The notes beneath the pieces were generated by a model, which searched no databases, was not told where the DNA came from, and saw only the letters and a list, made by a program, of their open reading frames with translations. Shown one piece after another: positions 1 through 64,000 of a stretch of 64,000 nucleotides of DNA (position 1 is its first letter; each line of letters opens with the position of its first letter). A program made the position numbers and the translations under genes. The stretch spans positions 124,001 through 188,000 of the forward strand of contig NZ_NINW01000022.1 of NCBI RefSeq assembly GCF_002188465.1, given 5' to 3'. Source of the stretch: Pigmentiphaga sp. NML080357 (GTDB taxonomy: Bacteria > Pseudomonadota > Gammaproteobacteria > Burkholderiales > Burkholderiaceae_B).

Positions 1-317
1 ACGCCCTTGGAGATGGCGCCGCGCAGCGCCTTGTAGGGCATCGACACGCACAGTATCGACAGGCCCAGTGAGGCCATGGCGACGAAGCCCTGGAAATGGG
101 GCTTGCCGCAGCCGAAGCGGGCGCCGGCGACGATGATGTCCCCGGGGCGCACCCGGTCCGGAAAATCCGGATCGACCATCCTGAGCAGCGCTGGGCGAAG
201 CACGGCGGGATCGTCGACCCGCCGTATCGCCATGTCGAAGGGGATGAGCCCGTCGTCCAGCGGAATGTCGTCGCCGAAGACGTGGCAGTATCCGGAACGG
301 CGGAAGGTGGTGGTCAT
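1..317 (-). CDS. Aconitase/LeuD-type dehydratase small subunit (partial)
   Basis: The start is MTTTFRRSGYCH at 317; the 3' end runs off the window, leaving about 105 residues. The protein resembles the swivel subunit of 3-isopropylmalate dehydratase and related hydro-lyases, which partners the large subunit just upstream (11 bp gap). The segment GARFGCGKPHFQG sits where LeuD proteins carry FGCGSSREH, so the Ser-Ser-Arg of the active-site loop is replaced by Lys-Pro-His. It is the last visible gene of a leftward operon with a Bug receptor and an RraA-type aldolase, which suggests catabolism of a carboxylic acid rather than leucine synthesis. The substrate cannot be fixed from sequence. Confidence 0.75.
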   Translation of the reverse strand, partial: MTTTFRRSGYCHVFGDDIPLDDGLIPFDMAIRRVDDPAVLRPALLRMVDPDFPDRVRPGDIIVAGARFGCGKPHFQGFVAMASLGLSILCVSMPYKALRGAISKG

Positions 318-327
318 GGGAGTCCTT

Positions 328-1599
328 TCAGCCTGGAAGCAGCGCGCGCGGATCGGCGATCCGCCCGGCCAGAGCCGAGGCCGCCACGGTGAGCGGGCTG
401 CCCAGGTAGGCCTGGGCTTCTTTGGAGCCGAAGCGGCCGGCATGGTTGGTGGCGGCGGTGGATATGGAGGTCTCGCCGTCGGCCAGCGGCCCCATCGCTC
501 CCCCGGCGCACGGGCCGCAGCCTGCGGGCAGCACCATGGCGCCGGCTTGCTGGAAGATATCGACCAGTCCGTCGCGCGCGAGCCTGCGCGCGGTCTCGAC
601 GGTGCCGGGGACGATGAACAGGCGCACGTGGGCCGCAATCCGGCGATCCCGCAGCAGTGCGGCGGCCCCGGCAAAATCCTCGTACATGCCGGAGCCGCAG
701 GAGCCGATGTAGGCATGGTCCACGTGGCGGCCCGCGACTTCTCCTATTTCCACGCCCAGGTGCGGCCCGCCGGGCAGCGCGACCTGGGGGCCGATGCCGG
801 CCAGGTCGAGCTCCAGTTCCGCCTCGAACTGCGCGTCGGCATCGCTGGCGAGGGCAAGGCCGCTTCGGGGCGCGTCCGCTGGCGGCGTGAACCATACGTT
901 GGCAACGCCGATCTCCGTCAGCGAATTGCACAGGGCCACGCGTTCGGACAAGGGAAGCGCATCGATGTAGTCCCCGGCGAATTCGACGATGCGATTGTCG
1001 CAGGAGGGCAGCCTGCCGCTGGCGAACAGCGCGGTGACATAGAAGCCGACGTCGCGCGCGGTGACTCCCGCGCCCACCGGGCCGCGCAGCGACAACCGGA
1101 TGGTCGACGGCACCTGTTCCCATACCGTCCCGGTGGCGAGCACCGACACGATTTCCGGGCCGGGTGCGCAGGCCAGCGCGCCCACGGCGCCGAAGTTCGT
1201 GCAGTGCATGTCATAGCACGACAAGAACATGCCGGCACGGACCAGCCCCGCCTCGATGGGGAAAATGTGCCCGTGGCCGCCGCGCCCGGCGTCGAAGAAG
1301 CGGCCCACGCCCCACTCGCGCGCGATCCTGCGCAGGCGGGTGCCGCGCAGGGCACCGGCGGGACTGGAGTAGGCCACGTCATGGTCGGTCACGAACATCA
1401 CCCGTTCGGGATGCGCGATGCGCCGGTAGCCCAGGCTCGCCAGCTCGTTATAGGCCGATTCCACGAAGCCGTCGTGGATGATGACCAGCTCCGGATCGGG
1501 GGCGACGATATCCCCGGGGCGGACGTAAGGCTTGCCGCTGGCGCGGGCAAGGATTTTCTCGGCGGCGGTCTGGGGTACCCGGGTGGCGGCTTGGATCAT
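328..1599 (-). CDS. Aconitase-superfamily dehydratase large subunit (LeuC-like)
   Basis: A 423-residue hydro-lyase large subunit of the LeuC/aconitase family. Likely [4Fe-4S] ligand motifs are visible in order: DMHCTNFGA, IGSCGSG and AGCGPCAGG. The start MIQAATRVPQTAAEKI is chosen because it begins the TAAEKI segment typical of the family N-terminus. With the small subunit 11 bp downstream it should form an alpha-beta dehydratase or hydratase acting on a hydroxy-di- or tricarboxylate. The operon partners (RraA-like aldolase and Bug receptor) point to a peripheral organic-acid pathway. A housekeeping LeuC is less likely because no other leu genes are near. The exact substrate is unknown. Confidence 0.8.
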   Translation of the reverse strand: MIQAATRVPQTAAEKILARASGKPYVRPGDIVAPDPELVIIHDGFVESAYNELASLGYRRIAHPERVMFVTDHDVAYSSPAGALRGTRLRRIAREWGVGRFFDAGRGGHGHIFPIEAGLVRAGMFLSCYDMHCTNFGAVGALACAPGPEIVSVLATGTVWEQVPSTIRLSLRGPVGAGVTARDVGFYVTALFASGRLPSCDNRIVEFAGDYIDALPLSERVALCNSLTEIGVANVWFTPPADAPRSGLALASDADAQFEAELELDLAGIGPQVALPGGPHLGVEIGEVAGRHVDHAYIGSCGSGMYEDFAGAAALLRDRRIAAHVRLFIVPGTVETARRLARDGLVDIFQQAGAMVLPAGCGPCAGGAMGPLADGETSISTAATNHAGRFGSKEAQAYLGSPLTVAASALAGRIADPRALLPG

Positions 1600-1652
1600 G
1601 TCGGAGAATGCGTGGCGGCTACTGGTGGGAAGGGCATGGACGGGACGGCGGT

Positions 1653-2294
1653 TCAGGCGGGCTTGGCGGCCATGACGTCGGCGTAGCGTCCCCCGCCGTC
1701 CACGATGCGGGCCGCCTCGCGTTCGAAGGCCAGCCGCGCCTCCAGCCGCGCCATGAAGGCGGCCGCCTCGCCACGCGGGATCACGACGATGCCGTCGTCG
1801 TCCGCGCAGACGAGGTCGCCGGCATGCACGATTTGTCCGCCCACCGACACGGGGACGCCGGTTGCGCCGCGGCGGCCGCGGGCCCAGCCGCTGGCGACGG
1901 TGCCCCGGGCGAATACCGGGAAGCGGACGCGGCGTATCTCGGCGATGTCGCGCACGCGCGCGTTGCTGACGACGCCCGCGATGCCGCGCCGCTGGGCGAC
2001 CGCGGTTCCCGTACCGCCCCAGGTGCAGGCATCCCGGGCGGGTCCGACGTCGATCACGATGACCGAGCCGGGCGGCGCCTCGTCGGCCGCGCGCACGATC
2101 TCGTCGCCGTATCCCGCCGGCGCGCGGACGGTGTAGGCGGGGCCGGCGCACAGCGCGTCGGCGACCAGCGCGCGCAGTGCCGGCGACATGTGGCCGCGCC
2201 CCTCCATGGCTTCATAGGCAGCGGCGGCCGAGGCTGCCCGCAGGCGGTCGCACAGCAGGGCGATGTCGGCGTCCAGGAGCTCGGCCATGCTCAT
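1653..2294 (-). CDS. RraA / HMG-CHA aldolase family protein
   Basis: A 213-residue member of the RraA family, which includes 4-hydroxy-4-methyl-2-oxoglutarate / 4-carboxy-4-hydroxy-2-oxoadipate aldolases and the RNase E inhibitor RraA. Visible family features are WGGTGTAVAQRRGIAGVV, the Arg-Asp pair in ARVRDIAEIR (substrate and metal binding in the aldolases), and DDDGIVVIP near the C-terminus. The start ATGAGCATG overlaps the stop of the upstream Bug gene by four bases (ATGA), suggesting translational coupling. In this operon an aldolase that releases pyruvate or oxaloacetate from a product of the downstream hydro-lyase is the more plausible role, but this is inferred from context. Confidence 0.82.
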   Translation of the reverse strand: MSMAELLDADIALLCDRLRAASAAAAYEAMEGRGHMSPALRALVADALCAGPAYTVRAPAGYGDEIVRAADEAPPGSVIVIDVGPARDACTWGGTGTAVAQRRGIAGVVSNARVRDIAEIRRVRFPVFARGTVASGWARGRRGATGVPVSVGGQIVHAGDLVCADDDGIVVIPRGEAAAFMARLEARLAFEREAARIVDGGGRYADVMAAKPA

Positions 2295-3292
2295 TCCTGG
2301 GGAATCCGGGCGGCCGCGACGATGTCCTTCCAGCGCTTGGCGTCGGTGCGGAGAAAACGGGCGAATTCCTGCGGCGTGTTGGCCGGGGCGACGGCGATGT
2401 TGGCCTTGGCGAGCCTGTCCTGCATCTCGGGCGAGGTGAGGATGGCGACGATTTCCCGGTTCAGGCGCCCGGCGATTTCCGCCGGCATCCCCTTGGGACC
2501 GAGCAGGCCGACCCAGCCTTCGATCTCGAAATCCTTGAGCTCGGGCAAGGCGGACCGGGCGGCCGCGGGAACGCCGGGCATCTGCGGGATGGGTGCCAGG
2601 CTGGCGACCGCGAGTGCCTTCAGGCGGCCGGACTCCACGTGGGGCCGGCCCGACAGCACGGCATCGAACATGAATTGCACCTGGCCGCCTATGAGGTCGG
2701 TGAGCGCCTGCGGACTGCCCTTATAGGGAACGCCGAGCACGTCGGTCTTGAGCCGGGCCAGGAAGGCGGCGATGGCCAGGTGCTGGATCGTGCCGCTGCC
2801 GGCCGTGGCATAGGTATAGCGCCCAGGGTCGCGGCGCAGTTGCGCGACGAAGTCCTCCAGGTTCGCATACGGCGCGTCGGCCCGGACCAGCAGCACCATG
2901 GGCGCCACCGCCACCCGGGCGATGGGCGTGAAATCCTCGAGGATGTCGAACGGGATGGACTTATAGATGGCCGGGCTGATCGTGGCCGAGGTGGACGTCA
3001 TCAGCAGGGTGTAGCCGTCGGCGTCGGCCTTGGCGACGTAGGCGGCGCCAACCTGTCCGGACGCGCCGACCTTGTTCTCCACCACGACCGGCTGCTTGAG
3101 CCGGGCGGCAAGCTGCTCGCCGAGGAAGCGCGCGGCCACGTCGGACGAGTTCCCCGGAGGGAAGGGGGCGATGATCCGGACGGGCTTGGCCGGGTAGCCG
3201 TCGTCGGCGGCGGCCGGCACGGCCGCCGCGAGCGTGGCGGCGCAGGCGAAGGCGGCCAGCAGGCGCGGGCCGAGGGAGCTTGGACGATACAT
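2291..3292 (-). CDS. Bug/TctC-family periplasmic solute-binding protein
   Basis: A 333-residue tripartite tricarboxylate transporter receptor. It has a Sec signal peptide (residues 1 to about 29, ending AVPAAADDG), then the Bug signature YPAKPVRIIAPFPPG, VVVENKVGASG, DGYTLL and VPYKGSPQAL. Start 3292 is preceded by GGAG at good spacing. It is the first gene of the leftward operon with the RraA-like aldolase and the dehydratase subunits, so it probably captures their substrate, a carboxylate. No TctA/TctB membrane genes are in the window, as is common for Bug orphans in Bordetella. The divergent LysR is the likely regulator. Confidence 0.92.
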   Translation of the reverse strand: MYRPSSLGPRLLAAFACAATLAAAVPAAADDGYPAKPVRIIAPFPPGNSSDVAARFLGEQLAARLKQPVVVENKVGASGQVGAAYVAKADADGYTLLMTSTSATISPAIYKSIPFDILEDFTPIARVAVAPMVLLVRADAPYANLEDFVAQLRRDPGRYTYATAGSGTIQHLAIAAFLARLKTDVLGVPYKGSPQALTDLIGGQVQFMFDAVLSGRPHVESGRLKALAVASLAPIPQMPGVPAAARSALPELKDFEIEGWVGLLGPKGMPAEIAGRLNREIVAILTSPEMQDRLAKANIAVAPANTPQEFARFLRTDAKRWKDIVAAARIPQE

Positions 3293-3407
3293 GGCGTGTC
3301 TCCGTATGTCGATCGCGTCGCCGGAAGCGAGCGTGCGCATCGTGCCTCGGGTGCGAGGCATCGTGCGTAGTCCTTGCCGCGCAGTGTAGAAAGCCTCCCA
3401 TCGAACA

Positions 3408-3424
3408 ACAATCGCAATTATTGT
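3408..3424. promoter_or_regulatory. Candidate LysR operator
   Basis: ACAAT-N7-ATTGT is a perfect interrupted palindrome of the T-N11-A class bound by LysR-type regulators. It lies in the divergent intergenic space between the Bug operon (start 3292) and the LysR gene (start 3483). The sequence and position are seen directly; binding is inferred. Confidence 0.55.
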
Positions 3425-3482
3425 GAGGATTGAGAAGTTTTTCCGTACAATCGATTTCACTCGCGGAAACCGGAGCCCTCCC

Positions 3483-4403
3483 ATGGCCAGAGCAGGCGAT
3501 GCCATCTCTTCGGTCAATCTCAAGCTGCTGCACACCTTCATGCTGGTGGGGGAAAACCAGAGCTTTCGGTCGGCGGCAGACCGCGCGCATCGATCGGGGT
3601 CCGCCGTCAGCAGCCAGATACGCAAGCTCGAGGAGCAGCTCGGGCTGCGCCTGTTCCATCGCACCACCCGTCAGGTCGTGCTGACCCGCGAGGGCGAGCA
3701 ATTGCTGCAATGCGTACGGCGAGCGCTGCAGGAGGTCGAGGCCGGGCTGCAGGGCATCCAGGAGGCGGCCGACATCCAGCGCGGCCGTATCGCGCTCGCT
3801 TGCGCGCCGACGATCGCCGGGGCCTACCTGGGAGACGTGCTCGCGGCATTCGAGCGCCGCTATCCCGGCATCCAGGTGTTCGTGCGGGAAATCACCGCGG
3901 CGGCGTTGTACGAAAGCGTGCGCAAGCGCGAGGTGGATCTCGGCATCAGCGTGATGAGCGATACTCCCGAGTTCCGTTTCGAGCCGCTGCTGCGCGACGA
4001 GCTGGTCGCGCTGGTGCCGCGCAGCCTGCTCGACGGCGACAGCAAGACGATCTCGCTCAAGGCCCTGGCCGCCTTGCCCCTGCTGGTGCTGGAGCAGGGC
4101 ACCGCCTTGCGCACGATCGTGGAAGAGGCGATGGCTGCCCAGGGACTGCGCCTGACTACCCGCTTCCAGTTCATGCATTCCCAGACCTTGATCGCCATGG
4201 CGAGCGCGGGGCTGGGGGCGGCGATCCTGCCTTCGACCGCGCTGCCGGCGTCCCTGGCTCCGGGCGTGCGGAAGCTGCGCATCGTGCGGCCCGCGCTGGT
4301 GCGCCGCATGGCCATCATCACGCTGCCCGGCCATGCGCTGTCGCCCGCCGCCACGAGACTGGTGGAAATGCTGCGCACCATGCTGGCGCGCCATTCCCCG
4401 TAG
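3483..4403 (+). CDS. LysR-family transcriptional regulator
   Basis: A 306-residue LTTR. The N-terminal winged helix-turn-helix is visible as LKLLHTFMLVGENQSFRSAA followed by SAVSSQIRKLEEQLG and LRLFHRTTRQVVLT; the effector domain follows from about residue 90 (RGRIALACAPTIAG). Start ATG 3483 places the HTH at the usual distance from the N-terminus; an upstream in-frame start at 3423 would add 20 residues and run through the operator. It is divergent from the Bug/RraA/dehydratase operon and most likely activates it in response to the substrate. Confidence 0.9.
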   Translation: MARAGDAISSVNLKLLHTFMLVGENQSFRSAADRAHRSGSAVSSQIRKLEEQLGLRLFHRTTRQVVLTREGEQLLQCVRRALQEVEAGLQGIQEAADIQRGRIALACAPTIAGAYLGDVLAAFERRYPGIQVFVREITAAALYESVRKREVDLGISVMSDTPEFRFEPLLRDELVALVPRSLLDGDSKTISLKALAALPLLVLEQGTALRTIVEEAMAAQGLRLTTRFQFMHSQTLIAMASAGLGAAILPSTALPASLAPGVRKLRIVRPALVRRMAIITLPGHALSPAATRLVEMLRTMLARHSP

Positions 4404-4481
4404 CGGCCTGCCGGCGCGGCGGGACAACCCTGCCGGGCCGTCAATAAAATAGCGGCTCGTCGTTTCCCGCTGGAGAACTCC

Positions 4482-5033
4482 ATGCCTAATTCCCCGGTGC
4501 GCGCGTGCGCGGCGCTCTGCCTGTTGGCGGCCGCGTTGCTGGCAGGCTGCGCGACGCTGTTCCCGTCCTCCCGTCTGCCGGAGCAGGCCGCGCCCGACGC
4601 ACGGGTCACCGTGCAGTACGTCCAGCCGCGGCAGTTCTCCGAATGGCGCGACCACCCGCGGGAAGGCGACGGTTACCACCAGAACTGGATGAACGGCCTG
4701 CAGCGGCATGTCGAGGCGCGAGCGTCCCGATATCTCGCGCCGGGCGCCCACCTGCTGGTGCAGTTCACCGACGTCGCGCTGGCCGGCGCCTACGAACCCT
4801 GGCGCGGCGCCGCGATGAACAACGTGCGCATCGTGCGTGACGTCTATCCGCCGCGCATCGACCTCGCGTTTCGCCTGACCGGCGCCGACGGCAAAGTGCT
4901 CAGGCAAGGCCGGCGCGAGTTGCGCGATCCGGCGTTCCTGATGCGGTCCCGCAGCTATCCCGGCGACGCCCTCGGCTACGAGAAAGCCATGCTGGACGAC
5001 TGGCTGAGCGACGAGTTCGGCGCCGGGCGCTGA
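4482..5033 (+). CDS. DUF3016-like lipoprotein
   Basis: A 183-residue predicted lipoprotein with a lipobox LLAGC at residues 18-22 after a short hydrophobic signal. The body (VTVQYVQPRQFSEW, HVEARASRYLAPG, VQFTDVALAG, RIDLAFRLTGADGKVL) resembles the DUF3016 family found in Proteobacteria, whose role is not known. It stands alone between the LysR gene and the exported methyltransferase-like gene, both on the same strand, with 78 and 79 bp gaps. The family assignment is from memory of the pattern, so it is moderately sure. Confidence 0.7.
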   Translation: MPNSPVRACAALCLLAAALLAGCATLFPSSRLPEQAAPDARVTVQYVQPRQFSEWRDHPREGDGYHQNWMNGLQRHVEARASRYLAPGAHLLVQFTDVALAGAYEPWRGAAMNNVRIVRDVYPPRIDLAFRLTGADGKVLRQGRRELRDPAFLMRSRSYPGDALGYEKAMLDDWLSDEFGAGR

Positions 5034-5050
5034 ATTCGCGACGACATTGA

Positions 5051-5958
5051 GGCACAATCGAATCCGACGCACCCACGTTCCGGTCCAATCGCCTACCAGA
5101 AGGGGACAACCCATGATGCTCGCGTTGCTGGGTAATTCGTCGCAGTCGAATTTTTTCCGCCAGCCGGCCGCCGCGATGGCGGCCGCCGCTTTCCTGGCGC
5201 TGTCGGGCGCCGTGGGCGCGGCAGACCGGGCCGCTTCTTCCTACGTACCGGAGGTCGGCCAGGAGGGCAAGGACGTGGTGTGGGTGCCGACGCCCCAGCC
5301 GCTGGTCGAGAAGATGCTGGACATGGCCAAGGCCACGCCCCGGGACTACCTCATCGACCTGGGCTCGGGCGACGGACGCACGGTCATCACGGCCGCCAAG
5401 CGCGGCATCCGCGCCCACGGCATCGAGTACAACCCGGAAATGGTCGAACTGGCACGGCGCAATGCCTCCGCCGCGGGCGTGTCCCAGCGTGCCACTTTCG
5501 CCAACGCCGACCTGTTCGATACCGACCTCTCCCGCGCGAGCGTCATTACCCTGTTCCTGCTGCCCACCATCAACGAGAAGCTGCGCCCGCGCCTGCTCGA
5601 GCTCAAGCCGGGAACGCGCGTCGTCTCCAATACTTTCCCGATGGGCGACTGGCAACCCGACGAGCAGGCGACCATCACCCAGGATTGCCAGGGGTGGTGC
5701 ACGGCGCTGCTGTGGATCGTGCCGGCCAAGGTCGAAGGGTCGTGGAAGCTGGGCGGGCAGGAGCTGAAGCTCACGCAGCAATACCAGCGCATCAGCGGCA
5801 CGCTGGCCTCGACGCAGATTGCCGATGCCAGCCTGCGGGGCGACGAGATCTCGTTCACCGTGAACGGCGTGCGCTACCGCGGCAAGGTGAACGGAAAAAC
5901 GATGCAAGGCACGCGCAGCGGCGCCGCTCCGGCCGCCTGGACCGCCGTGCGCAACTGA
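5051..5958 (+). repeat. Duplicated unit, copy 1 (leader plus methyltransferase gene)
   Basis: The homology with copy 2 (7194-8109) begins in non-coding DNA: both read GGCACAATCG about 60 bp before the start codon, then share GCACCCACGTTCCGGTCC and the ribosome-binding region. It runs through the whole coding sequence, so the duplicated unit includes the leader as well as the gene. Confidence 0.85.
5113..5958 (+). CDS. Exported class I SAM-methyltransferase-like protein, copy 1
   Basis: A 281-residue protein with a signal-like N-terminus (hydrophobic AAAMAAAAFLALSGAVGAA, residues about 18-36) followed by a class I methyltransferase fold: motif I LIDLGSGDGRTVITAA, the acidic loop GIEYNPEMVELARRN, and VITLFLLPTINEKL. 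A C-terminal beta-rich extension (from about residue 215) ends the protein. Start 5113 follows AGAAGGGGACAACCC. It is closely paralogous to the gene at 7258. A SAM enzyme with an export signal is odd because SAM is cytoplasmic; the segment could be a membrane anchor, or the fold may bind something else. Confidence 0.8.
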   Translation: MMLALLGNSSQSNFFRQPAAAMAAAAFLALSGAVGAADRAASSYVPEVGQEGKDVVWVPTPQPLVEKMLDMAKATPRDYLIDLGSGDGRTVITAAKRGIRAHGIEYNPEMVELARRNASAAGVSQRATFANADLFDTDLSRASVITLFLLPTINEKLRPRLLELKPGTRVVSNTFPMGDWQPDEQATITQDCQGWCTALLWIVPAKVEGSWKLGGQELKLTQQYQRISGTLASTQIADASLRGDEISFTVNGVRYRGKVNGKTMQGTRSGAAPAAWTAVRN

Positions 5959-6006
5959 ATTTCCTTCAAGACATCCTCCCGCACGCAGAACGCCTTTGTC
6001 ACGCCC

Positions 6007-7005
6007 CTAATCGAGGGAAATGTTCAAGCGCTTAATGATCTGCCCATACCGGCGCGAATCGGCATCGAGCTGTGACCGAAACTGCTCGGGTGTCATCGCC
6101 AGCGGTTCGTACGCCAGCTGCATGTAGCGCTCCCGTACTTCCGGGTCTTGCAATGCCGTAGCGATGTCGCGGCGGATTCTGGCCGCAATGGCGTCCGGAA
6201 TGCCTTGAGGCGCGAGGATGCCGACCCAGGCGCTGAGTTCGAAGCCTTGCGGCCCACCCGCTTCGCCCATGGTGGGGATCGACTCGAACCCTTGCACTCG
6301 CGAGGGGGCCGCCACCGCGAGCAACCTGAGCTTGCCCCCTTTATAGAGGGCGTTCATGCTCCCTATCGTGCCGAATGCCCACGGAACCTGGCTGCTCGCC
6401 ACGGCGGTGTAGAGCTGGGACATTTCCTTGTACGCGATGTGCGTCATCGCCGTGCCCGCCGCTTGATCGAGCATGGCGCCCCCGAGATGTCCCGGGCTGC
6501 CCACGAACCATGAGCCGTAGTTGATATTCCCCGGGTTCGCCTTGGCGTCGGCGATCAAGTCGCCGACGCTGCGGTATCGGCTGTCCGTGGGGACCGCGAC
6601 GAAGAAATAGTTGCGGAACAATGTCGTGATCGGTGTGAAATCACGCTTCAAGTCGTAGGGGAGTTTGCTGAACAGATAGGGCTGAGCGGCCATTTGCGCG
6701 CTATCCAATTGCAGCAGGGTATAGCCGTCGGCAGCGGCCCGCTTGACGGTTTCAATGGCGATGAAGCCCGCCGCTCCAGGCTTGTTCTCTACCAGCACGG
6801 GCTTACCCCAGGCCTTGGACAAGCGCTCGGTCACCATGCGCAGGTTCACGTCGACGCCGCTGCCTACCGGAAAGGGAGTCACGATGCGGACAGGCCGGTC
6901 AGGATACTGCGCTGCAGCTTTGGGCACACCGCAGACCGCCATCAAGGCAATCTGGCAAAGCACGGCCAGTGGCCGCCACGCAAATGAGGAAGGGAATGCG
7001 ACCAT
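6007..7005 (-). CDS. Bug/TctC-family periplasmic solute-binding protein
   Basis: A 332-residue Bug receptor with a signal peptide ending AAAQYPDR (about residue 33) and the usual motifs RPVRIVTPFPVGSG, VLVENKPGAAG and DGYTLL. The canonical VPYKG is altered to IAYKEMSQ. Start 7005 is preceded by AAGGAGACAGTC. It sits in opposite orientation between the two copies of the exported methyltransferase-like gene, with no transporter or regulator partner nearby. The ligand is presumably a carboxylate but cannot be told from sequence. Confidence 0.9.
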   Translation of the reverse strand: MVAFPSSFAWRPLAVLCQIALMAVCGVPKAAAQYPDRPVRIVTPFPVGSGVDVNLRMVTERLSKAWGKPVLVENKPGAAGFIAIETVKRAAADGYTLLQLDSAQMAAQPYLFSKLPYDLKRDFTPITTLFRNYFFVAVPTDSRYRSVGDLIADAKANPGNINYGSWFVGSPGHLGGAMLDQAAGTAMTHIAYKEMSQLYTAVASSQVPWAFGTIGSMNALYKGGKLRLLAVAAPSRVQGFESIPTMGEAGGPQGFELSAWVGILAPQGIPDAIAARIRRDIATALQDPEVRERYMQLAYEPLAMTPEQFRSQLDADSRRYGQIIKRLNISLD

Positions 7006-7193
7006 GACTGTCTCCTTACATTCTTGCTGTAGGGGCCGTGCCGAGTCCCGGTACGACCGGAGCAGGCGGTTGCAAGCAACGGCGCCATGCCGTCGGCGAC
7101 TATGTCATTCGCTTCGCGTACAGGTCAAACAGCTGTCTCGTCGATTGAGAACCGCCTTGCCGCGAGTCCTGCTTCCGCGCGGACATCGAGTCA

Positions 7194-8109
7194 GGCACAA
7201 TCGATCCGGCGCACCCACGTTCCGGTCCATTCGTCCACCAGAAAAAAGGGGAAACCCATGATGCTCGCGTTGTTGGGTAGTTCGTCGCAGTCGCAAGTGT
7301 TGCGCCGGTGCGCGCGCGGGATGGCCGTCCTGGCTGCCTGCGCGCTGCCGGTCCTGGCCGCCGTCCAGGCGGCGGAAAAGCCGGGTTCGTCGTATGTGCC
7401 CGACGTCGGCCAGGAAGGCAAGGACGTGGTGTGGGTGCCTACGCCCCAGGCCCTGGTCGAGAAGATGATAGACATGACCAAGGCCGCCCCGGGCGACACC
7501 CTGATCGACCTGGGGTCGGGCGACGGGCGCCTGGTGATCACGGCGGCCCGGCGCGGCATCAAGGCCCACGGCATCGAATACAACCCCGACATGGTGGAGC
7601 TGGCGCGCCGCAACGCACAGGCGGCGGGCGTGTCCAGCCGCGCCACGTTCGAGAAGGCGGACCTGTTCGAGACCGACCTGTCCGGCGCCAGCGTCATCAC
7701 GCTGTTCCTCCTGCCTACCATCAACGAGAAACTGCGCCCGCGCCTCCTGGAGCTCAAGCCCGGCACGCGCGTCGTGTCCAATACGTTCCCGATGGGCGAC
7801 TGGCGCCCCGACGAGCAGGCGACGATCACCGAGCAGTGCCAGACCTGGTGCTCGGCATTGCTGTGGATCGTGCCGGCCAAGGTCGAAGGCACGTGGAAGC
7901 TCGGCGGCAGGACCCTGAAGCTGGCCCAGCAGTACCAGCGCGTCAGCGGCACCCTGGACGCCGCGCCGCTGGACGACGCCAGCCTGCGCGGCGACGAGAT
8001 CTCGTTCACCGTGAACGGGGTACGCTATCGGGGCAAGGTAAACGGCAACACCATGCAAGGCACGCGCGCCGGCGGCTCGCCCGCTTCGTGGACTGCCGTG
8101 CGCGGCTGA
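7194..8109 (+). repeat. Duplicated unit, copy 2 (leader plus methyltransferase gene)
   Basis: Second copy of the unit at 5051-5958. It starts at GGCACAATCG 64 bp before the start codon and matches copy 1 through leader, ribosome-binding site and coding sequence. The region upstream of 7194 is not shared. Confidence 0.85.
7258..8109 (+). CDS. Exported class I SAM-methyltransferase-like protein, copy 2
   Basis: A 283-residue paralogue of the protein at 5113, with the same N-terminal MMLALLGSSSQS, a signal-like hydrophobic stretch ending VQAAEKPG, motif I LIDLGSGDGRLVITAA and GIEYNPDMVELARRN. The blocks VITLFLLPTINEKLRPRLL and VVSNTFPMGDW are identical in both copies, while the signal region and linker differ. 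Start 7258 follows AAAAAAGGGGAAACCC. It lies 34 bp before gcvT and could share transcription with it, but no functional link to glycine cleavage is evident. Confidence 0.8.
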   Translation: MMLALLGSSSQSQVLRRCARGMAVLAACALPVLAAVQAAEKPGSSYVPDVGQEGKDVVWVPTPQALVEKMIDMTKAAPGDTLIDLGSGDGRLVITAARRGIKAHGIEYNPDMVELARRNAQAAGVSSRATFEKADLFETDLSGASVITLFLLPTINEKLRPRLLELKPGTRVVSNTFPMGDWRPDEQATITEQCQTWCSALLWIVPAKVEGTWKLGGRTLKLAQQYQRVSGTLDAAPLDDASLRGDEISFTVNGVRYRGKVNGNTMQGTRAGGSPASWTAVRG

Positions 8110-8143
8110 CCTCCTGCCCATCCCCCGCTTTCCAGGAATCCGC

Positions 8144-9250
8144 ATGACCGTGCCAACTCCCCTGAAACAGACCCCGCTCTTCGCCGAGCACCTGGCCCTG
8201 TCCGGCAGGATGATCGACTTCGGCGGCTGGTCCATGCCCGTCTCGTATGGTTCGCAGATCGACGAGCATCACGCCGTCCGGCGCGATGCCGGCATGTTCG
8301 ACGTCTCGCACATGCTCAACGTGGACGTGGTGGGCAGCCAGGCGCGGCCTTATCTGCGCCACCTGCTGGCCAACGATGTCGACCGGCTGGCCGAGCCGGG
8401 CAGGGCGCTGTATTCCTGCATGCTCAATCCGCAGGCCGGCGTGGTCGACGACCTGATCGTCTATTTGCTGACGCCGGAACACTACCGGCTCGTCGTCAAC
8501 GCGGCGTCGGCCGACAAGGACCTGGTGTGGATGGCACGCGTCGCCCAGGCGGGCGGCTACGATGTCGCGATCGAACCGCGCCGCGAGCTGGCGATGATCG
8601 CGGTGCAGGGCCCGCGGGCCCGTGACCGGCTGGCGCAGGCAAGGCCGGCGCTGGGAAGCCTGGCGCGAGGCCTCGCTCCCTTCACGTCTGAAGGGGCGGG
8701 CGGCGTCCTGGTGGCGCGGACCGGCTACACCGGCGAGGACGGCGTGGAAATCGTGCTGCCCGGCGCCGAGGCGCCCGCCCTGTGGCGCGACCTGCTGGCG
8801 GCCGGCGTCGCGCCCTGCGGCCTGGGCGCGCGCGACACGCTGCGGGTCGAGGCCGGCCTGAACCTGTATGGGCAGGACATGGACGAGCTGACCCAGCCGG
8901 CCGAGGCCGGATTGGCATGGACGGTATCCGACCATGATCCACAGCGCGACTTCGTCGGCCGTGGGGCGCTGGCGTACGGGCTGAAGTGGCAACTGCTGGG
9001 GCTCAAGCTGCTGGATCGCGGCGTGATGCGGGCCCAGATGGCGGTCCACACTGCCGAAGGGGCCGGCATGGTCACCAGCGGCACCATGTCGCCGACCCTG
9101 GGTGTCTCCATCGGTTTCGCGCGCCTGCCGGACAGCGTGGTGCCCGGCGATGCCGCCGACGTGGAGATCCGCGGCCGGCGGGTGCCCGCGGTCGTCTGCA
9201 GGCTGCCCTTCGTGCGGCGCGGCAGAATACTCGACAATGGCGAACCCTGA
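8144..9250 (+). CDS. gcvT: Aminomethyltransferase (glycine cleavage T protein)
   Basis: A 368-residue T protein that transfers the aminomethyl carbon from lipoyl-H protein to tetrahydrofolate, giving methylene-THF and ammonia. The family signature is clear: [20 protein letters not shown] near residues 25-44, [27 protein letters not shown] and [20 protein letters not shown]. It is the first gene of gcvT-gcvH-gcvP, all on the same strand. No glycine riboswitch fits in the 34 bp between the preceding gene and the start, so control must lie elsewhere. Confidence 0.97.
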
Positions 9251-9313
9251 AAGCGCGGCCGCGTCCAAGGTTCACTACAATTCTTCCAGACCCCTTTATC
9301 AGGACCCGCCCCC

Positions 9314-9694
9314 ATGAATCTTCCTTCCGATCTCAAGTACGCCAAGACTCACGAATGGATCCGCGCCGACGGCGACGTGCTGGTGGTGGGCATCACCGAT
9401 CACGCGCAGGACCAACTGGGCGACCTGGTCTATGTCGGCGACGTCAAAGTGGGCGCGCGGCTCCAGGCCGGCGAAACCGCGGGCGTGGTGGAATCGGTCA
9501 AGGCAGCCTCCGACATCTATGCGCCGGTGGCGGGCGAAGTCGTGGCCTTCAACGAAGACCTCTCGGCGAGTCCCGAACAGCTGAACCAGGCACCCTACAC
9601 CGCCTGGATCTTCAAGCTCAGGCCGGACAACATGGCCGACACCGCCGGCCTGCTCGATGCGGCGGGCTACCGGGCGTCGGTCGACGCCGAGTAA
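9314..9694 (+). CDS. gcvH: Glycine cleavage system H protein
   Basis: A 126-residue lipoyl carrier of the glycine cleavage complex. The lipoylated lysine is K63 in [16 protein letters not shown], flanked by the conserved glycines of the lipoyl-domain hairpin. The N-terminal [13 protein letters not shown] is typical of GcvH. It shuttles the aminomethyl group between GcvP and GcvT in the cytoplasm. It lies 63 bp after gcvT and 107 bp before gcvP. Confidence 0.97.
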
Positions 9695-9801
9695 CGCCAC
9701 GTCACGCCGCGGTCCGCCCGGGCCGCGACCGGCACCCGCCTGGCAAGCGGGTGCGCGTCATCCCGCCATTCCATCGCAGGCCGACGACAGGACAGGTCCC
9801 C

Positions 9802-12669
9802 ATGCTCAAGGCGCTTGAAGACGATGCGGCATTCGTGGCCCGCCATATCGGGCCTTCCGAATCAGACCAGGCCGCGATGCTGGCCGAGGTCGGGGCAGAC
9901 AGCCTGGATGACCTGGTGCGCCGGGTAGTGCCGGCCGCCATCCTCGAATCTTCCCCGCTCGACCTGCCCGGGCCTCGCACGGAAGCCGAGGTGCTGGCCG
10001 ACCTGGCGCAGCTGGCGGACCGCAACCGGTCGTTCCGCAACTACATCGGCCAGGGCTACTACGGAACCCACACGCCGCCCGTCATCCAGCGCAACATCCT
10101 GGAGAACCCGGCCTGGTACACGGCCTACACGCCCTACCAGCCGGAGATCTCCCAAGGTCGCCTGCAGGCGTTGCTCGTGTTCCAGACCATGGTGTGCGAC
10201 CTCACCGGACTGGACATCGCCAATGCTTCGCTGCTGGACGAGGCGACGGCCGCGGCCGAGGCCATGACGCTGGCGCGGCGCGGCGCCGCGAGCGCCAGCA
10301 AGGTCTTTTTCGTTTCCGCAGGTTGCCACCCGCAGACGATCGAGGTGCTGCGCACGCGGGCGGCGGCGCTGGACATCGAGATCGCGGTCGGCGACGAGGC
10401 CGCGGGCGTGCCCGACTGCTTCGGCCTCCTGCTGCAGTATCCATGCAGCACCGGCGAGCTGCGCCGCTATGCCGGGATCGCCGCGCAGGTGAAGGCGGCC
10501 GGAGGTATCGTCGCCTGCGCTACCGACCTGCTGGCGCTGGCCCTGCTGCAGCCGCCCGGCGAATGGGGCGCCGACATTGCGATCGGGTCCGCTCAGCGCT
10601 TCGGCGTGCCGCTCGGATTCGGCGGTCCGCATGCCGCGTTCATGGCTTGCCGCGATGCCTTGAAGCGCAACCTGCCGGGCAGGCTGGTGGGCGTGTCGCG
10701 CGATGCGGCGGGACGGCCCGCGCTGCGGCTGGCGTTGCAGACGCGCGAGCAGCACATCCGGCGCGAGAAGGCCACCTCCAACATCTGCACTTCACAGGTG
10801 CTGCTGGCCGTGATGGCCGCCATGTACGCCGTCTGGCACGGACCCGAGGGTCTGCGCCGGATCGCCGCGCGGGTCCACCGCCGCACGGCGGCGCTGCGCG
10901 ACGCGCTGGCGAGCATGGGGGTGGCGGCCGAGAACGAGGGTTTCTTCGACACGCTGCACCTGCGCACCGGGGGCCATACAGCCGCCATCGTGCGCGCGGC
11001 GGAAGCGGCCGGCATCAACCTGCGCAAGCTCGACGCGGAACACCTCGCCTTGTCGCTCGACGAGACGGTGACGCGCGACGACCTGAAGGCGCTGCTGGAC
11101 GTGTTCGCCGAGGGGTGCGGCCGGCCCGCCTCCGACATCGACGCCGCGGAGGCCGCCGCGCGGGATGCGATTGCGCCGGCCCTGGTGCGGAACACTCCCG
11201 TCCTCGCCCATCCGGTATTCCGTTCCATCCGCTCCGAAACCGAGATGCTGCGCTGGCTGCGGCGGCTCGCCGACATGGACCTGGCGCTGGACCGCACGAT
11301 GATCCCGCTCGGTTCCTGCACGATGAAGCTCAACGCCACGGCCGAGATGATGCCCATCACCTGGCCGCGGTTCGCCGGACTGCATCCCTTTGCGCCCGCC
11401 TGGCAGGCCGAGGGCTACCATGAACTCGTCGCCCGCCTCTCGCGCGCCTTGTGCGAGATCACCGGCTACGAGGCCATCAGTTTCCAGCCCAATTCGGGCG
11501 CGCAAGGCGAATACGCGGGCCTGATGGCCATACGGGCCTATCATGCCGCGCGCGGCGAGTCCGGCCGCGACGTATGCCTGATCCCCGCATCGGCCCACGG
11601 CACCAATCCCGCTTCGGCGCAGCTGGCCGGCATGCGTGTCGTGGTCGTCGCCTGCGACCGCCAGGGCAACGTGGACGTGGACGACCTGCGGCGCAAGGCC
11701 GGCGAGGCCGGCGCGCGTCTGGCCGCGCTGATGGTGACCTATCCCTCTACCCACGGCGTGTTCGAGGACGCCATCGGCGAAATCTGCGAGATCGTCCATC
11801 GCGGCGGGGGGCAGGTCTACCTGGACGGCGCCAACATGAACGCGCTGGTCGGCCTGGTGAAGCCGGGGCGCATAGGCGCCGACGTGTCGCACCTGAACCT
11901 GCACAAGACGTTCTGCATTCCGCATGGCGGCGGCGGGCCCGGCGTCGGGCCGATCGCGGTGCGGGCCCACCTGGCGCCCTACCTGCCCGGCGTCGTGGGA
12001 GAAGACGGCCGTCTCGGCCCGGACGCTCCCTGCGGCCCGGTGGCGGCGGCGCCGCTGGGATCGGCCGGCATCCTGCCCATTCCGGCCGCCTACGTGGCGC
12101 TGATGGGCGCCGAGGGACTGCGCCGCGCCACCCAGGTCGCCATCCTCAATGCCAATTACGTGGCGCGGCGGCTGGCGGACCACTATCCCGTCCTTTATGC
12201 CGGCCGTGGCGGCTACGTGGCCCACGAATGCATACTGGACCTGCGGCCCATCAAGCAGCGCTGCGGCGTCGATGCCGAGGACGTGGCCAAGCGCCTGATC
12301 GACTACGGGTTCCATGCGCCCACCATGAGCTTTCCGGTAGCCGGCACGCTGATGGTGGAGCCCACCGAGTCCGAAAGCCGGGCGGAGCTGGACCGTTTCA
12401 TCGAAGCGATGATCGCCATTCGAGCGGAAATCGCGGAGATCGAAGCCGGCACGCAGGACCGCGGCGACAACCTGCTGAAGAACGCGCCGCATACCGCCGA
12501 GGCGCTGCTGGCCGCGACGTGGCCGCACGCGTACTCCCGCGAACGGGCCGCCTACCCGCTGCCGTGGCTGCGCGAGCACAAGTACTGGCCGCCGGTGGGC
12601 CGGGTGGACAACCTGTACGGCGACCGCAACCTCGCTTGCGCCTGCCCGCCCATGAGCGACTACGCCTGA
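9802..12669 (+). CDS. gcvP: Glycine dehydrogenase (decarboxylating), P protein
   Basis: A 955-residue PLP enzyme that decarboxylates glycine and passes the aminomethyl group to GcvH. It is the long single-chain form with two homologous halves: [13 protein letters not shown] at the N-terminus, [19 protein letters not shown] in the first half, and [20 protein letters not shown] in the second. The PLP-binding lysine is K702 in [18 protein letters not shown]. Start 9802 is preferred because the conserved N-terminus begins there; the reading frame is open further upstream but would include gcvH in another frame. It completes gcvTHP. Confidence 0.97.
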
Positions 12670-12678
12670 GCCGGCCAC

Positions 12679-12694
12679 GGGGGCCTTTGCCCCG
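12679..12694. terminator. Weak hairpin between convergent gcvP and exporter genes
   Basis: GGGGC-CTTT-GCCCC forms a short GC stem in the 31 bp between the two stop codons. There is no U-run, so a terminator role is only possible. Confidence 0.3.
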
Positions 12695-12700
12695 CTTGGA

Positions 12701-14251
12701 TCAATCCATTGCCACGTGGGGCGCATCGTCTTCCGCCGTCCGGCGGCGGGACCGCACCAGCACCAGCAGCGGCACTACGCAAAGCGTGGCGACGAACATC
12801 AGCTTGAAGGCGTCGATGTACGCGATCATCGAGGCTTGCCGGGTCACGAGCTGGTTCAGCGATTCCAGCACGGAAGGGGAAGTCAGGTCGAATTGCTCGC
12901 GCAGGGTGGCGTTGGCCGGATTCAGGTGTTCCACCAGCGAGGCATGCACGACCTGCGTGTTGCGGGTGACCTGCGCCTGGACCACCGAGATGCCTATGCT
13001 GCTGCCGATGTTGCGCACGAGGCTGAAGATGGCCGTGCCGTCGGCCCGCAGTTCGGGCGCCAGCGTGGCGAAAGTCACCGCGCTCAAGGGGACGAAGACG
13101 AAGCCCAGCCCTACGCCCTGGATGACGCCGGGCCAGACGATGTCGCCTTCCGACAGGACCAGCGTGTATCCCATCATCTGGTAGAGCGCCACTGCCGAAA
13201 TGAGGAAGCCCGCGAGCAGCATGAGGCGCACCTCCATGCGCCCGACCAGCCGGCCCGCCACGAGCATGGCAATCATGGTGCCCACGCCGCTGGGGGCGGT
13301 CACCAGTCCCGTGGTTGCCACCGGATAGCCCATCAATGCTTCCAGCATGGGCGGAAGCAGGGCCCGGGTGGCGTACATCACCGCGCCGATGACGAAGATG
13401 AAACAGGTGCCGGTGACGAAGTTGCGGTCCTTCAAGAGTTCATAGCGAAAGAACGACTGCTTGCCGGCCGTGGCGGTATGGATCGCGAAAAAGACGAAAC
13501 TGACCAGCGCGACCCCCGCCTCGATGCGGATCTCGGCGGAGCCGAACCAGTCGAGCTGCTGCCCGCGGTCGAGCATCGCCTGCAGGGCGCCGATGGCCAG
13601 GGACAACGTGGCGAAGCCGAAGAAGTCCAGCGCCGTGCGCTGCGCCGGCTTGGCCTTGGGCAGGTAGGTCAGGACGCCGAACAGCGCGAATGCGCCGATC
13701 GGAAGATTGATCAGGAACACCCAGCGCCAGTTGTAGCTGTCCGTCAGCCAGCCACCCAGCGTGGGGCCGAGGATCGGGCCCACCATCACGCCTACGCCCC
13801 AGATCGCCATGGCCTGGGGCTGCTTGTCGCGGGGATTGATGTCCAGCAGGATGGATTGGGACAGGGGTACCAGGGCCGCCCCGAACAGTCCCTGCAGCAG
13901 CCGCGCGCCCACGATCTGGGCCAGCGTTTCGGACAGACCGCAGAGCAGCGAGGCAATGGTGAAGCCGCTGACCGCGATGGCCAGCAGGCGCGTGACGCCC
14001 AGCCGCGCGCTGAGCCAGCCGGTGAGCGGCGTGGCGATCGCGGCGGCGACGATGTAGGAAGTCAGTACCCAGCTGATCTCGTCCTGCGAAGCCGACAGCG
14101 AGCCCTGCATGTGGGGCAGGGCCACATTGGCGATGGTGCTGTCCAGCGTCTGCATCAGCGTGGCCAGCATGATGGAGAGCGTGATCATGCGCCGATTCAG
14201 TGGCGCGGCAGGAGCTTGCACGGGAAGGGACGGAGCGGGAAAACGGGACAA
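12701..14251 (-). CDS. DHA2-family MFS multidrug exporter (EmrB/QacA type)
   Basis: A 516-residue inner-membrane proton-driven exporter of the 14-helix DHA2 group. TM1 carries MQTLDSTIANVALPHMQGSL, the group's D-x-T-I-V/A-N-V-A-L-P signature. The loop 2-3 motif is seen as GWLSARLGVTRLL, and motif C as GPILGPTLGGWL. The divergent MarR gene, 93 bp away, is the usual local repressor of such pumps. No EmrA-type membrane-fusion gene is adjacent, so it may work alone or with a distant partner. Substrates are unknown. Confidence 0.92.
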   Translation of the reverse strand: MSRFPAPSLPVQAPAAPLNRRMITLSIMLATLMQTLDSTIANVALPHMQGSLSASQDEISWVLTSYIVAAAIATPLTGWLSARLGVTRLLAIAVSGFTIASLLCGLSETLAQIVGARLLQGLFGAALVPLSQSILLDINPRDKQPQAMAIWGVGVMVGPILGPTLGGWLTDSYNWRWVFLINLPIGAFALFGVLTYLPKAKPAQRTALDFFGFATLSLAIGALQAMLDRGQQLDWFGSAEIRIEAGVALVSFVFFAIHTATAGKQSFFRYELLKDRNFVTGTCFIFVIGAVMYATRALLPPMLEALMGYPVATTGLVTAPSGVGTMIAMLVAGRLVGRMEVRLMLLAGFLISAVALYQMMGYTLVLSEGDIVWPGVIQGVGLGFVFVPLSAVTFATLAPELRADGTAIFSLVRNIGSSIGISVVQAQVTRNTQVVHASLVEHLNPANATLREQFDLTSPSVLESLNQLVTRQASMIAYIDAFKLMFVATLCVVPLLVLVRSRRRTAEDDAPHVAMD

Positions 14252-14344
14252 TAGGCAGGTATATCATATGCTTGCTTACTAATTCCCGAACGTACAGCGG
14301 CGCCATGGGCGACAATGTCGCCCATCTTTTCACGCGGTTTTCCC
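14252..14344. promoter_or_regulatory. Divergent promoter/operator region of the exporter and marR
   Basis: A short AT-rich island (about 14257-14285) with CATATG at its centre lies in the divergent gap. Being the only AT-rich stretch here, it is the likely site of both promoters and of MarR binding. No perfect operator palindrome longer than 6 bp is seen. Confidence 0.45.
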
Positions 14345-14785
14345 ATGGCGACTCCCTACGACAAGCGGTTCGGCTTCCTCGTGTCGGACATCGGCCGGCT
14401 GATGAGCACCGAGTTCGACCGGCGCGCCCGCGGCAGGCTGGAACTGAGCCGCGCCCAATGCCGCATGGCTCTGTACTTGTCCTTCTTTGGCCAGATGACC
14501 CAGGCGCAGTTGGCCGAGACGCTGGACGTCACGCCCATGACGGTGGCGCGCATGCTCGATCGCATGCAGCAGGGAGGGTGGATCGTCCGGACGCCGGTGC
14601 CCAACGACCGGCGGGCATTCCACGTGCGCGCGACGCCCAAGGCGGAAGAGATGCTGGCTGAAGCCCTGCAAGTGGGCGATGAACTGAACGATTTCGCCTT
14701 GCGGGGATTGAGCCGGGAGGAGAAGGATGTGCTGATCGGCCTCCTGCAGAAAGTCCGGAGCAATCTGGCGCCGCCCGATCGTTGA
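14345..14785 (+). CDS. MarR-family transcriptional regulator
   Basis: A 146-residue MarR protein. The winged helix is visible as QMTQAQLAETLDVTPMTVAR, then MLDRMQQGGWIVRTPVPNDRRAFHV, where the Asp-Arg-Arg in the wing is the family hallmark. Start 14345 (MATPYDKR) fits the usual length; an upstream in-frame ATG at 14315 would add ten residues. It diverges from the DHA2 exporter and is most likely its ligand-responsive repressor. Confidence 0.92.
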   Translation: MATPYDKRFGFLVSDIGRLMSTEFDRRARGRLELSRAQCRMALYLSFFGQMTQAQLAETLDVTPMTVARMLDRMQQGGWIVRTPVPNDRRAFHVRATPKAEEMLAEALQVGDELNDFALRGLSREEKDVLIGLLQKVRSNLAPPDR

Positions 14786-14900
14786 AAGCGATGCACTGAA
14801 CTTAATCGACCGGAGGATGGTCGGATTGCGGGGCCATTGACCGACCGACGCTGCCGCGGGCGCGGGACAGGGCTCTTCGCCGGAGCGAAATGAGAGTGAA

Positions 14901-14928
14901 TTGCAAAAACGTCGGCAGCGCTTAAAAT
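14901..14928 (+). promoter_or_regulatory. Candidate sigma-70 promoter of the metal-efflux operon
   Basis: TTGCAA, 16 bp, TAAAAT lies directly ahead of the CzcI-like gene. If used, the transcript would start at about the ATG at 14936, giving a nearly leaderless message. A longer leader from an unseen upstream promoter is the alternative. Confidence 0.4.
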
Positions 14929-14935
14929 GCTGCAC

Positions 14936-15460
14936 ATGCGTTATTGGTACGTGCTTCTCGTATTGCTGTGTTTGCCTCTCCAATGGGTGTGGGCGGGATC
15001 CGCCGCATGCCGATCGGACGCGAACGCCGTGACCAGCTACCAGCACGCGCGCGCCGCCGCCCATTTCGCCATGGCTGGCGAGCAGGAACTGCATGACGGA
15101 ACCCTGTCGGGCGACGCCGTGCAGGCCGCCCTGCAATTGCCTTTCCCCGGGGAAACCGCATCGCAGCCTCCCGTAGAGATGCCCGGCTGGGAATTCGAGC
15201 TCGACGAGGAATTCGACATCGTCGAACAGATTTCCGAGCCTGACTGGAGCGACGTCGCGGTCGACAATCTGTCGTGCCGCCTGCCGGGCAACGACAATAC
15301 CCAGGCAGGTCCGCCCCCCGATCCCCACGAGTTCGACCTTCCGCTGTGCCTTGCCGTCGTCGCGCCCGCGCTGGCCGACACGCTTTTTTCCGCGTCGCAG
15401 CAACCTCCTTCGCCGGCGCCGGTCTTCCGCGCCGACCGGCCGCCGTCACTGACGGCCTGA
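14936..15460 (+). CDS. CzcI-like small periplasmic/secreted protein
   Basis: A 174-residue protein with a signal peptide MRYWYVLLVLLCLPLQWVWA, followed by a short soluble body rich in acidic residues and proline (WEFELDEEFDIVEQ). The LPLQ.xWA-type signal and the position just before an RND efflux operon match CzcI-type accessory proteins of cobalt-zinc-cadmium systems, whose role is thought to be regulatory. An ATG at 14927 would add three residues; 14936 fits the signal peptide better. The assignment rests mainly on position and signal sequence. Confidence 0.6.
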   Translation: MRYWYVLLVLLCLPLQWVWAGSAACRSDANAVTSYQHARAAAHFAMAGEQELHDGTLSGDAVQAALQLPFPGETASQPPVEMPGWEFELDEEFDIVEQISEPDWSDVAVDNLSCRLPGNDNTQAGPPPDPHEFDLPLCLAVVAPALADTLFSASQQPPSPAPVFRADRPPSLTA

Positions 15461-15542
15461 TTCCCGCCACCGTTTGCGGCAGCCGGGCTGCCGCACGTGC
15501 CTAGCCGGCGGCCGTGTGCCGTCGCGCGTGTCCGTTTTTCCA

Positions 15543-16793
15543 ATGATCATGAAACCCATCACACTCGTTCTGTCAGTGTGGCTGGCGAGCATGTGCGCGC
15601 ATGCGGTTGCAGCGCCGCAGCCTTATACGCTCGACCAGCTATTGTCCCTCGCCCTGCAAGGCAACAAGGGCGTGGAAGCCGCGGCGGCCGGCGTGGACGC
15701 CGCCCGGGCCGGCATCACCACGGCCGAGGCCTATCCCAACCCGGAAGTGGAGTTCACCACGGGGCGGGTGTCGGCGCGACAGCCCGGCGCCGGCACGGGC
15801 ATCGGCCAGACGCTGTCCATTACCCAGCGGATCGACCTGCCCAACCAGCGCGAATTGCGTCGCGAACTGGCGACCGGGACGTTGCGGGCTACCACCGCCG
15901 GACAAGAGACCTTCGTGGCGAGGCTGGTGGCCCAGGTCAAGCGCGGGTTCTACGAAACGCTCAGGCGCGAAGCCGAATTCGCCGCCGCCCAGGAAGATCT
16001 CGCCTTGACCCAGCAGCTCTACAACCGCGCCCAGGTGCGGGTGGACGTGGGCGACGCGCCCAAGTACGAGGCGATCCGGGTGGCCGCGGAATTGCTCAAC
16101 GCGCAGAAGAACAGCCAGAGCGCGCTGCTGCGCGTGAACCAGGCCAAGTCTTTCCTGCGGCAGCAAGTGGGCGAGATCCTGCCCGCCGGGTTCGCGGTGC
16201 AGGGGCAGCTGGGAGAGGTCCCGCCCCTGGAGCCCCTGGACCGGCTGCGCACGGTGATGCTCACGGGCAATCCGGAACTGTCGCAGTTCCGGGCCGAGCT
16301 CCAGCGGGCGCGGACGGCGGTGGACTACGAGCGCTCGCTGCGCTGGCCGTCGGTGGCGCTCAAGGCGACGTCGAGCCGCGATCCCGACGTGCGTGACACG
16401 CAATTCGGCGTAGTGGTCAGCGTGCCGCTCTGGGACCGTCGCCAGGGTCCGATCGACGAGGCGGCCGCTACCGCCATCCGCGTGCGCAGCCTGCTCGAGG
16501 CGCGCGAGTTCGAGCTGACCCAGCAGCTGGACGCCGCCTACCAGCAGTTCCAGATCGCCGCCTCGCAAGTCGAGGCGCTGGAATCGGGCATCGTGCGGCA
16601 GGCCGAGGCCGCGCTGCGCGTGGCCGAGGCCGCCTATCGCTATGGCGAGCGGGGCATTATCGATTACCTCGACGCGCAGCGCGTGCTGCGCACCGCGCGC
16701 AACGACCTCATCGCCGCCCAGTTCGATCTGCAAATGGCCGCCATAGAAATCGAGCGGCTGCTGGCCAATTCTTCCGCAGGTAGCTCATCATGA
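15543..16793 (+). CDS. CzcC-like outer-membrane efflux protein
   Basis: A 416-residue TolC-family outer-membrane factor with a signal peptide (MIMKPITLVLSVWLASMCAHAVAA). It shows the two OEP repeats: LDQLLSLALQGNKGVEAAAA and the second half with AETAYRYGER-like AEAAYRYGERGIIDYLDAQR near the C-terminus. It forms the outer channel of the RND pump encoded by the next two genes and overlaps the adaptor gene by four bases. No clear Shine-Dalgarno precedes the start; ATG 15549 is an alternative. Confidence 0.88.
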   Translation: MIMKPITLVLSVWLASMCAHAVAAPQPYTLDQLLSLALQGNKGVEAAAAGVDAARAGITTAEAYPNPEVEFTTGRVSARQPGAGTGIGQTLSITQRIDLPNQRELRRELATGTLRATTAGQETFVARLVAQVKRGFYETLRREAEFAAAQEDLALTQQLYNRAQVRVDVGDAPKYEAIRVAAELLNAQKNSQSALLRVNQAKSFLRQQVGEILPAGFAVQGQLGEVPPLEPLDRLRTVMLTGNPELSQFRAELQRARTAVDYERSLRWPSVALKATSSRDPDVRDTQFGVVVSVPLWDRRQGPIDEAAATAIRVRSLLEAREFELTQQLDAAYQQFQIAASQVEALESGIVRQAEAALRVAEAAYRYGERGIIDYLDAQRVLRTARNDLIAAQFDLQMAAIEIERLLANSSAGSSS

Positions 16794-17938
16794 TCCAGCG
16801 TCTTTCTTCCAGTGCTGCGCTGCTCGCGCTTTGCTTCACCCTGGCCGCGTGCGGCGACAAACCCGCCACCGAAGCGGCTCCGCAGGAGACCGTGGATCCC
16901 AGCATCGTCGTTGCCGACGAAGCCATGCTGGCGCGGGTCAAGGTCGCGTCGGTGGCGATGGAGCCGTTCAGCGATGTGCTGCGCGTGGCCGGGCGGATCG
17001 ACTTCGATCGCCAGCGCATGGCCCGCATCGGCGCATCGGTGACCGGCCGGGTGACCGACATCACGACCACGCTGGGGGCGACCGTCAAGCCCGGCGACGT
17101 GCTCGCTCGGCTGCACAGCACCGAGCTGGGCAGCGCGCAACTGGCCTATCTGAAGGCCAAGGCGCAATCCGAACTGCAGCAGAACGCGCGCGAGCGCGCC
17201 AGGCTGCTGTTTGCCGCGGACGTGATCGGCAAGGCCGAACTGCAGCGGCGCGAAAACGAGTACGCCGTGGCCGCCGCCGAACTGCGCGCGGCATATGACC
17301 AGCTCAGCGTGCTAGGCATGTCGGCCTCGGCCATCGCGCGCATGGGCAAGAGCGGCGAGATCAGCTCGTTCTCGCCGGTGGTCTCCACCCTGCATGGATC
17401 GGTGGTGGAGTTCAAGGTCTCGCCGGGACAGGTGGTCCAGCCCGCCGATGCGCTGTTCACCGTGGCCGATCTGTCGCGGGTCTGGGCGGTGGCAGAAGTG
17501 CCGGAACAGCAAGCCGACCTGGTCGCCGAGGGGCAGACCGTGGACATCGAGGTTCCCGCGCTCGGCAACCGCAGGATCAAGGGGGAACTGATCTACGTCG
17601 GCCAGGTGGTCAATCCCAGCACGCGTACAGTCCTGGTCCGCACGTCCATCGACAATGCCGACGGCCGTCTCAAGCCGGCCATGCTGGCCACCATGCTGAT
17701 CGTGAGCCGTCCCACGGAACAGCTCGTGATCCCGGCCTCCGCCGTGGTGCGATTCGAGAACGAGGACCTGGTCTACGTCGAGATCGAGCCGGGCCGCTTC
17801 CGCGCGACCCAGGTGCAGACGGGGGGAACGTACAACGGCAAGCGCGTCGTCGTGTCGGGCTTGAAGGCAGGTGACCGCGTGGCTGTCGAGGGGGCGTTCC
17901 ACCTCAACAACCAGCGCACCGGCGTCGATCCGGAGTAA
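16790..17938 (+). CDS. CzcB-like RND membrane-fusion protein
   Basis: A 382-residue periplasmic adaptor with a lipobox-like LAACGDKP at residues 18-25. The HlyD/CzcB layout is visible: barrel-lipoyl segment GRVTDITTTLGATVKPGDVL, a coiled-coil helical hairpin rich in Gln, Glu and Arg (residues about 115-170), a second lipoyl part GSVVEFKVSPGQVV, and a beta-barrel GRLKPAMLATMLI. It links the inner-membrane pump to the outer channel. Its start overlaps the previous stop as ATGA and it is 5 bp from the pump gene, so the three are translated together. Confidence 0.9.
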   Translation: MIQRLSSSAALLALCFTLAACGDKPATEAAPQETVDPSIVVADEAMLARVKVASVAMEPFSDVLRVAGRIDFDRQRMARIGASVTGRVTDITTTLGATVKPGDVLARLHSTELGSAQLAYLKAKAQSELQQNARERARLLFAADVIGKAELQRRENEYAVAAAELRAAYDQLSVLGMSASAIARMGKSGEISSFSPVVSTLHGSVVEFKVSPGQVVQPADALFTVADLSRVWAVAEVPEQQADLVAEGQTVDIEVPALGNRRIKGELIYVGQVVNPSTRTVLVRTSIDNADGRLKPAMLATMLIVSRPTEQLVIPASAVVRFENEDLVYVEIEPGRFRATQVQTGGTYNGKRVVVSGLKAGDRVAVEGAFHLNNQRTGVDPE

Positions 17939-17943
17939 CGGCC

Positions 17944-20900
17944 ATGCTAGAGAAAATCGTCCGCGCTGCCCTGCAGCAGCGGCTGATCATCGTCGTGCTG
18001 GCGGTGGTGGCCCTGGTCGTCGGCCTGGATGCCATGCGCAAACTGTCGGTCGATGCCTTTCCCGACGTCACCAATGTCCAGGTGCAGATTGCCACGGATG
18101 CCACGGGCCGCTCGCCTGAGGAGGTCGAGCGTTTCGTGACCGTGCCCATCGAGATCGCGATGACCGGCCTGCCGGGGCTGGAGGAAATGCGATCCCTGAA
18201 CAAGCCGGGACTTTCGCTGATCACGCTCGTATTTACCGATGCCACGGATGTGTACTTCGCCCGTCAGCTGGTAATGGAGCGGCTGATCGAGATCGGTTCG
18301 CGCATGCCCACCGGCGTCACGCCCGTGCTCGGACCGGTTTCCACCGGCCTGGGGGAGGTCTATCAGTACACGCTGGACCGGCCCGACGACGGCGACCGTG
18401 AATTGACCCAGAAGGAACTGACGGAGCGGCGCATCGTCCAGGATTGGGTGGTGCGGCCCATGCTGCGGTCCATTCCCCAGGTGGCCGAAATCAATTCCCA
18501 GGGCGGCTACGTCAAGCAGTACCAAGTGCTCGTGAACCCGGACCGCATGAGCCACTATGGCATCACGCTGCAGCAGGTCTACCAGGGCCTGGCGCGCAAC
18601 AACGCCAATTCGGGGGGCGGCATCCTGCCGCACTACGCCGAGCAGTACCTGATCCGCGGCGTGGGGCTGATCGAGAACCTGGGAGACATCGCCAACATCG
18701 TGCTGGCCGAATCCAACGGCACGCCGGTCTACGTGCGCGACGTGGCCGAGGTCACCATGGGCCACGAGGTGCGCTATGGCGCCCTGGTCAAGAACGGGGT
18801 GACGGAATCCGTCGGCGGCATCGTCATGATGATGCGCGGCGGCAACGCCAAGGAAGTGGTGGCGCGCATCAAGGAACGGGTGGCCGAGATCAACAGCCAG
18901 GGAATGCTGCCCGACGGCCTGCAGATCGTGCCTTATTACGACCGCAGCGAACTGGTCGACGCGGCCTTGTGGACCGTGGCCAAGGTGCTGATGGAGGGCG
19001 TGCTCTTCGTCGTCATCATCCTGTTCCTGTTCCTGGGCGACGTGCGGTCCTCGCTGATCGTCGTGGCGACCCTGGTCTTGACGCCGCTTCTGACCTTTTT
19101 CGCGATGAACAGGCTGGGCATTTCGGCCAACCTGATGTCGCTCGGCGGGCTGGCGGTCGCCATCGGGCTGATGGTGGACGGTTCCGTGGTCGTGGTCGAG
19201 AACGCCTTCGCCCACCTGGGCCACGCCAAGGACAGCGGCGAAAGCAAGGCCCGCATCATCCTCAAGGCGGTGGCCGAGGTAGCCACGCCGGTGGTGTTCG
19301 GCATCGGCATCATCATCCTGGTGTTCCTGCCGCTCATGACGCTGCAGGGCATGGAAGGCAAGATGTTCGCGCCGCTCGCCTACACCATTGCCATCGCGCT
19401 CGCCATTTCGCTGGTCCTGTCCCTGACGCTGTCGCCCGTGCTGTCCTCCTATCTGCTCAAGGGCGGGGCGGAGCACGATACGCGGGTCATCGCCTTCATG
19501 AAGCGCCACTACCTGCGCATGCTCGACTGGGTGCTGCGCAACGCCAAGAAGACGGTCCTGATGGCGGTACTGGCCTTCGCCGCGTCGCTCGCGATGCTGC
19601 CCTTGCTCGGAACGGCCTTCATCCCCGAGATGAAAGAAGGCTCCATCGTGCCAGGCATCAACCGGGTGCCCAACATCTCGCTGGAGGAATCCATCGAGCT
19701 GGAAAAGCAGGCCATGAAAATCGTCATGGGCGTGCCGGGCGTGAAATCGGCGATCTCCGGCGTCGGACGCGGCGAAAGCCCGGCCGATCCGCAGGCGCAG
19801 AATGAATCCACGCCCATCGTCAGTCTCAAGCCGCAGGACGAGTGGCCGGAAGGCTGGACGCAAGACACCATCGCCGACGAGATCCGCAAGCGGCTCGATG
19901 TCATCCCGAGCGCCCAGATCATCATGGCGCAGCCGATCTCGGATCGCGTCGACGAAATGGTGACCGGCGTGCGCTCGGACGTCGCGGTCAAGGTATTCGG
20001 CGAAGACCTCGACCGCCTGCTGCAAAAGGCGCAAGAGATCGCCCGCGTAGCCGAGACGGTGCAGGGCGCGCGCGACGTGCGCGTCGACCGGGTCAGCGGC
20101 CAGCAATACCTGTCGATCAATATCGACCGGCAGGCCATCGCCCGCTATGGCCTGAACGTTTCCGACGTGCACGACGTGATCGAGGTCGCCATTGCGGGCA
20201 AGGTGGCGACCGAGATCTTCGAAGGCGAGCGGCGCTTCTCGGCGGCGGTGCGTCTGCCCGAGGATTTCCGCGGCAGCGTGCCGGCCATCCGGCAGATACT
20301 GCTGACCACGCCGCACGGCGTGCGCGTGCCGCTGGAGAGCCTGGCCAGGATCGAGGTGCGCGACGGTCCGGCCCAGGTCAGCCGGGAAGGCGGCAAGCGG
20401 CGGGTGGTGGTCGCCATCAACGTGCAGGACCGCGACCTGGGAGGATTCGTGGCCGAGCTGCAGCAGACCGTGCAGGCCAAGGTCCAGCTGCCCACCGGCT
20501 ACTACCTCGAGTGGGGCGGGCAGTTCCAGAACATGGAGCGCGCGCTGGGACACCTGTCCATCATCGTGCCCGCCACCGTGGCCGCCATCTTCTTCCTGCT
20601 GTTCCTGCTGTTCAACTCGGTCCGCTATGCGACGCTGATCATCACCGTGCTGCCGTTCGCCTCCATCGGCGGGATCATCGGGCTGTTCGTCACGGGCGAA
20701 TACCTGTCGGTACCGGCCTCGGTGGGATTCATCGCGCTGTGGGGCATCGCCGTGTTGAACGGGGTGGTGATGGTGTCCTACATCCGCAAGCTGCGGATCG
20801 AGGGCAGGCCGCTGGCCGAAGCCGTGGTCGAGGGCGCGACCATGCGGTTCCGGCCCGTCATGATGACGGCCACCGTGGCCATGCTCGGCCTCGTGCCTTT

Positions 20901-21045
20901 CCTGTTCGCCACGGGGCCCGGGTCGGAAGTGCAGCGGCCGCTGGCCGTGGTGGTGATCGGCGGGCTGATCACCTGCACGCTGCTCACGCTGCTGGTGCTG
21001 CCCACGCTGTACCGCTGGTTCGATGAGGAGGCGCCGGAGGCATGA
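17944..21045 (+). CDS. Heavy-metal RND efflux pump (CzcA/CusA family)
   Basis: A 1033-residue proton-driven inner-membrane pump with two repeats of six helices and large periplasmic loops. The N-terminus MLEKIVRAALQQR and FPDVTNVQVQIAT are typical of the HME-RND group. In the TM4 motif the sequence is AIGLMVDGSVVVVEN with D412 and E419 matching CzcA Asp408 and Glu415, but the first acidic residue (CzcA Asp402) is Ala406. That, with GSVVVVEN instead of the CusA AIVMIEN, leaves metal specificity open. The operon ends in a PII-like gene, and a dispersed repeat begins 4 bp after the stop. Confidence 0.9.
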   Translation: MLEKIVRAALQQRLIIVVLAVVALVVGLDAMRKLSVDAFPDVTNVQVQIATDATGRSPEEVERFVTVPIEIAMTGLPGLEEMRSLNKPGLSLITLVFTDATDVYFARQLVMERLIEIGSRMPTGVTPVLGPVSTGLGEVYQYTLDRPDDGDRELTQKELTERRIVQDWVVRPMLRSIPQVAEINSQGGYVKQYQVLVNPDRMSHYGITLQQVYQGLARNNANSGGGILPHYAEQYLIRGVGLIENLGDIANIVLAESNGTPVYVRDVAEVTMGHEVRYGALVKNGVTESVGGIVMMMRGGNAKEVVARIKERVAEINSQGMLPDGLQIVPYYDRSELVDAALWTVAKVLMEGVLFVVIILFLFLGDVRSSLIVVATLVLTPLLTFFAMNRLGISANLMSLGGLAVAIGLMVDGSVVVVENAFAHLGHAKDSGESKARIILKAVAEVATPVVFGIGIIILVFLPLMTLQGMEGKMFAPLAYTIAIALAISLVLSLTLSPVLSSYLLKGGAEHDTRVIAFMKRHYLRMLDWVLRNAKKTVLMAVLAFAASLAMLPLLGTAFIPEMKEGSIVPGINRVPNISLEESIELEKQAMKIVMGVPGVKSAISGVGRGESPADPQAQNESTPIVSLKPQDEWPEGWTQDTIADEIRKRLDVIPSAQIIMAQPISDRVDEMVTGVRSDVAVKVFGEDLDRLLQKAQEIARVAETVQGARDVRVDRVSGQQYLSINIDRQAIARYGLNVSDVHDVIEVAIAGKVATEIFEGERRFSAAVRLPEDFRGSVPAIRQILLTTPHGVRVPLESLARIEVRDGPAQVSREGGKRRVVVAINVQDRDLGGFVAELQQTVQAKVQLPTGYYLEWGGQFQNMERALGHLSIIVPATVAAIFFLLFLLFNSVRYATLIITVLPFASIGGIIGLFVTGEYLSVPASVGFIALWGIAVLNGVVMVSYIRKLRIEGRPLAEAVVEGATMRFRPVMMTATVAMLGLVPFLFATGPGSEVQRPLAVVVIGGLITCTLLTLLVLPTLYRWFDEEAPEA

Positions 21046-21049
21046 CGAA

Positions 21050-21132
21050 CCCACCCCTACGCGCTGCGCGCGCCCCTCAAGGGGCGGCACTGGCGGACCG
21101 GCGGAGCCGGATCCGCGGTGCCCTGGGGCGGT
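21050..21132 (+). repeat. Dispersed stop-proximal repeat, single unit (R1)
   Basis: A single unit reading CCACCCCTACGCGCT, then GCGCGCCCC-TCAA-GGGGC, TGGCGGACCGGC-GGA-GCCGGATCCGC and GTGCCCTGG. It starts 4 bp after the czcA stop. The core GGACCGGC-GGA-GCCGGATCC folds as a small hairpin with one bulged A. The same core occurs at 38543, 57865 and 59935, where units are paired as inverted repeats. Confidence 0.8.
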
Positions 21133-21211
21133 GGGGCGTTTTTGTGGGGCCCGTGGGTGATGTTGCCCGTCATTTCGGGCGGGTGGATTAGGCCAGATGA
21201 AGGAGGTTCGA

Positions 21212-21556
21212 ATGAAAGAGATCAAGGCGGTGATACGGCCGGCGCGGCTGGATGACGTGCGGGATGCGCTGATGCGGGTGCCGGGGTTTCCGGGGATGAC
21301 GGTGGCGCACGTGGAGGGCTGCAGCGCGCCGGCGCGGCATCAGCCGCAGAACCTGAAGGAGGAGCTCCTGGATTTCTCGCCCAAGGTGCAGATCGAGATG
21401 GTGGCAGCGGATGAGCATGCCGATGCGTTGTACGAGGCTCTGAAGCAGGCTGCTGCCACCGGCCATGTAGGGGATGGGCTGGTCTGGATGAGCGAGGTAC
21501 AACGGTGCGATTACGTCTGGCACCCTGGACAGGTGAGTGGGCGTCAGGCTGGATAG
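21212..21556 (+). CDS. PII-like signalling protein of the efflux operon (PII-NG type)
   Basis: A 114-residue GlnB/PII-fold protein: MKEIKAVIRPARLDDVRDAL at the N-terminus, KVQIEMVAADEHADAL and GHVGDGLVWMSEVQRC matching the C-terminal half. The canonical T-loop with the uridylylated Tyr is absent; the loop reads EGCSAPARHQPQNLKEELLDF. PII variants beside heavy-metal RND pumps have been described as a separate PII-NG group, and this location fits. Start 21212 is set by AAGGAGG five bases upstream; an ATG at 21197 overlaps that site. Confidence 0.85.
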   Translation: MKEIKAVIRPARLDDVRDALMRVPGFPGMTVAHVEGCSAPARHQPQNLKEELLDFSPKVQIEMVAADEHADALYEALKQAAATGHVGDGLVWMSEVQRCDYVWHPGQVSGRQAG

Positions 21557-21859
21557 GAAAGTACGGAACGGCTCAGCCATTGCGGTTGGCCGGACAACCG
21601 GACGGCGTATTTGTGCGGCTTCCCGGAAACCATGGCGGCGTCCGGGCCGATGTGCCATTGCTGCCAGGGCTGGCTTTCGATGGTATGGATGTTGCATTGA
21701 GGGCGTACTGCTCGGTACGGTAAGCAGGAACAGGCCGGGGCACGGGTGTGCCGACGGCAGCCGATTCGTTTGCGGAGAGGAGGGCTTGGGCGAATGACGT
21801 AGCGCCGCCGGTGCATCGAGGCGCGGCGGTGCCCGCAATGACAGATGTGTGTCGCGACG
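21557..21859. other. Gap without a recognisable gene
   Basis: About 300 bp after the PII-like gene with no credible coding frame, RNA gene or repeat core. Only scattered short hairpins are seen, for example CTGCT...AGCAG near 21709-21728. It ends in the large inverted repeat at 21860. Confidence 0.6.
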
Positions 21860-21916
21860 AAAAATGCCCCCGCGCCAGGCCCTTCGGGCCGGCGCCGCTC
21901 CCCGGGGGGCGTTTTT
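21860..21916. terminator. Large bidirectional terminator-like inverted repeat
   Basis: AAAAATGCCCCC at the left pairs with GGGGGGCGTTTTT at the right (one mismatch), enclosing a second perfect hairpin GGCCC-TTC-GGGCC. With A-run and T-run on opposite sides it could end transcription from either direction. It lies 40 bp before the acylase gene, so it would insulate that gene from the metal operon. Confidence 0.75.
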
Positions 21917-21956
21917 GCCTTGGGGCGGCCCGGCGACAAAAAAATCGGAGACAACC

Positions 21957-24449
21957 ATGAACTGGTACAGACGAGTCCGGTGGTCGGCCATGGCCGCCAC
22001 TGCGTTGCTGCTTGTTGCCTGTGGCGGGGGAGGCGACGACGGATCGCCAGGAGGACCAGGAGGCCCCGGAGGGCCGGGCGCGCAGGTGCCTGGGGTCAAG
22101 GAAGCGGTCGAGATCGTCCGGGACCGCAACGGTGTCTCCCACATATTCGCGCAGAACGAGCGCGATCTGTTTTTCGCACAGGGCTATAACGCCGCCCGCG
22201 ACCGCCTGTGGCAACTGGACCAGTGGCGCCGCCGCGGCGAAGGCAAGATGGCCGAGCAGTTCGGCCCGCGCTTCGTGCAGGCCGACCGCGCCGCGCGCCA
22301 GTTCCTGTTCCGCGGCGACCTGAACGCCGAATTCGCCAGCTACCATCCGAAGGGCAGGGAAATCCTGACGGCGTTCGCCGACGGCATCAATGCCTATATC
22401 GACGAGGTGAAGGCCAATCCCGACAAGCTGCCGATCGAATTCCGGCTGACCGGTACCGAGCCGGGACGCTGGTCGCCCACTTCGTCGCTGATCCGCATCT
22501 ACGGCATCACGCGCAACGTCAGCACCGAGATCTCGATGGCGCGGCGCATCGCGGCGGTGGGCCTGCCCACGACCCAGGAACTGACCGAGCAGGAGCCGCC
22601 GGAGGCGCTGCAGGTGCCCGCGGGCCTGGAGCTGTCGACGCTGACCCCCGCCATCCTCGCGGATTACCAGCTGGCGCGCAACGGCCTGTCGTTCGAGGCC
22701 GGCGATTTCCCGCGCAGCCCGTTGTCGGGGCCCGAGCGGGATCGACTGGCCGCGGCCCTGTCGGCCAGCAACGGCACGGCGGCGCGCGAGCCCGAAGAAT
22801 TGCTGGCGCTGCAGCACGAGAGCAACAACTGGACCGTCTCGGGCAGTCGGACCGCGTCCGGCAAACCCATCCTGGCGGGCGATCCGCACCGGGCGATCAG
22901 CATGCCCTCGCTGCGCTACATGGTGCACTTGCACGCGCCGGGCTGGAACGTGATCGGCGCCGGCGAGCCGGCATTGCCGGGAGTCTCGATGGGCCACAAT
23001 GAACGCATCGCGTTCGGCCTGACGATCTTCGCCTTTGGCGACGAGGAAGACCTCTACGTCTACGAGACCAATTCCGCCAATCCAGACCAGTACCGCTACA
23101 ACGGGGGCTGGGAAACGATGAAGCGGGTCGAGGAGACGGTGTCCGTGCGCGGACAGGCCGACCAGAAGGTCACCCTCAAGTTCACCCGGCATGGGCCGGT
23201 CGTGTACGAAGACATTGCGGGCCGCAAGGCCTACGCAGTGCGCGCGGCCTACCTGGAGTTCCCGGGCACGGCGGCTTACCTGGCCAGCTTGCGGCTGAAC
23301 CAGGCCAGCAACTGGGCCGAGTTCACGGCAGGCATGGCGAGCCATTTCACGCCGGGCGAGAACATGGTGTATGCCGACGTGGACGGCAACATCGGATGGT
23401 TCGGCGGTGCGCTCGTACCCATCCGTCCCAATGCCGACTGGTCCGGACTGCTGCCGGTGCCGGGCGACGGCCGCTACGAGTGGGCAGGCCACCTGTCCGG
23501 CACTTTGCTGCCGCGTGTACTGAACCCGAGCGACGGCTTTTTCGCGACCGCCAATCAGTTCAACGTGCCGCGCGACTATACCTACCGGGAACTGAGCAAC
23601 ACCGTGGGATGGGCCGAGCCGTATCGCTACGACCGCATCGTCGAGGTGCTCAAGGCCTCGAACCAGCACACGGTGCAGGACTCGGCCAAGCTGCAAATCG
23701 ATCAGTTGTCGATCCCGGCGCGTACGCTGGTGCCGATGCTCGCCGGCCTGAGCTCGGCCGATCCGGACGTCGCGGAAGCCTTGCAACGCCTGCGCGCCTG
23801 GGACTACGTGGCGACCGTCGATTCGGTGGCGGCCTCCATCTTCGAAGTCTGGCTGCCCAAGGTCACGGCGCAGGTGACCAGCCTGGTGGTGCCGCCCGCC
23901 GGACGTTCGGTGTTCGGCTCGCTGTCCAAGCCCGTGGTGTTCGCGCGCCTGGCCGCGCCGGACGCGGTATTCGGCGCCGATCCGGTGGCCGGGCGCGACA
24001 AGCTGCTGCTGGATACGCTGAAAGCGGCGATGACCGATCTGAAGACGAAGGCGGGCAACGACGTATCGGCCTGGAAGTGGGGATCGCTGCACCATATCCA
24101 GTTCGAGCACGAACTGGCGGAATTCCTCGCGCCGGGCCTGGCCGGGCAACTGGCGACGCAGCGTTTCCCGGTCGGCGGCACCGGCGATACCGTGCATCGC
24201 GCGTCCTACCGGAGTTCCGATTTCCGGGTGACCAGCGGGGCCTCGTACCGGCAGGTCATCGACCTGGGCGATTGGGACAAGTCGCTGGCCATCAACGTCC
24301 CCGGGCAATCGGCCGACCCTGACAGTCCGTACTACGACAACCTGCTGGAGGCCTGGGCCAAGGGCGATTATTTCCCGATGGCCTTTACCCGCGGCGCGAT
24401 CGACAGCATCAAGGCCGACACCTGGACGCTGCGTCCTGCGGCGCGTTGA
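21957..24449 (+). CDS. Penicillin-acylase-family (S45) N-terminal nucleophile hydrolase, lipoprotein
   Basis: An 830-residue Ntn hydrolase precursor. The lipobox LLVACG (Cys at about residue 21) is followed by a Gly/Pro/Asp linker, then the alpha chain (EIVRDRNGVSHIFAQNERDLFFAQGY). The beta-chain nucleophile is Ser289 in HESNNWTVSGSRTASG, where self-cleavage before Ser would free its amine; GKPILAGDPHR follows as in the family. Such enzymes cleave amides such as beta-lactam side chains or acyl-homoserine lactones, and the substrate here is unknown. Start 21957 follows CGGAGACAACC. A small secreted protein gene follows at 10 bp. Confidence 0.92.
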   Translation: MNWYRRVRWSAMAATALLLVACGGGGDDGSPGGPGGPGGPGAQVPGVKEAVEIVRDRNGVSHIFAQNERDLFFAQGYNAARDRLWQLDQWRRRGEGKMAEQFGPRFVQADRAARQFLFRGDLNAEFASYHPKGREILTAFADGINAYIDEVKANPDKLPIEFRLTGTEPGRWSPTSSLIRIYGITRNVSTEISMARRIAAVGLPTTQELTEQEPPEALQVPAGLELSTLTPAILADYQLARNGLSFEAGDFPRSPLSGPERDRLAAALSASNGTAAREPEELLALQHESNNWTVSGSRTASGKPILAGDPHRAISMPSLRYMVHLHAPGWNVIGAGEPALPGVSMGHNERIAFGLTIFAFGDEEDLYVYETNSANPDQYRYNGGWETMKRVEETVSVRGQADQKVTLKFTRHGPVVYEDIAGRKAYAVRAAYLEFPGTAAYLASLRLNQASNWAEFTAGMASHFTPGENMVYADVDGNIGWFGGALVPIRPNADWSGLLPVPGDGRYEWAGHLSGTLLPRVLNPSDGFFATANQFNVPRDYTYRELSNTVGWAEPYRYDRIVEVLKASNQHTVQDSAKLQIDQLSIPARTLVPMLAGLSSADPDVAEALQRLRAWDYVATVDSVAASIFEVWLPKVTAQVTSLVVPPAGRSVFGSLSKPVVFARLAAPDAVFGADPVAGRDKLLLDTLKAAMTDLKTKAGNDVSAWKWGSLHHIQFEHELAEFLAPGLAGQLATQRFPVGGTGDTVHRASYRSSDFRVTSGASYRQVIDLGDWDKSLAINVPGQSADPDSPYYDNLLEAWAKGDYFPMAFTRGAIDSIKADTWTLRPAAR

Positions 24450-24459
24450 GGGGGGGGCG

Positions 24460-24792
24460 ATGCGCAAGGGGATTCTCGTCTCGGCGGCAGTCGCGCTCGG
24501 GGTGCTGCTGGCGGCCGGCGCCATGGCCGCCAGCCGGGTGACGTTGCTGGTGCTCAACGTCCCCGACAGGCAGGCGACGCTGCTGGTCAAGCGCAGCCCG
24601 GCGCTCGGCATGGGCTGGCTGGAGTCGGAGACCACGCTGTGCCGGCGCCAGCAGCCCGGTTCGCCGCTGCACTCGGTCATGCTGCCGCCCGCCTTCTGCC
24701 CGTTGGCCTTGGCCACCAGCCCGGAGACGCGCGGAGAAAGCCTGCTATTGAGATTGCCCTACATGGGGTGGCTGCATCGGATGGCGGAATGA
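24460..24792 (+). CDS. Small secreted protein, unknown
   Basis: A 110-residue protein with an N-terminal signal (MRKGILVSAAVALGVLLAAG, cleavage after AMA about residue 23). The mature part is short and has two cysteines (TTLCRRQQ and AFCPLAL) that could form a disulphide. I do not recognise the family. It is only 10 bp behind the acylase gene, preceded by GAGGGGGGGCG, so the two are very likely co-transcribed. A role with the acylase is a guess from position alone. Confidence 0.65.
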   Translation: MRKGILVSAAVALGVLLAAGAMAASRVTLLVLNVPDRQATLLVKRSPALGMGWLESETTLCRRQQPGSPLHSVMLPPAFCPLALATSPETRGESLLLRLPYMGWLHRMAE

Positions 24793-24813
24793 TGCCCGCC
24801 GCGCGTGCGCGGG

Positions 24814-25308
24814 TCAGTTTCCGCGCACGCGCTGGTAGCTGACGAAGTCGTACGCCAGCCCGTCCTCGGGCGGCTGCGGCTCGCGGGCCGTCTCGCGCCA
24901 CTGGCCCGCAGGCAGCGGCGGGAAATACGCATCGCCCGGCACGTCCGCATGGACTTCCGTGGCGATGATACGGTCGGCCCGCTCCAGGGCCGCCGCGTAG
25001 ATCTGCGCGCCGCCGATGACGTATATCTGCTCGGCTTGCCCCGCGGCAGCCAGGGCTTCGTCCAGGGTATGCACCACCGTCGCGCCGGCCGCCGCATAGG
25101 CGGGATCGCGGGTGACGACGATGTTCTGCCTGCCCGGCAGTGGCCGGCCCAGAGATTCCCAGGTCTTTCGACCCATGACGATGGGGTGGCCGAGCGTGGT
25201 GCGCTTGAAGTGGGCGAGATCGCCGCGCAGGCGCCAGGGCAGGGCATTGTCGCGCCCGATGACGCGGTTGCTGGCGTAGGCGACGATGAGGATGAGCGGG
25301 GCGGGCAT
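24814..25308 (-). CDS. folA: Dihydrofolate reductase
   Basis: A 164-residue DHFR that makes tetrahydrofolate from dihydrofolate with NADPH. Family motifs are ILIVAYASNRVIGRDNALPW (the Met20-loop region), the catalytic acid D27-equivalent in RGDLAHFKRTTLG, PIVMGRKTWESLGRPLPGR and IYVIGGAQIYAAAL. It is convergent with the small secreted-protein gene and 30 bp downstream of the reductase gene on the same strand. thyA, its functional partner in folate cycling, is 10 kb away. Confidence 0.97.
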   Translation of the reverse strand: MPAPLILIVAYASNRVIGRDNALPWRLRGDLAHFKRTTLGHPIVMGRKTWESLGRPLPGRQNIVVTRDPAYAAAGATVVHTLDEALAAAGQAEQIYVIGGAQIYAAALERADRIIATEVHADVPGDAYFPPLPAGQWRETAREPQPPEDGLAYDFVSYQRVRGN

Positions 25309-25338
25309 GGCAAGAGGACGTCGATCGAAGCCTGCAGT

Positions 25339-26289
25339 TTACAGGTCTAGCACGAGCTCGGGGCCCTGCGCACGCGAGACACAGATGATCACATCCCGCT
25401 CCTGCTCGTCCTCGTCCAGGATGAAATCGCGATGTTCAGCCTGTCCGGCCAGCACTCGCGTGCGACAAGCCCCGCAGGTGCCGCTCTCGCATGAGCTGGG
25501 TGCGTCAATCCCGGCTTCGCGCAGTGCCGCCAGCATGGTGATGCCTGGGCGGACTTCGACGGTCAGGCCGCTGCGGGCGAGGCGGACGGTATACGGCCGG
25601 TCGCTTTCATGGGTGGGTTGCGCGCTGCCGAAATCCTCGAAGTGCAAGGTGCCGGCAGGCCAGTGCGACGCGGCTGTGCGTACGGCCTGCATCAGCCGGC
25701 GAGAGCCGCAGCAGTACAGGTGTTCGTCCTGCCCGCGTTCGGCAAGGAGGGCTGCGAGATCGAAGGCGCGCCGAGGGTCGCCGTAGGTATGGTGCAGCAC
25801 GGTGTGGGCAGCCATGGGGGACCGAGTGCAGTCATCCAGGAAAGCGGTCTGTCCGGGAGCGCGCGTCAGGTAGACCAGGCGGAACGGATGGCCGGCCGCC
25901 TGCAGATGGCGTGCCATCGAGAGCAGGGGCGTGATGCCTATGCCGCCGGCGATCAGCAGGCTGCGGCGGGCCGCGGTGGCCAACGGGAAGTAGTTCTGGG
26001 GCGCGGAGATGGACAACCAGTCCCCTTCCCGCGTCTGGTCCGTCAGGCTGAGCGATCCGCCCTGGCCGCGCGGCTCGCGCTTGACGGCGATGGCATAGTG
26101 CGAGCGCTCGAACGGGGCGTTGCTCAGCGAGTAGCGGCGCACCTGGCCCGCTGGGGTCTGGACGGCGATATGCGAGCCGGCGTCGAAGGCGGGCAGTTCG
26201 CCGTTTTCACGCCGCAGTTCGAACAGCCAGGTGTCCTGCGCGATCGATTGCTTGCGCGCGATGCGGACCCGCAGGGGAAGTGTTTCCAT
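25339..26289 (-). CDS. Phthalate-dioxygenase-reductase-type flavoprotein (PDR/VanB family)
   Basis: A 316-residue electron-transfer protein with an N-terminal flavin domain (RRYSLSNAP, residues 51-59), an NAD-binding part (AGGIGITPLLSM, about 114-125) and a C-terminal plant-type [2Fe-2S] domain with Cys267, 272, 275 and 303. It would pass electrons from NADH to the Rieske oxygenase encoded at 28289. It is the last gene of the leftward arm of the island, 20 bp after the dehydrogenase gene. Vanillate demethylase reductases are close relatives, so the name is set by context. Confidence 0.9.
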   Translation of the reverse strand: METLPLRVRIARKQSIAQDTWLFELRRENGELPAFDAGSHIAVQTPAGQVRRYSLSNAPFERSHYAIAVKREPRGQGGSLSLTDQTREGDWLSISAPQNYFPLATAARRSLLIAGGIGITPLLSMARHLQAAGHPFRLVYLTRAPGQTAFLDDCTRSPMAAHTVLHHTYGDPRRAFDLAALLAERGQDEHLYCCGSRRLMQAVRTAASHWPAGTLHFEDFGSAQPTHESDRPYTVRLARSGLTVEVRPGITMLAALREAGIDAPSSCESGTCGACRTRVLAGQAEHRDFILDEDEQERDVIICVSRAQGPELVLDL

Positions 26290-26309
26290 GGACGGTCTCC
26301 TGGCCGCGC

Positions 26310-27488
26310 CTAGCGTGCGATGCCGGCGGGCGCGGCGATCTGGTGTTTAAGGAAGATCTCCCGCCGTGTCGCCGAGGATTCCAGGGCGGCGGCGCAGGTT
26401 TCGAGATTGGCCAGCCCCCAGCGGCCGTCGTGAAGGGGGGGCGCGATTCCGCGGATGGCGTCGTGGAACTCGGCCACGGCCAAGTCGCGCGGCGACAGGT
26501 CGTTGCGCAGGACGATCTCTCGCCGTTGGCCCTCGGCGTAGATATACAGGCCCTGGGGCGATTGCCGGATGTCGCCGCGTTCGCAGTGCACGACTGTCAG
26601 GCCGAAAAAAGGCTGATTGGGCGCGGCTGCGGGAATGGCCCCTCGCGCCCGTTCGCGCTTGGCGCGCAGCACGCCCTCGGGCGACACCTGCGGCGCGTTG
26701 CGGCGTGCGGGCATTCCGGCGGGATGGCCCCATTCGCCGATGCCGAAGCAGAGTTCGGCGCTGGGCATGCCGGCGTAGCCGTTATAGATGGCGGTGGCAA
26801 CCGGTCCGTCCTCGAAGTCGAGGTAGATGGCATGAGCGCCCGTGACGGGCCGTGCCGGGTCGGCATCGAAGGCACGGGCGCGCACACTGCGCACCCGCCC
26901 CCCGCACAGGAGCCTCAGCACGTCGACCTGGTGGGCCCCCTGGCGATAGGTCACGCCGCCGCCCTGGGCATCGTCCAGTTCCTCGGGGCGTCGCGGCCGG
27001 TAGACCCAGTCGGTGAAACACCAGGTATTGGCCATCAGCACGTTGCCCATCTCTCCGCCCGCGATGAGCTTGCGCATTTCGCGTATGGGCAGGTCGTAGC
27101 TGTGCGAGTGGCCCACCATCAGCACGACCCGCGCCGCGTCGGCCGCGGCGATCATGGCCCGTGCCTGGTCGATCCGGACGGACATGGGTTTTTCCACCAG
27201 CACGTGCTTGCCGGCCTCCGCAGCCAGCGCCACGTGGGCAGGGTGCAGGTCGGTGGGCGTGGCGATGTAGAGCGCGTCGAGCCCCGGGTGCCGCAGCAAT
27301 TCCTCGAGGCTGGCGTAGCCCGCCACGCCATGCTCGGCGGCCATCTCTGCGAGAACCTCGGTGGACGGATCGGCCACGGCGACCCAGTGCATTCCTGGAT
27401 GGGACTGCAGCGCAGCAATGAAGGCGCGGCCGGCCGCGCCCATGCCCGCTATGCCTATGCGTACAGGCTCTCGCGCGCTCATGCTCAT
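26310..27488 (-). CDS. Gfo/Idh/MocA-family oxidoreductase, possible dihydrodiol dehydrogenase
   Basis: A 392-residue NAD(P)-dependent dehydrogenase with a Rossmann motif GIAGMGAAGRAF (about residues 12-23), VLVEKPMS and MVGHSHSYD, and the conserved RQGAHQVDVLRLL. The 4,5-dihydro-4,5-dihydroxyphthalate dehydrogenase of the phthalate pathway belongs to this family, and the neighbours (Rieske oxygenase, PDR-type reductase) fit that step. The start overlaps the stop of the MarR gene by four bases (ATGA). The call of a cis-diol dehydrogenase is inference; a sugar-type dehydrogenase is the alternative. Confidence 0.82.
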   Translation of the reverse strand: MSMSAREPVRIGIAGMGAAGRAFIAALQSHPGMHWVAVADPSTEVLAEMAAEHGVAGYASLEELLRHPGLDALYIATPTDLHPAHVALAAEAGKHVLVEKPMSVRIDQARAMIAAADAARVVLMVGHSHSYDLPIREMRKLIAGGEMGNVLMANTWCFTDWVYRPRRPEELDDAQGGGVTYRQGAHQVDVLRLLCGGRVRSVRARAFDADPARPVTGAHAIYLDFEDGPVATAIYNGYAGMPSAELCFGIGEWGHPAGMPARRNAPQVSPEGVLRAKRERARGAIPAAAPNQPFFGLTVVHCERGDIRQSPQGLYIYAEGQRREIVLRNDLSPRDLAVAEFHDAIRGIAPPLHDGRWGLANLETCAAALESSATRREIFLKHQIAAPAGIAR

Positions 27489-28003
27489 TCCTGGGGGGTA
27501 TCGGGCAGCTGTGACGCGGCGGCAGCAGCCGCTTCGGACACCGCCAGGTTCTCCATGATCGCCAGCAGGGTGCGGCGAGTGGCCGCGATGTCGTCGGCGG
27601 GAATGCCCGCCAGCGCGATGCGGTTGACTTCCTCTGCCGCTGGCACCAGGAGGTTGCGCAGCGCGGTTCCCTTGGGGGTCAGAAAAACACGGATCTGCTT
27701 GCGATTCGGCGGGATCTTGCGGCGCGTTACATAGCCCAGTTGCTCCATGGCCTGTACCGCGGAGAACGTGGTCGGCTCCATGACGCCCGCCTGTTCGCTG
27801 AGCTGACGCTGGGTGAGCCCATCGGTCTGCCAGAGGATGCGCAGGAAGGTCCAGTGCCCGTAAAGCACCGAGTGCTGGCGCAGCCGCACTTGAAGGGCCC
27901 GAGAGAGGCTCTTGTAGGCGTCCTTGACCATGTGCGCCACGCGCTCGTTGGCAATGGTGTGCCGCCATGTTTCCGGGGAATGGGAAGCATCGTTCTTTTC
28001 CAT
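27485..28003 (-). CDS. MarR-family regulator of the aromatic island
   Basis: A 172-residue MarR protein: helix-turn-helix GLTQRQLSEQAGVMEPTTFS followed by MEQLGYVTRRKIPPNRKQIRVF. The wing has Asn-Arg-Lys in place of the usual Asp-Arg-Arg. It heads the leftward arm of the catabolic island and is coupled to the dehydrogenase gene by an ATGA overlap. The start is the only good one, with an AT-rich divergent region behind it containing two ACTTAGGTA motifs. It probably represses both arms until the aromatic substrate or an intermediate binds. Confidence 0.9.
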   Translation of the reverse strand: MEKNDASHSPETWRHTIANERVAHMVKDAYKSLSRALQVRLRQHSVLYGHWTFLRILWQTDGLTQRQLSEQAGVMEPTTFSAVQAMEQLGYVTRRKIPPNRKQIRVFLTPKGTALRNLLVPAAEEVNRIALAGIPADDIAATRRTLLAIMENLAVSEAAAAAASQLPDTPQE

Positions 28004-28017
28004 GTGTCGAATGATAA

Positions 28018-28031
28018 CTTAGGTAGCTAAG
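28018..28031. promoter_or_regulatory. Candidate MarR operator 1
   Basis: CTTAGGTAGCTAAG is a perfect CTTAG-N4-CTAAG palindrome, 14 bp before the marR start codon, well placed for autorepression. Confidence 0.55.
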
Positions 28032-28190
28032 ACTTTAAAGACGGAATTGATGTGAAATAGGGGTTTACCATGTGTTTTTTATCTAGTCACGTTTCTGTGT
28101 TTATAAAAAAATTATTAAAAAACAAATAGTTATTTCGTATTCTGAGGCGCTTTAGACGATTGGTAGGTGTCTATTCATCTCTCGTTGACG

Positions 28191-28204
28191 ACTTAGGTAC
28201 CAAA
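28191..28204. promoter_or_regulatory. Candidate MarR operator 2
   Basis: ACTTAGGTACCAAA repeats the ACTTAGGTA half of operator 1 and has its own imperfect dyad about GGTACC. It lies on the oxygenase side of the divergent region. Confidence 0.5.
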
Positions 28205-28288
28205 TAATATTATGAAAAAAAGATGCGGCAGGGACGCATCGGAAATCATGGCCCGGCTTCTGAGCGGGCAGGCAAACGGAGAAGAGAC

Positions 28289-29536
28289 ATGCTTACTGCC
28301 GAGCAAAACGAGCAGTTGACCCGGGTCGGTCCGGGCACACCCATGGGCAGGCTCATGCGCTGCTATTGGCATCCCATCGCGGCGCGGTCGGAATTGGACG
28401 GCCGCTGGACCAAGCGCGTACGCCTGTTGGGCGAGGACCTCGTCCTGTTCAAGGATCGCAAGGGCCGCTTCGGCCTGATCCACGAACAATGTCCGCACCG
28501 CCGGGCATCCTTTGCGCACGGCATCCCGACCGAGAACGGCATACGTTGTCCCTATCATGGCTGGGAGTTCGACAGCCGGGGCGCCTGTCTGAGCCAGCCC
28601 AATGAGATCGACAACCCCGCCTTCCGCGAGAAAGTGGCCACCCCCGCCTATCCCGTCGATGAGCAGGGCGGGCTGCTGTGGGCCTACATGGGCCCACCCG
28701 AGAAACGCCCACTGCTGCCGCGCATCGACGGCTTCGTGGCCGAGGGCACCATCCGCATGATGGGCCGGGCGCTGCTGCCGGTGAATTGGCTGCAAGTGAT
28801 GGAAAACTCGCTGGATCCCATCCATACAGAGTGGCTGCACGGCCACCATTACGAGTTTCTGAAGGAGCAGGAAGGAGTGAAGGTGGCGATCAGCACGCGC
28901 CACGAGAAGATCGCCTTCAAGGAGTTCGAGTTCGGCATCACCAAGCATCGTCTGCTGGAAGGACATTCCGAGGATTCCGACGATTGGCGCATCGGCCATC
29001 CCATCGTCTTTCCCAACATGCTGGCGGTAGGGAACGGCGACGAGCGCACGCGCTATTACTCCTTTCAGATCCGCGTGCCGGTGGACGACCACCATACCAT
29101 GCACCTCTGGTACAACGCCTACGTCCCCCCGCCCGAGGCGCGCGACCGGGTTCCGGCGCATTTGTACGACAAGGTCCACACCTATGAGGTGCCCTTCAAG
29201 GACCAGAGCGGTGAATTCATCGTCGATAACATCGACGGGCAGGACATGATGGCCTGGATCACCCAGGGTTCCATCGCCGATCGCACCCGTGAGAACCTGG
29301 GCGCGTCCGATCAGGGCATCGCCATGTACCGCCGCGTGCTGCGCCGCGAGCTGAAAAAAGTGGAGGCGGGAGAAGACCCCATGGGTATCCTGCGCGATCC
29401 CGCACGCAATCGGCGGATCGACCTGCCCAATGAGCGCAAGAAACACCACAACAGCGACGGTTTTGCCAACTTCATGCTGCGGACCCACGCCAAGTACTCC
29501 CCGATTGCGCCGGAACTGGCCCAGATCTTCGACTGA
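28289..29536 (+). CDS. Rieske non-haem iron oxygenase, phthalate 4,5-dioxygenase type
   Basis: A 415-residue alpha-only ring-hydroxylating oxygenase. The Rieske cluster ligands are Cys68, His70, Cys87 and His90 (CPHRRASF, CPYHGWEFDSRG). The catalytic iron site is N173-x2-D176-x2-H179-x4-H184 in NSLDPIHTEWLH. Length and motifs match phthalate dioxygenase-like enzymes, which use one protein type plus a PDR-family reductase, here at 25339 on the opposite strand. Start 28289 follows CGGAGAAGAGAC. Related O-demethylases share this architecture, so the substrate is an aromatic acid of uncertain identity. Confidence 0.88.
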   Translation: MLTAEQNEQLTRVGPGTPMGRLMRCYWHPIAARSELDGRWTKRVRLLGEDLVLFKDRKGRFGLIHEQCPHRRASFAHGIPTENGIRCPYHGWEFDSRGACLSQPNEIDNPAFREKVATPAYPVDEQGGLLWAYMGPPEKRPLLPRIDGFVAEGTIRMMGRALLPVNWLQVMENSLDPIHTEWLHGHHYEFLKEQEGVKVAISTRHEKIAFKEFEFGITKHRLLEGHSEDSDDWRIGHPIVFPNMLAVGNGDERTRYYSFQIRVPVDDHHTMHLWYNAYVPPPEARDRVPAHLYDKVHTYEVPFKDQSGEFIVDNIDGQDMMAWITQGSIADRTRENLGASDQGIAMYRRVLRRELKKVEAGEDPMGILRDPARNRRIDLPNERKKHHNSDGFANFMLRTHAKYSPIAPELAQIFD

Positions 29537-29547
29537 AAGGACACGCC

Positions 29548-30240
29548 ATGACACTGGAGGAAACCAAGAGCAAGCTGATCGACGCGGGCAAGATCCTGGA
29601 GGCCAACGGCATGGGCGATCTTACGCGCGGACATGTGTCGGTGCGCGTGCCGGGCGATGCCTCGCTGTTTCTGATGAAACCACACAGCCATGGCTTTGAC
29701 GAGATCACTTCTGAAAACATCGTGGTCTGCAATCTGGATGGAGAAAAGGTGGGCGGCGAAGGGCGCCGCCACAGCGAGGTGTTCATCCATTCCGAGATCT
29801 ACAAGGCGCGCGAGGACGTCAACAGTGTCATCCATGCGCACCCCACGCACGCCGTTGCGCTGTCGGCCACGGGTCAGCCGGTGTTGCCCATCAGTCAGCC
29901 GGGCGCCACTTTCGCCGACGGCGTGCCGTACTTCACGGAAACCATGGACTTGATCCGCGACCGGGAGATGGGGGCGGGCGTGGCCCGAGCACTGGGCCGC
30001 CACAAGGCGACGCTGATGCGCAATCACGGCGTGGCAGTTGTGGGGGCGACCATCGAAGAGAGCGTAATCCTGACGCTGCTGCTGGAAAATGCCTGCCAGA
30101 TCCAGTTGCTGGCACAGTCGGCGACGGGAATCGGAGATTCTTTCCACGACGGGTCGGTCGAACGCCTGCAGCGAAACGTCACGCGGCCGGAGCAATACGC
30201 CATCAATTTCGAGTATCTACGCCGCAAGCTGTACCGATAA
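29548..30240 (+). CDS. Class II aldolase/adducin-family protein, possible aromatic-acid decarboxylase
   Basis: A 230-residue class II aldolase fold protein. Likely zinc ligands are His96 and His98 (HAHPTH) and His160 (MRNHGV), with Glu77 as acid/base. The family includes fuculose-phosphate aldolase and also the dihydroxyphthalate decarboxylase PhtC of gram-positive phthalate pathways. Placed 11 bp behind the Rieske oxygenase, a decarboxylase acting on the dihydroxylated ring acid is the best guess. No phosphate-binding context for a sugar aldolase is evident nearby. Confidence 0.78.
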   Translation: MTLEETKSKLIDAGKILEANGMGDLTRGHVSVRVPGDASLFLMKPHSHGFDEITSENIVVCNLDGEKVGGEGRRHSEVFIHSEIYKAREDVNSVIHAHPTHAVALSATGQPVLPISQPGATFADGVPYFTETMDLIRDREMGAGVARALGRHKATLMRNHGVAVVGATIEESVILTLLLENACQIQLLAQSATGIGDSFHDGSVERLQRNVTRPEQYAINFEYLRRKLYR

Positions 30241-30318
30241 GATCGCCGGCCGCCAGTTGCGGCAGGCTTCATCGCCTCGGAGCGGCACGGTGACAAGAAA
30301 ACAGGCAGGAGACAAACT

Positions 30319-32067
30319 ATGGAAGCAGTCGAACCCATGAGGGCCATCCAGCCCTCAGACCGGCTGCCGCTCTGGCGGCGCATCGATTCGAAGTGGCTCA
30401 TCATCGGCGCCTGTACGCTGCTGGTTGCGTATCTGGCGCTGATGCCGCTGTGCTTTCTGATCTGGCAGAGTTTCTATACGCCGGAGGTGGCCGGGCGCGC
30501 GGCCGAATTCACTTTCGACAACTATGTCCGGACGTATACCAGTCCGGAAACCCTTGGGCTGCTGGCCAACTCGTTGAAGTTCGCGGTGGGAAGTTCACTG
30601 TTCGCTTTCGTGGTCGGCGCGGCGCTGGCCTGGGTCAATGAACGTACCAATACGCCATTCAAGTCGCTGTTCTTCGCGCTGTCCATCGTCCCCCTCATCA
30701 TCCCCGGCGTCTTGTTCGTGGTGGCCTGGGGCATGCTCGGCAGCCCCAAGACCGGCATTCTGAACGTCATGCTGCAGGACTTGCTGGGCACCGACGCGGT
30801 GTTCTTCGACGTCTACTCGATGTGGGGAATGATCTGGGTCGAGGGGCTGCAATACTCGCCCATGGCATTCCTGTTCATGACCGCGGCGTTCCGCGCGATG
30901 GATCCCTCGCTGGAAGAGTCGGCATTGATGAGCGGCGCGAGCATGTTCCAGGTCGCCCGGCGGGTCACGTTCCGCCTGGCGCGCCCCGCCATCTTCGCCA
31001 CGCTGCTGGTGTTGTTCGTCCGCACGCTGGAGTCGTTCGAGGTGCCGGCTCTATTGGGGCTGCCTGTCGGCATTCAGGTTCTTACTTCGTCCATCTATCA
31101 GGCCATCCACCAGTATCCGAGCCAGATAGGGCTGGCCTCCACCTATGCGGTGGCGCTGTTGGTCATCACCACCGGCGGCATCTATTTGCAGTCGCGCATC
31201 ACGGCCCAATCGGGAAGGTACGCGACGGTGACGGGCAAGGGCTTTCGCCCTCGCGTCATGGACCTCGGGCGCTGGCGCTATGCCACGGCGGCGATGTTCA
31301 TCGCCTATTTCACGTTGATCGTGGTGCTGCCTTTCCTCGTCCTGCTGTGGGCCTCGCTGCAGCGTTTCTATTCCGCGCCGTCCTGGGCCGCCATGAGCGA
31401 CCTCACACTGGACGCGTACCGTACGGTATTCGAGTACCCCAGCCTGCGCGAATCGGTGGTCAACAGCGTGCTGCTGGCCGTGGGGAGCGCCACGCTGATC
31501 ATGTTCGTTTCCTCGGTGATCTGCTGGATCGTGGTCAAGACCCGTCTGCCGGGCCGCTGGCTGCTGGACAATCTCGCGTCGCTGCCCATGGTGTTCCCGG
31601 GCCTGGTGCTGGGCCTGGCCATCATGGTGTTCTATCTGGGCTTCGACATCGGCATCTACGGTTCGCTGTGGATCCTGTTCATCGCCTACGTGACGCGCTT
31701 CCTGCCCTACGGACTCCGCTACAGCACCACATCCATGCTGCAGATCCACAAGGAACTGGAGGAGTCTGCGCAAATGAGCGGCGCTTCGTGGTGGATGATG
31801 TTCCGCCGCGTGGTGCTGCCCCTGCTCAAGCCGGGACTGCTGGCGGGCTGGCTGTACGTGGTGATTGTCTCGGTGCGCGAGCTGTCCTCGTCCATCCTGT
31901 TGTACAGCTCCGACACGCGGGTCATCTCGATCGCGATCTGGGAGCTTTGGGAGAACGGCCAGTACGTGGAGCTATCCGCGTTCGGGGTGATGTTCATCGT
32001 CGCCTTGTTCCTGCTGGTAATGGCAGCCCAACTGGCCGGCAAGCGCTTCGGCGTCAAGGAAATCTAG
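30319..32067 (+). CDS. ABC transporter fused permease (Fe3+/FbpB type)
   Basis: A 582-residue inner-membrane protein with two complete permease domains in one chain. The two ATPase-contact EAA loops are visible as EESALMSGASMFQVARRV (about residues 198-215) and EESAQMSGASWWMMFRRV (about 480-497). This layout is typical of ferric-iron/AfuB-type importers. It lies in order permease, ATPase, binding protein after the ring-oxidation genes, so it probably imports the aromatic acid or its iron complex rather than serving general iron uptake. Confidence 0.9.
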   Translation: MEAVEPMRAIQPSDRLPLWRRIDSKWLIIGACTLLVAYLALMPLCFLIWQSFYTPEVAGRAAEFTFDNYVRTYTSPETLGLLANSLKFAVGSSLFAFVVGAALAWVNERTNTPFKSLFFALSIVPLIIPGVLFVVAWGMLGSPKTGILNVMLQDLLGTDAVFFDVYSMWGMIWVEGLQYSPMAFLFMTAAFRAMDPSLEESALMSGASMFQVARRVTFRLARPAIFATLLVLFVRTLESFEVPALLGLPVGIQVLTSSIYQAIHQYPSQIGLASTYAVALLVITTGGIYLQSRITAQSGRYATVTGKGFRPRVMDLGRWRYATAAMFIAYFTLIVVLPFLVLLWASLQRFYSAPSWAAMSDLTLDAYRTVFEYPSLRESVVNSVLLAVGSATLIMFVSSVICWIVVKTRLPGRWLLDNLASLPMVFPGLVLGLAIMVFYLGFDIGIYGSLWILFIAYVTRFLPYGLRYSTTSMLQIHKELEESAQMSGASWWMMFRRVVLPLLKPGLLAGWLYVVIVSVRELSSSILLYSSDTRVISIAIWELWENGQYVELSAFGVMFIVALFLLVMAAQLAGKRFGVKEI

Positions 32068-32107
32068 ATCAACCGGGGCCCGCGACCGCCGCGGGCAGGA
32101 GACCGCA

Positions 32108-33226
32108 ATGCTGAGAGTGAGCAATCTTTATACCGAGTATCCCGGCGACAAAGGTCAGGTCGTCAAGGCGACCTTCGACATCAGTTTCGAGGTGCCCCGG
32201 GGCAAGCTGTTCACGCTACTGGGGCCGAGCGGCTGCGGCAAGACCACCACCCTGCGCTCGATAGCCGGCCTGGAGCGGCCCAGCGCCGGCGAAATCGCGG
32301 TGGACGGAGTGGTGGTCTTCAGCGGCGAGAAAGGAATATTCGTGCCGCCCAATCGGCGCAATTTCGGCATGGTCTTCCAGTCGTACGCGATCTGGCCCCA
32401 TATGAACGTCTTTCAGAACGCCGCGTTTCCGCTGGAAAGCGGCGTTCGGCGCCATGGCAGGAAGGAAGTCGAGGAAAAAGTGATGCGCGTGCTGACGGCG
32501 GTCGGCCTGGAGGAATTTGCCGATCGCCCGGCCACGAAGATGTCGGGCGGCCAGCAGCAGCGGCTGGCCCTGGCCCGCGCGCTGGTGATGGAGCCCAAGT
32601 TGCTGCTGCTGGACGAGCCCCTGTCCAATCTCGACGCCAAGCTGCGCCAGAAGATGCGCTTCGAGCTCAAGCGCATGCAGCGCGAACTGGACCTGACCAC
32701 CATCTACGTCACGCACGATCAGAGCGAGGCGCTGGCTTTGTCGCACGAGATCGCGGTCATGAACGCAGGGCGGATCGTCCAGGTCGGCAGTCCGCGCGAC
32801 ATCTACGAGAGGCCCCGCGACAGTTTCGTGGCCGATTTCGTCGGCGTCAGCAACTTCCTCAGGGCCACGGTCCTGGAACCGGATCCGGCGGGCGGGTATC
32901 AGGTGCAGTCCGAGATCGGCCGGCTGCGCGTGAGCGCCTGCGATCCGCTGGTGCGGGGCCAGGAGGTGCTGCTGTCCGTCCGGCCCGAGGAAGTCGAACT
33001 GAGCGCACATCCCGTCGAAGCCGAGAACGTCATCCCGGGCAAGGTCGATGCCAAGGTTTTCCTGGGCGAGTCCACCGACTACCAGATCCGCGCCGGTGGG
33101 CGCGAAGTCCTGGCGCGAGCCCATCCGTCATTCAACGTGCTGGCAGGTACTCAGATCTACCTGCGCATCAGGCCCGAGAAGTGCATCACCATCGTGGACC
33201 GCCAGGCATACAAACAGGCGGCGTAG
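32108..33226 (+). CDS. ABC transporter ATP-binding protein (PotA/FbpC-like)
   Basis: A 372-residue ATPase: Walker A GPSGCGKTT (39-47), signature MSGGQQQR (about 144), Walker B LLLLDEP with the Q-loop FQSYAIWP and H-loop THDQSEA. The extra C-terminal part from about residue 240 (VRPEEVELS, YLRIRPEKC) is the TOBE domain of the importer subfamily. It energises the fused permease encoded 40 bp upstream and precedes the binding-protein gene by 40 bp. Confidence 0.94.
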   Translation: MLRVSNLYTEYPGDKGQVVKATFDISFEVPRGKLFTLLGPSGCGKTTTLRSIAGLERPSAGEIAVDGVVVFSGEKGIFVPPNRRNFGMVFQSYAIWPHMNVFQNAAFPLESGVRRHGRKEVEEKVMRVLTAVGLEEFADRPATKMSGGQQQRLALARALVMEPKLLLLDEPLSNLDAKLRQKMRFELKRMQRELDLTTIYVTHDQSEALALSHEIAVMNAGRIVQVGSPRDIYERPRDSFVADFVGVSNFLRATVLEPDPAGGYQVQSEIGRLRVSACDPLVRGQEVLLSVRPEEVELSAHPVEAENVIPGKVDAKVFLGESTDYQIRAGGREVLARAHPSFNVLAGTQIYLRIRPEKCITIVDRQAYKQAA

Positions 33227-33266
33227 CCGCGGACTGCATATCGTCCGAAACCGAGGAGACACAGCA

Positions 33267-34319
33267 ATGAGGAAGACTTGGCTCTGCCTGGCGGCTGCTT
33301 TGACCGCCGTGGGCATCGTCACCGCAGCGGGCGCACAGCCCGTGCCGCAGATCTTGTCGAATGTGGCGACCCTGTCCGCCGCCGAGCGCGAGAGGGTGCT
33401 GCTGGAGGGAGCAAAGAAGGAAGGCAGCCTGACCATCTACGAGTCCATGGCAGCCGACGACATGCAGATGCTGGCCGATGCCTTCAGCAAGAAGTACGGC
33501 ATCAAGACAAAGGTCTGGAGGGCCGGTTCGGAAGCGGTGCTGCAGAAGGTGGTGACCGAATCGCGCGCCAACCGCTTCGAGGCGGACGTGGTCGAGAACA
33601 ACGCGCCGGAAATGGAGGCGCTGCATCGGGAGAAACTGCTGCAGCCCGTTACCTCGCCGATGCAGGCCGAGCTCATTCCCGAGGCCGTGCCCGCACATAA
33701 GGAATGGGTGGGAACCGCTATTGACCTGTTCGTGCAAGCCTACAATACCCAGCGCGTCAAGAAGGAGGATCTGCCGACGTCCTACCGCGACCTGCTGGAT
33801 CCGAAGTGGAAGGGCCGGCTGGGTATCGAGGCGGAAGACCATCATTGGTTCGCGACGTTGGTCGACCAGCTCGGCACGGAGGAAGGCACCAGGCTATTCA
33901 AGGAAATCGTTGCGACCAACGGTATCTCGGTCCGCAAGGGACATTCTCTGCTGACCAACCTGACGGCTTCCGGAGAGGTGCCGTTGAGCCTGACCAACTA
34001 TGTCAATCGTCCGGCCCAGATCAAGCAGAAAGGCGCTCCCATCGAAGCGTTCCTGATCCAACCCGCGATCGGACAGTTCCGTGGGCTCGGGGTGACCAGG
34101 AATAGTCCGCATCCGCACGCCGCCCTGTTGTTCTATGACTTCATGCTGAGCGATGGGCAGCGCGTGATGCGGGACAGGCACTACGTCGTGAGCGCCACTA
34201 CGGTCGATTCGCCGTACAAGAACGTGAAAATCGTCTTCATGGACCCCGGCAGGGTATTGGACAAGACCCAGGAATGGATCAAATTCTATGACGAGGTGGT
34301 CGTGCGCCGCGGCAAATAA
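33267..34319 (+). CDS. Periplasmic substrate-binding protein (Fe3+-ABC class)
   Basis: A 350-residue extracellular solute-binding protein of the ferric-iron/putrescine class with a signal peptide cleaved after about residue 23 (AAGAQPVP). GSLTIYESMAADDMQMLADA and YGIKTKVWRAGSEAVLQKV are characteristic of this class. The paired iron-ligand tyrosines of FbpA are not obvious, so the cargo may be an organic acid. Start 33267 follows CCGAGGAGACACAGC. It ends the transporter block of the aromatic island. Confidence 0.88.
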   Translation: MRKTWLCLAAALTAVGIVTAAGAQPVPQILSNVATLSAAERERVLLEGAKKEGSLTIYESMAADDMQMLADAFSKKYGIKTKVWRAGSEAVLQKVVTESRANRFEADVVENNAPEMEALHREKLLQPVTSPMQAELIPEAVPAHKEWVGTAIDLFVQAYNTQRVKKEDLPTSYRDLLDPKWKGRLGIEAEDHHWFATLVDQLGTEEGTRLFKEIVATNGISVRKGHSLLTNLTASGEVPLSLTNYVNRPAQIKQKGAPIEAFLIQPAIGQFRGLGVTRNSPHPHAALLFYDFMLSDGQRVMRDRHYVVSATTVDSPYKNVKIVFMDPGRVLDKTQEWIKFYDEVVVRRGK

Positions 34320-34501
34320 GCGCTCCGCCCATTCGTTCAGCACAGGTGCGGCGGGCGTGAGTATTACCTGGTGAGACAACGGGCTGCCAGCCGGGGGTGA
34401 ATTCTGATACAACTCTGGGTTGGCGTGCGCGCAAGCGCACCTAGGGCACGAGGCGCTTAATGCTCGGGCAGGTAAAGAACTCATCCATCGACAAGGAAAT
34501 C
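34320..34501. other. Intergenic space with a GNRA-type hairpin
   Basis: No gene is seen. GTGCGC-GCAA-GCGCAC at 34425-34440 is a perfect hairpin with a GCAA tetraloop but no U-run. It may separate the transporter genes from the hydrolase gene, which appears to have its own leader. Confidence 0.4.
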
Positions 34502-35170
34502 ATGGGAACGAAGATCGAATTGACCGCCTCCGATGGCGTCACCATTTCCGCTTACCGTGCTGACCCCGCCGGCAAGCCGCGCGGCGGCCTGGTCGTATGC
34601 CAGGAAATCTTCGGGGTCAACGTCCACATCCGCAGCGTTTGCGACCGCTATGCCCAGGAAGGCTACCTGGCGATCGCGCCCGGGTTCTTCGACCGCGTCC
34701 AGCCGGACGTGGAACTGGGCTACGAGCCCGAGGACATCGCGAAGGGACGCGAACTCATGCAGAAGGTCTCCATCGACAATGCCCTGAAAGACGTCGCGGC
34801 TGCCGCGGCCGTCGCCAGCGAGGCGGGCAAGGTGGGCATCGTCGGATACTGCTGGGGCGGCACCGTGGCGTGGGCCGCGGCGGGAAGCCTGGACGGCCTG
34901 TCGGCCGCCGTTCCCTATTACGGCGGCGGCATCGCCGGCATGGCCGACAAGAAGCCCCGCATTCCGATCATGGCGCACTTCGGCGAGAAGGACCACGCCA
35001 TTCCGATGAGCGACGTCGAGAAGATCCGTGCGGCGCAGCCTGACGTCATCGTCCACACGTATCCGGCCGGCCACGGCTTCAACTGCGACATGCGGGGATC
35101 GTACGACAAGCCCAGCGCCGACCTGGCGCTCTCGCGCACGCTGGAGTTCCTGCGCCAGCACGTGGGCTGA
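34502..35170 (+). CDS. Dienelactone hydrolase family protein
   Basis: A 222-residue alpha/beta hydrolase of the DLH family. The triad is visible as Cys117 (GYCWGG), Asp164 (GEKDHAIP) and His191 (GHGF), with Glu35 in VVCQEIFGVN as in carboxymethylenebutenolidase. Such enzymes open lactones formed in ring-cleavage pathways. Start 34502 (MGTKIEL) has AAGGA upstream; an in-frame ATG at 34460 would add 14 residues lacking family similarity. It borders the aromatic island but has its own leader and strong terminator, so membership is uncertain. Confidence 0.88.
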   Translation: MGTKIELTASDGVTISAYRADPAGKPRGGLVVCQEIFGVNVHIRSVCDRYAQEGYLAIAPGFFDRVQPDVELGYEPEDIAKGRELMQKVSIDNALKDVAAAAAVASEAGKVGIVGYCWGGTVAWAAAGSLDGLSAAVPYYGGGIAGMADKKPRIPIMAHFGEKDHAIPMSDVEKIRAAQPDVIVHTYPAGHGFNCDMRGSYDKPSADLALSRTLEFLRQHVG

Positions 35171-35183
35171 TGTCGGGGATATT

Positions 35184-35215
35184 GCTAGCCGGGCGGAACG
35201 CCCGGCATGGCTAGC
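35184..35215. terminator. Extended hairpin after the hydrolase gene
   Basis: CCGGGCG-GAA-CGCCCGG, extended by GCTAG/CTAGC across a 5-nt bulge. It lies 14 bp after the hydrolase stop and precedes the main terminator. Confidence 0.6.
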
Positions 35216-35229
35216 TGCCATCGTGAACG

Positions 35230-35259
35230 GGAGCCGCGCTTGCCGCGGCTCCTTTTTTT
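35230..35259 (+). terminator. Rho-independent terminator
   Basis: GGAGCCGCG-CTTGC-CGCGGCTCC, a perfect 9-bp stem, is followed by seven T residues. It ends rightward transcription of the hydrolase gene. The T-run touches the stop codon of the convergent thyA. Confidence 0.92.
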
Positions 35260-36229
35260 ACACCGCCATCGGCGCCGTCAGCGGCGCGTGATGCTCGTAA
35301 CCCACCAGCGAGAAATCTCCCGGCTCGACCCGCTCCAGCCACTCGGGCTCGTATTTGCCCGTCACGGCATAGTCGGGAATCCGGTCCGACAGCGCCAGCC
35401 GCGGCGCCGGGAAGGGTTCGCGCGTCAATTGCTCGCGCAGCATGGGCAGGTGATTCTCGTAGATGTGGGCATCGCCGATGAAATAGCTGAACCAGCGAGG
35501 CTTGTAGCCGGTCAGCCTGCCCACCAGGTGCAGCAGCGCGGCGCCCTCGGTCAGGTTGAACGGCGTGCCCAGGCCCACGTCGTTCGACCGTATGTACAGG
35601 CACAGCGAGATTTCGCGCGTCGAGGCGTTGGGCAGGAACTGGTAGAGCAGGTGGCAGGGCGGCAGGGCCATTTCCTCGATCTGCGCCCAGTTCCAGCCGT
35701 GGAAGAGAATGCGGCGGTCGCCGGGGTTGTGATGGATCGTGTCCAGGCATTGACGCAATTGATCGACCGCCTTGTAGAGCAGCACCTTGCGCACGCCGCC
35801 CTCGTCGAACTCGGATACCCGGGCGTAGCCCCGTTCCAGCGCGTCGCTCAGTTGTTCTGCGCGCGAGGCCTCCAGGACCTTGTAGGCTGGCCACCGGCGC
35901 CACTGCACGCCGTACACCGGGCCCAGGTCATCCTCGCCTTCGCGATAGGGATTGGCCAGCCACTGCGCGTTCTCGTTGGCGTTCTGGTCCCAGACCTTGC
36001 AGCCGAGCGCACGGAACTCGGCGGCGCTGCGCGAGCCGCGCAGGAAACCCACCAGTTCGCCGATGGCGGACTTGAACGCCAGTTTCTTGGTGGTGACGGC
36101 CGGGAAGCCTTCCTGCAGGTCGAAGCGCAGGGCGGCGCCAGGCATGCTGAGAGTGCGTATGCCCGTCCGGTTGACCTGCCACGAACCGGTGTCGAGGATG
36201 GCTTGAACGAGGTCGAGGTATTGTTTCAT
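35258..36229 (-). CDS. thyA: Thymidylate synthase
   Basis: A 323-residue enzyme that methylates dUMP to dTMP with methylene-THF. It shows [11 protein letters not shown] near the N-terminus, the catalytic Cys192 in [11 protein letters not shown], the dUMP site [13 protein letters not shown], and the folate-binding C-terminus ending PLTAPMAV. It is about 60 residues longer than the E. coli enzyme because of an insertion between roughly residues 112 and 157, a form seen in several proteobacteria. It is convergent with the hydrolase gene and divergent from the YccS-like gene. Confidence 0.97.
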
Positions 36230-36381
36230 GGGCCTGGGCTGGGAAGTGCGTCGGCGCCTGGGAAGCGCGGCGCCGCCTGACTGGATTATCGCACGGCGGA
36301 GCGGTCCGCCGCCGTGCGCCCGGTGCGCTGGCACGAGTCCTGCATGCGATAGTTACGGTTGCTCGTTCCTTGCCGTCTTCC

Positions 36382-38559
36382 ATGGGTTTCGCTTCCTTGC
36401 TCAATACGCTTCGCCGCCTGTGGGCGCACGACACTTTCGTCTACAGCTTGCGGGTATTCATCGCGCTGGCCAGCGTCATGGGGCTGTGCTGGGGGCAGGG
36501 CCGCATGGACCTGGTCATTCCCGCGTTCCTGGGCGTCATCGCCTGCGCCCTGGCCGAAACCGACGACAACTGGCGCGGCCGGCTGCTGGCCCAGCTGGTC
36601 ACGCTCGCGTGCTTTGCGGTCGCGGCCATCGCCGTGAAAGCGCTGTTCCCCTATCCATGGCTGTTCCTGGCGGGAATGGCGCTCTCCACGTTCTGCCTGA
36701 CGATGCTGGGCGCCATCGGCGAGCGTTACCGCGCCATGGGCTACGCCACGCTGATACTGGCCATCTACACCACCATAGGCGTGGAGCAGAGCCGCGGCGG
36801 CGGCTTCTGGCGCGAACCGGCGCTGCTGATGGCCGGCGCGGCCTGGTACGGCGCGCTGTCGGTGCTGTGGTCGGCATTGTTCGCGCATCAGCCGGTGCAG
36901 CAGCGGCTGGCCGGCCTGTACGCGGTCCTGGGCGATTACCTGGTCCTGAAGGCAGCGCTTTTCGAGCCGGTGCGCGGCATCGACGTGGAGGCACGCCGCC
37001 TGGAGCTGGCGCAGCTCAACAGCAAGGTGGTGGCGGCGCTGAACGCGGCCAAGGAGAGCATTTTCAGCCGCCTCGGGCGTAGCCGCCCGGGCCGCAAGAC
37101 CGCGCGGTACCTGCGGCTCTATTTCATCGCCCAGGACGTGCACGAGCGCGCCAGTTCCTCGCATTATCCCTACAACGACCTGGCCGACGCGTTTTTCCAC
37201 AGCGACATCATGTTCCGCTGCCAGCGCTTGCTGAGCCTGCAGGGGCACGCATGCCGGCGCCTGGCGCGCGCCATCCGGATGCGGCAGCCCTTCGACGCCG
37301 GCGACGAGACGCGGCAGGCCAGGGCCGACCTGGATGCCTCGCTCGATTACCTGCGCCGCCAGAACCGGCCCGAGTGGGCACGGCTGCTGCGGTCGGTGGG
37401 GGCGCTGTCGGCCAATCTAGCCGAGCTGGACCGGCGGCTGGGCAGCGCCAGCAACCCCGACAAACTCGACGAGCAACAGCAGGACAACAGCCTTTTCGAT
37501 CGTTCCCCCCAATCCCTCGGCGAAGCCGTCGACCGGGTCCGGCTGCAATTGACGCCCGGCGCGCCGGTGTTCCGCTACGCGGTGCGGTTGACGCTGGCGA
37601 TGGCGGCGGGCTACGGCATGCTGCATCTGGTCCATCCCGAGCAAGGGTATTGGATCGTGCTGACCACGCTCTTCGTTTGCGCGCCCAGTTATGGCGCCAC
37701 CCGTACCCGCCTGGTGCAGCGGGTGCTGGGCACGGTGCTCGGCCTGGCGCTGGGGTGGGTGCTGTTCAAGCTCTTTTCCAGCCTGCTGGTGCAGGCCTTG
37801 TTCGCGGTGGCGGCGGGGGTGGTGTTCTTCGCTACCCGTTCGAGCCGGTACATGGTGGGCACGGCCGCGATCACGGTGCTGGTGTTGCTGTGCTTCAACC
37901 AGATCGGCAATGGCTACGATCTGTTCGTGCCGCGCCTGGTGGATACGCTGCTGGGAGCGCTGATCGCGGGCGTGGCCGTGCTGGTGGTGCTGCCGGATTG
38001 GCAAGGAAGGCGGCTGAACCAGGTGGCGGCCAATGCGCTGGCGGCCAACAGCCGCTATCTGCGGGAGATCATGATCCAGTACGAGATCGGCAAGCGCGAC
38101 GACCTGGCCTATCGGCTGGCGCGCCGCAATGCACACAATGCGGATGCGGCGTTTTCAATGGCGATGTCGAACATGCTGGCCGAACCGGGGCATTTCCGGC
38201 GGGATGCGGAGACGGGGCTGCGGTTTCTGACGCTGTCGCACACGCTGCTGAATTATCTTTCGGGGCTGGGGGCCCATCGGGAGGGGCTGGCCGACCATGC
38301 GAGCGATGCGGAGATCGCCCGCATGACGAGGGGGGTGATCGATGCGCTCGACGGGATCGCCGCGGGACTGGCGAATCGGACGCCGCTGGCGGCGAGCAGC
38401 GCCGAGGAAGAAGCGCTGGCGCGGGCGCTGGAGCAGCGGCCCGATGACGATGCCGATGACGGGCATCGGCTGGTGCTGACTCAACTGGCCTTGATCGGCG
38501 GGCTGCTGGGACCGTTGCGGAAGGTGGCCAGCCGACTATGGGCCCCCCCTACGCGCTGA
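36382..38559 (+). CDS. YccS/FUSC-family inner-membrane protein
   Basis: A 725-residue membrane protein with two clusters of hydrophobic helices (about residues 20-160 and 400-545) separated by a soluble region, the layout of YccS/YhfK and aromatic-acid efflux (AaeB-like) proteins. The second cluster starts FRYAVRLTLAMAAGYGMLH and carries GYWIVLTTLFVCAPSYGATR, typical of the FUSC domain. Start 36382 (MGFASLLNTL) is preferred to a TTG four codons earlier. Its last codons and stop lie inside the dispersed repeat at 38543, so the natural C-terminus may have been altered. Confidence 0.85.
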   Translation: MGFASLLNTLRRLWAHDTFVYSLRVFIALASVMGLCWGQGRMDLVIPAFLGVIACALAETDDNWRGRLLAQLVTLACFAVAAIAVKALFPYPWLFLAGMALSTFCLTMLGAIGERYRAMGYATLILAIYTTIGVEQSRGGGFWREPALLMAGAAWYGALSVLWSALFAHQPVQQRLAGLYAVLGDYLVLKAALFEPVRGIDVEARRLELAQLNSKVVAALNAAKESIFSRLGRSRPGRKTARYLRLYFIAQDVHERASSSHYPYNDLADAFFHSDIMFRCQRLLSLQGHACRRLARAIRMRQPFDAGDETRQARADLDASLDYLRRQNRPEWARLLRSVGALSANLAELDRRLGSASNPDKLDEQQQDNSLFDRSPQSLGEAVDRVRLQLTPGAPVFRYAVRLTLAMAAGYGMLHLVHPEQGYWIVLTTLFVCAPSYGATRTRLVQRVLGTVLGLALGWVLFKLFSSLLVQALFAVAAGVVFFATRSSRYMVGTAAITVLVLLCFNQIGNGYDLFVPRLVDTLLGALIAGVAVLVVLPDWQGRRLNQVAANALAANSRYLREIMIQYEIGKRDDLAYRLARRNAHNADAAFSMAMSNMLAEPGHFRRDAETGLRFLTLSHTLLNYLSGLGAHREGLADHASDAEIARMTRGVIDALDGIAAGLANRTPLAASSAEEEALARALEQRPDDDADDGHRLVLTQLALIGGLLGPLRKVASRLWAPPTR

Positions 38560-38788
38560 CGCGCGCCCCCCAGGGGGCGATGCGGGTGGACCGGCGGAGC
38601 CGGATCCACCGCATCCTGGGTCTAGTACCGTTATCTTGGGGTGGGGCACCTTTGCTTCGCTGGCTGCCAGCGGTAGCAACGGTGCATAAACCAAGAAACT
38701 CGTACTAGACCCAGGGCGCCGCGGATCCGGCTTTGCTGGTCCGCCAGCGCCGCCCCCTGGGGCGCGCGCGTCAGCGCGTAGGGGGGTC
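38543..38788. repeat. Dispersed stop-proximal repeat, paired inverted units (R2)
   Basis: Two inverted units face each other between the convergent yccS-like and ggt genes. The left unit reads CCCCCCTACGCGCTGACGCG and then the hairpin CGCCCCC-CA-GGGGGCG; the right end is its inverted counterpart CAGCGCGTAGGGGGG. GGACCGGC-GGA-GCCGGATCC hairpins and CTAGTAC/GTACTAG flank a middle part holding CGCTGGC-T-GCCAGCG. The yccS-like stop is inside the left unit and the ggt stop touches the right one. Confidence 0.88.
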
Positions 38789-40373
38789 AATACCCGACCG
38801 CCTGCCCGTCGCGCCGGGAGTCCGAGGCGGCGATGTAGCCTTCCTCGCTGCGGTAGATGAGCTGCGCGGTGCCGAAGTCCAGGCTTTGCGGTTCGGACAC
38901 CTCGATCGCGTGGCCGAGGCCGCGCAGGCCTTCGACCACGGCAGCGGGAGTATGGGATTCCACGCGGACCATGCCCTCGTCGACACGGAAGCGCGGCGCA
39001 TCGCTCATGGCCTGGGGGTTCTGGCCGTAGGCGCCGAGGCGCACCATCATCTGTACGTGGCCCTGGGCCTGCATGGAGCCGCCCATGACGCCGAAGGCCA
39101 TGACGGGCTGGCCGTCGCGCGTGACGAAGCCGGGGATGATGGTGTGCAGCGGTTTCTTGGAGGGGCCGACGCAGTTGACGTGTCCGGGGCGCAGGTTGAA
39201 GCCTATGCCGCGGTTGTGCAGCGAGATGCCGGTTCCCGGCACGACCACGCCGGAACCGAAGCCCTGGAAGTTGGACTGGATGAACGACACCATGGTGCCG
39301 GCCTCGTCGGCCGCAGCCAGGTAAACGGTGCCGCCGAGCTTGGGCGTGCCGGCGGTCGGGGCGCAGGCGCGCGCGGGATCGATCAAGGCGGCGCGCTGGG
39401 CGAGGTAGGCGGGGTCCAGCAGGTCGGCCGGCGCCAGGCGCATGGTGGCGGGATCGGCGATGTGCTCGTGCAGGTCGGAGAACGCGAGTTTCATCGCCTC
39501 GATCATGGCGTGGTACATGGCGGGGCTGTCCAGGCCCATGCCTTCGAGGTCCAGGCGCTCAAGCATGCCGAGCGCGGCGAGGGCGGCGATGCCCTGGCCG
39601 CTGGGCGGGATCTCGTGCAAGGTATAGCCGCGGAACTGCTGGCTCAGCGGCTCGACCCACTGGGCCTCGTGGGCAGCGAGGTCGGCCAGCGTGAGGGTGC
39701 CGCCGGTCTGCCGGGCGAAGTCGACGATCTTCTGCGCCAGCGCGCCGCGGTAGAAGCTGTCGCCACGGGTCTGGGCGATGCTCTGCAGCGTGTCGGCCTG
39801 CTCGGGAAAGCGCCAGCGGTCGCCGGCCTGCGGGGTCTTGCCGTTGCGGAAGAAGGCCTCGGCGAAGCCCGGTTCGTTCGCAAGCTTCGGCGCCTGCCGG
39901 GCCCACAGCCGCGCGATCTGCGGGGTGACCTGGAAGCCCTGCCTGGCATACTCGAGCGCGGGCTGGAACAGGCGCTCGAACGGCAGCTTGCCGAAGCGCT
40001 CGGACAGCGCCCGCCAGCCGGCGACCTGGCCGGGCACGGTGACGGCGTCCCAGCCGGTGACGGGCATGGCGGTCTTGCCGCGGAAGTGATCCAGGGTCCA
40101 GGCGGCGGGCGAACGGCCGCTGGAACTGAGGCCGTGCAGGCGTCCCTCGTGCCAGACCAGGGCGAACATGTCGCCGCCGATGCCGTTCATGACCGGTTCG
40201 ACGACCGTCAGCGCGATGGCGCAGGCCAGCGCCGCGTCGATGGCGTTGCCGCCTTCGTACAGCATGCGCAGGCCCGCCTGGGCGGCCAGCGGCTGGCTGG
40301 TAGTGACCGCGTTGGCGGCCAGGAGCGGCATTTTCTGCGAGGGGTAGGGGAATTTCCAGTCGAAGGGCAGCAT
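38787..40373 (-). CDS. ggt: Gamma-glutamyltransferase family protein
   Basis: A 528-residue Ntn hydrolase of the gamma-glutamyltranspeptidase family. The nucleophile and cleavage point is Thr349 in KLGGTVYLAAADEAGTMVS, and the N-terminal AANAVTTSQPLAAQAGLRML and GGNAIDAALACAIALTVVEP are characteristic. No signal peptide is apparent, unlike classical periplasmic GGT, and HTTHYS is replaced by GGTVYL. It may therefore be a cytoplasmic GGT-like acylase or amidohydrolase. Start 40373 matches family length; an upstream ATG at 40412 would add 13 residues. The repeat R2 abuts its stop codon. Confidence 0.88.
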   Translation of the reverse strand: MLPFDWKFPYPSQKMPLLAANAVTTSQPLAAQAGLRMLYEGGNAIDAALACAIALTVVEPVMNGIGGDMFALVWHEGRLHGLSSSGRSPAAWTLDHFRGKTAMPVTGWDAVTVPGQVAGWRALSERFGKLPFERLFQPALEYARQGFQVTPQIARLWARQAPKLANEPGFAEAFFRNGKTPQAGDRWRFPEQADTLQSIAQTRGDSFYRGALAQKIVDFARQTGGTLTLADLAAHEAQWVEPLSQQFRGYTLHEIPPSGQGIAALAALGMLERLDLEGMGLDSPAMYHAMIEAMKLAFSDLHEHIADPATMRLAPADLLDPAYLAQRAALIDPARACAPTAGTPKLGGTVYLAAADEAGTMVSFIQSNFQGFGSGVVVPGTGISLHNRGIGFNLRPGHVNCVGPSKKPLHTIIPGFVTRDGQPVMAFGVMGGSMQAQGHVQMMVRLGAYGQNPQAMSDAPRFRVDEGMVRVESHTPAAVVEGLRGLGHAIEVSEPQSLDFGTAQLIYRSEEGYIAASDSRRDGQAVGY

Positions 40374-40524
40374 GGCGGCAAATGGCAAGTCGTCCTGTTC
40401 ACAGCATACCAAGCCGGGGGCCGAGGGCGTCTTTCCCTGCGTCCTCTACAATAGGCCGTTCGCTAGGCCGCGCCGGCGCGCCGTTCGCCGCGCCCTGGGA
40501 GGCGGCCTTCTCTTTGCCATCGCC

Positions 40525-41493
40525 ATGATCAAACCTCTGTTGCATTTGTGTGCCGGCCTGCTGGCACTCGCCGGCACGGCCACCGCGGCCCAGACCTGGC
40601 CCGCCAAACCCGTGCGCATCATCGTCGCCTATCCGCCCGGGGGCGTGAGCGACATCGTCTCGCGCGCGCTGGCCGACAAGCTCGCCGGCCAGCTCGGCGT
40701 CTCCGTCATCGTCGAGAACAAGGCCGGCGCCGGCGGCACGCTGGGCATGGATGCCGTGGCCAAGGCCGCTCCCGACGGCTATACGATAGGTTTTTCTTCC
40801 ATCAGTCCGCTGTCGCTGAACCCGCTGCTGGGCAAGGTCAACTACGATCCCTTCAAGGACATCGTGCCGGTCGTGAGCGTGATGTATTCGCCGGTGGTCC
40901 TGCTCGGCACGCCGGCGTTCACCGGCAAGAGCCTGGACGACGTCGTGGCGCAGGCCCGCAGCCATCCCGGCGCGCTGCGCTGGGGCACTTCCGGCCTGGC
41001 GACGGTGGGCCACATCACGCTCGAGCAGTTCAAGCGCGCCGCGGGCGTCGATATCACGCACATCCCCTACAAGGGCGGCGGCCAGCAGCAGAACGATGCG
41101 CTGGGCGGGCAGTTCGAGCTGCTCAGCACCAACCTCGGACCGGTGCTCAACGGGCACATCAAGGCCGGCAAACTTCGGCCGCTGGCCGTGGGCGCGCCGG
41201 CGCGCATCGATTTCCTGCCCGGGGTCCCGACTTTCGCCGAGGCCGGTTTTCCCAAGGCCAACATGATGTCGGTGTTCGGCATCTTCGCGCCGGCGGGCAC
41301 GCCCGAGGCGGTGCGCAGCCGCCTGAACGAAGAGATCAACAAGGCGCTGGCTCAACCCGACATCAAGGCGCGCCTGGTGGGCAGCGACAACGTCCCCACC
41401 GGCGGCAGCGCGGCCGAATTCGCCGGCCTCATCCGCGCCGAATACGACAACAACCGCGACATCATCAAACAGGCCGGCATCAAGCTGGACTAG
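40525..41493 (+). CDS. Bug/TctC-family periplasmic solute-binding protein
   Basis: A 322-residue Bug receptor with a short signal peptide (MIKPLLHLCAGLLALAGTATAA) and the full motif set: WPAKPVRIIVAYPPGG, VIVENKAGAGG, DGYTIGFSS and IPYKGGGQQQ. It is divergent from ggt and 25 bp before ettA on the same strand, without regulator or transporter partners. The reading frame is open upstream but the signal peptide fixes the start. Its ligand is unknown. Confidence 0.92.
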   Translation: MIKPLLHLCAGLLALAGTATAAQTWPAKPVRIIVAYPPGGVSDIVSRALADKLAGQLGVSVIVENKAGAGGTLGMDAVAKAAPDGYTIGFSSISPLSLNPLLGKVNYDPFKDIVPVVSVMYSPVVLLGTPAFTGKSLDDVVAQARSHPGALRWGTSGLATVGHITLEQFKRAAGVDITHIPYKGGGQQQNDALGGQFELLSTNLGPVLNGHIKAGKLRPLAVGAPARIDFLPGVPTFAEAGFPKANMMSVFGIFAPAGTPEAVRSRLNEEINKALAQPDIKARLVGSDNVPTGGSAAEFAGLIRAEYDNNRDIIKQAGIKLD

Positions 41494-41518
41494 TCCACCT
41501 TTTCGTTTCCGTTCATCC

Positions 41519-43192
<1,674 letters not shown>

Positions 43193-43216
43193 CGGACGCC
43201 ACGGCTAGCACATGGC

Positions 43217-43252
43217 ACGAGGCCCGGCCCTGCGCGAACAGCCGGGCCTCGT
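43217..43252 (+). terminator. Hairpin after ettA
   Basis: ACGAGGCCCGGC pairs perfectly with GCCGGGCCTCGT over a 12-nt loop, 24 bp after the ettA stop. There is no good U-run, but stem strength and position fit a transcript end. Confidence 0.65.
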
Positions 43253-43270
43253 CGATTTCAGGGCATGAGG

Positions 43271-43438
43271 TCAGAGGTCGCCTTGGCCGTCGGATGAGCC
43301 GCTCCAGCTCACGCCGGACGAGGATTCGACGAGCACCTGGCTGGTGCCCGCGGCCGGGCTGCTGAAGGTGGTCGTGATCGGGAAGTCGCCGCCGGATTGG
43401 CTGACCCGCATGATCTCCTCGGCGTCGGCGACGCGCAT
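43271..43438 (-). pseudogene. Remnant of a paralogous lipoprotein C-terminus
   Basis: A 55-codon leftward fragment reads FPITTTFSSPAAGTSQVLVE and ends SGSSDGQGDL. It aligns with the C-terminus of the neighbouring lipoprotein at 43531 (ETITTTFVQTDTRNQVKIES, ending DFIAFDDL). A stop lies two codons before its ATG and nothing upstream matches the rest of the parent, so this is most likely the tail of a deleted tandem copy. It has no signal peptide of its own. Confidence 0.7.
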
Positions 43439-43465
43439 TGGCTAAATAAAGTCCTGTTCGAAGCG

Positions 43466-43495
43466 AAAAGCGGCCCCGGGGAAAACCGGGACCGC
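43466..43495 (-). terminator. Terminator of the glycine-rich lipoprotein gene
   Basis: On the minus strand GCGGTCCCGG-loop-CCGGGGCCGC (one mismatch) is followed by TTTT. It lies 35 bp after the lipoprotein stop codon and before the pseudogene fragment. Confidence 0.7.
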
Positions 43496-43530
43496 TTGCG
43501 GGAACGATCCGATGCCGCGACGGCGGACGT

Positions 43531-44529
43531 TCAGAGATCGTCGAACGCGATGAAATCCATCGTCGACGAAAGGCCCGAGGTCGATTCGATCTTTACCTGG
43601 TTCCTGGTGTCGGTCTGGACGAACGTGGTCGTGATGGTCTCGCCCACGGTGACCGATTTGAACGCGCCCGACTGTAGTTCGCCGCCTTCCGAATGTTCCC
43701 AGTAGACCAGGGGCGTGGTCATGGTGACGTCGTAGTCGAACGACCCGAGCAGCGGATCGGTGCCGCTGGCGCCATAGCTGATCGCCGAAAACGTGTTCAG
43801 ATCGGTGACGTAGTCGTAGACATAGTCGCTGAGATAGTTCTCGATTCGCGTGGCATAACTCTTGCCGCCTTCGGAACGGGCGATATCCAGTTGCGCGACG
43901 GTGGTTTTGTACGCGTAGGTATCGTCGTCGTCGCTCGCCGTGCCCTTGTTGTCGTGCTTGTAGGCGACGACGATCGTACCGTCGAGCGTTTCGCTGCCGT
44001 CCAGCTTGAAGCCCGTAAGCGGGAGGGTCATGGTGACGGCGGAGGAGGCCGTTTCGTCCAGGACGTTGCCGGACACGCCGCTGAATGTGACGGTGACCGT
44101 GCCGTCCAGCAGCAAATCTTCGGTCTCGAGATAGCAGTCGTTGAAATCGAAGACCACCTTGTCGCCGTTGCTGACTAGGCCGTCCCCGTTGGCGTCGGTA
44201 AGCGTGGCCACCAGCGTGCCGGCCGACTCGCCGTCGCAGGTGCCCGAGTCTGTCGTGATTTTCTCTTCGGCTGCATAGCTGAAGAAATCCAGGGCCAGGT
44301 TGGCGACGAAGCCCGGAATCTGGGTGACGCCCAGCGCCGTATAGACGCTTTCATGGCCGACCCATTCCATCTGCTGCTTGGTGTACTTGGGAGGCGGCGT
44401 GCCGCCCCCGCCGGCGCCACCCCCGTTCCCGCCGCCTCCCGAACTGCCCGAGTCGCCGTCGCCGCCGCCGCAGGCTGCGAGGATGGCCAGGGCAAGAATG
44501 GATCCGGCTGTCTTGATGATAGTGCTCAT
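43531..44529 (-). CDS. Glycine-rich-linker lipoprotein, unknown function
   Basis: A 332-residue predicted lipoprotein: lipobox LAILAACGGG (Cys about residue 20), then a Gly/Ser/Asn linker to about residue 45, then a beta-rich domain. DANGDGLVSNGDKV (about 113-126) resembles a calcium-binding EF-loop, followed by FNDCYLETEDLLLDGTVTVT. One cysteine pair (GTCDGE and NDCYLE) could form a disulphide. I do not recognise the family. It stands alone with its own terminator, and a broken paralogue tail lies just downstream, so the locus was once duplicated. Confidence 0.75.
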   Translation of the reverse strand: MSTIIKTAGSILALAILAACGGGDGDSGSSGGGGNGGGAGGGGTPPPKYTKQQMEWVGHESVYTALGVTQIPGFVANLALDFFSYAAEEKITTDSGTCDGESAGTLVATLTDANGDGLVSNGDKVVFDFNDCYLETEDLLLDGTVTVTFSGVSGNVLDETASSAVTMTLPLTGFKLDGSETLDGTIVVAYKHDNKGTASDDDDTYAYKTTVAQLDIARSEGGKSYATRIENYLSDYVYDYVTDLNTFSAISYGASGTDPLLGSFDYDVTMTTPLVYWEHSEGGELQSGAFKSVTVGETITTTFVQTDTRNQVKIESTSGLSSTMDFIAFDDL

Positions 44530-44694
44530 GTCAGGTCCCCCCTGAAAATCGCGCGGTTCCGCCGCGCGTGTCGTCGATGAGCCGAGTATGGAGAGTCGTC
44601 CATCGCGCAGCATCCTCCAAATGGGGGGCGCGCGGCGGCCCGCCGTCTGTCATGCACCCGGCGCCATCCGCCTTGACTCGGGTCCGCCGTACTC
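44530..44694. other. Divergent intergenic region
   Basis: No gene is recognised between the lipoprotein start and the operator at 44695. It should carry the lipoprotein promoter. Confidence 0.4.
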
Positions 44695-44722
44695 CTTAAA
44701 ATTGAACACGCTCAAAATTAAG
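44695..44722. promoter_or_regulatory. Candidate operator of the gentisate operon
   Basis: CTTAAAATTGA, a 6-bp spacer, and TCAAAATTAAG form an imperfect dyad with two mismatches, 32 bp before the first gene of the operon. It is AT-rich against a GC-rich background. No regulator gene is adjacent, so the binding protein is encoded elsewhere. Confidence 0.55.
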
Positions 44723-44754
44723 AATCGCCGCCATCCGGCGGCACCGGAGATCGC

Positions 44755-45627
44755 ATGAGGATTTGCCGCTATGACGAAGGCCGGATCGGCCTCGTGGAAG
44801 GAGACACCGTTTACGACGTGTCGTCCGTGAAAGACCGACTGCCCGCGCTTGCCTGGCCGGTGCCGCCGGGCGATCTGTTCATCGAGCGGCTGGGCGAGCT
44901 GATGCCCGCCATGCAGGCCGCCAAGGCCGGCGCCGCCACGCGTCGCCTGGCCGACGTCCGGCTGCTGAGCCCGATCGCGACACCGTCCAAGGTCATTGCC
45001 GCGCCGCTGAACTACCACGCCCACGTGGACGAGTCGCTGGCCGATGCCCAGATCCACAACAACGTGCACATCGCCCATTACGAGGGTTTCAAGAGCCCGG
45101 TCGCCAAGTTCGGGGTGTTCCTGAAATCGGCCCAGTCCGTCGTAGGCGCGGGCGAGGGCGTGCGCATCGCCTTTCCCGGCCGGCGCAACGACCACGAAGT
45201 GGAGCTCGCGGTGGTGATCGGACGGCAGGGCAAGGACGTCAAGGCCGGGGACGCCATGTCCTATGTGGCCGGGTATTGCATCGGCCTGGACATGACCGTG
45301 CGCGGCACGGAAGACCGCAGCTATCGCAAGTCGGCGGATACCTATACGGTGCTGGGCCCGTACCTGGTGACGGCCGACGAGATCGCCGACCCGGGCAGCC
45401 TCGACTTTTCCATCGAGGTCAACGGCGAACCGCGCCAGCGCGCCAACACCCGCGACCTGATCACCGGCATCGCCGAACTGATCGAGGTGGCCTCGCACGT
45501 CTACACGCTGTATCCGGGCGACGTCATCATGACCGGGACGCCCGAGGGCGTGAACACGGTCCAGCCCGGCGACGTGATGCACGCCCGCATCGAGGGCCTG
45601 GGCGAAATGGACGTGGCGGTGCGCTAG
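44755..45627 (+). CDS. FAH-family hydrolase, probable fumarylpyruvate/maleylpyruvate hydrolase
   Basis: A 290-residue fumarylacetoacetate-hydrolase-fold enzyme. The metal site is seen in NDHEVELAVVIG (E-x-E) and in GLDMTVRGTED (Asp), and the catalytic core continues with SADTYTVLGPYLV and GDVIMTGTPEGV. It is the first gene of an operon with a gentisate dioxygenase and a flavin monooxygenase, so it likely hydrolyses the ring-cleavage product to pyruvate and fumarate or maleate. No maleylpyruvate isomerase gene is nearby; direct maleylpyruvate hydrolysis is possible. Confidence 0.88.
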   Translation: MRICRYDEGRIGLVEGDTVYDVSSVKDRLPALAWPVPPGDLFIERLGELMPAMQAAKAGAATRRLADVRLLSPIATPSKVIAAPLNYHAHVDESLADAQIHNNVHIAHYEGFKSPVAKFGVFLKSAQSVVGAGEGVRIAFPGRRNDHEVELAVVIGRQGKDVKAGDAMSYVAGYCIGLDMTVRGTEDRSYRKSADTYTVLGPYLVTADEIADPGSLDFSIEVNGEPRQRANTRDLITGIAELIEVASHVYTLYPGDVIMTGTPEGVNTVQPGDVMHARIEGLGEMDVAVR

Positions 45628-45656
45628 GGTCGCGACGCCCAGGCTGGAGGAGACAC

Positions 45657-46715
45657 ATGAACAATCCCAGGCAAGAGCCGGCGCCTGCCGCCGACAGGGC
45701 GGCGCGCGAGGCGTTCTACGCCCGCATCGGCGCGGACAATCTCGCGCCGCTGTGGGAACAGCTGCACAACCTGGTCACCCGGACGCCGCGTTCCGATTGC
45801 CAGCCGGCGCATTGGTCGTATGCCAAGGTGCGGCCCTATCTGACCGAGGCAACCTCGCTCATTACCGCCGAGGAAGCCGAGCGTCGCGTGCTCATTCTCG
45901 AGAACCCGGGCCTGCGGGGCAAGGCGGCCATCACGACGTCGCTTTATGCCGGCCTGCAGGCCATCCTGCCGGGCGAAGTCGCCAGGGCGCATCGCCACAG
46001 CCAGGCCGCGCTGCGCCTGATCCTGGAAGGCAGCGGGGCCTACACCTCGGTGGACGGCGAGAAGACCATCATGCGGCGCGGCGACTTCGTCACCACGCCG
46101 TCGTGGACCTGGCACGACCACGGCAACGACAGCGACGCGCCCATGATCTGGCTCGACGGACTGGATGTGCAATTGGTCGGCATGCTGGATGCCAGCTTCG
46201 CCGAGTCCTCGTCCGCCGACCGCCAGGAGTTGCAGCGCCCGGTGGGAGATAGCCTGCTGCGTTATGGAAACGGCCTGGCTCCCGTGGACTGGACGCCTCC
46301 GGCCAATCGCGCCTCGCCGCTGTTCTGCTATCCGTACCAGCGCACGCGCGAGTCGCTGCGGGGCATGCAGGCCGCCGGCGCGCCCGACACGCATCACGGC
46401 TACAAGCTGCGCTACGTGGACCCGCTCACCGGCGGATCGCCCATGCCGACCATGGGCGCCTATGCGCAGCTGCTGCCCAGGGATTTTTCCACGGCGCCTT
46501 ATCGCTGCTCGTCCGGCACCGTGTTCGCGGTGCTCGAGGGGCGGGTCGAGGCCGTGCTGGACGACCGCGTCTTCGTGGCCGAACCCAATGACGTCTTCGT
46601 CATCCCCAGCTGGGCGTCGCACCGGCTGGTGGCGCGCGAGCCGTCGGTCCTGTTCAGCTTCTCCGACCGCCCGGTCCAGGAACTACTGGGCCTGTGGCGC
46701 GAAAGCCGGGATTGA
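45657..46715 (+). CDS. Gentisate 1,2-dioxygenase
   Basis: A 352-residue bicupin iron dioxygenase that opens gentisate to maleylpyruvate. Metal ligands in the first cupin are His112 and His114 (AHRHSQAALRLILEGSGAYT) with His153/155 (WTWHDHGND). The second cupin (GTVFAVLEGRVEAVLDDRVF, VIPSWASHRLVA) lacks the full ligand set, as in the family. WSYAKVRPYLTEATSLI is typical of gentisate dioxygenases. Start 45657 has GGAGGAGAC before it. Its product feeds the FAH-family hydrolase encoded 29 bp upstream. Confidence 0.92.
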   Translation: MNNPRQEPAPAADRAAREAFYARIGADNLAPLWEQLHNLVTRTPRSDCQPAHWSYAKVRPYLTEATSLITAEEAERRVLILENPGLRGKAAITTSLYAGLQAILPGEVARAHRHSQAALRLILEGSGAYTSVDGEKTIMRRGDFVTTPSWTWHDHGNDSDAPMIWLDGLDVQLVGMLDASFAESSSADRQELQRPVGDSLLRYGNGLAPVDWTPPANRASPLFCYPYQRTRESLRGMQAAGAPDTHHGYKLRYVDPLTGGSPMPTMGAYAQLLPRDFSTAPYRCSSGTVFAVLEGRVEAVLDDRVFVAEPNDVFVIPSWASHRLVAREPSVLFSFSDRPVQELLGLWRESRD

Positions 46716-46810
46716 CCCGGATCGCCGGCGTCCATCACCTCATGCTCCTGCGGCGGGCGCCATGCCGTCCGCCCAGCCTCGAATCACTTCAGTTACCGTA
46801 GAACCGAATC

Positions 46811-48016
46811 ATGCAACAGCATCCCGTCGTCATTTCCGGAGCCGGCCCCGTAGGGCTGGTGGCCGCCCTGTCGCTGGCGCAGAAGGGCGTGGAAGTCGTC
46901 ATCCTCGAAAGCGAGGACCACATCCCGCAGGATCTCAGGGCGGGCACCTTCCACCCCCCCACGGTCGAGATGCTCGACACGCTGGGCATAGGCGAGACCT
47001 TGCGGGGACGGGCCCTGCGCGTGCCCGAGTGGCAGATACGCGATCGCAAAGAGGGACTCGTGGCCCAGTTCGACCTGGGCATGATCGCCGACCTGACGCC
47101 CTATCCCTTCCGGCTGCACGTGGAGCAGCACAAGTTGTCCGCCATCGTGGCCGAGGCCCTGCGCGGACACCGCAACGCACGATTGCTGTTCTCGCACCAG
47201 TGCGCCGGATACGAGCAGGATGCCGACGGCGTCACGGTCCGGGTCTCCGGTCCCGATGGCGCGCAGGAGATTCGCGCCAGCTATCTCATCGGCGCCGATG
47301 GCGCGCGCAGCATCGTGCGCAAGACCATGGGTACCGAGTTCGAGGGCTTCACGTGGCCGGAACGATTCCTCGTCTTTGCCACCCGCTATGACCTGCGCGA
47401 GCAGGGCTATACCGGCAACGCCTATATCGCCGACCCCGACGAGTGGAGCGCCATCTTCATCCAGCCTCACGACGGGCCTCCGCCGATCTGGCGCATCGCG
47501 TTTCCCATCGGCCCCGACATGGACGAGGCCGATGTCCTCACACCCGAGTTCGTCCAGGGCAAGATCAAGGGCTTCCTGTCGCCCGACCGCGACTATGACA
47601 TCCCCTACAAGAGCGTGTACCGGGTGCACCAGCGTGTCGCCAAGGATTTCCGCGACCGGCGCGTGTTCCTGGCTGGCGACGCCGCGCACGTGAACAACCC
47701 GCTGGGAGGGATGGGCCTGAACAGCGGCATCCACGACGCCATGAACCTGACGGGGAAGCTGGCCGAGGTCATGCTGCATGGCGCGCCCGACGACCTGCTC
47801 GACCGCTATCACCGGCAGCGCCGCACCGTGAACGTGGAGTACGTGCAGGCCATCACCATACGGAACAAGCGCCTGCTGGAAGAGCGGGATCCCGACGTGC
47901 GGCGGCAGCGCCTGGACGAACTGCGCGCCACGGTGGCCGACAAGAATGCGCACCGGCAGTACCTCATCAATTCGTCCATGATCGCCAGCGTGCGGCGGGC
48001 CAACGAGATCCAGTAG
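46811..48016 (+). CDS. FAD-dependent aromatic hydroxylase (3-hydroxybenzoate 6-hydroxylase-like)
   Basis: A 401-residue group A flavin monooxygenase. It has the dinucleotide motif GAGPVG (10-15), the DG motif in GADGARSIVRK, and the GD motif in FLAGDAAHVNNPLGGMGLNS. Next to gentisate dioxygenase, hydroxylation of a monohydroxybenzoate to gentisate is the natural role; para-hydroxylation of 3-hydroxybenzoate or a salicylate-type reaction are the candidates. The family also contains many other aromatic hydroxylases, so the substrate is inferred from context only. Confidence 0.85.
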   Translation: MQQHPVVISGAGPVGLVAALSLAQKGVEVVILESEDHIPQDLRAGTFHPPTVEMLDTLGIGETLRGRALRVPEWQIRDRKEGLVAQFDLGMIADLTPYPFRLHVEQHKLSAIVAEALRGHRNARLLFSHQCAGYEQDADGVTVRVSGPDGAQEIRASYLIGADGARSIVRKTMGTEFEGFTWPERFLVFATRYDLREQGYTGNAYIADPDEWSAIFIQPHDGPPPIWRIAFPIGPDMDEADVLTPEFVQGKIKGFLSPDRDYDIPYKSVYRVHQRVAKDFRDRRVFLAGDAAHVNNPLGGMGLNSGIHDAMNLTGKLAEVMLHGAPDDLLDRYHRQRRTVNVEYVQAITIRNKRLLEERDPDVRRQRLDELRATVADKNAHRQYLINSSMIASVRRANEIQ

Positions 48017-48059
48017 CCTGCGCCCGGGCCGCATCACCAGGAAAAGAGAGGAGACCACC

Positions 48060-49058
48060 ATGCAGGATTTCGTACCGCGTCCGCAGCGCCGGACATTCAT
48101 CGCCGCGCTGGCCGCCGGCGCGCTCGCGCCAGGGCGCCTGCCGGCCGCCCAGGACACGCTGGGGCTGGCGGACAAGACCGTCCAGGTCATCGTGCCCTTC
48201 ACCCCGGGGACCACGCCCGACCTGTGCGCACGGCTTTTTTCGCCCAGGCTGGCGGAGCAGTCGGGCCGCACCTTCGTGGTCGAGAACAAGCCGGGGGCTT
48301 CCGGCATCATCGGCCTGGCCGCGGTCGCCAAGGCCGCGCCCGACGGCCATACCATCGCCTTCAGTACCAATACCGCGTTGACGCTGCCGCTGGTGTATTC
48401 CTCGGTGCCGTTCGACGTCATCGACAGCTTTGCGCCCATCGCCATGCTGGGGTCGACCAACTTCGCGCTGTGCGTGCATCCCTCGCTCGGCGTGTCGACG
48501 CTCGCGCAGTTCATCGAATACGTCAAGCGCCACCCGGGTTCGGTCAACTACGGTTCGCCCGGCAAGGGGACATTCCATCACCTGTGCATGGAAATGCTGG
48601 TGGCGCAGCTGGGCCTGAACATGGTGCACGTGCCCTACAAGGGGTCGGCCGGCGCCACGACGGACCTGCTTGCCGGCCACATCAAGGCCATGTTCCAGCC
48701 GATGCACGTGGCCGTGCCCTACCAGCAGGAAAAGCGCCTGGTCATCCTGGGCGCTTCCCGGCGGGAGCAGGACCCGACCTACGCCTCCATCGCGCCGCTC
48801 GCCGCGGCGGGCCTGCCCAACTACGACGCCGATGCCTGGTACGCCGTGTGGGGGCCGAGGGGCATGAAGGGCGAGCAGGTGGGGCGCTACAACGCCGCGT
48901 TCAACCGCCTGCTGGAGAACCAGGAAGTCCGCGCCACGCTGGTCAAGCAGGGCGTCACCCCGCGACCGATGAGCCCGCAGGCCCTGGGGGATCTGTCGAA
49001 GGCCGAGCTGGCCAAGTGGCGAGAAGTGACCAAGGCCGCCAATATCCTGCCGGAGTAG
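48060..49058 (+). CDS. Bug/TctC-family receptor with a Tat-like signal
   Basis: A 332-residue Bug receptor whose N-terminus MQDFVPRPQRRTFIAALAAG carries RRTFIA, a twin-arginine-type motif, before the hydrophobic stretch. The mature protein has the expected VQVIVPFTPGTTPD, FVVENKPGASG, DGHTIAFST and VPYKGSAGATTD. It is the last gene of the gentisate operon, 43 bp after the hydroxylase, and probably binds the aromatic or hydroxybenzoate substrate. No permease genes accompany it. Confidence 0.9.
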   Translation: MQDFVPRPQRRTFIAALAAGALAPGRLPAAQDTLGLADKTVQVIVPFTPGTTPDLCARLFSPRLAEQSGRTFVVENKPGASGIIGLAAVAKAAPDGHTIAFSTNTALTLPLVYSSVPFDVIDSFAPIAMLGSTNFALCVHPSLGVSTLAQFIEYVKRHPGSVNYGSPGKGTFHHLCMEMLVAQLGLNMVHVPYKGSAGATTDLLAGHIKAMFQPMHVAVPYQQEKRLVILGASRREQDPTYASIAPLAAAGLPNYDADAWYAVWGPRGMKGEQVGRYNAAFNRLLENQEVRATLVKQGVTPRPMSPQALGDLSKAELAKWREVTKAANILPE

Positions 49059-49093
49059 CCCCGGGGGCGGTACTCTGATACATGTTGTCGTAA

Positions 49094-49132
49094 AAAAGCA
49101 ACAGCCCCGGTCCGCATCGGGACCGGGGCTGT
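49094..49132 (-). terminator. Rho-independent terminator
   Basis: A perfect 13-bp stem ACAGCCCCGGTCC / GGACCGGGGCTGT with a 6-nt loop. On the minus strand it is followed by GC and TTTTTT, so it ends transcription of the glycine-zipper gene; it may also serve the convergent gentisate operon. Confidence 0.88.
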
Positions 49133-49171
49133 CGAGGCACCGGGGCTAGCCGGCCGAGGCCGGCGGGGGGC

Positions 49172-49399
49172 TTAGCGGCGCTTGCCGATCTGGTCGCCCA
49201 CGACGCCGCCGATGGCGGCGCCGCCCACCGTGCCCAGAATCCCGCCGTTGGTGAGCGCCGCGCCCGCGACGCCGCCTACGCCGGCGCCGACCACCGTGCT
49301 TTTCTGCCGGCCGGACATGCTGTCCCAACTGGCACACCCGGCAGCCGAGACCACGACGGCGGCCCCGATCATCAGCTTGGCAACAAGATTCGCTTTCAT
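49172..49399 (-). CDS. Glycine-zipper lipoprotein (OsmB/SlyB-like)
   Basis: A 75-residue lipoprotein: lipobox VSAAGCAS (Cys22), then a glycine-zipper membrane segment VVGAGVGGVAGAALTNGGIL with GxxxG spacing, ending DQIGKRR. Small proteins of this type sit in the outer membrane and are often stress-induced. The start ATG 49399 has a short leader and the upstream frame is not signal-like. A strong terminator follows, so it is monocistronic. Confidence 0.85.
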   Translation of the reverse strand: MKANLVAKLMIGAAVVVSAAGCASWDSMSGRQKSTVVGAGVGGVAGAALTNGGILGTVGGAAIGGVVGDQIGKRR

Positions 49400-49615
49400 G
49401 GGTGACTCCCTAAGTGCGTTGTGTGTATGGCAGCGTCGATGACGGCGCCGCTGCTTGGAATAACAGTGACAGATTCGCCTCCCGCTGTCTGTGAACGAAC
49501 TCGACAAGCATTACACAAAGTAACCCCATCCGCGTACATCCGGAAGCCTGTGGGGACTCGAATCCCGCCACGATTAGGCTTATGCTGCAAAGACTGCGAA
49601 CTCGGAGAATTTTCG

Positions 49616-50437
49616 GTGGACGCTGTTGCTACTGCGATGCCCTGGCGGCTGGAAGACATCGATCTTTCGCGCATCGACCCGGGCTTGGTCAAACAGGACG
49701 AGACGCTGTTCTTCCTGCTGTGCAGCGCCTCGTTCATAGAAAGCGGTTCCGACCTCTATACGCGAAACCTCGTCGATTACTATCGCGACGACCAGGACGT
49801 GGCCGACTGGCTCGGACTGCATTGGGAACCGGAGGAACTCCAGCACGGGCGCGCGCTGCGCGCGTATATCGAGCACGTCTGGCCCGATTTCGACTGGGAG
49901 AGCGCCTTCAACAGCTTCTTCGGCGAGTATTCCCAACGCTGCACGCTGGAGGAGTTCGAACCCACGAAGGCGCTCGAACTGGCCGCGCGCTGCGTGGTCG
50001 AGATGGGAACGGCCACGCTTTACCGCAGCCTGGCCGAATACTCGCCCGAACCGGTGCTGCGCGAGCTGACCACTCACATCAGGACGGACGAAGTCCGCCA
50101 CTACAAGTACTTCTACCTCTATTTCAACCGCTACAACACCCTGGAAGGCAACGGCCGGATGAAGGTGCTGGGGGCGCTGGTGCGGCGGCTCCTGGAGATC
50201 CGCAACGACGACGCCGAATGCGCGATCCGCCACGTACTCAACCACCGCGATCCCGCCCACGCCAACGACAAGGCGACCATCGACCGCATCAACGCCGATG
50301 CCCGGCGGCTGGTCCAGCGCAACGTGAGCGCCGACATGAGCGTGAAGATGTTCCTCAAGCCCCTGAACCTGCCGCCGCGCATGCAGAACGGCATAGAAGT
50401 GCCGCTGACGCGGATGGTGCATTACGCCCTGCGTTGA
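49616..50437 (+). CDS. Ferritin-like/di-iron fold protein, unknown
   Basis: A 273-residue mostly helical protein with two EXXH-like sites, EELQHGRALRAY (about residue 80) and DEVRHYKYFYLYF (about 160), plus CVVEMGTATLYRSLAEYS between them, suggesting a four-helix di-iron protein related to fatty-acid desaturase-like or oxidase-like families. The GTG at 49616 is chosen because CGGAGAATTTTCG precedes it; the ATG at 49637 is the alternative. No partner gene reveals its reaction. Its 3' end overlaps the opposite-strand gene at 50422 by 16 bp. Confidence 0.7.
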   Translation: MDAVATAMPWRLEDIDLSRIDPGLVKQDETLFFLLCSASFIESGSDLYTRNLVDYYRDDQDVADWLGLHWEPEELQHGRALRAYIEHVWPDFDWESAFNSFFGEYSQRCTLEEFEPTKALELAARCVVEMGTATLYRSLAEYSPEPVLRELTTHIRTDEVRHYKYFYLYFNRYNTLEGNGRMKVLGALVRRLLEIRNDDAECAIRHVLNHRDPAHANDKATIDRINADARRLVQRNVSADMSVKMFLKPLNLPPRMQNGIEVPLTRMVHYALR

Positions 50438-50805
50438 GCGCCGGCCGAGGGCCGGCCCAGGGTCTCGGCATGGCGGCCATGCAGGTAGTTGATGATCTCG
50501 TCGGCGCGTTCGGCCGGCCAGTTCCAGATCTCGGTCCATGGCAGGTAAGAGGCGATGGCGAAGTCGCGCTTGAGCGCGGCCACGACGGCACCATACGCTG
50601 CATAGCCGAAACGCGCCTCGCGCGCCTTGCCGAGCTCGGCAAGCGCCGATTCGATGCGGCGGCGCAGGTCGGGGTCGGCGCCTATGGTGCCGGGCGCATG
50701 GCCGGCGTCGAACAGGCCGGCTGCGCCGCTATCGGAAAACGCTGGCTGGTTCACGGCATCGTTCCTTGGCATGACTGTGCGGCAGATCGAATGGAGGTCC
50801 GTCAT
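50422..50805 (-). CDS. Small cytoplasmic protein, unknown
   Basis: A 127-residue soluble protein (MTDLHSICRTVMPRNDAVNQ at the start; SYLPWTEIWNWPAERADEII near the end). I do not recognise a family. The start overlaps the stop of the PepSY gene upstream by four bases (ATGA), so the two are probably co-translated. An internal Met 11 codons later (MPRNDAV) is another possible start. Its tail overlaps the convergent ferritin-like gene. Confidence 0.55.
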   Translation of the reverse strand: MTDLHSICRTVMPRNDAVNQPAFSDSGAAGLFDAGHAPGTIGADPDLRRRIESALAELGKAREARFGYAAYGAVVAALKRDFAIASYLPWTEIWNWPAERADEIINYLHGRHAETLGRPSAGAQRRA

Positions 50806-51098
50806 TTGCGGCCCCGGTGGGGCAGCCAGTCGGAAGGCTTGACCACTTCGCCGCTGCTCGGGTCGAGATACAGCTTGACCTTGGCGCCGTTCTTGTCGAA
50901 GCCTTCCACTTCCCAGCAACCGTCGTCGGGTTCCACTTCGCGCACGTCGTAGCCCAGCTCCTCGGCCTTGCGGATGGCCTGGTCGATCGGAATCCAGCGT
51001 TCGCGCGGCACGTAGGCGCACTTGTCGGCGGCCAGCGCGGCGGTGCCGGTGGCGCCGGTGGCGGCAAGGGCGATAATCAGGGCGGGCAACATGCGCAT
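50802..51098 (-). CDS. PepSY-domain periplasmic protein
   Basis: A 98-residue protein with a signal peptide (MRMLPALIIALAATGATG, cleaved after ALAA) and one PepSY-like repeat: WIPIDQAIRKAEELGYDV, then GCWEVEGFDKNGAKVKLYLDPSSGEVV. Such domains often inhibit peptidases or act as periplasmic inputs for sensor kinases. Start 51098 has GAGG six bases before it; ATG 51110 would extend by four residues. It diverges from a second PepSY gene that heads a two-component operon. Confidence 0.85.
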   Translation of the reverse strand: MRMLPALIIALAATGATGTAALAADKCAYVPRERWIPIDQAIRKAEELGYDVREVEPDDGCWEVEGFDKNGAKVKLYLDPSSGEVVKPSDWLPHRGRK

Positions 51099-51214
51099 GG
51101 CGGTCCTCATCGGTGGGTGGTTGTCTATGGCTGGCAGAATAGCCATCGGCCGCCCCGTCTTCCTGACCGTCCATGTCAGCGTTTTATCAGCCAGCGCCTG
51201 TTAGTGTGCGTCCC

Positions 51215-51559
51215 ATGTTCTCGAGACTCCCTCCCCGCCGCCCGCGGTTCGTGCCGTGCCTGGCTGCGCCGTTGCTGGCGATCGCACTCGCCTGTGCGGC
51301 GGCGCCCGTTTCCGCGCGCGACGACCATTGCAAGAAGGACCAGGACTGCGCCCGGGCGGCGCTGGTGCACGGCGAGATCCGCCCGCTGTCGGAGGTGCTG
51401 GGCGTGGTGCGCGACAAGGTGCCGGGCGATATCATTGAGATCGAGCTCGACCGCGAAGACGGTATCTGGGTCTATGAAGTCAAGGTGCTGCCTTCGAGCG
51501 GCCGCCGCAAGAAACTGGAAATCGATGCCCGCACTCTCGAAATCCTCAAGATCAAATAA
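51215..51559 (+). CDS. PepSY-domain protein heading a two-component operon
   Basis: A 114-residue exported protein (hydrophobic FVPCLAAPLLAIALACAAAP, about residues 13-32) with a PepSY-like body IRPLSEVLGVVRDKVPGDII and GIWVYEVKVLPSSGRRKKLE. It is 3 bp before the response-regulator gene, so the three genes form one operon. PepSY proteins next to PhoPQ-like systems probably modulate the sensor in the periplasm. Start 51215 is taken for its signal peptide; the ATG at 51173 would add 14 residues. Confidence 0.83.
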   Translation: MFSRLPPRRPRFVPCLAAPLLAIALACAAAPVSARDDHCKKDQDCARAALVHGEIRPLSEVLGVVRDKVPGDIIEIELDREDGIWVYEVKVLPSSGRRKKLEIDARTLEILKIK

Positions 51560-51562
51560 GCC

Positions 51563-52228
51563 ATGCGCATACTGGTAGTCGAAGACGAGCCGCGCATCGC
51601 CGCCGACATCCGGGCCGGCCTGGAACGCGCGCACTACGCGGTCGACGAAGCTGCCGACGGCGAGAGCGCCTGGTTCCGCGCCGGGACGGAAGACTACGAC
51701 GCCATCGTGCTCGATCTCGGGCTGCCCAAGCTCGACGGGCTCACAGTGCTGAAACGGCTGCGCGCCGCGGATATCGCCACGCCCATCCTGATCCTTACCG
51801 CGCGCGATGGCTGGCGCGACAAGGTCGAGGGCATCGACGCCGGCGCCGACGACTACCTCGCCAAGCCTTTCCAGATGGAAGAACTGCTGGCGCGGCTGCG
51901 CGCCATCACCCGGCGCGCCGCCGGGCAGTCCTCGGCCATCCTGCGCGCCGGGCCGGTGGAGATCGACACCCGCACCCGCCTCGTGACCGTGCACGGCACC
52001 GCCATGACGCTGTCTTCGCTCGAGTACCGCCTGCTCGCCTACTTTCTTCACCACCCGGGCCGGGTCCTGTCGCAGAGCGAGCTCATCGAGCACATCTACG
52101 AGACCGGCAGCGACCGCGACACCAACGCCATCGAGGCCCTGGTCGCCCGGCTGCGCCGCAAGCTGGGTGTGGATCTCATCGAGACGCGGCGCGGCCATGG
52201 CTACCTGATTCCCGACAGCGTCCGATGA
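51563..52228 (+). CDS. OmpR/PhoP-family response regulator
   Basis: A 221-residue regulator. The receiver domain has the acidic pair E7/D8, phosphoacceptor Asp51 (IVLDLGLPKLDG) and Lys101 (LAKPF); the DNA-binding winged helix follows (LSSLEYRLLAYFLHHPGRVL, RRGHGYLI). The layout is that of PhoP/QseB-like regulators. It overlaps the sensor-kinase gene by four bases. Targets are unknown; the divergent PepSY gene is the obvious first candidate. Confidence 0.94.
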   Translation: MRILVVEDEPRIAADIRAGLERAHYAVDEAADGESAWFRAGTEDYDAIVLDLGLPKLDGLTVLKRLRAADIATPILILTARDGWRDKVEGIDAGADDYLAKPFQMEELLARLRAITRRAAGQSSAILRAGPVEIDTRTRLVTVHGTAMTLSSLEYRLLAYFLHHPGRVLSQSELIEHIYETGSDRDTNAIEALVARLRRKLGVDLIETRRGHGYLIPDSVR

Positions 52229-53592
52229 GCCGCCGGTCGCTGCTCGTCAGGCTGGGCTTTGCCGCGGCGCTGATGATCCTGCTGGCGCTGGCCATAGGCG
52301 GCGTGGGCCTGACGCTGATCTTCGACCGGCAGATGGAACGGCGCGCCGTCGCGGAGCTCGATCTCTACCTGAAGGCGCTGGCGGCGCAAGTGCGGGTCGA
52401 AACGGACGGTACGCTGGGACTGGAGGCGTCGCCGACCGATCCCCGCTTCGAGCAGCCCTACGGCGGACTCTATTGGCAGATCGACGGTCCCCGGCGGCAG
52501 CAATTGCGGTCGCGGTCGCTGTGGGATACGGCGCTGCCGACGGCGGTGACCGATCCCGGCCGGCCTGTCCGGGCACGGTGGATCGACGGCCCGGAAAAGA
52601 CGCAGCTGCTCTCGGTGGAGCGCACGATCGCCCTGGACGACAGCGATGCCGGATCGACGGTGCATCTGCTGGTGGCCCTCGATCGCGCCGACCTGCAGGC
52701 CGAGCGTCGTTCGTTCCTGAGCCTGCTGGTTCCTTCCCTGATCGCGCTGGGGCTGCTCCTGATCGTGGCCATGGCCGGCTTCATCCACCTGGCGCTGCGT
52801 CCTTTCCGGGACCTGCGCGCCCGCCTGCAAGCCGTGCGCAGCGGACACAGCCGCGAACTGCCTCGCGACGTGCCCGACGAAGTCCAGCCGGTCGTGGACG
52901 AGCTGAACCGGATGATTGCCTTCCACGATGCCTCGCTGGAACGCGCGCGGACGCAAGCCGGCGATCTCGCGCACGGGCTGAAGACCCCGCTCGCCGTCAT
53001 GGGCGCGGCGGCGCGGCGGGCACGGTCCGGCGGCCAGGAAGCGCTGGCGGACGATATCGACGAACAGGTCAATGCCATGCGGCGCCAGGTCGATCGGACC
53101 CTTGCGCGCGCCCGGGCTGGCATGGCGGCCGCGCTGGGCAACCGCTCGGCTCCGGTGGACGAGGCCGTGCGCAAGACCCTCCGCGCGATCCAGACGCTGC
53201 CGGGCGCGCAGTCCCTCGACTGGGACGAGGACGTTGCCCAGGGCCTCCATTTCGCGGGCGACGAAGGCGACCTGATGGAGCTGCTCGGCAATCTGCTCGA
53301 CAACGCGCGCAAGTGGGCGCGCACGCAGGTCCGGCTGACGGCGCGCGCCGCGCAAGCCGGAGGGTGGACGCTGGTCATCGAGGACGACGGCCCCGGCTTG
53401 CCGGAAGAGGAGACACTGCGCATCGAACGCGGCCGTCGCTGGGACGAATCCCGCCCCGGGACCGGCTTCGGCCTGGCCATCGCCCGCGATCTGGTCGAGG
53501 CCTATCGCGGCACCATGGGATTCTCGCGGTCCCCGGAACTGGGCGGCCTGCGGATCTGCATCACGCTGCCGGGCGCGCGGCGTGACGCCTAG
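52225..53592 (+). CDS. Sensor histidine kinase (PhoQ-like)
   Basis: A 455-residue membrane kinase with helices at about 8-32 and 167-190 enclosing a periplasmic sensor, a HAMP-like linker, and the phosphoacceptor His250 in DLAHGLKTPLAVMG. The ATPase domain shows the N box LLGNLLDNARKWA, G1 IEDDGPGLP and G2 GTGFGLAIARDLVEAY. The HGLKTPL box is typical of the PhoQ/CprS subgroup. With the regulator and PepSY gene upstream it forms a complete signalling operon; the signal is not known. Confidence 0.93.
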   Translation: MSRRSLLVRLGFAAALMILLALAIGGVGLTLIFDRQMERRAVAELDLYLKALAAQVRVETDGTLGLEASPTDPRFEQPYGGLYWQIDGPRRQQLRSRSLWDTALPTAVTDPGRPVRARWIDGPEKTQLLSVERTIALDDSDAGSTVHLLVALDRADLQAERRSFLSLLVPSLIALGLLLIVAMAGFIHLALRPFRDLRARLQAVRSGHSRELPRDVPDEVQPVVDELNRMIAFHDASLERARTQAGDLAHGLKTPLAVMGAAARRARSGGQEALADDIDEQVNAMRRQVDRTLARARAGMAAALGNRSAPVDEAVRKTLRAIQTLPGAQSLDWDEDVAQGLHFAGDEGDLMELLGNLLDNARKWARTQVRLTARAAQAGGWTLVIEDDGPGLPEEETLRIERGRRWDESRPGTGFGLAIARDLVEAYRGTMGFSRSPELGGLRICITLPGARRDA

Positions 53593-53661
53593 TCCGCGCT
53601 GCAAGGCGCCTGGCGCCTCGCCCGTGCGACGTACGCGGCACCGTGTCCGGAAACTCGCGGC

Positions 53662-54831
53662 TCAGTCCGCCAACTGCTTCATTTGCGCATACAGGTCGCT
53701 CTTGCCCTCGAAGCCGATGCCGGGCAGCTCCGGCATCGTGATGTGGCCATCGATCACCCGCACGCCGTCGGGGAAGCCGCCGTAAGGCTGGAACAGGTCC
53801 GGGTAGCTTTCGTTGCCGCCGAGCCCCAGGCCCGCCGCGATGTTGAGCGACATCTGGTGGCCGCCATGGGGAATGCAGCGCCGCGGCGACCAGCCATGCG
53901 TGCGCAGCACCTGCAGCGTGCGTTCGTACTCGACCAGCCCGTAGGACAGCGCGCAGTCGAACTGCAGCCAATCGCGGTCGGGCCGCATGCCGCCGTAGCG
54001 GATCAGGTTGCGGGCGTCCTGGTGGCTGAAGAGGTTTTCGCCGGTCGCCATGGGGCCGGGATAGTATTCGGCCAGCGTGGCCTGCAGGGCGTAGTCGAGC
54101 GGATCGCCGGCTTCCTCATACCAGAACAGCGGATACTCGCGCAGCATCTTGGCGTAGGCGATCGCGGCATCCAGGTCGAAACGGCCGTTGGCGTCCACGG
54201 CGAGCCGGCCGCGCCCCTCGATCTCCGCCAGCACGGCTTCGATGCGCCGGCGGTCTTCGTCGATGGACGCGCCGCCTATCTTCATCTTGACGACGTTGTA
54301 GCCCCGGTCCAGGTATGAGCGCATCTCGGCGCGCAGTGCCGACAAATCCTTGCCGGGATAGTAGTAGCCACCGGCGGCATACACGAAGACGCGTGGATCG
54401 GCCTTTACGCCGTGGCGCTCGGCCAGCAGCCGGAACAGCGGCTTGCCCTCGATCTTGGCCACGGCATCCCATACCGCCATGTCTATCGTGCCTACCGCCA
54501 CCGAGCGCTCGCCGTGGCCGCCGGGCTTTTCATTGGACATGGCAGCGGCCCAGACGCGGTGCGGGTCGAGATTGGTGCCGGCATCGTTCAGCAGCGACTT
54601 CGGATCGGCCTCGAGAATGCGGGGCGCGAAACGCTCGCGGATCAGCCCGCCCTGGCCGTAGCGGCCATTGGAGTTGAAGCCGTAGCCGACCACCCGCTTG
54701 CCGTCGCGGACGGCGTCGGTGACCACGGCCACGAGGCTGCTCGTCATCTTGCTGAAGTCGATATAGGCATTGCGGATGGGCGAGGAGATGGGCTTGGTGA
54801 CTTCGCGGATTTCGAGGATGCGGATGGACAT
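53662..54831 (-). CDS. tarD: D(-)-tartrate dehydratase (enolase superfamily)
   Basis: A 389-residue enolase-superfamily enzyme that dehydrates D-tartrate to oxaloacetate. Catalytic residues fall at the positions known for the Bradyrhizobium TarD: Lys182/Lys184 (VVKMKIGG), metal ligands Asp213, Glu239 and Glu265 (AVDANGRF, WYEEAGDP, TGENLFSHQ), and His322 (IPHGGHQMS). Length and N-terminus (EVTKPISSPIRNAYIDFSKM) also match that family. The divergent LysR at 54947 is its likely regulator. No dedicated transporter is adjacent. Confidence 0.95.
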   Translation of the reverse strand: MSIRILEIREVTKPISSPIRNAYIDFSKMTSSLVAVVTDAVRDGKRVVGYGFNSNGRYGQGGLIRERFAPRILEADPKSLLNDAGTNLDPHRVWAAAMSNEKPGGHGERSVAVGTIDMAVWDAVAKIEGKPLFRLLAERHGVKADPRVFVYAAGGYYYPGKDLSALRAEMRSYLDRGYNVVKMKIGGASIDEDRRRIEAVLAEIEGRGRLAVDANGRFDLDAAIAYAKMLREYPLFWYEEAGDPLDYALQATLAEYYPGPMATGENLFSHQDARNLIRYGGMRPDRDWLQFDCALSYGLVEYERTLQVLRTHGWSPRRCIPHGGHQMSLNIAAGLGLGGNESYPDLFQPYGGFPDGVRVIDGHITMPELPGIGFEGKSDLYAQMKQLAD

Positions 54832-54846
54832 GGAAACTCCCGTAAG

Positions 54847-54865
54847 GCCGGGCGGAGGCCCGGCT
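54847..54865. promoter_or_regulatory. Hairpin in the tarD leader
   Basis: GCCGGGC and GCCCGGC form a 7-bp inverted repeat about 16-35 bp upstream of the tarD start codon. It could hinder translation or be part of the operator; no further support is seen. Confidence 0.35.
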
Positions 54866-54926
54866 GCGTGGGTCGTATCATGCCGTTTGCCGCTCGCGGC
54901 GGCCAATGCTAGTTTTCTCTTTTTCC

Positions 54927-54941
54927 ATGCCTTGTAAGCAT
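54927..54941. promoter_or_regulatory. Candidate LysR operator
   Basis: ATGCCTTGTAAGCAT has ATGC/GCAT ends and a mostly matching interior, a T-N11-A type dyad. It ends 5 bp before the LysR start codon, a usual place for autoregulation. Confidence 0.45.
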
Positions 54942-54946
54942 CGGCC

Positions 54947-55900
54947 ATGAACCTGATCTGGCTCGAGGATTTCCTCGTCCTTGCCGAGTGCGGCAACTTC
55001 TCGCGCGCGGCCGAGCTGCGGCACATGACGCAGCCGGCGTTCAGCCGCCGCATCCGCATGCTGGAAGAATGGCTGGGCGTGACCTTGTTCGACCGGGCCA
55101 CGCATCCGGTCACCCTGACGGACACCGGGCTCTGGTTCCGGACCACTGCCCAGGACATGCTGGCGCGCGTGGAACGCATCCCTGACGAGGCGCGCAGGGT
55201 GGCGCAGGCCAGTTCGGCCACCCTGCGTTTCGCGGCTACCCATGCCTTGTCGCTGACCTTTCTGCCCGATTGGCTGAGGGGGCTCGAGTCCGGCCTGAAC
55301 CTGGGGCCCATCCAGCTGGTGTCGGACGTGGCGCAGCAGTGCGAGGCGCTGATGACGCAGGGCCGGGCGCAATTCTTCCTGTGCCATGCGCACGAGCAGG
55401 CGCCGGCGCGGCTGGATCCGGCGGCTTATCCCTGGGTCAAGGTCGGCGACGACGTGCTGGTGCCGGTCTGCGCGCCGGACCGGCAGGGCCGGCCGCGTTT
55501 CGTGCTGGGCTCGACTTCGGGCAGGCGCGTGCCCATCCTGGCGTACAGCGCGGAATCGGGGCTGGGGCGTATCGTCCGGGCCGTGCACGGACCCGCGCTG
55601 GCGCGGCTGCGGGCCGACGTGGCGGTGACGGCGCACCTGGCGACGGTGCTGCAGTCGATGGCGCGCAGCGGCCGCGGCGTCGCGTGGTTGCCAGCCAGCC
55701 TGGCGGGGGACGAGCTGGAAACTGGACGACTGGTCGAGGCGGGGGAGGAGTCCTGGCGCATCGCGCTGGACATCCGCCTGTACCGCCGGGGCGAAGCCGA
55801 ACCGGCCGCGGCCGAGGCATTCTGGCGGGCCGTCGGCGCGAGGGCGCCGGGGCCGCGCGAGACGGGCGGCGTCAGGTCGCCGAAGGCATCTCGATCTTGA
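54947..55900 (+). CDS. LysR-family regulator of tartrate dehydratase
   Basis: A 317-residue [44 protein letters not shown] and the effector domain from about residue 90 ([18 protein letters not shown]). It is divergent from tarD with 115 bp between and probably activates it in response to tartrate. The C-terminal 29 bp overlap the end of minE on the other strand, so the two transcripts converge in a very tight space. Confidence 0.9.
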
Positions 55901-56132
55901 CTTCCAGCACTTCCAGGGTGTCCTGGCGTTCCAGGTTCACCTTGATGTCGTCCGGGTTGATCTTGACGTACTTCGAGATGACGGCCACCAGCTCCTTCTG
56001 CAACTGCGGCAGGTAGTCGGACGAGGCGCCGGAGCCCGATCGCTCGTGGGCGAGAATGATCTGCAACCGTTCCTTGGCGACACCGGCCGTCGACGGCTTT
56101 TTTTGTCCGAGGAAAAAGGAGAGCAGCGACAT
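55872..56132 (-). CDS. minE: Cell division topological specificity factor MinE
   Basis: An 86-residue MinE. It has the N-terminal membrane-targeting segment [10 protein letters not shown], the anti-MinCD helix [14 protein letters not shown], and the dimerising C-terminal part ([20 protein letters not shown]). It stimulates MinD ATPase and drives pole-to-pole oscillation so that division occurs at midcell. It lies 3 bp behind minD, and its 3' end overlaps the convergent LysR gene. Confidence 0.97.
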
Positions 56133-56135
56133 CGA

Positions 56136-56951
56136 TTATTTCCCTCCGAACAGACGCTTGAACAGACCCGGCTTCTCGTAGTCGACGAACCGCAGGGGCT
56201 TTTCCTGTCCCAGGTAGCGGTCGACCACGTCCTGGTAGGCCTCGGCCACCGAGGTGCCCTTCAGGTGGATCGCGGGCAGGCCCTGGTTCGAGGCTTGCAG
56301 CACGTCTTCGGATTCCGGAATGACGCCGATCAGTTTGATGCGCAGGATGTCTTCGACGTCCTTGAGCGACAGCATCTCGCCTTCGGCCACGCGCTTGGCG
56401 TTGTAGCGGGTGAGCAGCAGGTGCTCCTTGACCGGGTCCTCGCCGTTGACGGCGCGGCGCGACTTCGCCGACAGGATGCCCAGGATGCGGTCGGAGTCGC
56501 GTACCGACGAGACCTCGGGATTGGTCACGACCAGCGCGTCATCGGCGAAATAGGCGGCCATGAGCGCGCCCGACTCGATGCCGGCAGGCGAATCGCAGAC
56601 GATGTACTCGAAGTCCATCTCTTTCAGGCCTTCCATGACCTTTTCCACGCCTTCCTGGGTCAGCGCGTCCTTGTCGCGCGTCTGGGACGCCGGGAGGATG
56701 TAGAGGTTCTCGAGCTGCTTGTCGCGGATCAGGGCCTGGTTCAGGGTGGCTTCGCCCTGGACGACATTGATCAGGTCGTAGACCACGCGGCGTTCGCAAC
56801 CCATGATGAGGTCGAGGTTGCGCAGGCCGACGTCGAAATCGATCACGGCGGTCTTGTGGCCGCGCAGCGCCAATCCTGCCGAGAAGCTGGCGCTGGTGGT
56901 GGTTTTGCCGACGCCGCCTTTGCCTGAAGTCACGACAACGATACGTGCCAT
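56136..56951 (-). CDS. minD: Septum site-determining ATPase MinD
   Basis: A 271-residue ParA-type ATPase with the deviant Walker A GKGGVGKTT (10-18), VIDFDVGLRNLDLIMG and the C-terminal amphipathic membrane helix GLFKRLFGGK. It recruits MinC to the membrane and oscillates with MinE. It is the middle gene of minC-minD-minE, 20 bp after minC. Confidence 0.98.
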   Translation of the reverse strand: MARIVVVTSGKGGVGKTTTSASFSAGLALRGHKTAVIDFDVGLRNLDLIMGCERRVVYDLINVVQGEATLNQALIRDKQLENLYILPASQTRDKDALTQEGVEKVMEGLKEMDFEYIVCDSPAGIESGALMAAYFADDALVVTNPEVSSVRDSDRILGILSAKSRRAVNGEDPVKEHLLLTRYNAKRVAEGEMLSLKDVEDILRIKLIGVIPESEDVLQASNQGLPAIHLKGTSVAEAYQDVVDRYLGQEKPLRFVDYEKPGLFKRLFGGK

Positions 56952-56971
56952 GGAGTGTGGATCCTTATGAG

Positions 56972-57769
56972 TTAGATGGGCAACGGTTCGACCAGCAGTT
57001 TCTCGCCCTCGAGGCGGATCAATGCCGGTTTGTCCTGGATGTCGGGGGACAGGGCCGTGGTCATCGTGCGGTAGACGCCCGCGACGGCGACCAGCTCTGC
57101 CTCGAATTGGGTGGTGTAGATGCGCGCCTTGGTGTCGCCGCGCGCCCCGGCCATGGCCTTGCCGCGCAGCGGGCCATAGACGTGGATGTTGCCGTCGGCG
57201 ATCACTTCGGCGCCGTGGCTGACCACGCCCATGACGATGAGGTCGGCGTGGCGGGCGTAGACTCGCTGGCCCGAGCGCAGCGGCTTTTCGATGAGCAGCG
57301 TCGGCACCGCGTGCGGCGCCGCCGGGGGCTGCTCCGCCACGGTTTCGATCACGACCTCGGCCGCCGGCGGTGTAGGGGCGGCCGCCTCCCGGGCGGGAGC
57401 GGGCGCCTCGCGTTTCGCCTCGGGAGCCGGCTCGGCCTGGTCCGGCGCCGGCGAACGGGCGGGCGCCGCGGGCAGCGACAGCAGCGCCAGCCCGGCCTGG
57501 CGGGCCGAATCGGCCAGTTCGTCGGGCGCCATGATGCCTATCGTGGGCAGGCTATGCCGCTTGAGCGCATCGACCAGCTGCCGCCAGTCCAGCGGGGCGG
57601 CCAGGCGGGAGGCGTCGATGACCACCGGCTCGTCTTCGAAGAAACCGGCTGCTTCCTCCATGCGCTGGTCCAGCGCGGCCAGGACGGCCTGGAGGTCGGA
57701 GGTGTGAAGCACCACGCGGATGGCGTAGAGCGAGGTGCTTTTGATGTCGAGTACGGGACTGGCTTCCAT
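56972..57769 (-). CDS. minC: Septum site-determining protein MinC
   Basis: A 265-residue inhibitor of FtsZ polymerisation. The N-terminal domain (SPVLDIKSTSLYAIRVVLHT) is followed by a long Ala/Pro/Glu-rich linker (about residues 110-155) and the C-terminal beta-helix (ADLIVMGVVSHGAEVIADGN, HVYGPLRGKAMAG) that binds MinD. Start 57769 (MEASPVL) is chosen because the conserved region begins at once; an ATG at 57790 would add seven residues. About 75 bp upstream lies a run of 20 G (C on the coding strand). Confidence 0.95.
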   Translation of the reverse strand: MEASPVLDIKSTSLYAIRVVLHTSDLQAVLAALDQRMEEAAGFFEDEPVVIDASRLAAPLDWRQLVDALKRHSLPTIGIMAPDELADSARQAGLALLSLPAAPARSPAPDQAEPAPEAKREAPAPAREAAAPTPPAAEVVIETVAEQPPAAPHAVPTLLIEKPLRSGQRVYARHADLIVMGVVSHGAEVIADGNIHVYGPLRGKAMAGARGDTKARIYTTQFEAELVAVAGVYRTMTTALSPDIQDKPALIRLEGEKLLVEPLPI

Positions 57770-57844
57770 GGGCGGCGCCGGATGGCGCAAATGCGCAAAG
57801 TCCAGATTCTACCGGTAGGCGCCCCGCCGTGGGGGTTAGCGGTT

Positions 57845-57864
57845 GGGGGGGGGGGGGGGGGGGG
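57845..57864. repeat. Homopolymer of 20 G residues (poly-C on the minC strand)
   Basis: Twenty uninterrupted G residues lie between repeat R3 and the minC leader, 75 bp before the minC start. Read in the minC direction it is C20. Such tracts slip during replication and can vary promoter spacing; assembly error in tract length is also possible. Confidence 0.85.
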
Positions 57865-58114
57865 AGCCCACCCCCTGGCGCTTCGCGCTCCCCCTCAAGG
57901 GGGCGGCGCTGGCGGACCGGCAAAGCCGGATCCGCGGCGCCCTGGGTCTAGCGCGGTTTTCTTGGGTTGCGGCACCGTTGCTACCGCTGGCAGCCAGCGA
58001 AGCACCGGCGCTACATTCCAAGAAAGCGGTCCTAGACCCAGGATGCGGTGGATCCGGCTCCGCCGGTCCACCCGCATCGCCCCCTGGGGGGCGCGCGTCA
58101 GCGCGTAGGGGGGA
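57865..58114. repeat. Dispersed stop-proximal repeat, paired units (R3)
   Basis: A roughly 250-bp bipartite repeat that is almost exactly the reverse complement of R4 (59935-60185). The end facing glnS carries CAGCGCGTAGGGGGG and lies 4-5 bp from the glnS stop codon. The other end (CCCCCTGGCGCTTCGCGCTC then CCCCCTCAAGGGGG) meets the poly-G tract. Middle parts include CGCTGGC-A-GCCAGCG and the CTAGACCCAGG boundary shared by all paired copies. Confidence 0.9.
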
Positions 58115-58118
58115 TCCT

Positions 58119-59882
58119 CTACTTCCAGGTGTCGCGGAGAGTCGTCGTGCGGTTGAAGACCGGGGCCAGGGTGGAAGAGGCTTCGCGGTCGGCGACGAAG
58201 TAGCCGAAGCGCTCGAACTGGTACGAGGTGCCGGGGGTGCCGTCGGTGCCCGGCTCCAGGTAGCCCTGGACGACTTCGATGGAGTTGGGGTTCAGGTATT
58301 CGATGAAATCCTTGCCGCCCGCGCTGGGGTTGGGCTCGGTGAACAGCCGGTCGTACAGGCGGATCTCGGCGGGCACGGCCGTGGGGGCATGCAGCCACGT
58401 GATATTGCCCTTGACCTTCACGCTGTCCGCCCCGGGGGTGCCGCTGCGGGTCTCGGGCAGATATTCGGCCTGGACTTCCACGACGTTGCCGGCATCATCC
58501 TTGACGAAGCCGGTGCATTTGACGACGTAGCCGTACTTCAGCCGGACCATGTTGCCGGGGAAGAGTCGGAAGAACCCTTTGGGCGGGTTCTCGGCGAAGT
58601 CTTCCTGCTCGATCCAGAGCTCGCGGCCGAACGGGAACACCCGCTTGCCCATTTCGGGGTGGTGCGGATGGCGCGGCGCCGAGCATTCCTCCGTCTGGCC
58701 CTCGGGATAGTTGGTGATGACCAGCTTGAGCGGCCTCAGCACGGCGACCGTGCGGGGGGCCTTGGGGTCGAGGTCGTCGCGCAGCGCCTGCTCCAGCAGG
58801 GAGTAGTCGATCCACGAGTCGGATTTCGAGGCCCCGGTGCGCTCGCACAGCAACTGGATCGCCTCGGGGGTGTAGCCGCGCCGGCGCAGGCCCAGGATGG
58901 TGGGCATGCGGGGGTCGTCCCAGCCGCTGACGTGGCCGTCGTTGACCAGTTGCAGCAGCTTGCGCTTGCTGGTGATGATGTAGGTCAGGTTCAGGCGCGC
59001 GAATTCGTGCTGGTGCGGCAGCGGATCGGCCAGCAGGCCGAGGTCGCGCAGCCGGTTCAGCAGCCAGTCGTAGAACGGCCGCTGGTCTTCGAATTCGAGC
59101 GTGCAGATGCTGTGCGTGATGCCCTCGAGCGCGTCCTCGATGGGGTGGGCGTAGGTGTACATCGGGTAGATGCACCATTTGTCGCCCGTGCGGTGGTGCG
59201 TGGCATGGCGGATCCGGTAGAGCACCGGGTCGCGCAGGTTCATGTTGGGCGAAGCCATGTCGATGCGTGCGCGCAACGCCATGGAGCCGTCCGGATGCCT
59301 GCCGTCGCGCATTTCCCGCAGCCGCGCCAGGGATTCCTCGGCCGGCCGGGCGCGCCAGGGCGAATCCGTGCCCGGCTCCGTCAGCGTGCCGCGCATGGCC
59401 CGGATTTCCTCGGGGCTTTGTTCGTCGACGTAGGCGTCGCCCGCCATGACCAGCGCCTCGGCCGCTTCGTACATGAAGTCGAAGTAGTCGCTGGCATGGT
59501 AGTAGTGCTCGGAACCGAAGGCGGTCCAGTCGTAGCCCAGCCAGCGGACGGCGTCGACGATGGCGTCGACGTAGCGCTGCTCTTCCTTTTCGGGATTGGT
59601 GTCGTCCAGCCGCAGGTGGCACACGCCGCCGTAGTCGCGCGCCAGGCCGAAGTTCAGGCTGATGGCCTTGGCGTGGCCGATATGCAGGTAGCCGTTGGGT
59701 TCCGGCGGAAAGCGCGTACGGATGCGCGCCGGATCGAGCGGCGCATCCGCCTGGGCCGAGGCCGGGCCGGGGTGCCCGGCCCAGCGTTTCTCGGCGTAGC
59801 GCCCCGCGGCCAGGTCCGCTTCGACGATATTGCGCAGGAAATTGGTGGCCGGAGCCGGAGCAGGTTTATTGGGTGTGGTCAT
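58119..59882 (-). CDS. glnS: Glutaminyl-tRNA synthetase
   Basis: A 587-residue class I synthetase. The HIGH motif is at residues 67-70 (PPEPNGYLHIGHAKA), the DDTNPEKEE loop follows, and the KMSKS equivalent is ITSKRKL. The C-terminal anticodon-binding barrels carry PLKLVITNYPEGQ. It charges tRNA-Gln. It is bracketed by repeats R3 and R4 in opposite orientation; the repeat on its 3' side begins right after its stop codon. Confidence 0.97.
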   Translation of the reverse strand: MTTPNKPAPAPATNFLRNIVEADLAAGRYAEKRWAGHPGPASAQADAPLDPARIRTRFPPEPNGYLHIGHAKAISLNFGLARDYGGVCHLRLDDTNPEKEEQRYVDAIVDAVRWLGYDWTAFGSEHYYHASDYFDFMYEAAEALVMAGDAYVDEQSPEEIRAMRGTLTEPGTDSPWRARPAEESLARLREMRDGRHPDGSMALRARIDMASPNMNLRDPVLYRIRHATHHRTGDKWCIYPMYTYAHPIEDALEGITHSICTLEFEDQRPFYDWLLNRLRDLGLLADPLPHQHEFARLNLTYIITSKRKLLQLVNDGHVSGWDDPRMPTILGLRRRGYTPEAIQLLCERTGASKSDSWIDYSLLEQALRDDLDPKAPRTVAVLRPLKLVITNYPEGQTEECSAPRHPHHPEMGKRVFPFGRELWIEQEDFAENPPKGFFRLFPGNMVRLKYGYVVKCTGFVKDDAGNVVEVQAEYLPETRSGTPGADSVKVKGNITWLHAPTAVPAEIRLYDRLFTEPNPSAGGKDFIEYLNPNSIEVVQGYLEPGTDGTPGTSYQFERFGYFVADREASSTLAPVFNRTTTLRDTWK

Positions 59883-59934
59883 CGCATATGGGGTGGACGA
59901 AGGGTCCCTGGTTCGATTTTGCCATATCTAGGGT

Positions 59935-60185
59935 TCCCCCCTACGCGCTGACGCGCGCCCCCCAGGGGGCGATGCGGGTGGACCGGCGGAGCCGGATCCA
60001 CCGCATCCTGGGTCTAGGACCGCTTTCTTGGAATGTAGCGCCGGTGCTTCGCTGGCTGCCAGCGGTAGCAACGGTGCACAAACCAAGAAACTCGTACTAG
60101 ATCCAGGGCGCCGCGGATCCGGCTTTGCCGGTCCGCCAGCGCCGCCCCCTTGAGGGGGAGCGCGAAGCGCCAGGGGGTGGACCCC
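59935..60185. repeat. Dispersed stop-proximal repeat, paired units (R4)
   Basis: The left end CCCCCCTACGCGCTGACGCG with hairpin CGCCCCC-CA-GGGGGCG matches R2. The right end (CCCCCTTGAGGGGGAGCGCG, AAGCGCCAGGGGGTGG) abuts the stop codon of the histidine-kinase gene. It is the inverted partner of R3 across glnS. Its middle holds CGCTGGC-T-GCCAGCG. It fills nearly the whole space between glnS and the kinase gene. Confidence 0.9.
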
Positions 60186-61685
60186 TCACTCCAGGGGAAG
60201 CCTGACGTTGACCTGCAGTCCCCCGTGCGGGCCCTGCTCGAGCGATATGCCGCCGCCATGGGCGCGCGCGATGGTGTCGACCAGGGCGAGTCCCAATCCC
60301 ACGTTGCCGGTCCGGCTGCGCGCCGCGTCCAGGCGCGAGAAGGGCTGCAGCGCCTCGGCGCGCCGCTCGGGCGGGATGCCCTGGCCATGGTCCGCCACCG
60401 TCAGCAAGGCGTGGCCGTCGCCAGCGGACAGCGCGACGTGGATGGGCGGCGCGCCGTGCTGGAGCGCGTTGTGTATCAGGTTGTCGACCAGGCGGCCCAG
60501 GGCCACCGCATCGCCGGCTACCAGCACGTCGTCGGCCGCCGACGTCAGTTCGACCTCGCAGCCGGTTCCCCGCCAGGTATGCAGCCGTTCGCGCAGCCAA
60601 TCGCTCAGGTCGATGGGCGTGAAGTGATAAGTGGCCGGGTCGGTGCCGCGCACGAAGCCGATGAACTGGTCGACGATGTGCTGCATGTCCTCGGCATCCT
60701 GCCGCAAGCCGTCCTTGAGTGCCGGATCGTCGACCATCTCGGTGCGCAGGCGCATCCGGGACAGCGGGCCCTTGAGGTCGTGCGGCAAGCCGGCCAGCAG
60801 CGTTCGGCGCACCCGATCGGATTCATTCAGCGCATCGAGCATGGCATTGAAGCGTTCGCCGAGGACCCGGGTCTCGTGCGGGCCGGCCGGCTCGACCCGT
60901 TCCGGCGTGCCGGCCGCCAGGCGGTCGGCGGCGTGCGCGAGCGAGGTGATGGGACGCGTGATGTGCCAGGAGAACCAGGCGGCGAGCAGCAGGATCGCCC
61001 CCAACCCGCCCAGCCACATGACGACCAGGGGCGTCCTGACCGGAGGGCTGATGCGTTCGAGCGAGATGACCAGCCACGACCGCAGGAGCGGTTCGTCGTC
61101 ATTGCCGAGTTCGGGATTGAGCGAAATGAACAGGGCGGGCTCGGGTCCGCGCGACAGGGCGACCCGTGTGCCATCCGCCAATTGCATGTTCAGGCGCTGG
61201 ATCAGGCCGCGCATGGCGTGGCGCGGGTCGTCGTCGGCCCAGCGCGGCGCTTCCCGCGGTCCTCGGCGCTCGGGGCCGAAGCGGAACTCTCCGGGCCGGT
61301 AGTCGGGCGGCATGCGTCCGCCAGGCAGCGGTTCGAAACGGGGATGGGCGGGGCGTCCCTCGCGCCGGGCGCGTTCGTCGCCGAAGCGCGGTCGGGGCGG
61401 GATGGGACGGGAGACCAGCCGCCATTCGCCTTGCGAGGCGGCCGCCACGAAGGCGGCGCGCTCGTTCTCGTCGATTCGGGAGATGGCGGCGCGCAAGGTC
61501 CGTATGGTGGTGGCCATGAGGTCCGGCGCCACATTCTCGAGGACGTTGCGCCGGTAGTGCTCGATGGCAAGGAACGTGGCGGCCTGGGCGACCAGCACGG
61601 AGCCCAGGATCAGCAGGACGAGGCGTGCGCGCAGCGAGCGCGGTACCAGGCGGTCCGCCCAGCCGCGTGGCGCGGGAGCGTTCAT
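60186..61685 (-). CDS. Sensor histidine kinase with an Arg/Pro-rich periplasmic loop
   Basis: A 499-residue membrane kinase: TM helices at about 20-42 and 218-241, HAMP, phosphoacceptor His302 (LAGLPHDLKGPLSRM), N box DNLIHNALQHG, G1 VADHGQGIP and G2 GNVGLGLALVDTIARA. The periplasmic sensor (43-217) includes a stretch at about 91-160 very rich in Arg, Pro and Gly, unusual for a sensor domain and probably disordered and strongly basic. Its gene overlaps the response-regulator gene by four bases. Repeat R4 abuts its stop codon. Confidence 0.92.
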   Translation of the reverse strand: MNAPAPRGWADRLVPRSLRARLVLLILGSVLVAQAATFLAIEHYRRNVLENVAPDLMATTIRTLRAAISRIDENERAAFVAAASQGEWRLVSRPIPPRPRFGDERARREGRPAHPRFEPLPGGRMPPDYRPGEFRFGPERRGPREAPRWADDDPRHAMRGLIQRLNMQLADGTRVALSRGPEPALFISLNPELGNDDEPLLRSWLVISLERISPPVRTPLVVMWLGGLGAILLLAAWFSWHITRPITSLAHAADRLAAGTPERVEPAGPHETRVLGERFNAMLDALNESDRVRRTLLAGLPHDLKGPLSRMRLRTEMVDDPALKDGLRQDAEDMQHIVDQFIGFVRGTDPATYHFTPIDLSDWLRERLHTWRGTGCEVELTSAADDVLVAGDAVALGRLVDNLIHNALQHGAPPIHVALSAGDGHALLTVADHGQGIPPERRAEALQPFSRLDAARSRTGNVGLGLALVDTIARAHGGGISLEQGPHGGLQVNVRLPLE

Positions 61686-62428
61686 GGAAGCGGCGGCGAA
61701 GCCGGCGCCGCGTCGCCGTTGGCGGTGAGGGGCGTGAAGCGGTAGCCGATACCCCAGACGGTCTGGATCCACTTCGGCTGCTTCGGATCGTCCTCGATGG
61801 CGCGGCGCAGGCGCAGGATGGCGATGTCGATGGCGCGATCGTTGCGCTCGCCGGCTTCGTCGTCGCGCGCCAGTGCCAGCAGCCGTTCGCGCGACAGCGG
61901 CTTGCCCGCGTTGCGCAGCAGCGCTTCCAGCAGGTTGAACTCGCCGCCGGTCAGCCGGACCGGCTCGGCGCCGCGGTGCAGGGTGCGGGCCTTGGCGTCG
62001 AACACGAACGGACCGAACGAGACCGGGGCATCCTTGACCAGGGCCGATGGGCCGCTCTTGCGCCGCAGCACGGCTTCGATGCGTGCCAGGAGCTCGCGCG
62101 GGTCGAACGGCTTGCCCAGGTAGTCGTCCGCGCCCGATTCCAGTCCGATGATGCGGTCCACCGTTTCGTCGCGGGCGGTCAGCAGGATCACCGGCAGGTC
62201 CTCGCCGCGTTCGCGCAGCCGCCGGCACGCCTCCGCGCCATCTCCGCCAGGCAACATGCGATCCAGCACCAGCAAGGCGGGCCCGTAGCGGGTGATGCGC
62301 GCTTCCAGGTCGGTCGCGTCGGGCGCGAGCAGGGTGTCGTAGCCCTGCTTGTTGAGGTAGTCGGCGAGCAACTGGCGCAGGGCCGGGTCGTCATCGACCA
62401 CGAGCAGTTTGGTGGCGGATTTTTCCAT
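61682..62428 (-). CDS. OmpR-family response regulator
   Basis: A 248-residue regulator with acidic residues D12-D14, phosphoacceptor Asp56 (LLVLDRMLPGGDG), Lys106 (LGKPF) and a C-terminal winged helix (LTGGEFNLLEALLRNAGKPL, VWGIGYRF). It is the first gene of the pair with the histidine kinase. The Spy/CpxP-like gene starts 152 bp away on the other strand, so this regulator probably controls it in an envelope-stress response. Confidence 0.93.
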   Translation of the reverse strand: MEKSATKLLVVDDDPALRQLLADYLNKQGYDTLLAPDATDLEARITRYGPALLVLDRMLPGGDGAEACRRLRERGEDLPVILLTARDETVDRIIGLESGADDYLGKPFDPRELLARIEAVLRRKSGPSALVKDAPVSFGPFVFDAKARTLHRGAEPVRLTGGEFNLLEALLRNAGKPLSRERLLALARDDEAGERNDRAIDIAILRLRRAIEDDPKQPKWIQTVWGIGYRFTPLTANGDAAPASPPLP

Positions 62429-62580
62429 GGGGGAATGTTCGCGTGACGGGCCGGCGGCGGCAAGCAGCCTGAAATCGGTTGAAACAGATGAGGCCCGCCG
62501 CGCAACCGGTCAGAAACCGGTGTGGAACCAGAATGCCGTCACCGCCGCAGTCCGATGCGGTGTCGACAAGGAGTATCGCA

Positions 62581-63162
62581 ATGACCAAGAACACCCTTCG
62601 TACGATCGCGTTGTCGCTCGCCCTGGCCACCGGAAGTGCCGGCGTATTCCACGCCGCCCACGCCCAGGCCACGACGGACAATAGCACGCAGACCGAGCAA
62701 AAGGCCGGGCAGGAGCGCCATCGCGGCTTCAAGGGCCACCATGGTCCCGTGCGCCATCACGCGTTCCATGCGGGCATGGGGCACGCGCCGCTGGCCATGC
62801 TGGGACACTTGAAATCCAAGCTCAACCTGACCGAATCGCAGCAGAAGCTCTGGGATGCCGCCCAGGGGCAGAGCCGTGAAGTCGGCCAGGCCATGCGCGC
62901 CCAGCGCGAGGAAGGCATCAAGGCGCTGCGCGCGCAGGCCGATGCCGGTCCGCTGGACCTGCGGGCCCTGACGGCCAAGCACGAAGCGGATCGGGCGGCG
63001 CTCAAGCCCAAGATGGATGCGGCCCGCGACGCCTGGCTGGCCGCCTATGACTCGCTCGATGCCAAGCAGAAGCAGATCGTCACCGACGCCGTGAAGAAGC
63101 GCATCGAACGGGGCGACCGCATGCGCGAGCATCGCCGCCCCGACCAGCCGGCCAAGAACTGA
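62581..63162 (+). CDS. His-rich Spy/CpxP-like periplasmic protein
   Basis: A 193-residue protein with a signal peptide (cleaved after AAHAQA, about residue 30), a His/Gly-rich segment HRGFKGHHGPVRHHAFHAGM (about 47-66), then a helical LTxxQ domain (LKSKLNLTESQQKLWDAAQG and a second helical pair to the end). This is the Spy/CpxP/CnrX-like fold of periplasmic chaperones and metal sensors. The His cluster suggests metal binding. It diverges from the two-component genes at 61682 and has its own terminator. Confidence 0.85.
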   Translation: MTKNTLRTIALSLALATGSAGVFHAAHAQATTDNSTQTEQKAGQERHRGFKGHHGPVRHHAFHAGMGHAPLAMLGHLKSKLNLTESQQKLWDAAQGQSREVGQAMRAQREEGIKALRAQADAGPLDLRALTAKHEADRAALKPKMDAARDAWLAAYDSLDAKQKQIVTDAVKKRIERGDRMREHRRPDQPAKN

Positions 63163-63180
63163 TCCCCCGGCGGCAGGCAG

Positions 63181-63213
63181 AAAACCGGCGCGGCGACGCG
63201 CCGGTTTTTTCTT
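63181..63213 (+). terminator. Rho-independent terminator
   Basis: AAAACCGGCGCG-GCGA-CGCGCCGGTTTT forms a perfect 12-bp stem with a GCGA tetraloop, extended by TTCTTT. It lies 18 bp after the Spy-like stop. Confidence 0.93.
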
Positions 63214-63237
63214 TGCGGTGGTACCCTTGATGCCGCC

Positions 63238-64000
63238 ATGAACCTCACCATCAAGCAGTTGCGTGCGTTCGTCAATGTGGTGAATGCCGGCAGCTTCACC
63301 GAAGCGGCCAAGCGCCTGTATGTGACGCAATCGGCATTGAGCCTGCTGCTGCGCGAGCTGGAAAGCGAACTGGGCGTGCGCCTGCTCGATCGCACCAGCC
63401 GCCGCACCGAGCTTTCCACGGCCGGCGCCGAGTTCTACCCGCTCGCGGTCAAGGTGCTCGAAGACCTGGACCATGCCGTCCACAGCACCTTGCAATTGCA
63501 CGAGCGCCTGCGCGGGAGCGTGCGGGTGGCGTGCACGCTGCTGTACGGCCAGGCGCTGATGCCCAAGATCCTGGCGCGGTTCGGCGAGCGCTTTCCCGGC
63601 ATCGCCGTGCGCATGCTGGACCTGCCCAATGAACAGGTACTGGCGCGGGTGGCGGCGGGCGAGGCCGACCTGGGCGTGGCGCCCCAGCGTGCCACGCCGG
63701 CCGGGCTGGCCCAGGAACGACTGTTCCAGGACCGCATCCAACTGATTTGTCCGCAAGACCACCCGCTGGTGCGCAGGAAGAAGGTCACCTGGGCCGAGGC
63801 CCTGGAATATCCCTTCATCACCCTGCCGCTGGATTTCACCGCCCGGCTGCAGGCCGATCTCACCGCGTGGTCGGAGGCGCTCAAGCTGGAGCCGGCCCAC
63901 TCCGTGGCCTACCTGACCACGGCCCTGGGCATGGTGCAATGGGGGCACGGCCTGACCGCGCTGCCGGCCTATTCCACGCCGCTGCTCAGGTCGTTCGGCC
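63238..64000 (+). CDS. LysR-family regulator (partial)
   Basis: About 254 residues are present; the 3' end is beyond the window. The DNA-binding part is clear (MNLTIKQLRAFVNVVNAGSF, QSALSLLLRELESELGVRLL), followed by a substrate domain from about residue 90 (GSVRVACTLLYGQALMPKIL). It has its own start 24 bp after the preceding terminator. Its target genes are probably beyond the window edge. Confidence 0.9.
   Translation, partial: MNLTIKQLRAFVNVVNAGSFTEAAKRLYVTQSALSLLLRELESELGVRLLDRTSRRTELSTAGAEFYPLAVKVLEDLDHAVHSTLQLHERLRGSVRVACTLLYGQALMPKILARFGERFPGIAVRMLDLPNEQVLARVAAGEADLGVAPQRATPAGLAQERLFQDRIQLICPQDHPLVRRKKVTWAEALEYPFITLPLDFTARLQADLTAWSEALKLEPAHSVAYLTTALGMVQWGHGLTALPAYSTPLLRSFG

Follow-up and report, generated by a model that had tools for sequence, protein, structure and literature searches.

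Palindromic repeats at gene ends in a 64-kb window

The DNA analysed here is a 64-kb stretch (64,000 nucleotides, the window) of a 5.73-Mb genome, G000. A repeat unit occurs in it once by itself (21050-21128) and three times as an inverted pair of about 245 bp, the pairs starting at 38543, 57867 and 59936 (Table 1). A first-pass annotation had listed units at 21050, 38543, 57865 and 59935, and all four are present, the last two with the starts given above. It had described only the element at 38543 as an inverted pair; this is correct, and the units at 57865 and 59935 turned out to be inverted pairs as well. With GGACCGGC-NNN-GCCGGATCC as core pattern and up to three mismatches allowed, we found nine matches in the window compared with 1.54 expected. 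Two of the nine (55400 and 55477, three mismatches each) are not units. No Rfam family reached its gathering score in the window, and a search over one of the pairs gave chance-level matches only.

Table 1. Repeat elements and adjoining genes (window positions)
Feature	Position	Strand	Remarks
AcrB/AcrD/AcrF-family transporter (czcA-like)	17944..21045	+	PF00873; stop adjoins unit
Single unit, B-type left end CCCACCCC	21050..21128	+	4 nt past czcA-like stop; closed three-hairpin fold, z -2.36
yccS-like FUSC protein	36370..38559	+	PF12805; final codons and stop within unit (...SRLW-APPTR*)
Inverted pair	38543..38786	.	left arm 38543-38620 (+), right arm about 38710-38786 (-)
Gamma-glutamyltranspeptidase (ggt)	38787..40412	-	PF01019; C-terminus matches relatives; stop abuts pair
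Inverted pair	57867..58113	.	between glnS (stop 5 nt away) and upstream side of gene 56972-57769
Glutaminyl-tRNA synthetase-like (class I E/Q; glnS)	58119..59882	-	PF00749, PF03950, PF20974; flanked by a pair on both sides
Inverted pair	59936..60180	.	between kinase stop (60186) and glnS upstream side
Histidine kinase	60186..62228	-	PF02518 and PF00672 over cut-off, PF00512 below its cut-off; stop about 5 nt from pair

The units lie very close to stop codons. Five unit-to-gene junctions had been singled out in which the unit starts about 0-14 bp from the stop, and the measured distances bear this out. The gaps are 4 nt for the czcA-like gene (stop ends at 21045, unit begins at 21050), 0 nt for ggt (unit ends at 38786, stop begins at 38787), 5 nt for glnS (58113 and 58119) and 5 nt by eye or 8 nt by script for the kinase (unit ends near 60180, stop begins at 60186). 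The yccS-like stop (38557-38559) indeed falls inside the unit that begins at 38543, as had been observed before: it comes from the left arm of the pair, and the right arm extends up to the ggt stop. The window has seven outer ends in total, and the two that the annotation had not listed face gene starts, at distances of 97 and 53 nt.

Two further features of the window are recorded here. A run of 20 G at 57845-57864 separates the adjacent pair from the start side of gene 56972-57769. It is absent from the orthologous spacers of six relatives and is possibly a slippage site or an assembly artefact. The stretches 5062-5493 and 7204-7644 resemble each other (73-90% in pieces), and a 40-bp piece that is 90% alike precedes the longer match.

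Unit structure and copy number

The pattern is abundant in the genome as a whole: G000 contains 256 cores with at most one mismatch, compared with 2 for the reversed control pattern. The last pair of the window served as query for genome searches, and blast with the 251-bp pair matched 86 places in G000, more than there are pairs since one pair may match on both strands.

Seven genomes of the genus (G000, G190-G194 and G196) supplied 44 units for an alignment of 86 columns. The unit is about 80 nt long and forms three hairpins that are backed by covariation. With the three-hairpin structure that we had written for the alignment, 98.7% of cells pair, compared with 90.0% after shuffling. Double-sided stem changes were seen in 96 cells (27.3 in shuffled alignments and at most 15 when the structure was slid), and the covariation score was 0.277 versus 0.114 for shuffles. 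The number of further pair types, 20, showed no excess over shuffles (19.3). Folding of single units gave a three-hairpin minimum with closed ends in four of five units tested (z -2.36 to -3.66). The exception was the right arm at 38710-38788, which took a different fold (z -1.33). The predicted folds have a clamp of C-run and CCTGGG at the unit ends. When the whole pair at 38543 is folded (246 nt), it forms one long hairpin of -216.4 kcal/mol with a z of -20.5.

Copies occur singly, in head-to-tail arrays or as heterodimeric inverted pairs of about 245 bp. In 21 of 27 inverted pairs from G000, one arm has a GATGC outer stem and a GGA loop and the other a GGCGC outer stem and an AAA loop. Since one heterodimer predominates, the pair is a composite that was copied whole and did not arise by fresh fold-back of one arm. 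Eight pairs were seen in other species of the genus, with other arm combinations. G106, a genome from another genus, has mostly head-to-tail arrays with core spacings of 58-136. On G000 contig C9 (40887-41416, L073), six cores stand head-to-tail with 102-bp spacing. Some units (L114, L126, L127, L129 and L130, junctions of G190, G192, G195 and G197) harbour a second, nested palindromic repeat, CCGCTACGCGGCAGCCCCC or a variant of it, which separates their left hairpin from the core.

Distribution across the Burkholderiales

Exact cores are numerous (167-232) in seven of the 11 genomes of the genus, and the remaining four have 0-7. They were found in 65 of 268 genomes of the family; of 399 genomes sampled from the order, 10 had them, G000 being one of these. 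We built a covariance model of the units and ran it on 20 genomes; up to 150 candidates were scored in each, so that hit counts are lower bounds. Nine of the 20 genomes gave hits: G106, both Achromobacter, both Polaromonas and single Variovorax, Pseudacidovorax, Xylophilus and Diaphorobacter genomes. The tried genomes of Eoetvoesiella, Alcaligenes, Extensimonas, Giesbergeria, Tepidimonas, Burkholderia, Massilia, Herbaspirillum and Aromatoleum gave none. Bordetella and Achromobacter had been named at the outset as the place to look for the unit. The covariance model found it in two of two Achromobacter genomes; in the two Bordetella genomes it had no match (model R1, E 0.001). In a further genus, g8, five of 15 genomes match the model with 1-9 hits at E 0.1, and ten have none.

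Phage records contained no match to the repeat, and plasmids contained two partial matches. Part of a unit (L213, 2501-2559, on the Methylibium plasmid NC_008826.1) falls within an ORF whose annotation is transposase.

One end of the unit is anchored at stop codons

Distance and orientation of the units relative to neighbouring genes were tabulated. Genes were called with our own dicodon scorer and not with an annotation pipeline, and odd gaps (e.g. start gaps of 1433 and 2006 nt) suggest that some genes were missed. The G000 sample consisted of unit-holding stretches, namely contigs C1-C12 (100 of the 256 sites) and segments of the contig to which the window belongs. We were able to place 85 of the 90 clusters: 61 in tandem, 20 in convergent and 4 in divergent junctions. 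Clusters inside a gene or at an edge were set aside (5 of 90 in G000, 2 of 44 in other genomes of the genus, 3 of 44 in G106), and expected values assume uniform placement in the remaining spacer.

Outer ends that face a stop codon lie less than 10 nt from it in 57 of 78 cases in G000, compared with 18.0 expected. The corresponding counts are 4 of 34 for outer ends facing a start (5.0 expected), 0 of 23 for inner ends facing a stop (2.5 expected) and 0 of 35 for inner ends facing a start (3.6 expected). The other genomes of the genus, whose rows partly overlap the G000 junctions by orthology, gave 27 of 37 for outer ends at stops (5.0 expected) and 0 of 5 for inner ends; G106 gave 15 of 34 (3.2 expected) and 0 of 14. 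With a limit of 20 nt, outer and inner ends near stops number 60 of 78 and 1 of 23 in G000 and 18 of 34 and 2 of 14 in G106, and in the other genomes of the genus the inner end is near a stop in 3 of 5.

The same tendency was seen in other genera, among loci that are best-scoring hits and not a random sample, some of which look like orthologues or neighbours. The outer end faces a stop in 8 of 8 placed loci from Achromobacter, 14 of 18 from g8, 10 of 12 from genus g9 and 13 of 14 from Comamonadaceae (Polaromonas, Variovorax, Xylophilus, Pseudacidovorax and Diaphorobacter), with a gap below 20 nt in 8, 13, 8 and 10 loci, respectively. Four of the 60 loci in this survey are from G106, and one of them has an outer gap below 20 nt. 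Four of the 60 could not be placed (three inside a gene call, one at a contig end). Four of 11 inner ends came within 20 nt of a stop: L244, L233 (from G106), L280 and L289, the last two probably mis-oriented. Three g8 rows (L278, L280, L289) look mis-oriented by the script and were counted unchanged.

The first-pass annotation had considered the placement too regular for chance, and the excess of anchored outer ends in G000 and its recurrence in other genera agree with this. It had also stated that units read away from the gene. This is right for most unidirectional clusters in tandem junctions (33 versus 11 in G000, 25 versus 6 in G106), and the rule belongs to the outer end. Random placement with no orientation bias at stops, which the annotation had named as the contrary outcome, is not what the tabulation gave.

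The inner boundary was set at CCTGGG. Related sequence sometimes runs past it, and inner gaps may therefore be overstated. Pairs have both ends defined and are free of this doubt: in the 17 tandem junctions that hold a pair, the stop-side gap is below 10 nt in 12, compared with 3.6 expected. These pairs also bear on another explanation, a purely selfish repeat that inserts at random and is left room just behind stops by selection against hits in genes, promoters or ribosome-binding sites. A protected promoter zone before the next gene would push insertions towards the stop, and with 60 nt before the next start protected, 7.4 of the 17 are expected versus 12 seen (P 0.0005). In 9 of the 17 tandem-junction pairs, the start-facing outer end is 50-135 nt away from the start, where promoters usually lie, as would suit such a repeat. 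What it does not predict is the polarity, that is, the complete lack of inner ends within 10 nt of a stop in all three samples and the orientation bias of the unidirectional clusters. We therefore consider a purely selfish repeat unlikely.

The anchored ends in G000 stand at 27 TGA, 19 TAG and 7 TAA codons. A single stop word as target can be rejected, since all three occur. TAG is mildly over-represented at anchored ends in G000 (19 of 53, compared with 125 of 491 stops) and in excess in G106 (9 of 15, compared with 77 of 365); perhaps it is part of the B-type leader. We also looked at native strong hairpins, which start less than 10 nt from the stop in 8 of 22, 25 of 85 and 20 of 70 cases. 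Hairpins are thus often located just behind a stop in these genomes, although their positioning is less sharp than that of the units.

Site turnover between related species

Fourteen orthologous junctions have a unit in at least one genome. According to the core finder, 11 of them differ in occupancy, and three are filled in every genome compared. The yccS|ggt junction of the window is an example of the former. Its pair is found in G000 alone and in none of the six other genomes of the genus that have the junction. In five of these six pair-free relatives, the yccS and ggt stops overlap or are 29-30 nt apart, a spacing that also fits a selfish repeat. The C-terminus that the relatives share is replaced in G000 yccS by APPTR and a unit-derived stop, and ggt is intact to its last codon. 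By this comparison, the pair in the window has truncated yccS at its C-terminus. Unit-derived residues also form the ends of two further G000 gene calls.

Two junctions of the atp operon are occupied by units, atpA|atpG and atpD|atpC. At the second of these, seven species have a unit at the same place behind the stop; their stem types differ yet stay complementary. Three species have a short empty spacer there, and the G198 spacer holds no recognisable core.

These sites bear on the idea that insertion is aimed, with fixed polarity, at gene 3' ends, either at the translation stop region or at a native 3' hairpin. The yccS|ggt pair, present in one of seven genomes, already ends at the ggt stop, as aimed insertion would have it. 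The use of all three stop codons at anchored ends is compatible with it too, in the sense that no one stop word explains the sites. At tctC|ald, five unit-free relatives have T-run hairpins 0-12 nt behind the stop (judged by eye), which could have offered such a native target. On the other hand, anchoring spans 0-9 nt with no fixed offset, and the loss of the yccS tail means that sequence there was also deleted or replaced. No fresh insertion was caught. All in all, aimed insertion seems rather improbable to us.

The sequence TTCCCCCTA is present at two empty sites and could be a target or a deletion scar. A mini-hairpin made of two fused outer ends, CCCCCTACGCGCGTAGGGGG, stands before TTT at L099 (about 4799) and, with a single base changed, at L101 (about 4350). 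This fused-end mini-hairpin stands behind the stop where G192 and G197 carry pairs, and may be a scar or a precursor.

Mobilisation

The RAYT profile (Y1_Tnp, PF01797) had no match in G000; as a control, it matched five of 14 known genomes. It had none either in the core-rich genomes G190-G192, G195-G197, G105 and G106, nor in G656 and G657. A RAYT origin is thus unsupported for the core-rich genomes. Y1_Tnp scored over cut-off in four of the 18 genomes examined besides G000, namely G198, G661, G663 and G664. G198 has one exact core, and the other three, all Comamonadaceae, have 13-45 model hits each, so that Comamonadaceae carriers can have a RAYT match.

Target duplications were not seen. 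The longest word shared by the two edges averaged 3.37 versus 3.44 for 27 pairs, 4.75 versus 4.86 for 63 G000 singles and 4.86 versus 4.69 for 43 singles from other genera (28 of 200 shuffles as high). A MITE with target duplication can be rejected on these grounds, as neither pairs nor singles have direct repeats at their edges. That no mobilising enzyme was found, nor any target duplication, also speaks against aimed insertion. A mobile Burkholderiales hairpin directed by a non-RAYT mechanism to the stop region, its outer end abutting any stop and no target word being shared, is a quite unlikely reading in our judgement.

Termination and selection at the RNA level

The units could also be transcription terminators, bidirectional ones in the case of the pairs. 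Their distribution is in line with such a role. In the fetched G000 stretches and the window, units occupy 20 of 58 junctions between convergent genes, 57 of 258 between tandem genes and 3 of 64 between divergent genes; these frequencies are relative since the stretches had been chosen for holding units. The hairpins are very stable, which would suit a terminator as well. T-rich stretches were defined as six or more T among 8 nt, no further than 60 nt past the inner end. They follow 15 of 58 single-orientation G000 clusters on the unit sense strand, compared with 3 of 58 on the opposite strand and with 9 of 137 gene ends that lack a unit. For G106, the numbers are 5 of 40, 2 of 40 and 9 of 121. 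The single unit of the window has GTTTTTG in the corresponding place. This sense-strand bias fits transcription in the sense of the unit; it makes a terminator more probable and a purely selfish repeat less so, and some single units may terminate weakly.

Other results argue against termination as the main role. A consensus scan found no hairpin with T-run in the four elements of the window (the two sites it reported lie in glnS), and T5 or A5 occurs inside just 4 of 27 pairs. The units at atpA|atpG and atpD|atpC argue against strong termination, which should cost downstream subunits. Thus, of the terminator option raised in the first-pass annotation, the T-rich stretches in G000 stand in favour, and the window's own units and those inside the atp operon do not. 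We regard a terminator as decidedly improbable.

If the sense RNA were selected, G.U should exceed A.C in the stems. The counts are 29:24 in the genus and 9:7 in G106. Selection at the RNA level is therefore not supported by a G.U excess, and with the two near parity the structure may be kept at the DNA level only, e.g. by template switching within palindromes. The units may raise mRNA stability.

A 3' hairpin block as possible role

The reading that we put forward, with about even confidence, is that of a REP-like, non-autonomous palindromic repeat of Burkholderiales whose copies behind stops are preferentially kept as 3' hairpin blocks. Copies would spread as hairpin DNA by a route that is independent of RAYT and free of target duplication. 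Purifying selection would then remove copies that disturb genes, and those that immediately follow a stop and have their outer end facing it would preferentially be kept. By analogy to what REP/BIME elements are thought to do, the retained copies would extend the mRNA 3' end with a compact hairpin block. Most units do not resemble classical terminators, although some single ones may contribute to termination as well. Much of the 3'-end pattern could be the outcome of selection.

We prefer the REP-like block because of the core count in G000 over its control, the covariation, the predominance of one heterodimer, the polar anchoring and its recurrence in other genera, the sense-strand T-rich stretches, the site turnover, the lack of a RAYT in the core-rich genomes and the filled atp junctions. 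The near parity of G.U and A.C, the protected promoter zone, the native hairpins near stops, the possibly overstated inner gaps, the inner ends that sometimes come within 20 nt of a stop and the Y1_Tnp matches over cut-off in four genomes weigh against it. Since sister species offer both empty and filled sites, delivery of the repeats to 3' ends can be told apart from survival at that position, and one can ask if subunit dosage is affected by hairpins that separate atp cistrons.

Relation to known repeats

The first-pass annotation had drawn an analogy to REP/BIME elements. It is a good one: the copies are dispersed, structured and mainly located downstream of genes, which makes the repeat REP-like in the broad sense. 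REPINs and BIMEs contain inverted doublets that form one long hairpin, and the pairs described here are inverted doublets of this kind. Their arms, however, are larger and of two types, and no RAYT was found in the core-rich genomes examined. A literature search, which covered few subscription papers, returned no description of stop-codon anchoring for this repeat family.

Hot et al. (2011, PMC3110155) described the Beta-proteobacterial repeat element (BRE), represented by B. pertussis 3605317-3605401, and gave 8-22 copies for a Bordetella genome. According to the available part of that paper, it is intergenic, 75-91 bp in full length with a GC content of 69%, sometimes overlaps ORF ends by a few bases, forms tandem arrays, varies in number and is reported from Alcaligenaceae and Comamonadaceae including Polaromonas. 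Compared by description only, our repeat is like BRE in size, GC content, tandem arrays and its host range in Alcaligenaceae and Comamonadaceae. Unlike BRE, it was not found by our model in two of two Bordetella genomes, which belong to other species than those of the BRE study. Stop anchoring, folding and inverted pairs, all seen here, are absent from the BRE description as far as the available text goes (PMC3110155). Given a comparison by description and two Bordetella genomes without hits, we do not file the repeat as BRE. Bor-1, another Bordetella repeat (Petrillo et al. 2008, PMC2267715), is likewise structured and intergenic in the accessible portion of its description (93-117 bp model, 128-196 copies), and resembles ours by description only.

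The GTAG/CGTC-tagged and RAYT-linked REPs are palindromic, 20-40 bp long, carry a terminal tag and are associated with RAYTs (Di Nocera et al. 2013, PMC3733652). In the part of that study available, they often form inverted pairs, lie mainly in convergent and tandem junctions and in some cases supply stop codons; most conv-REPs are less than 20 bp from 3' ends in two species. Our repeat shares with them the palindromic nature, the inverted pairs, the proximity to 3' ends and the supply of stops. It differs in its length of about 80 nt, in its three hairpins and in the lack of a RAYT in the core-rich genomes examined. A terminal GTAG/CGTC tag is not found either; the reversed A-type end has GTAG beside the hairpin, followed by a G-run. 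Small palindromic repeats are widespread among bacteria, and a preference for 3' ends had already been noted for them in the accessible text (PMC3733652); here, it is sharp, one-ended and seen in several genera.
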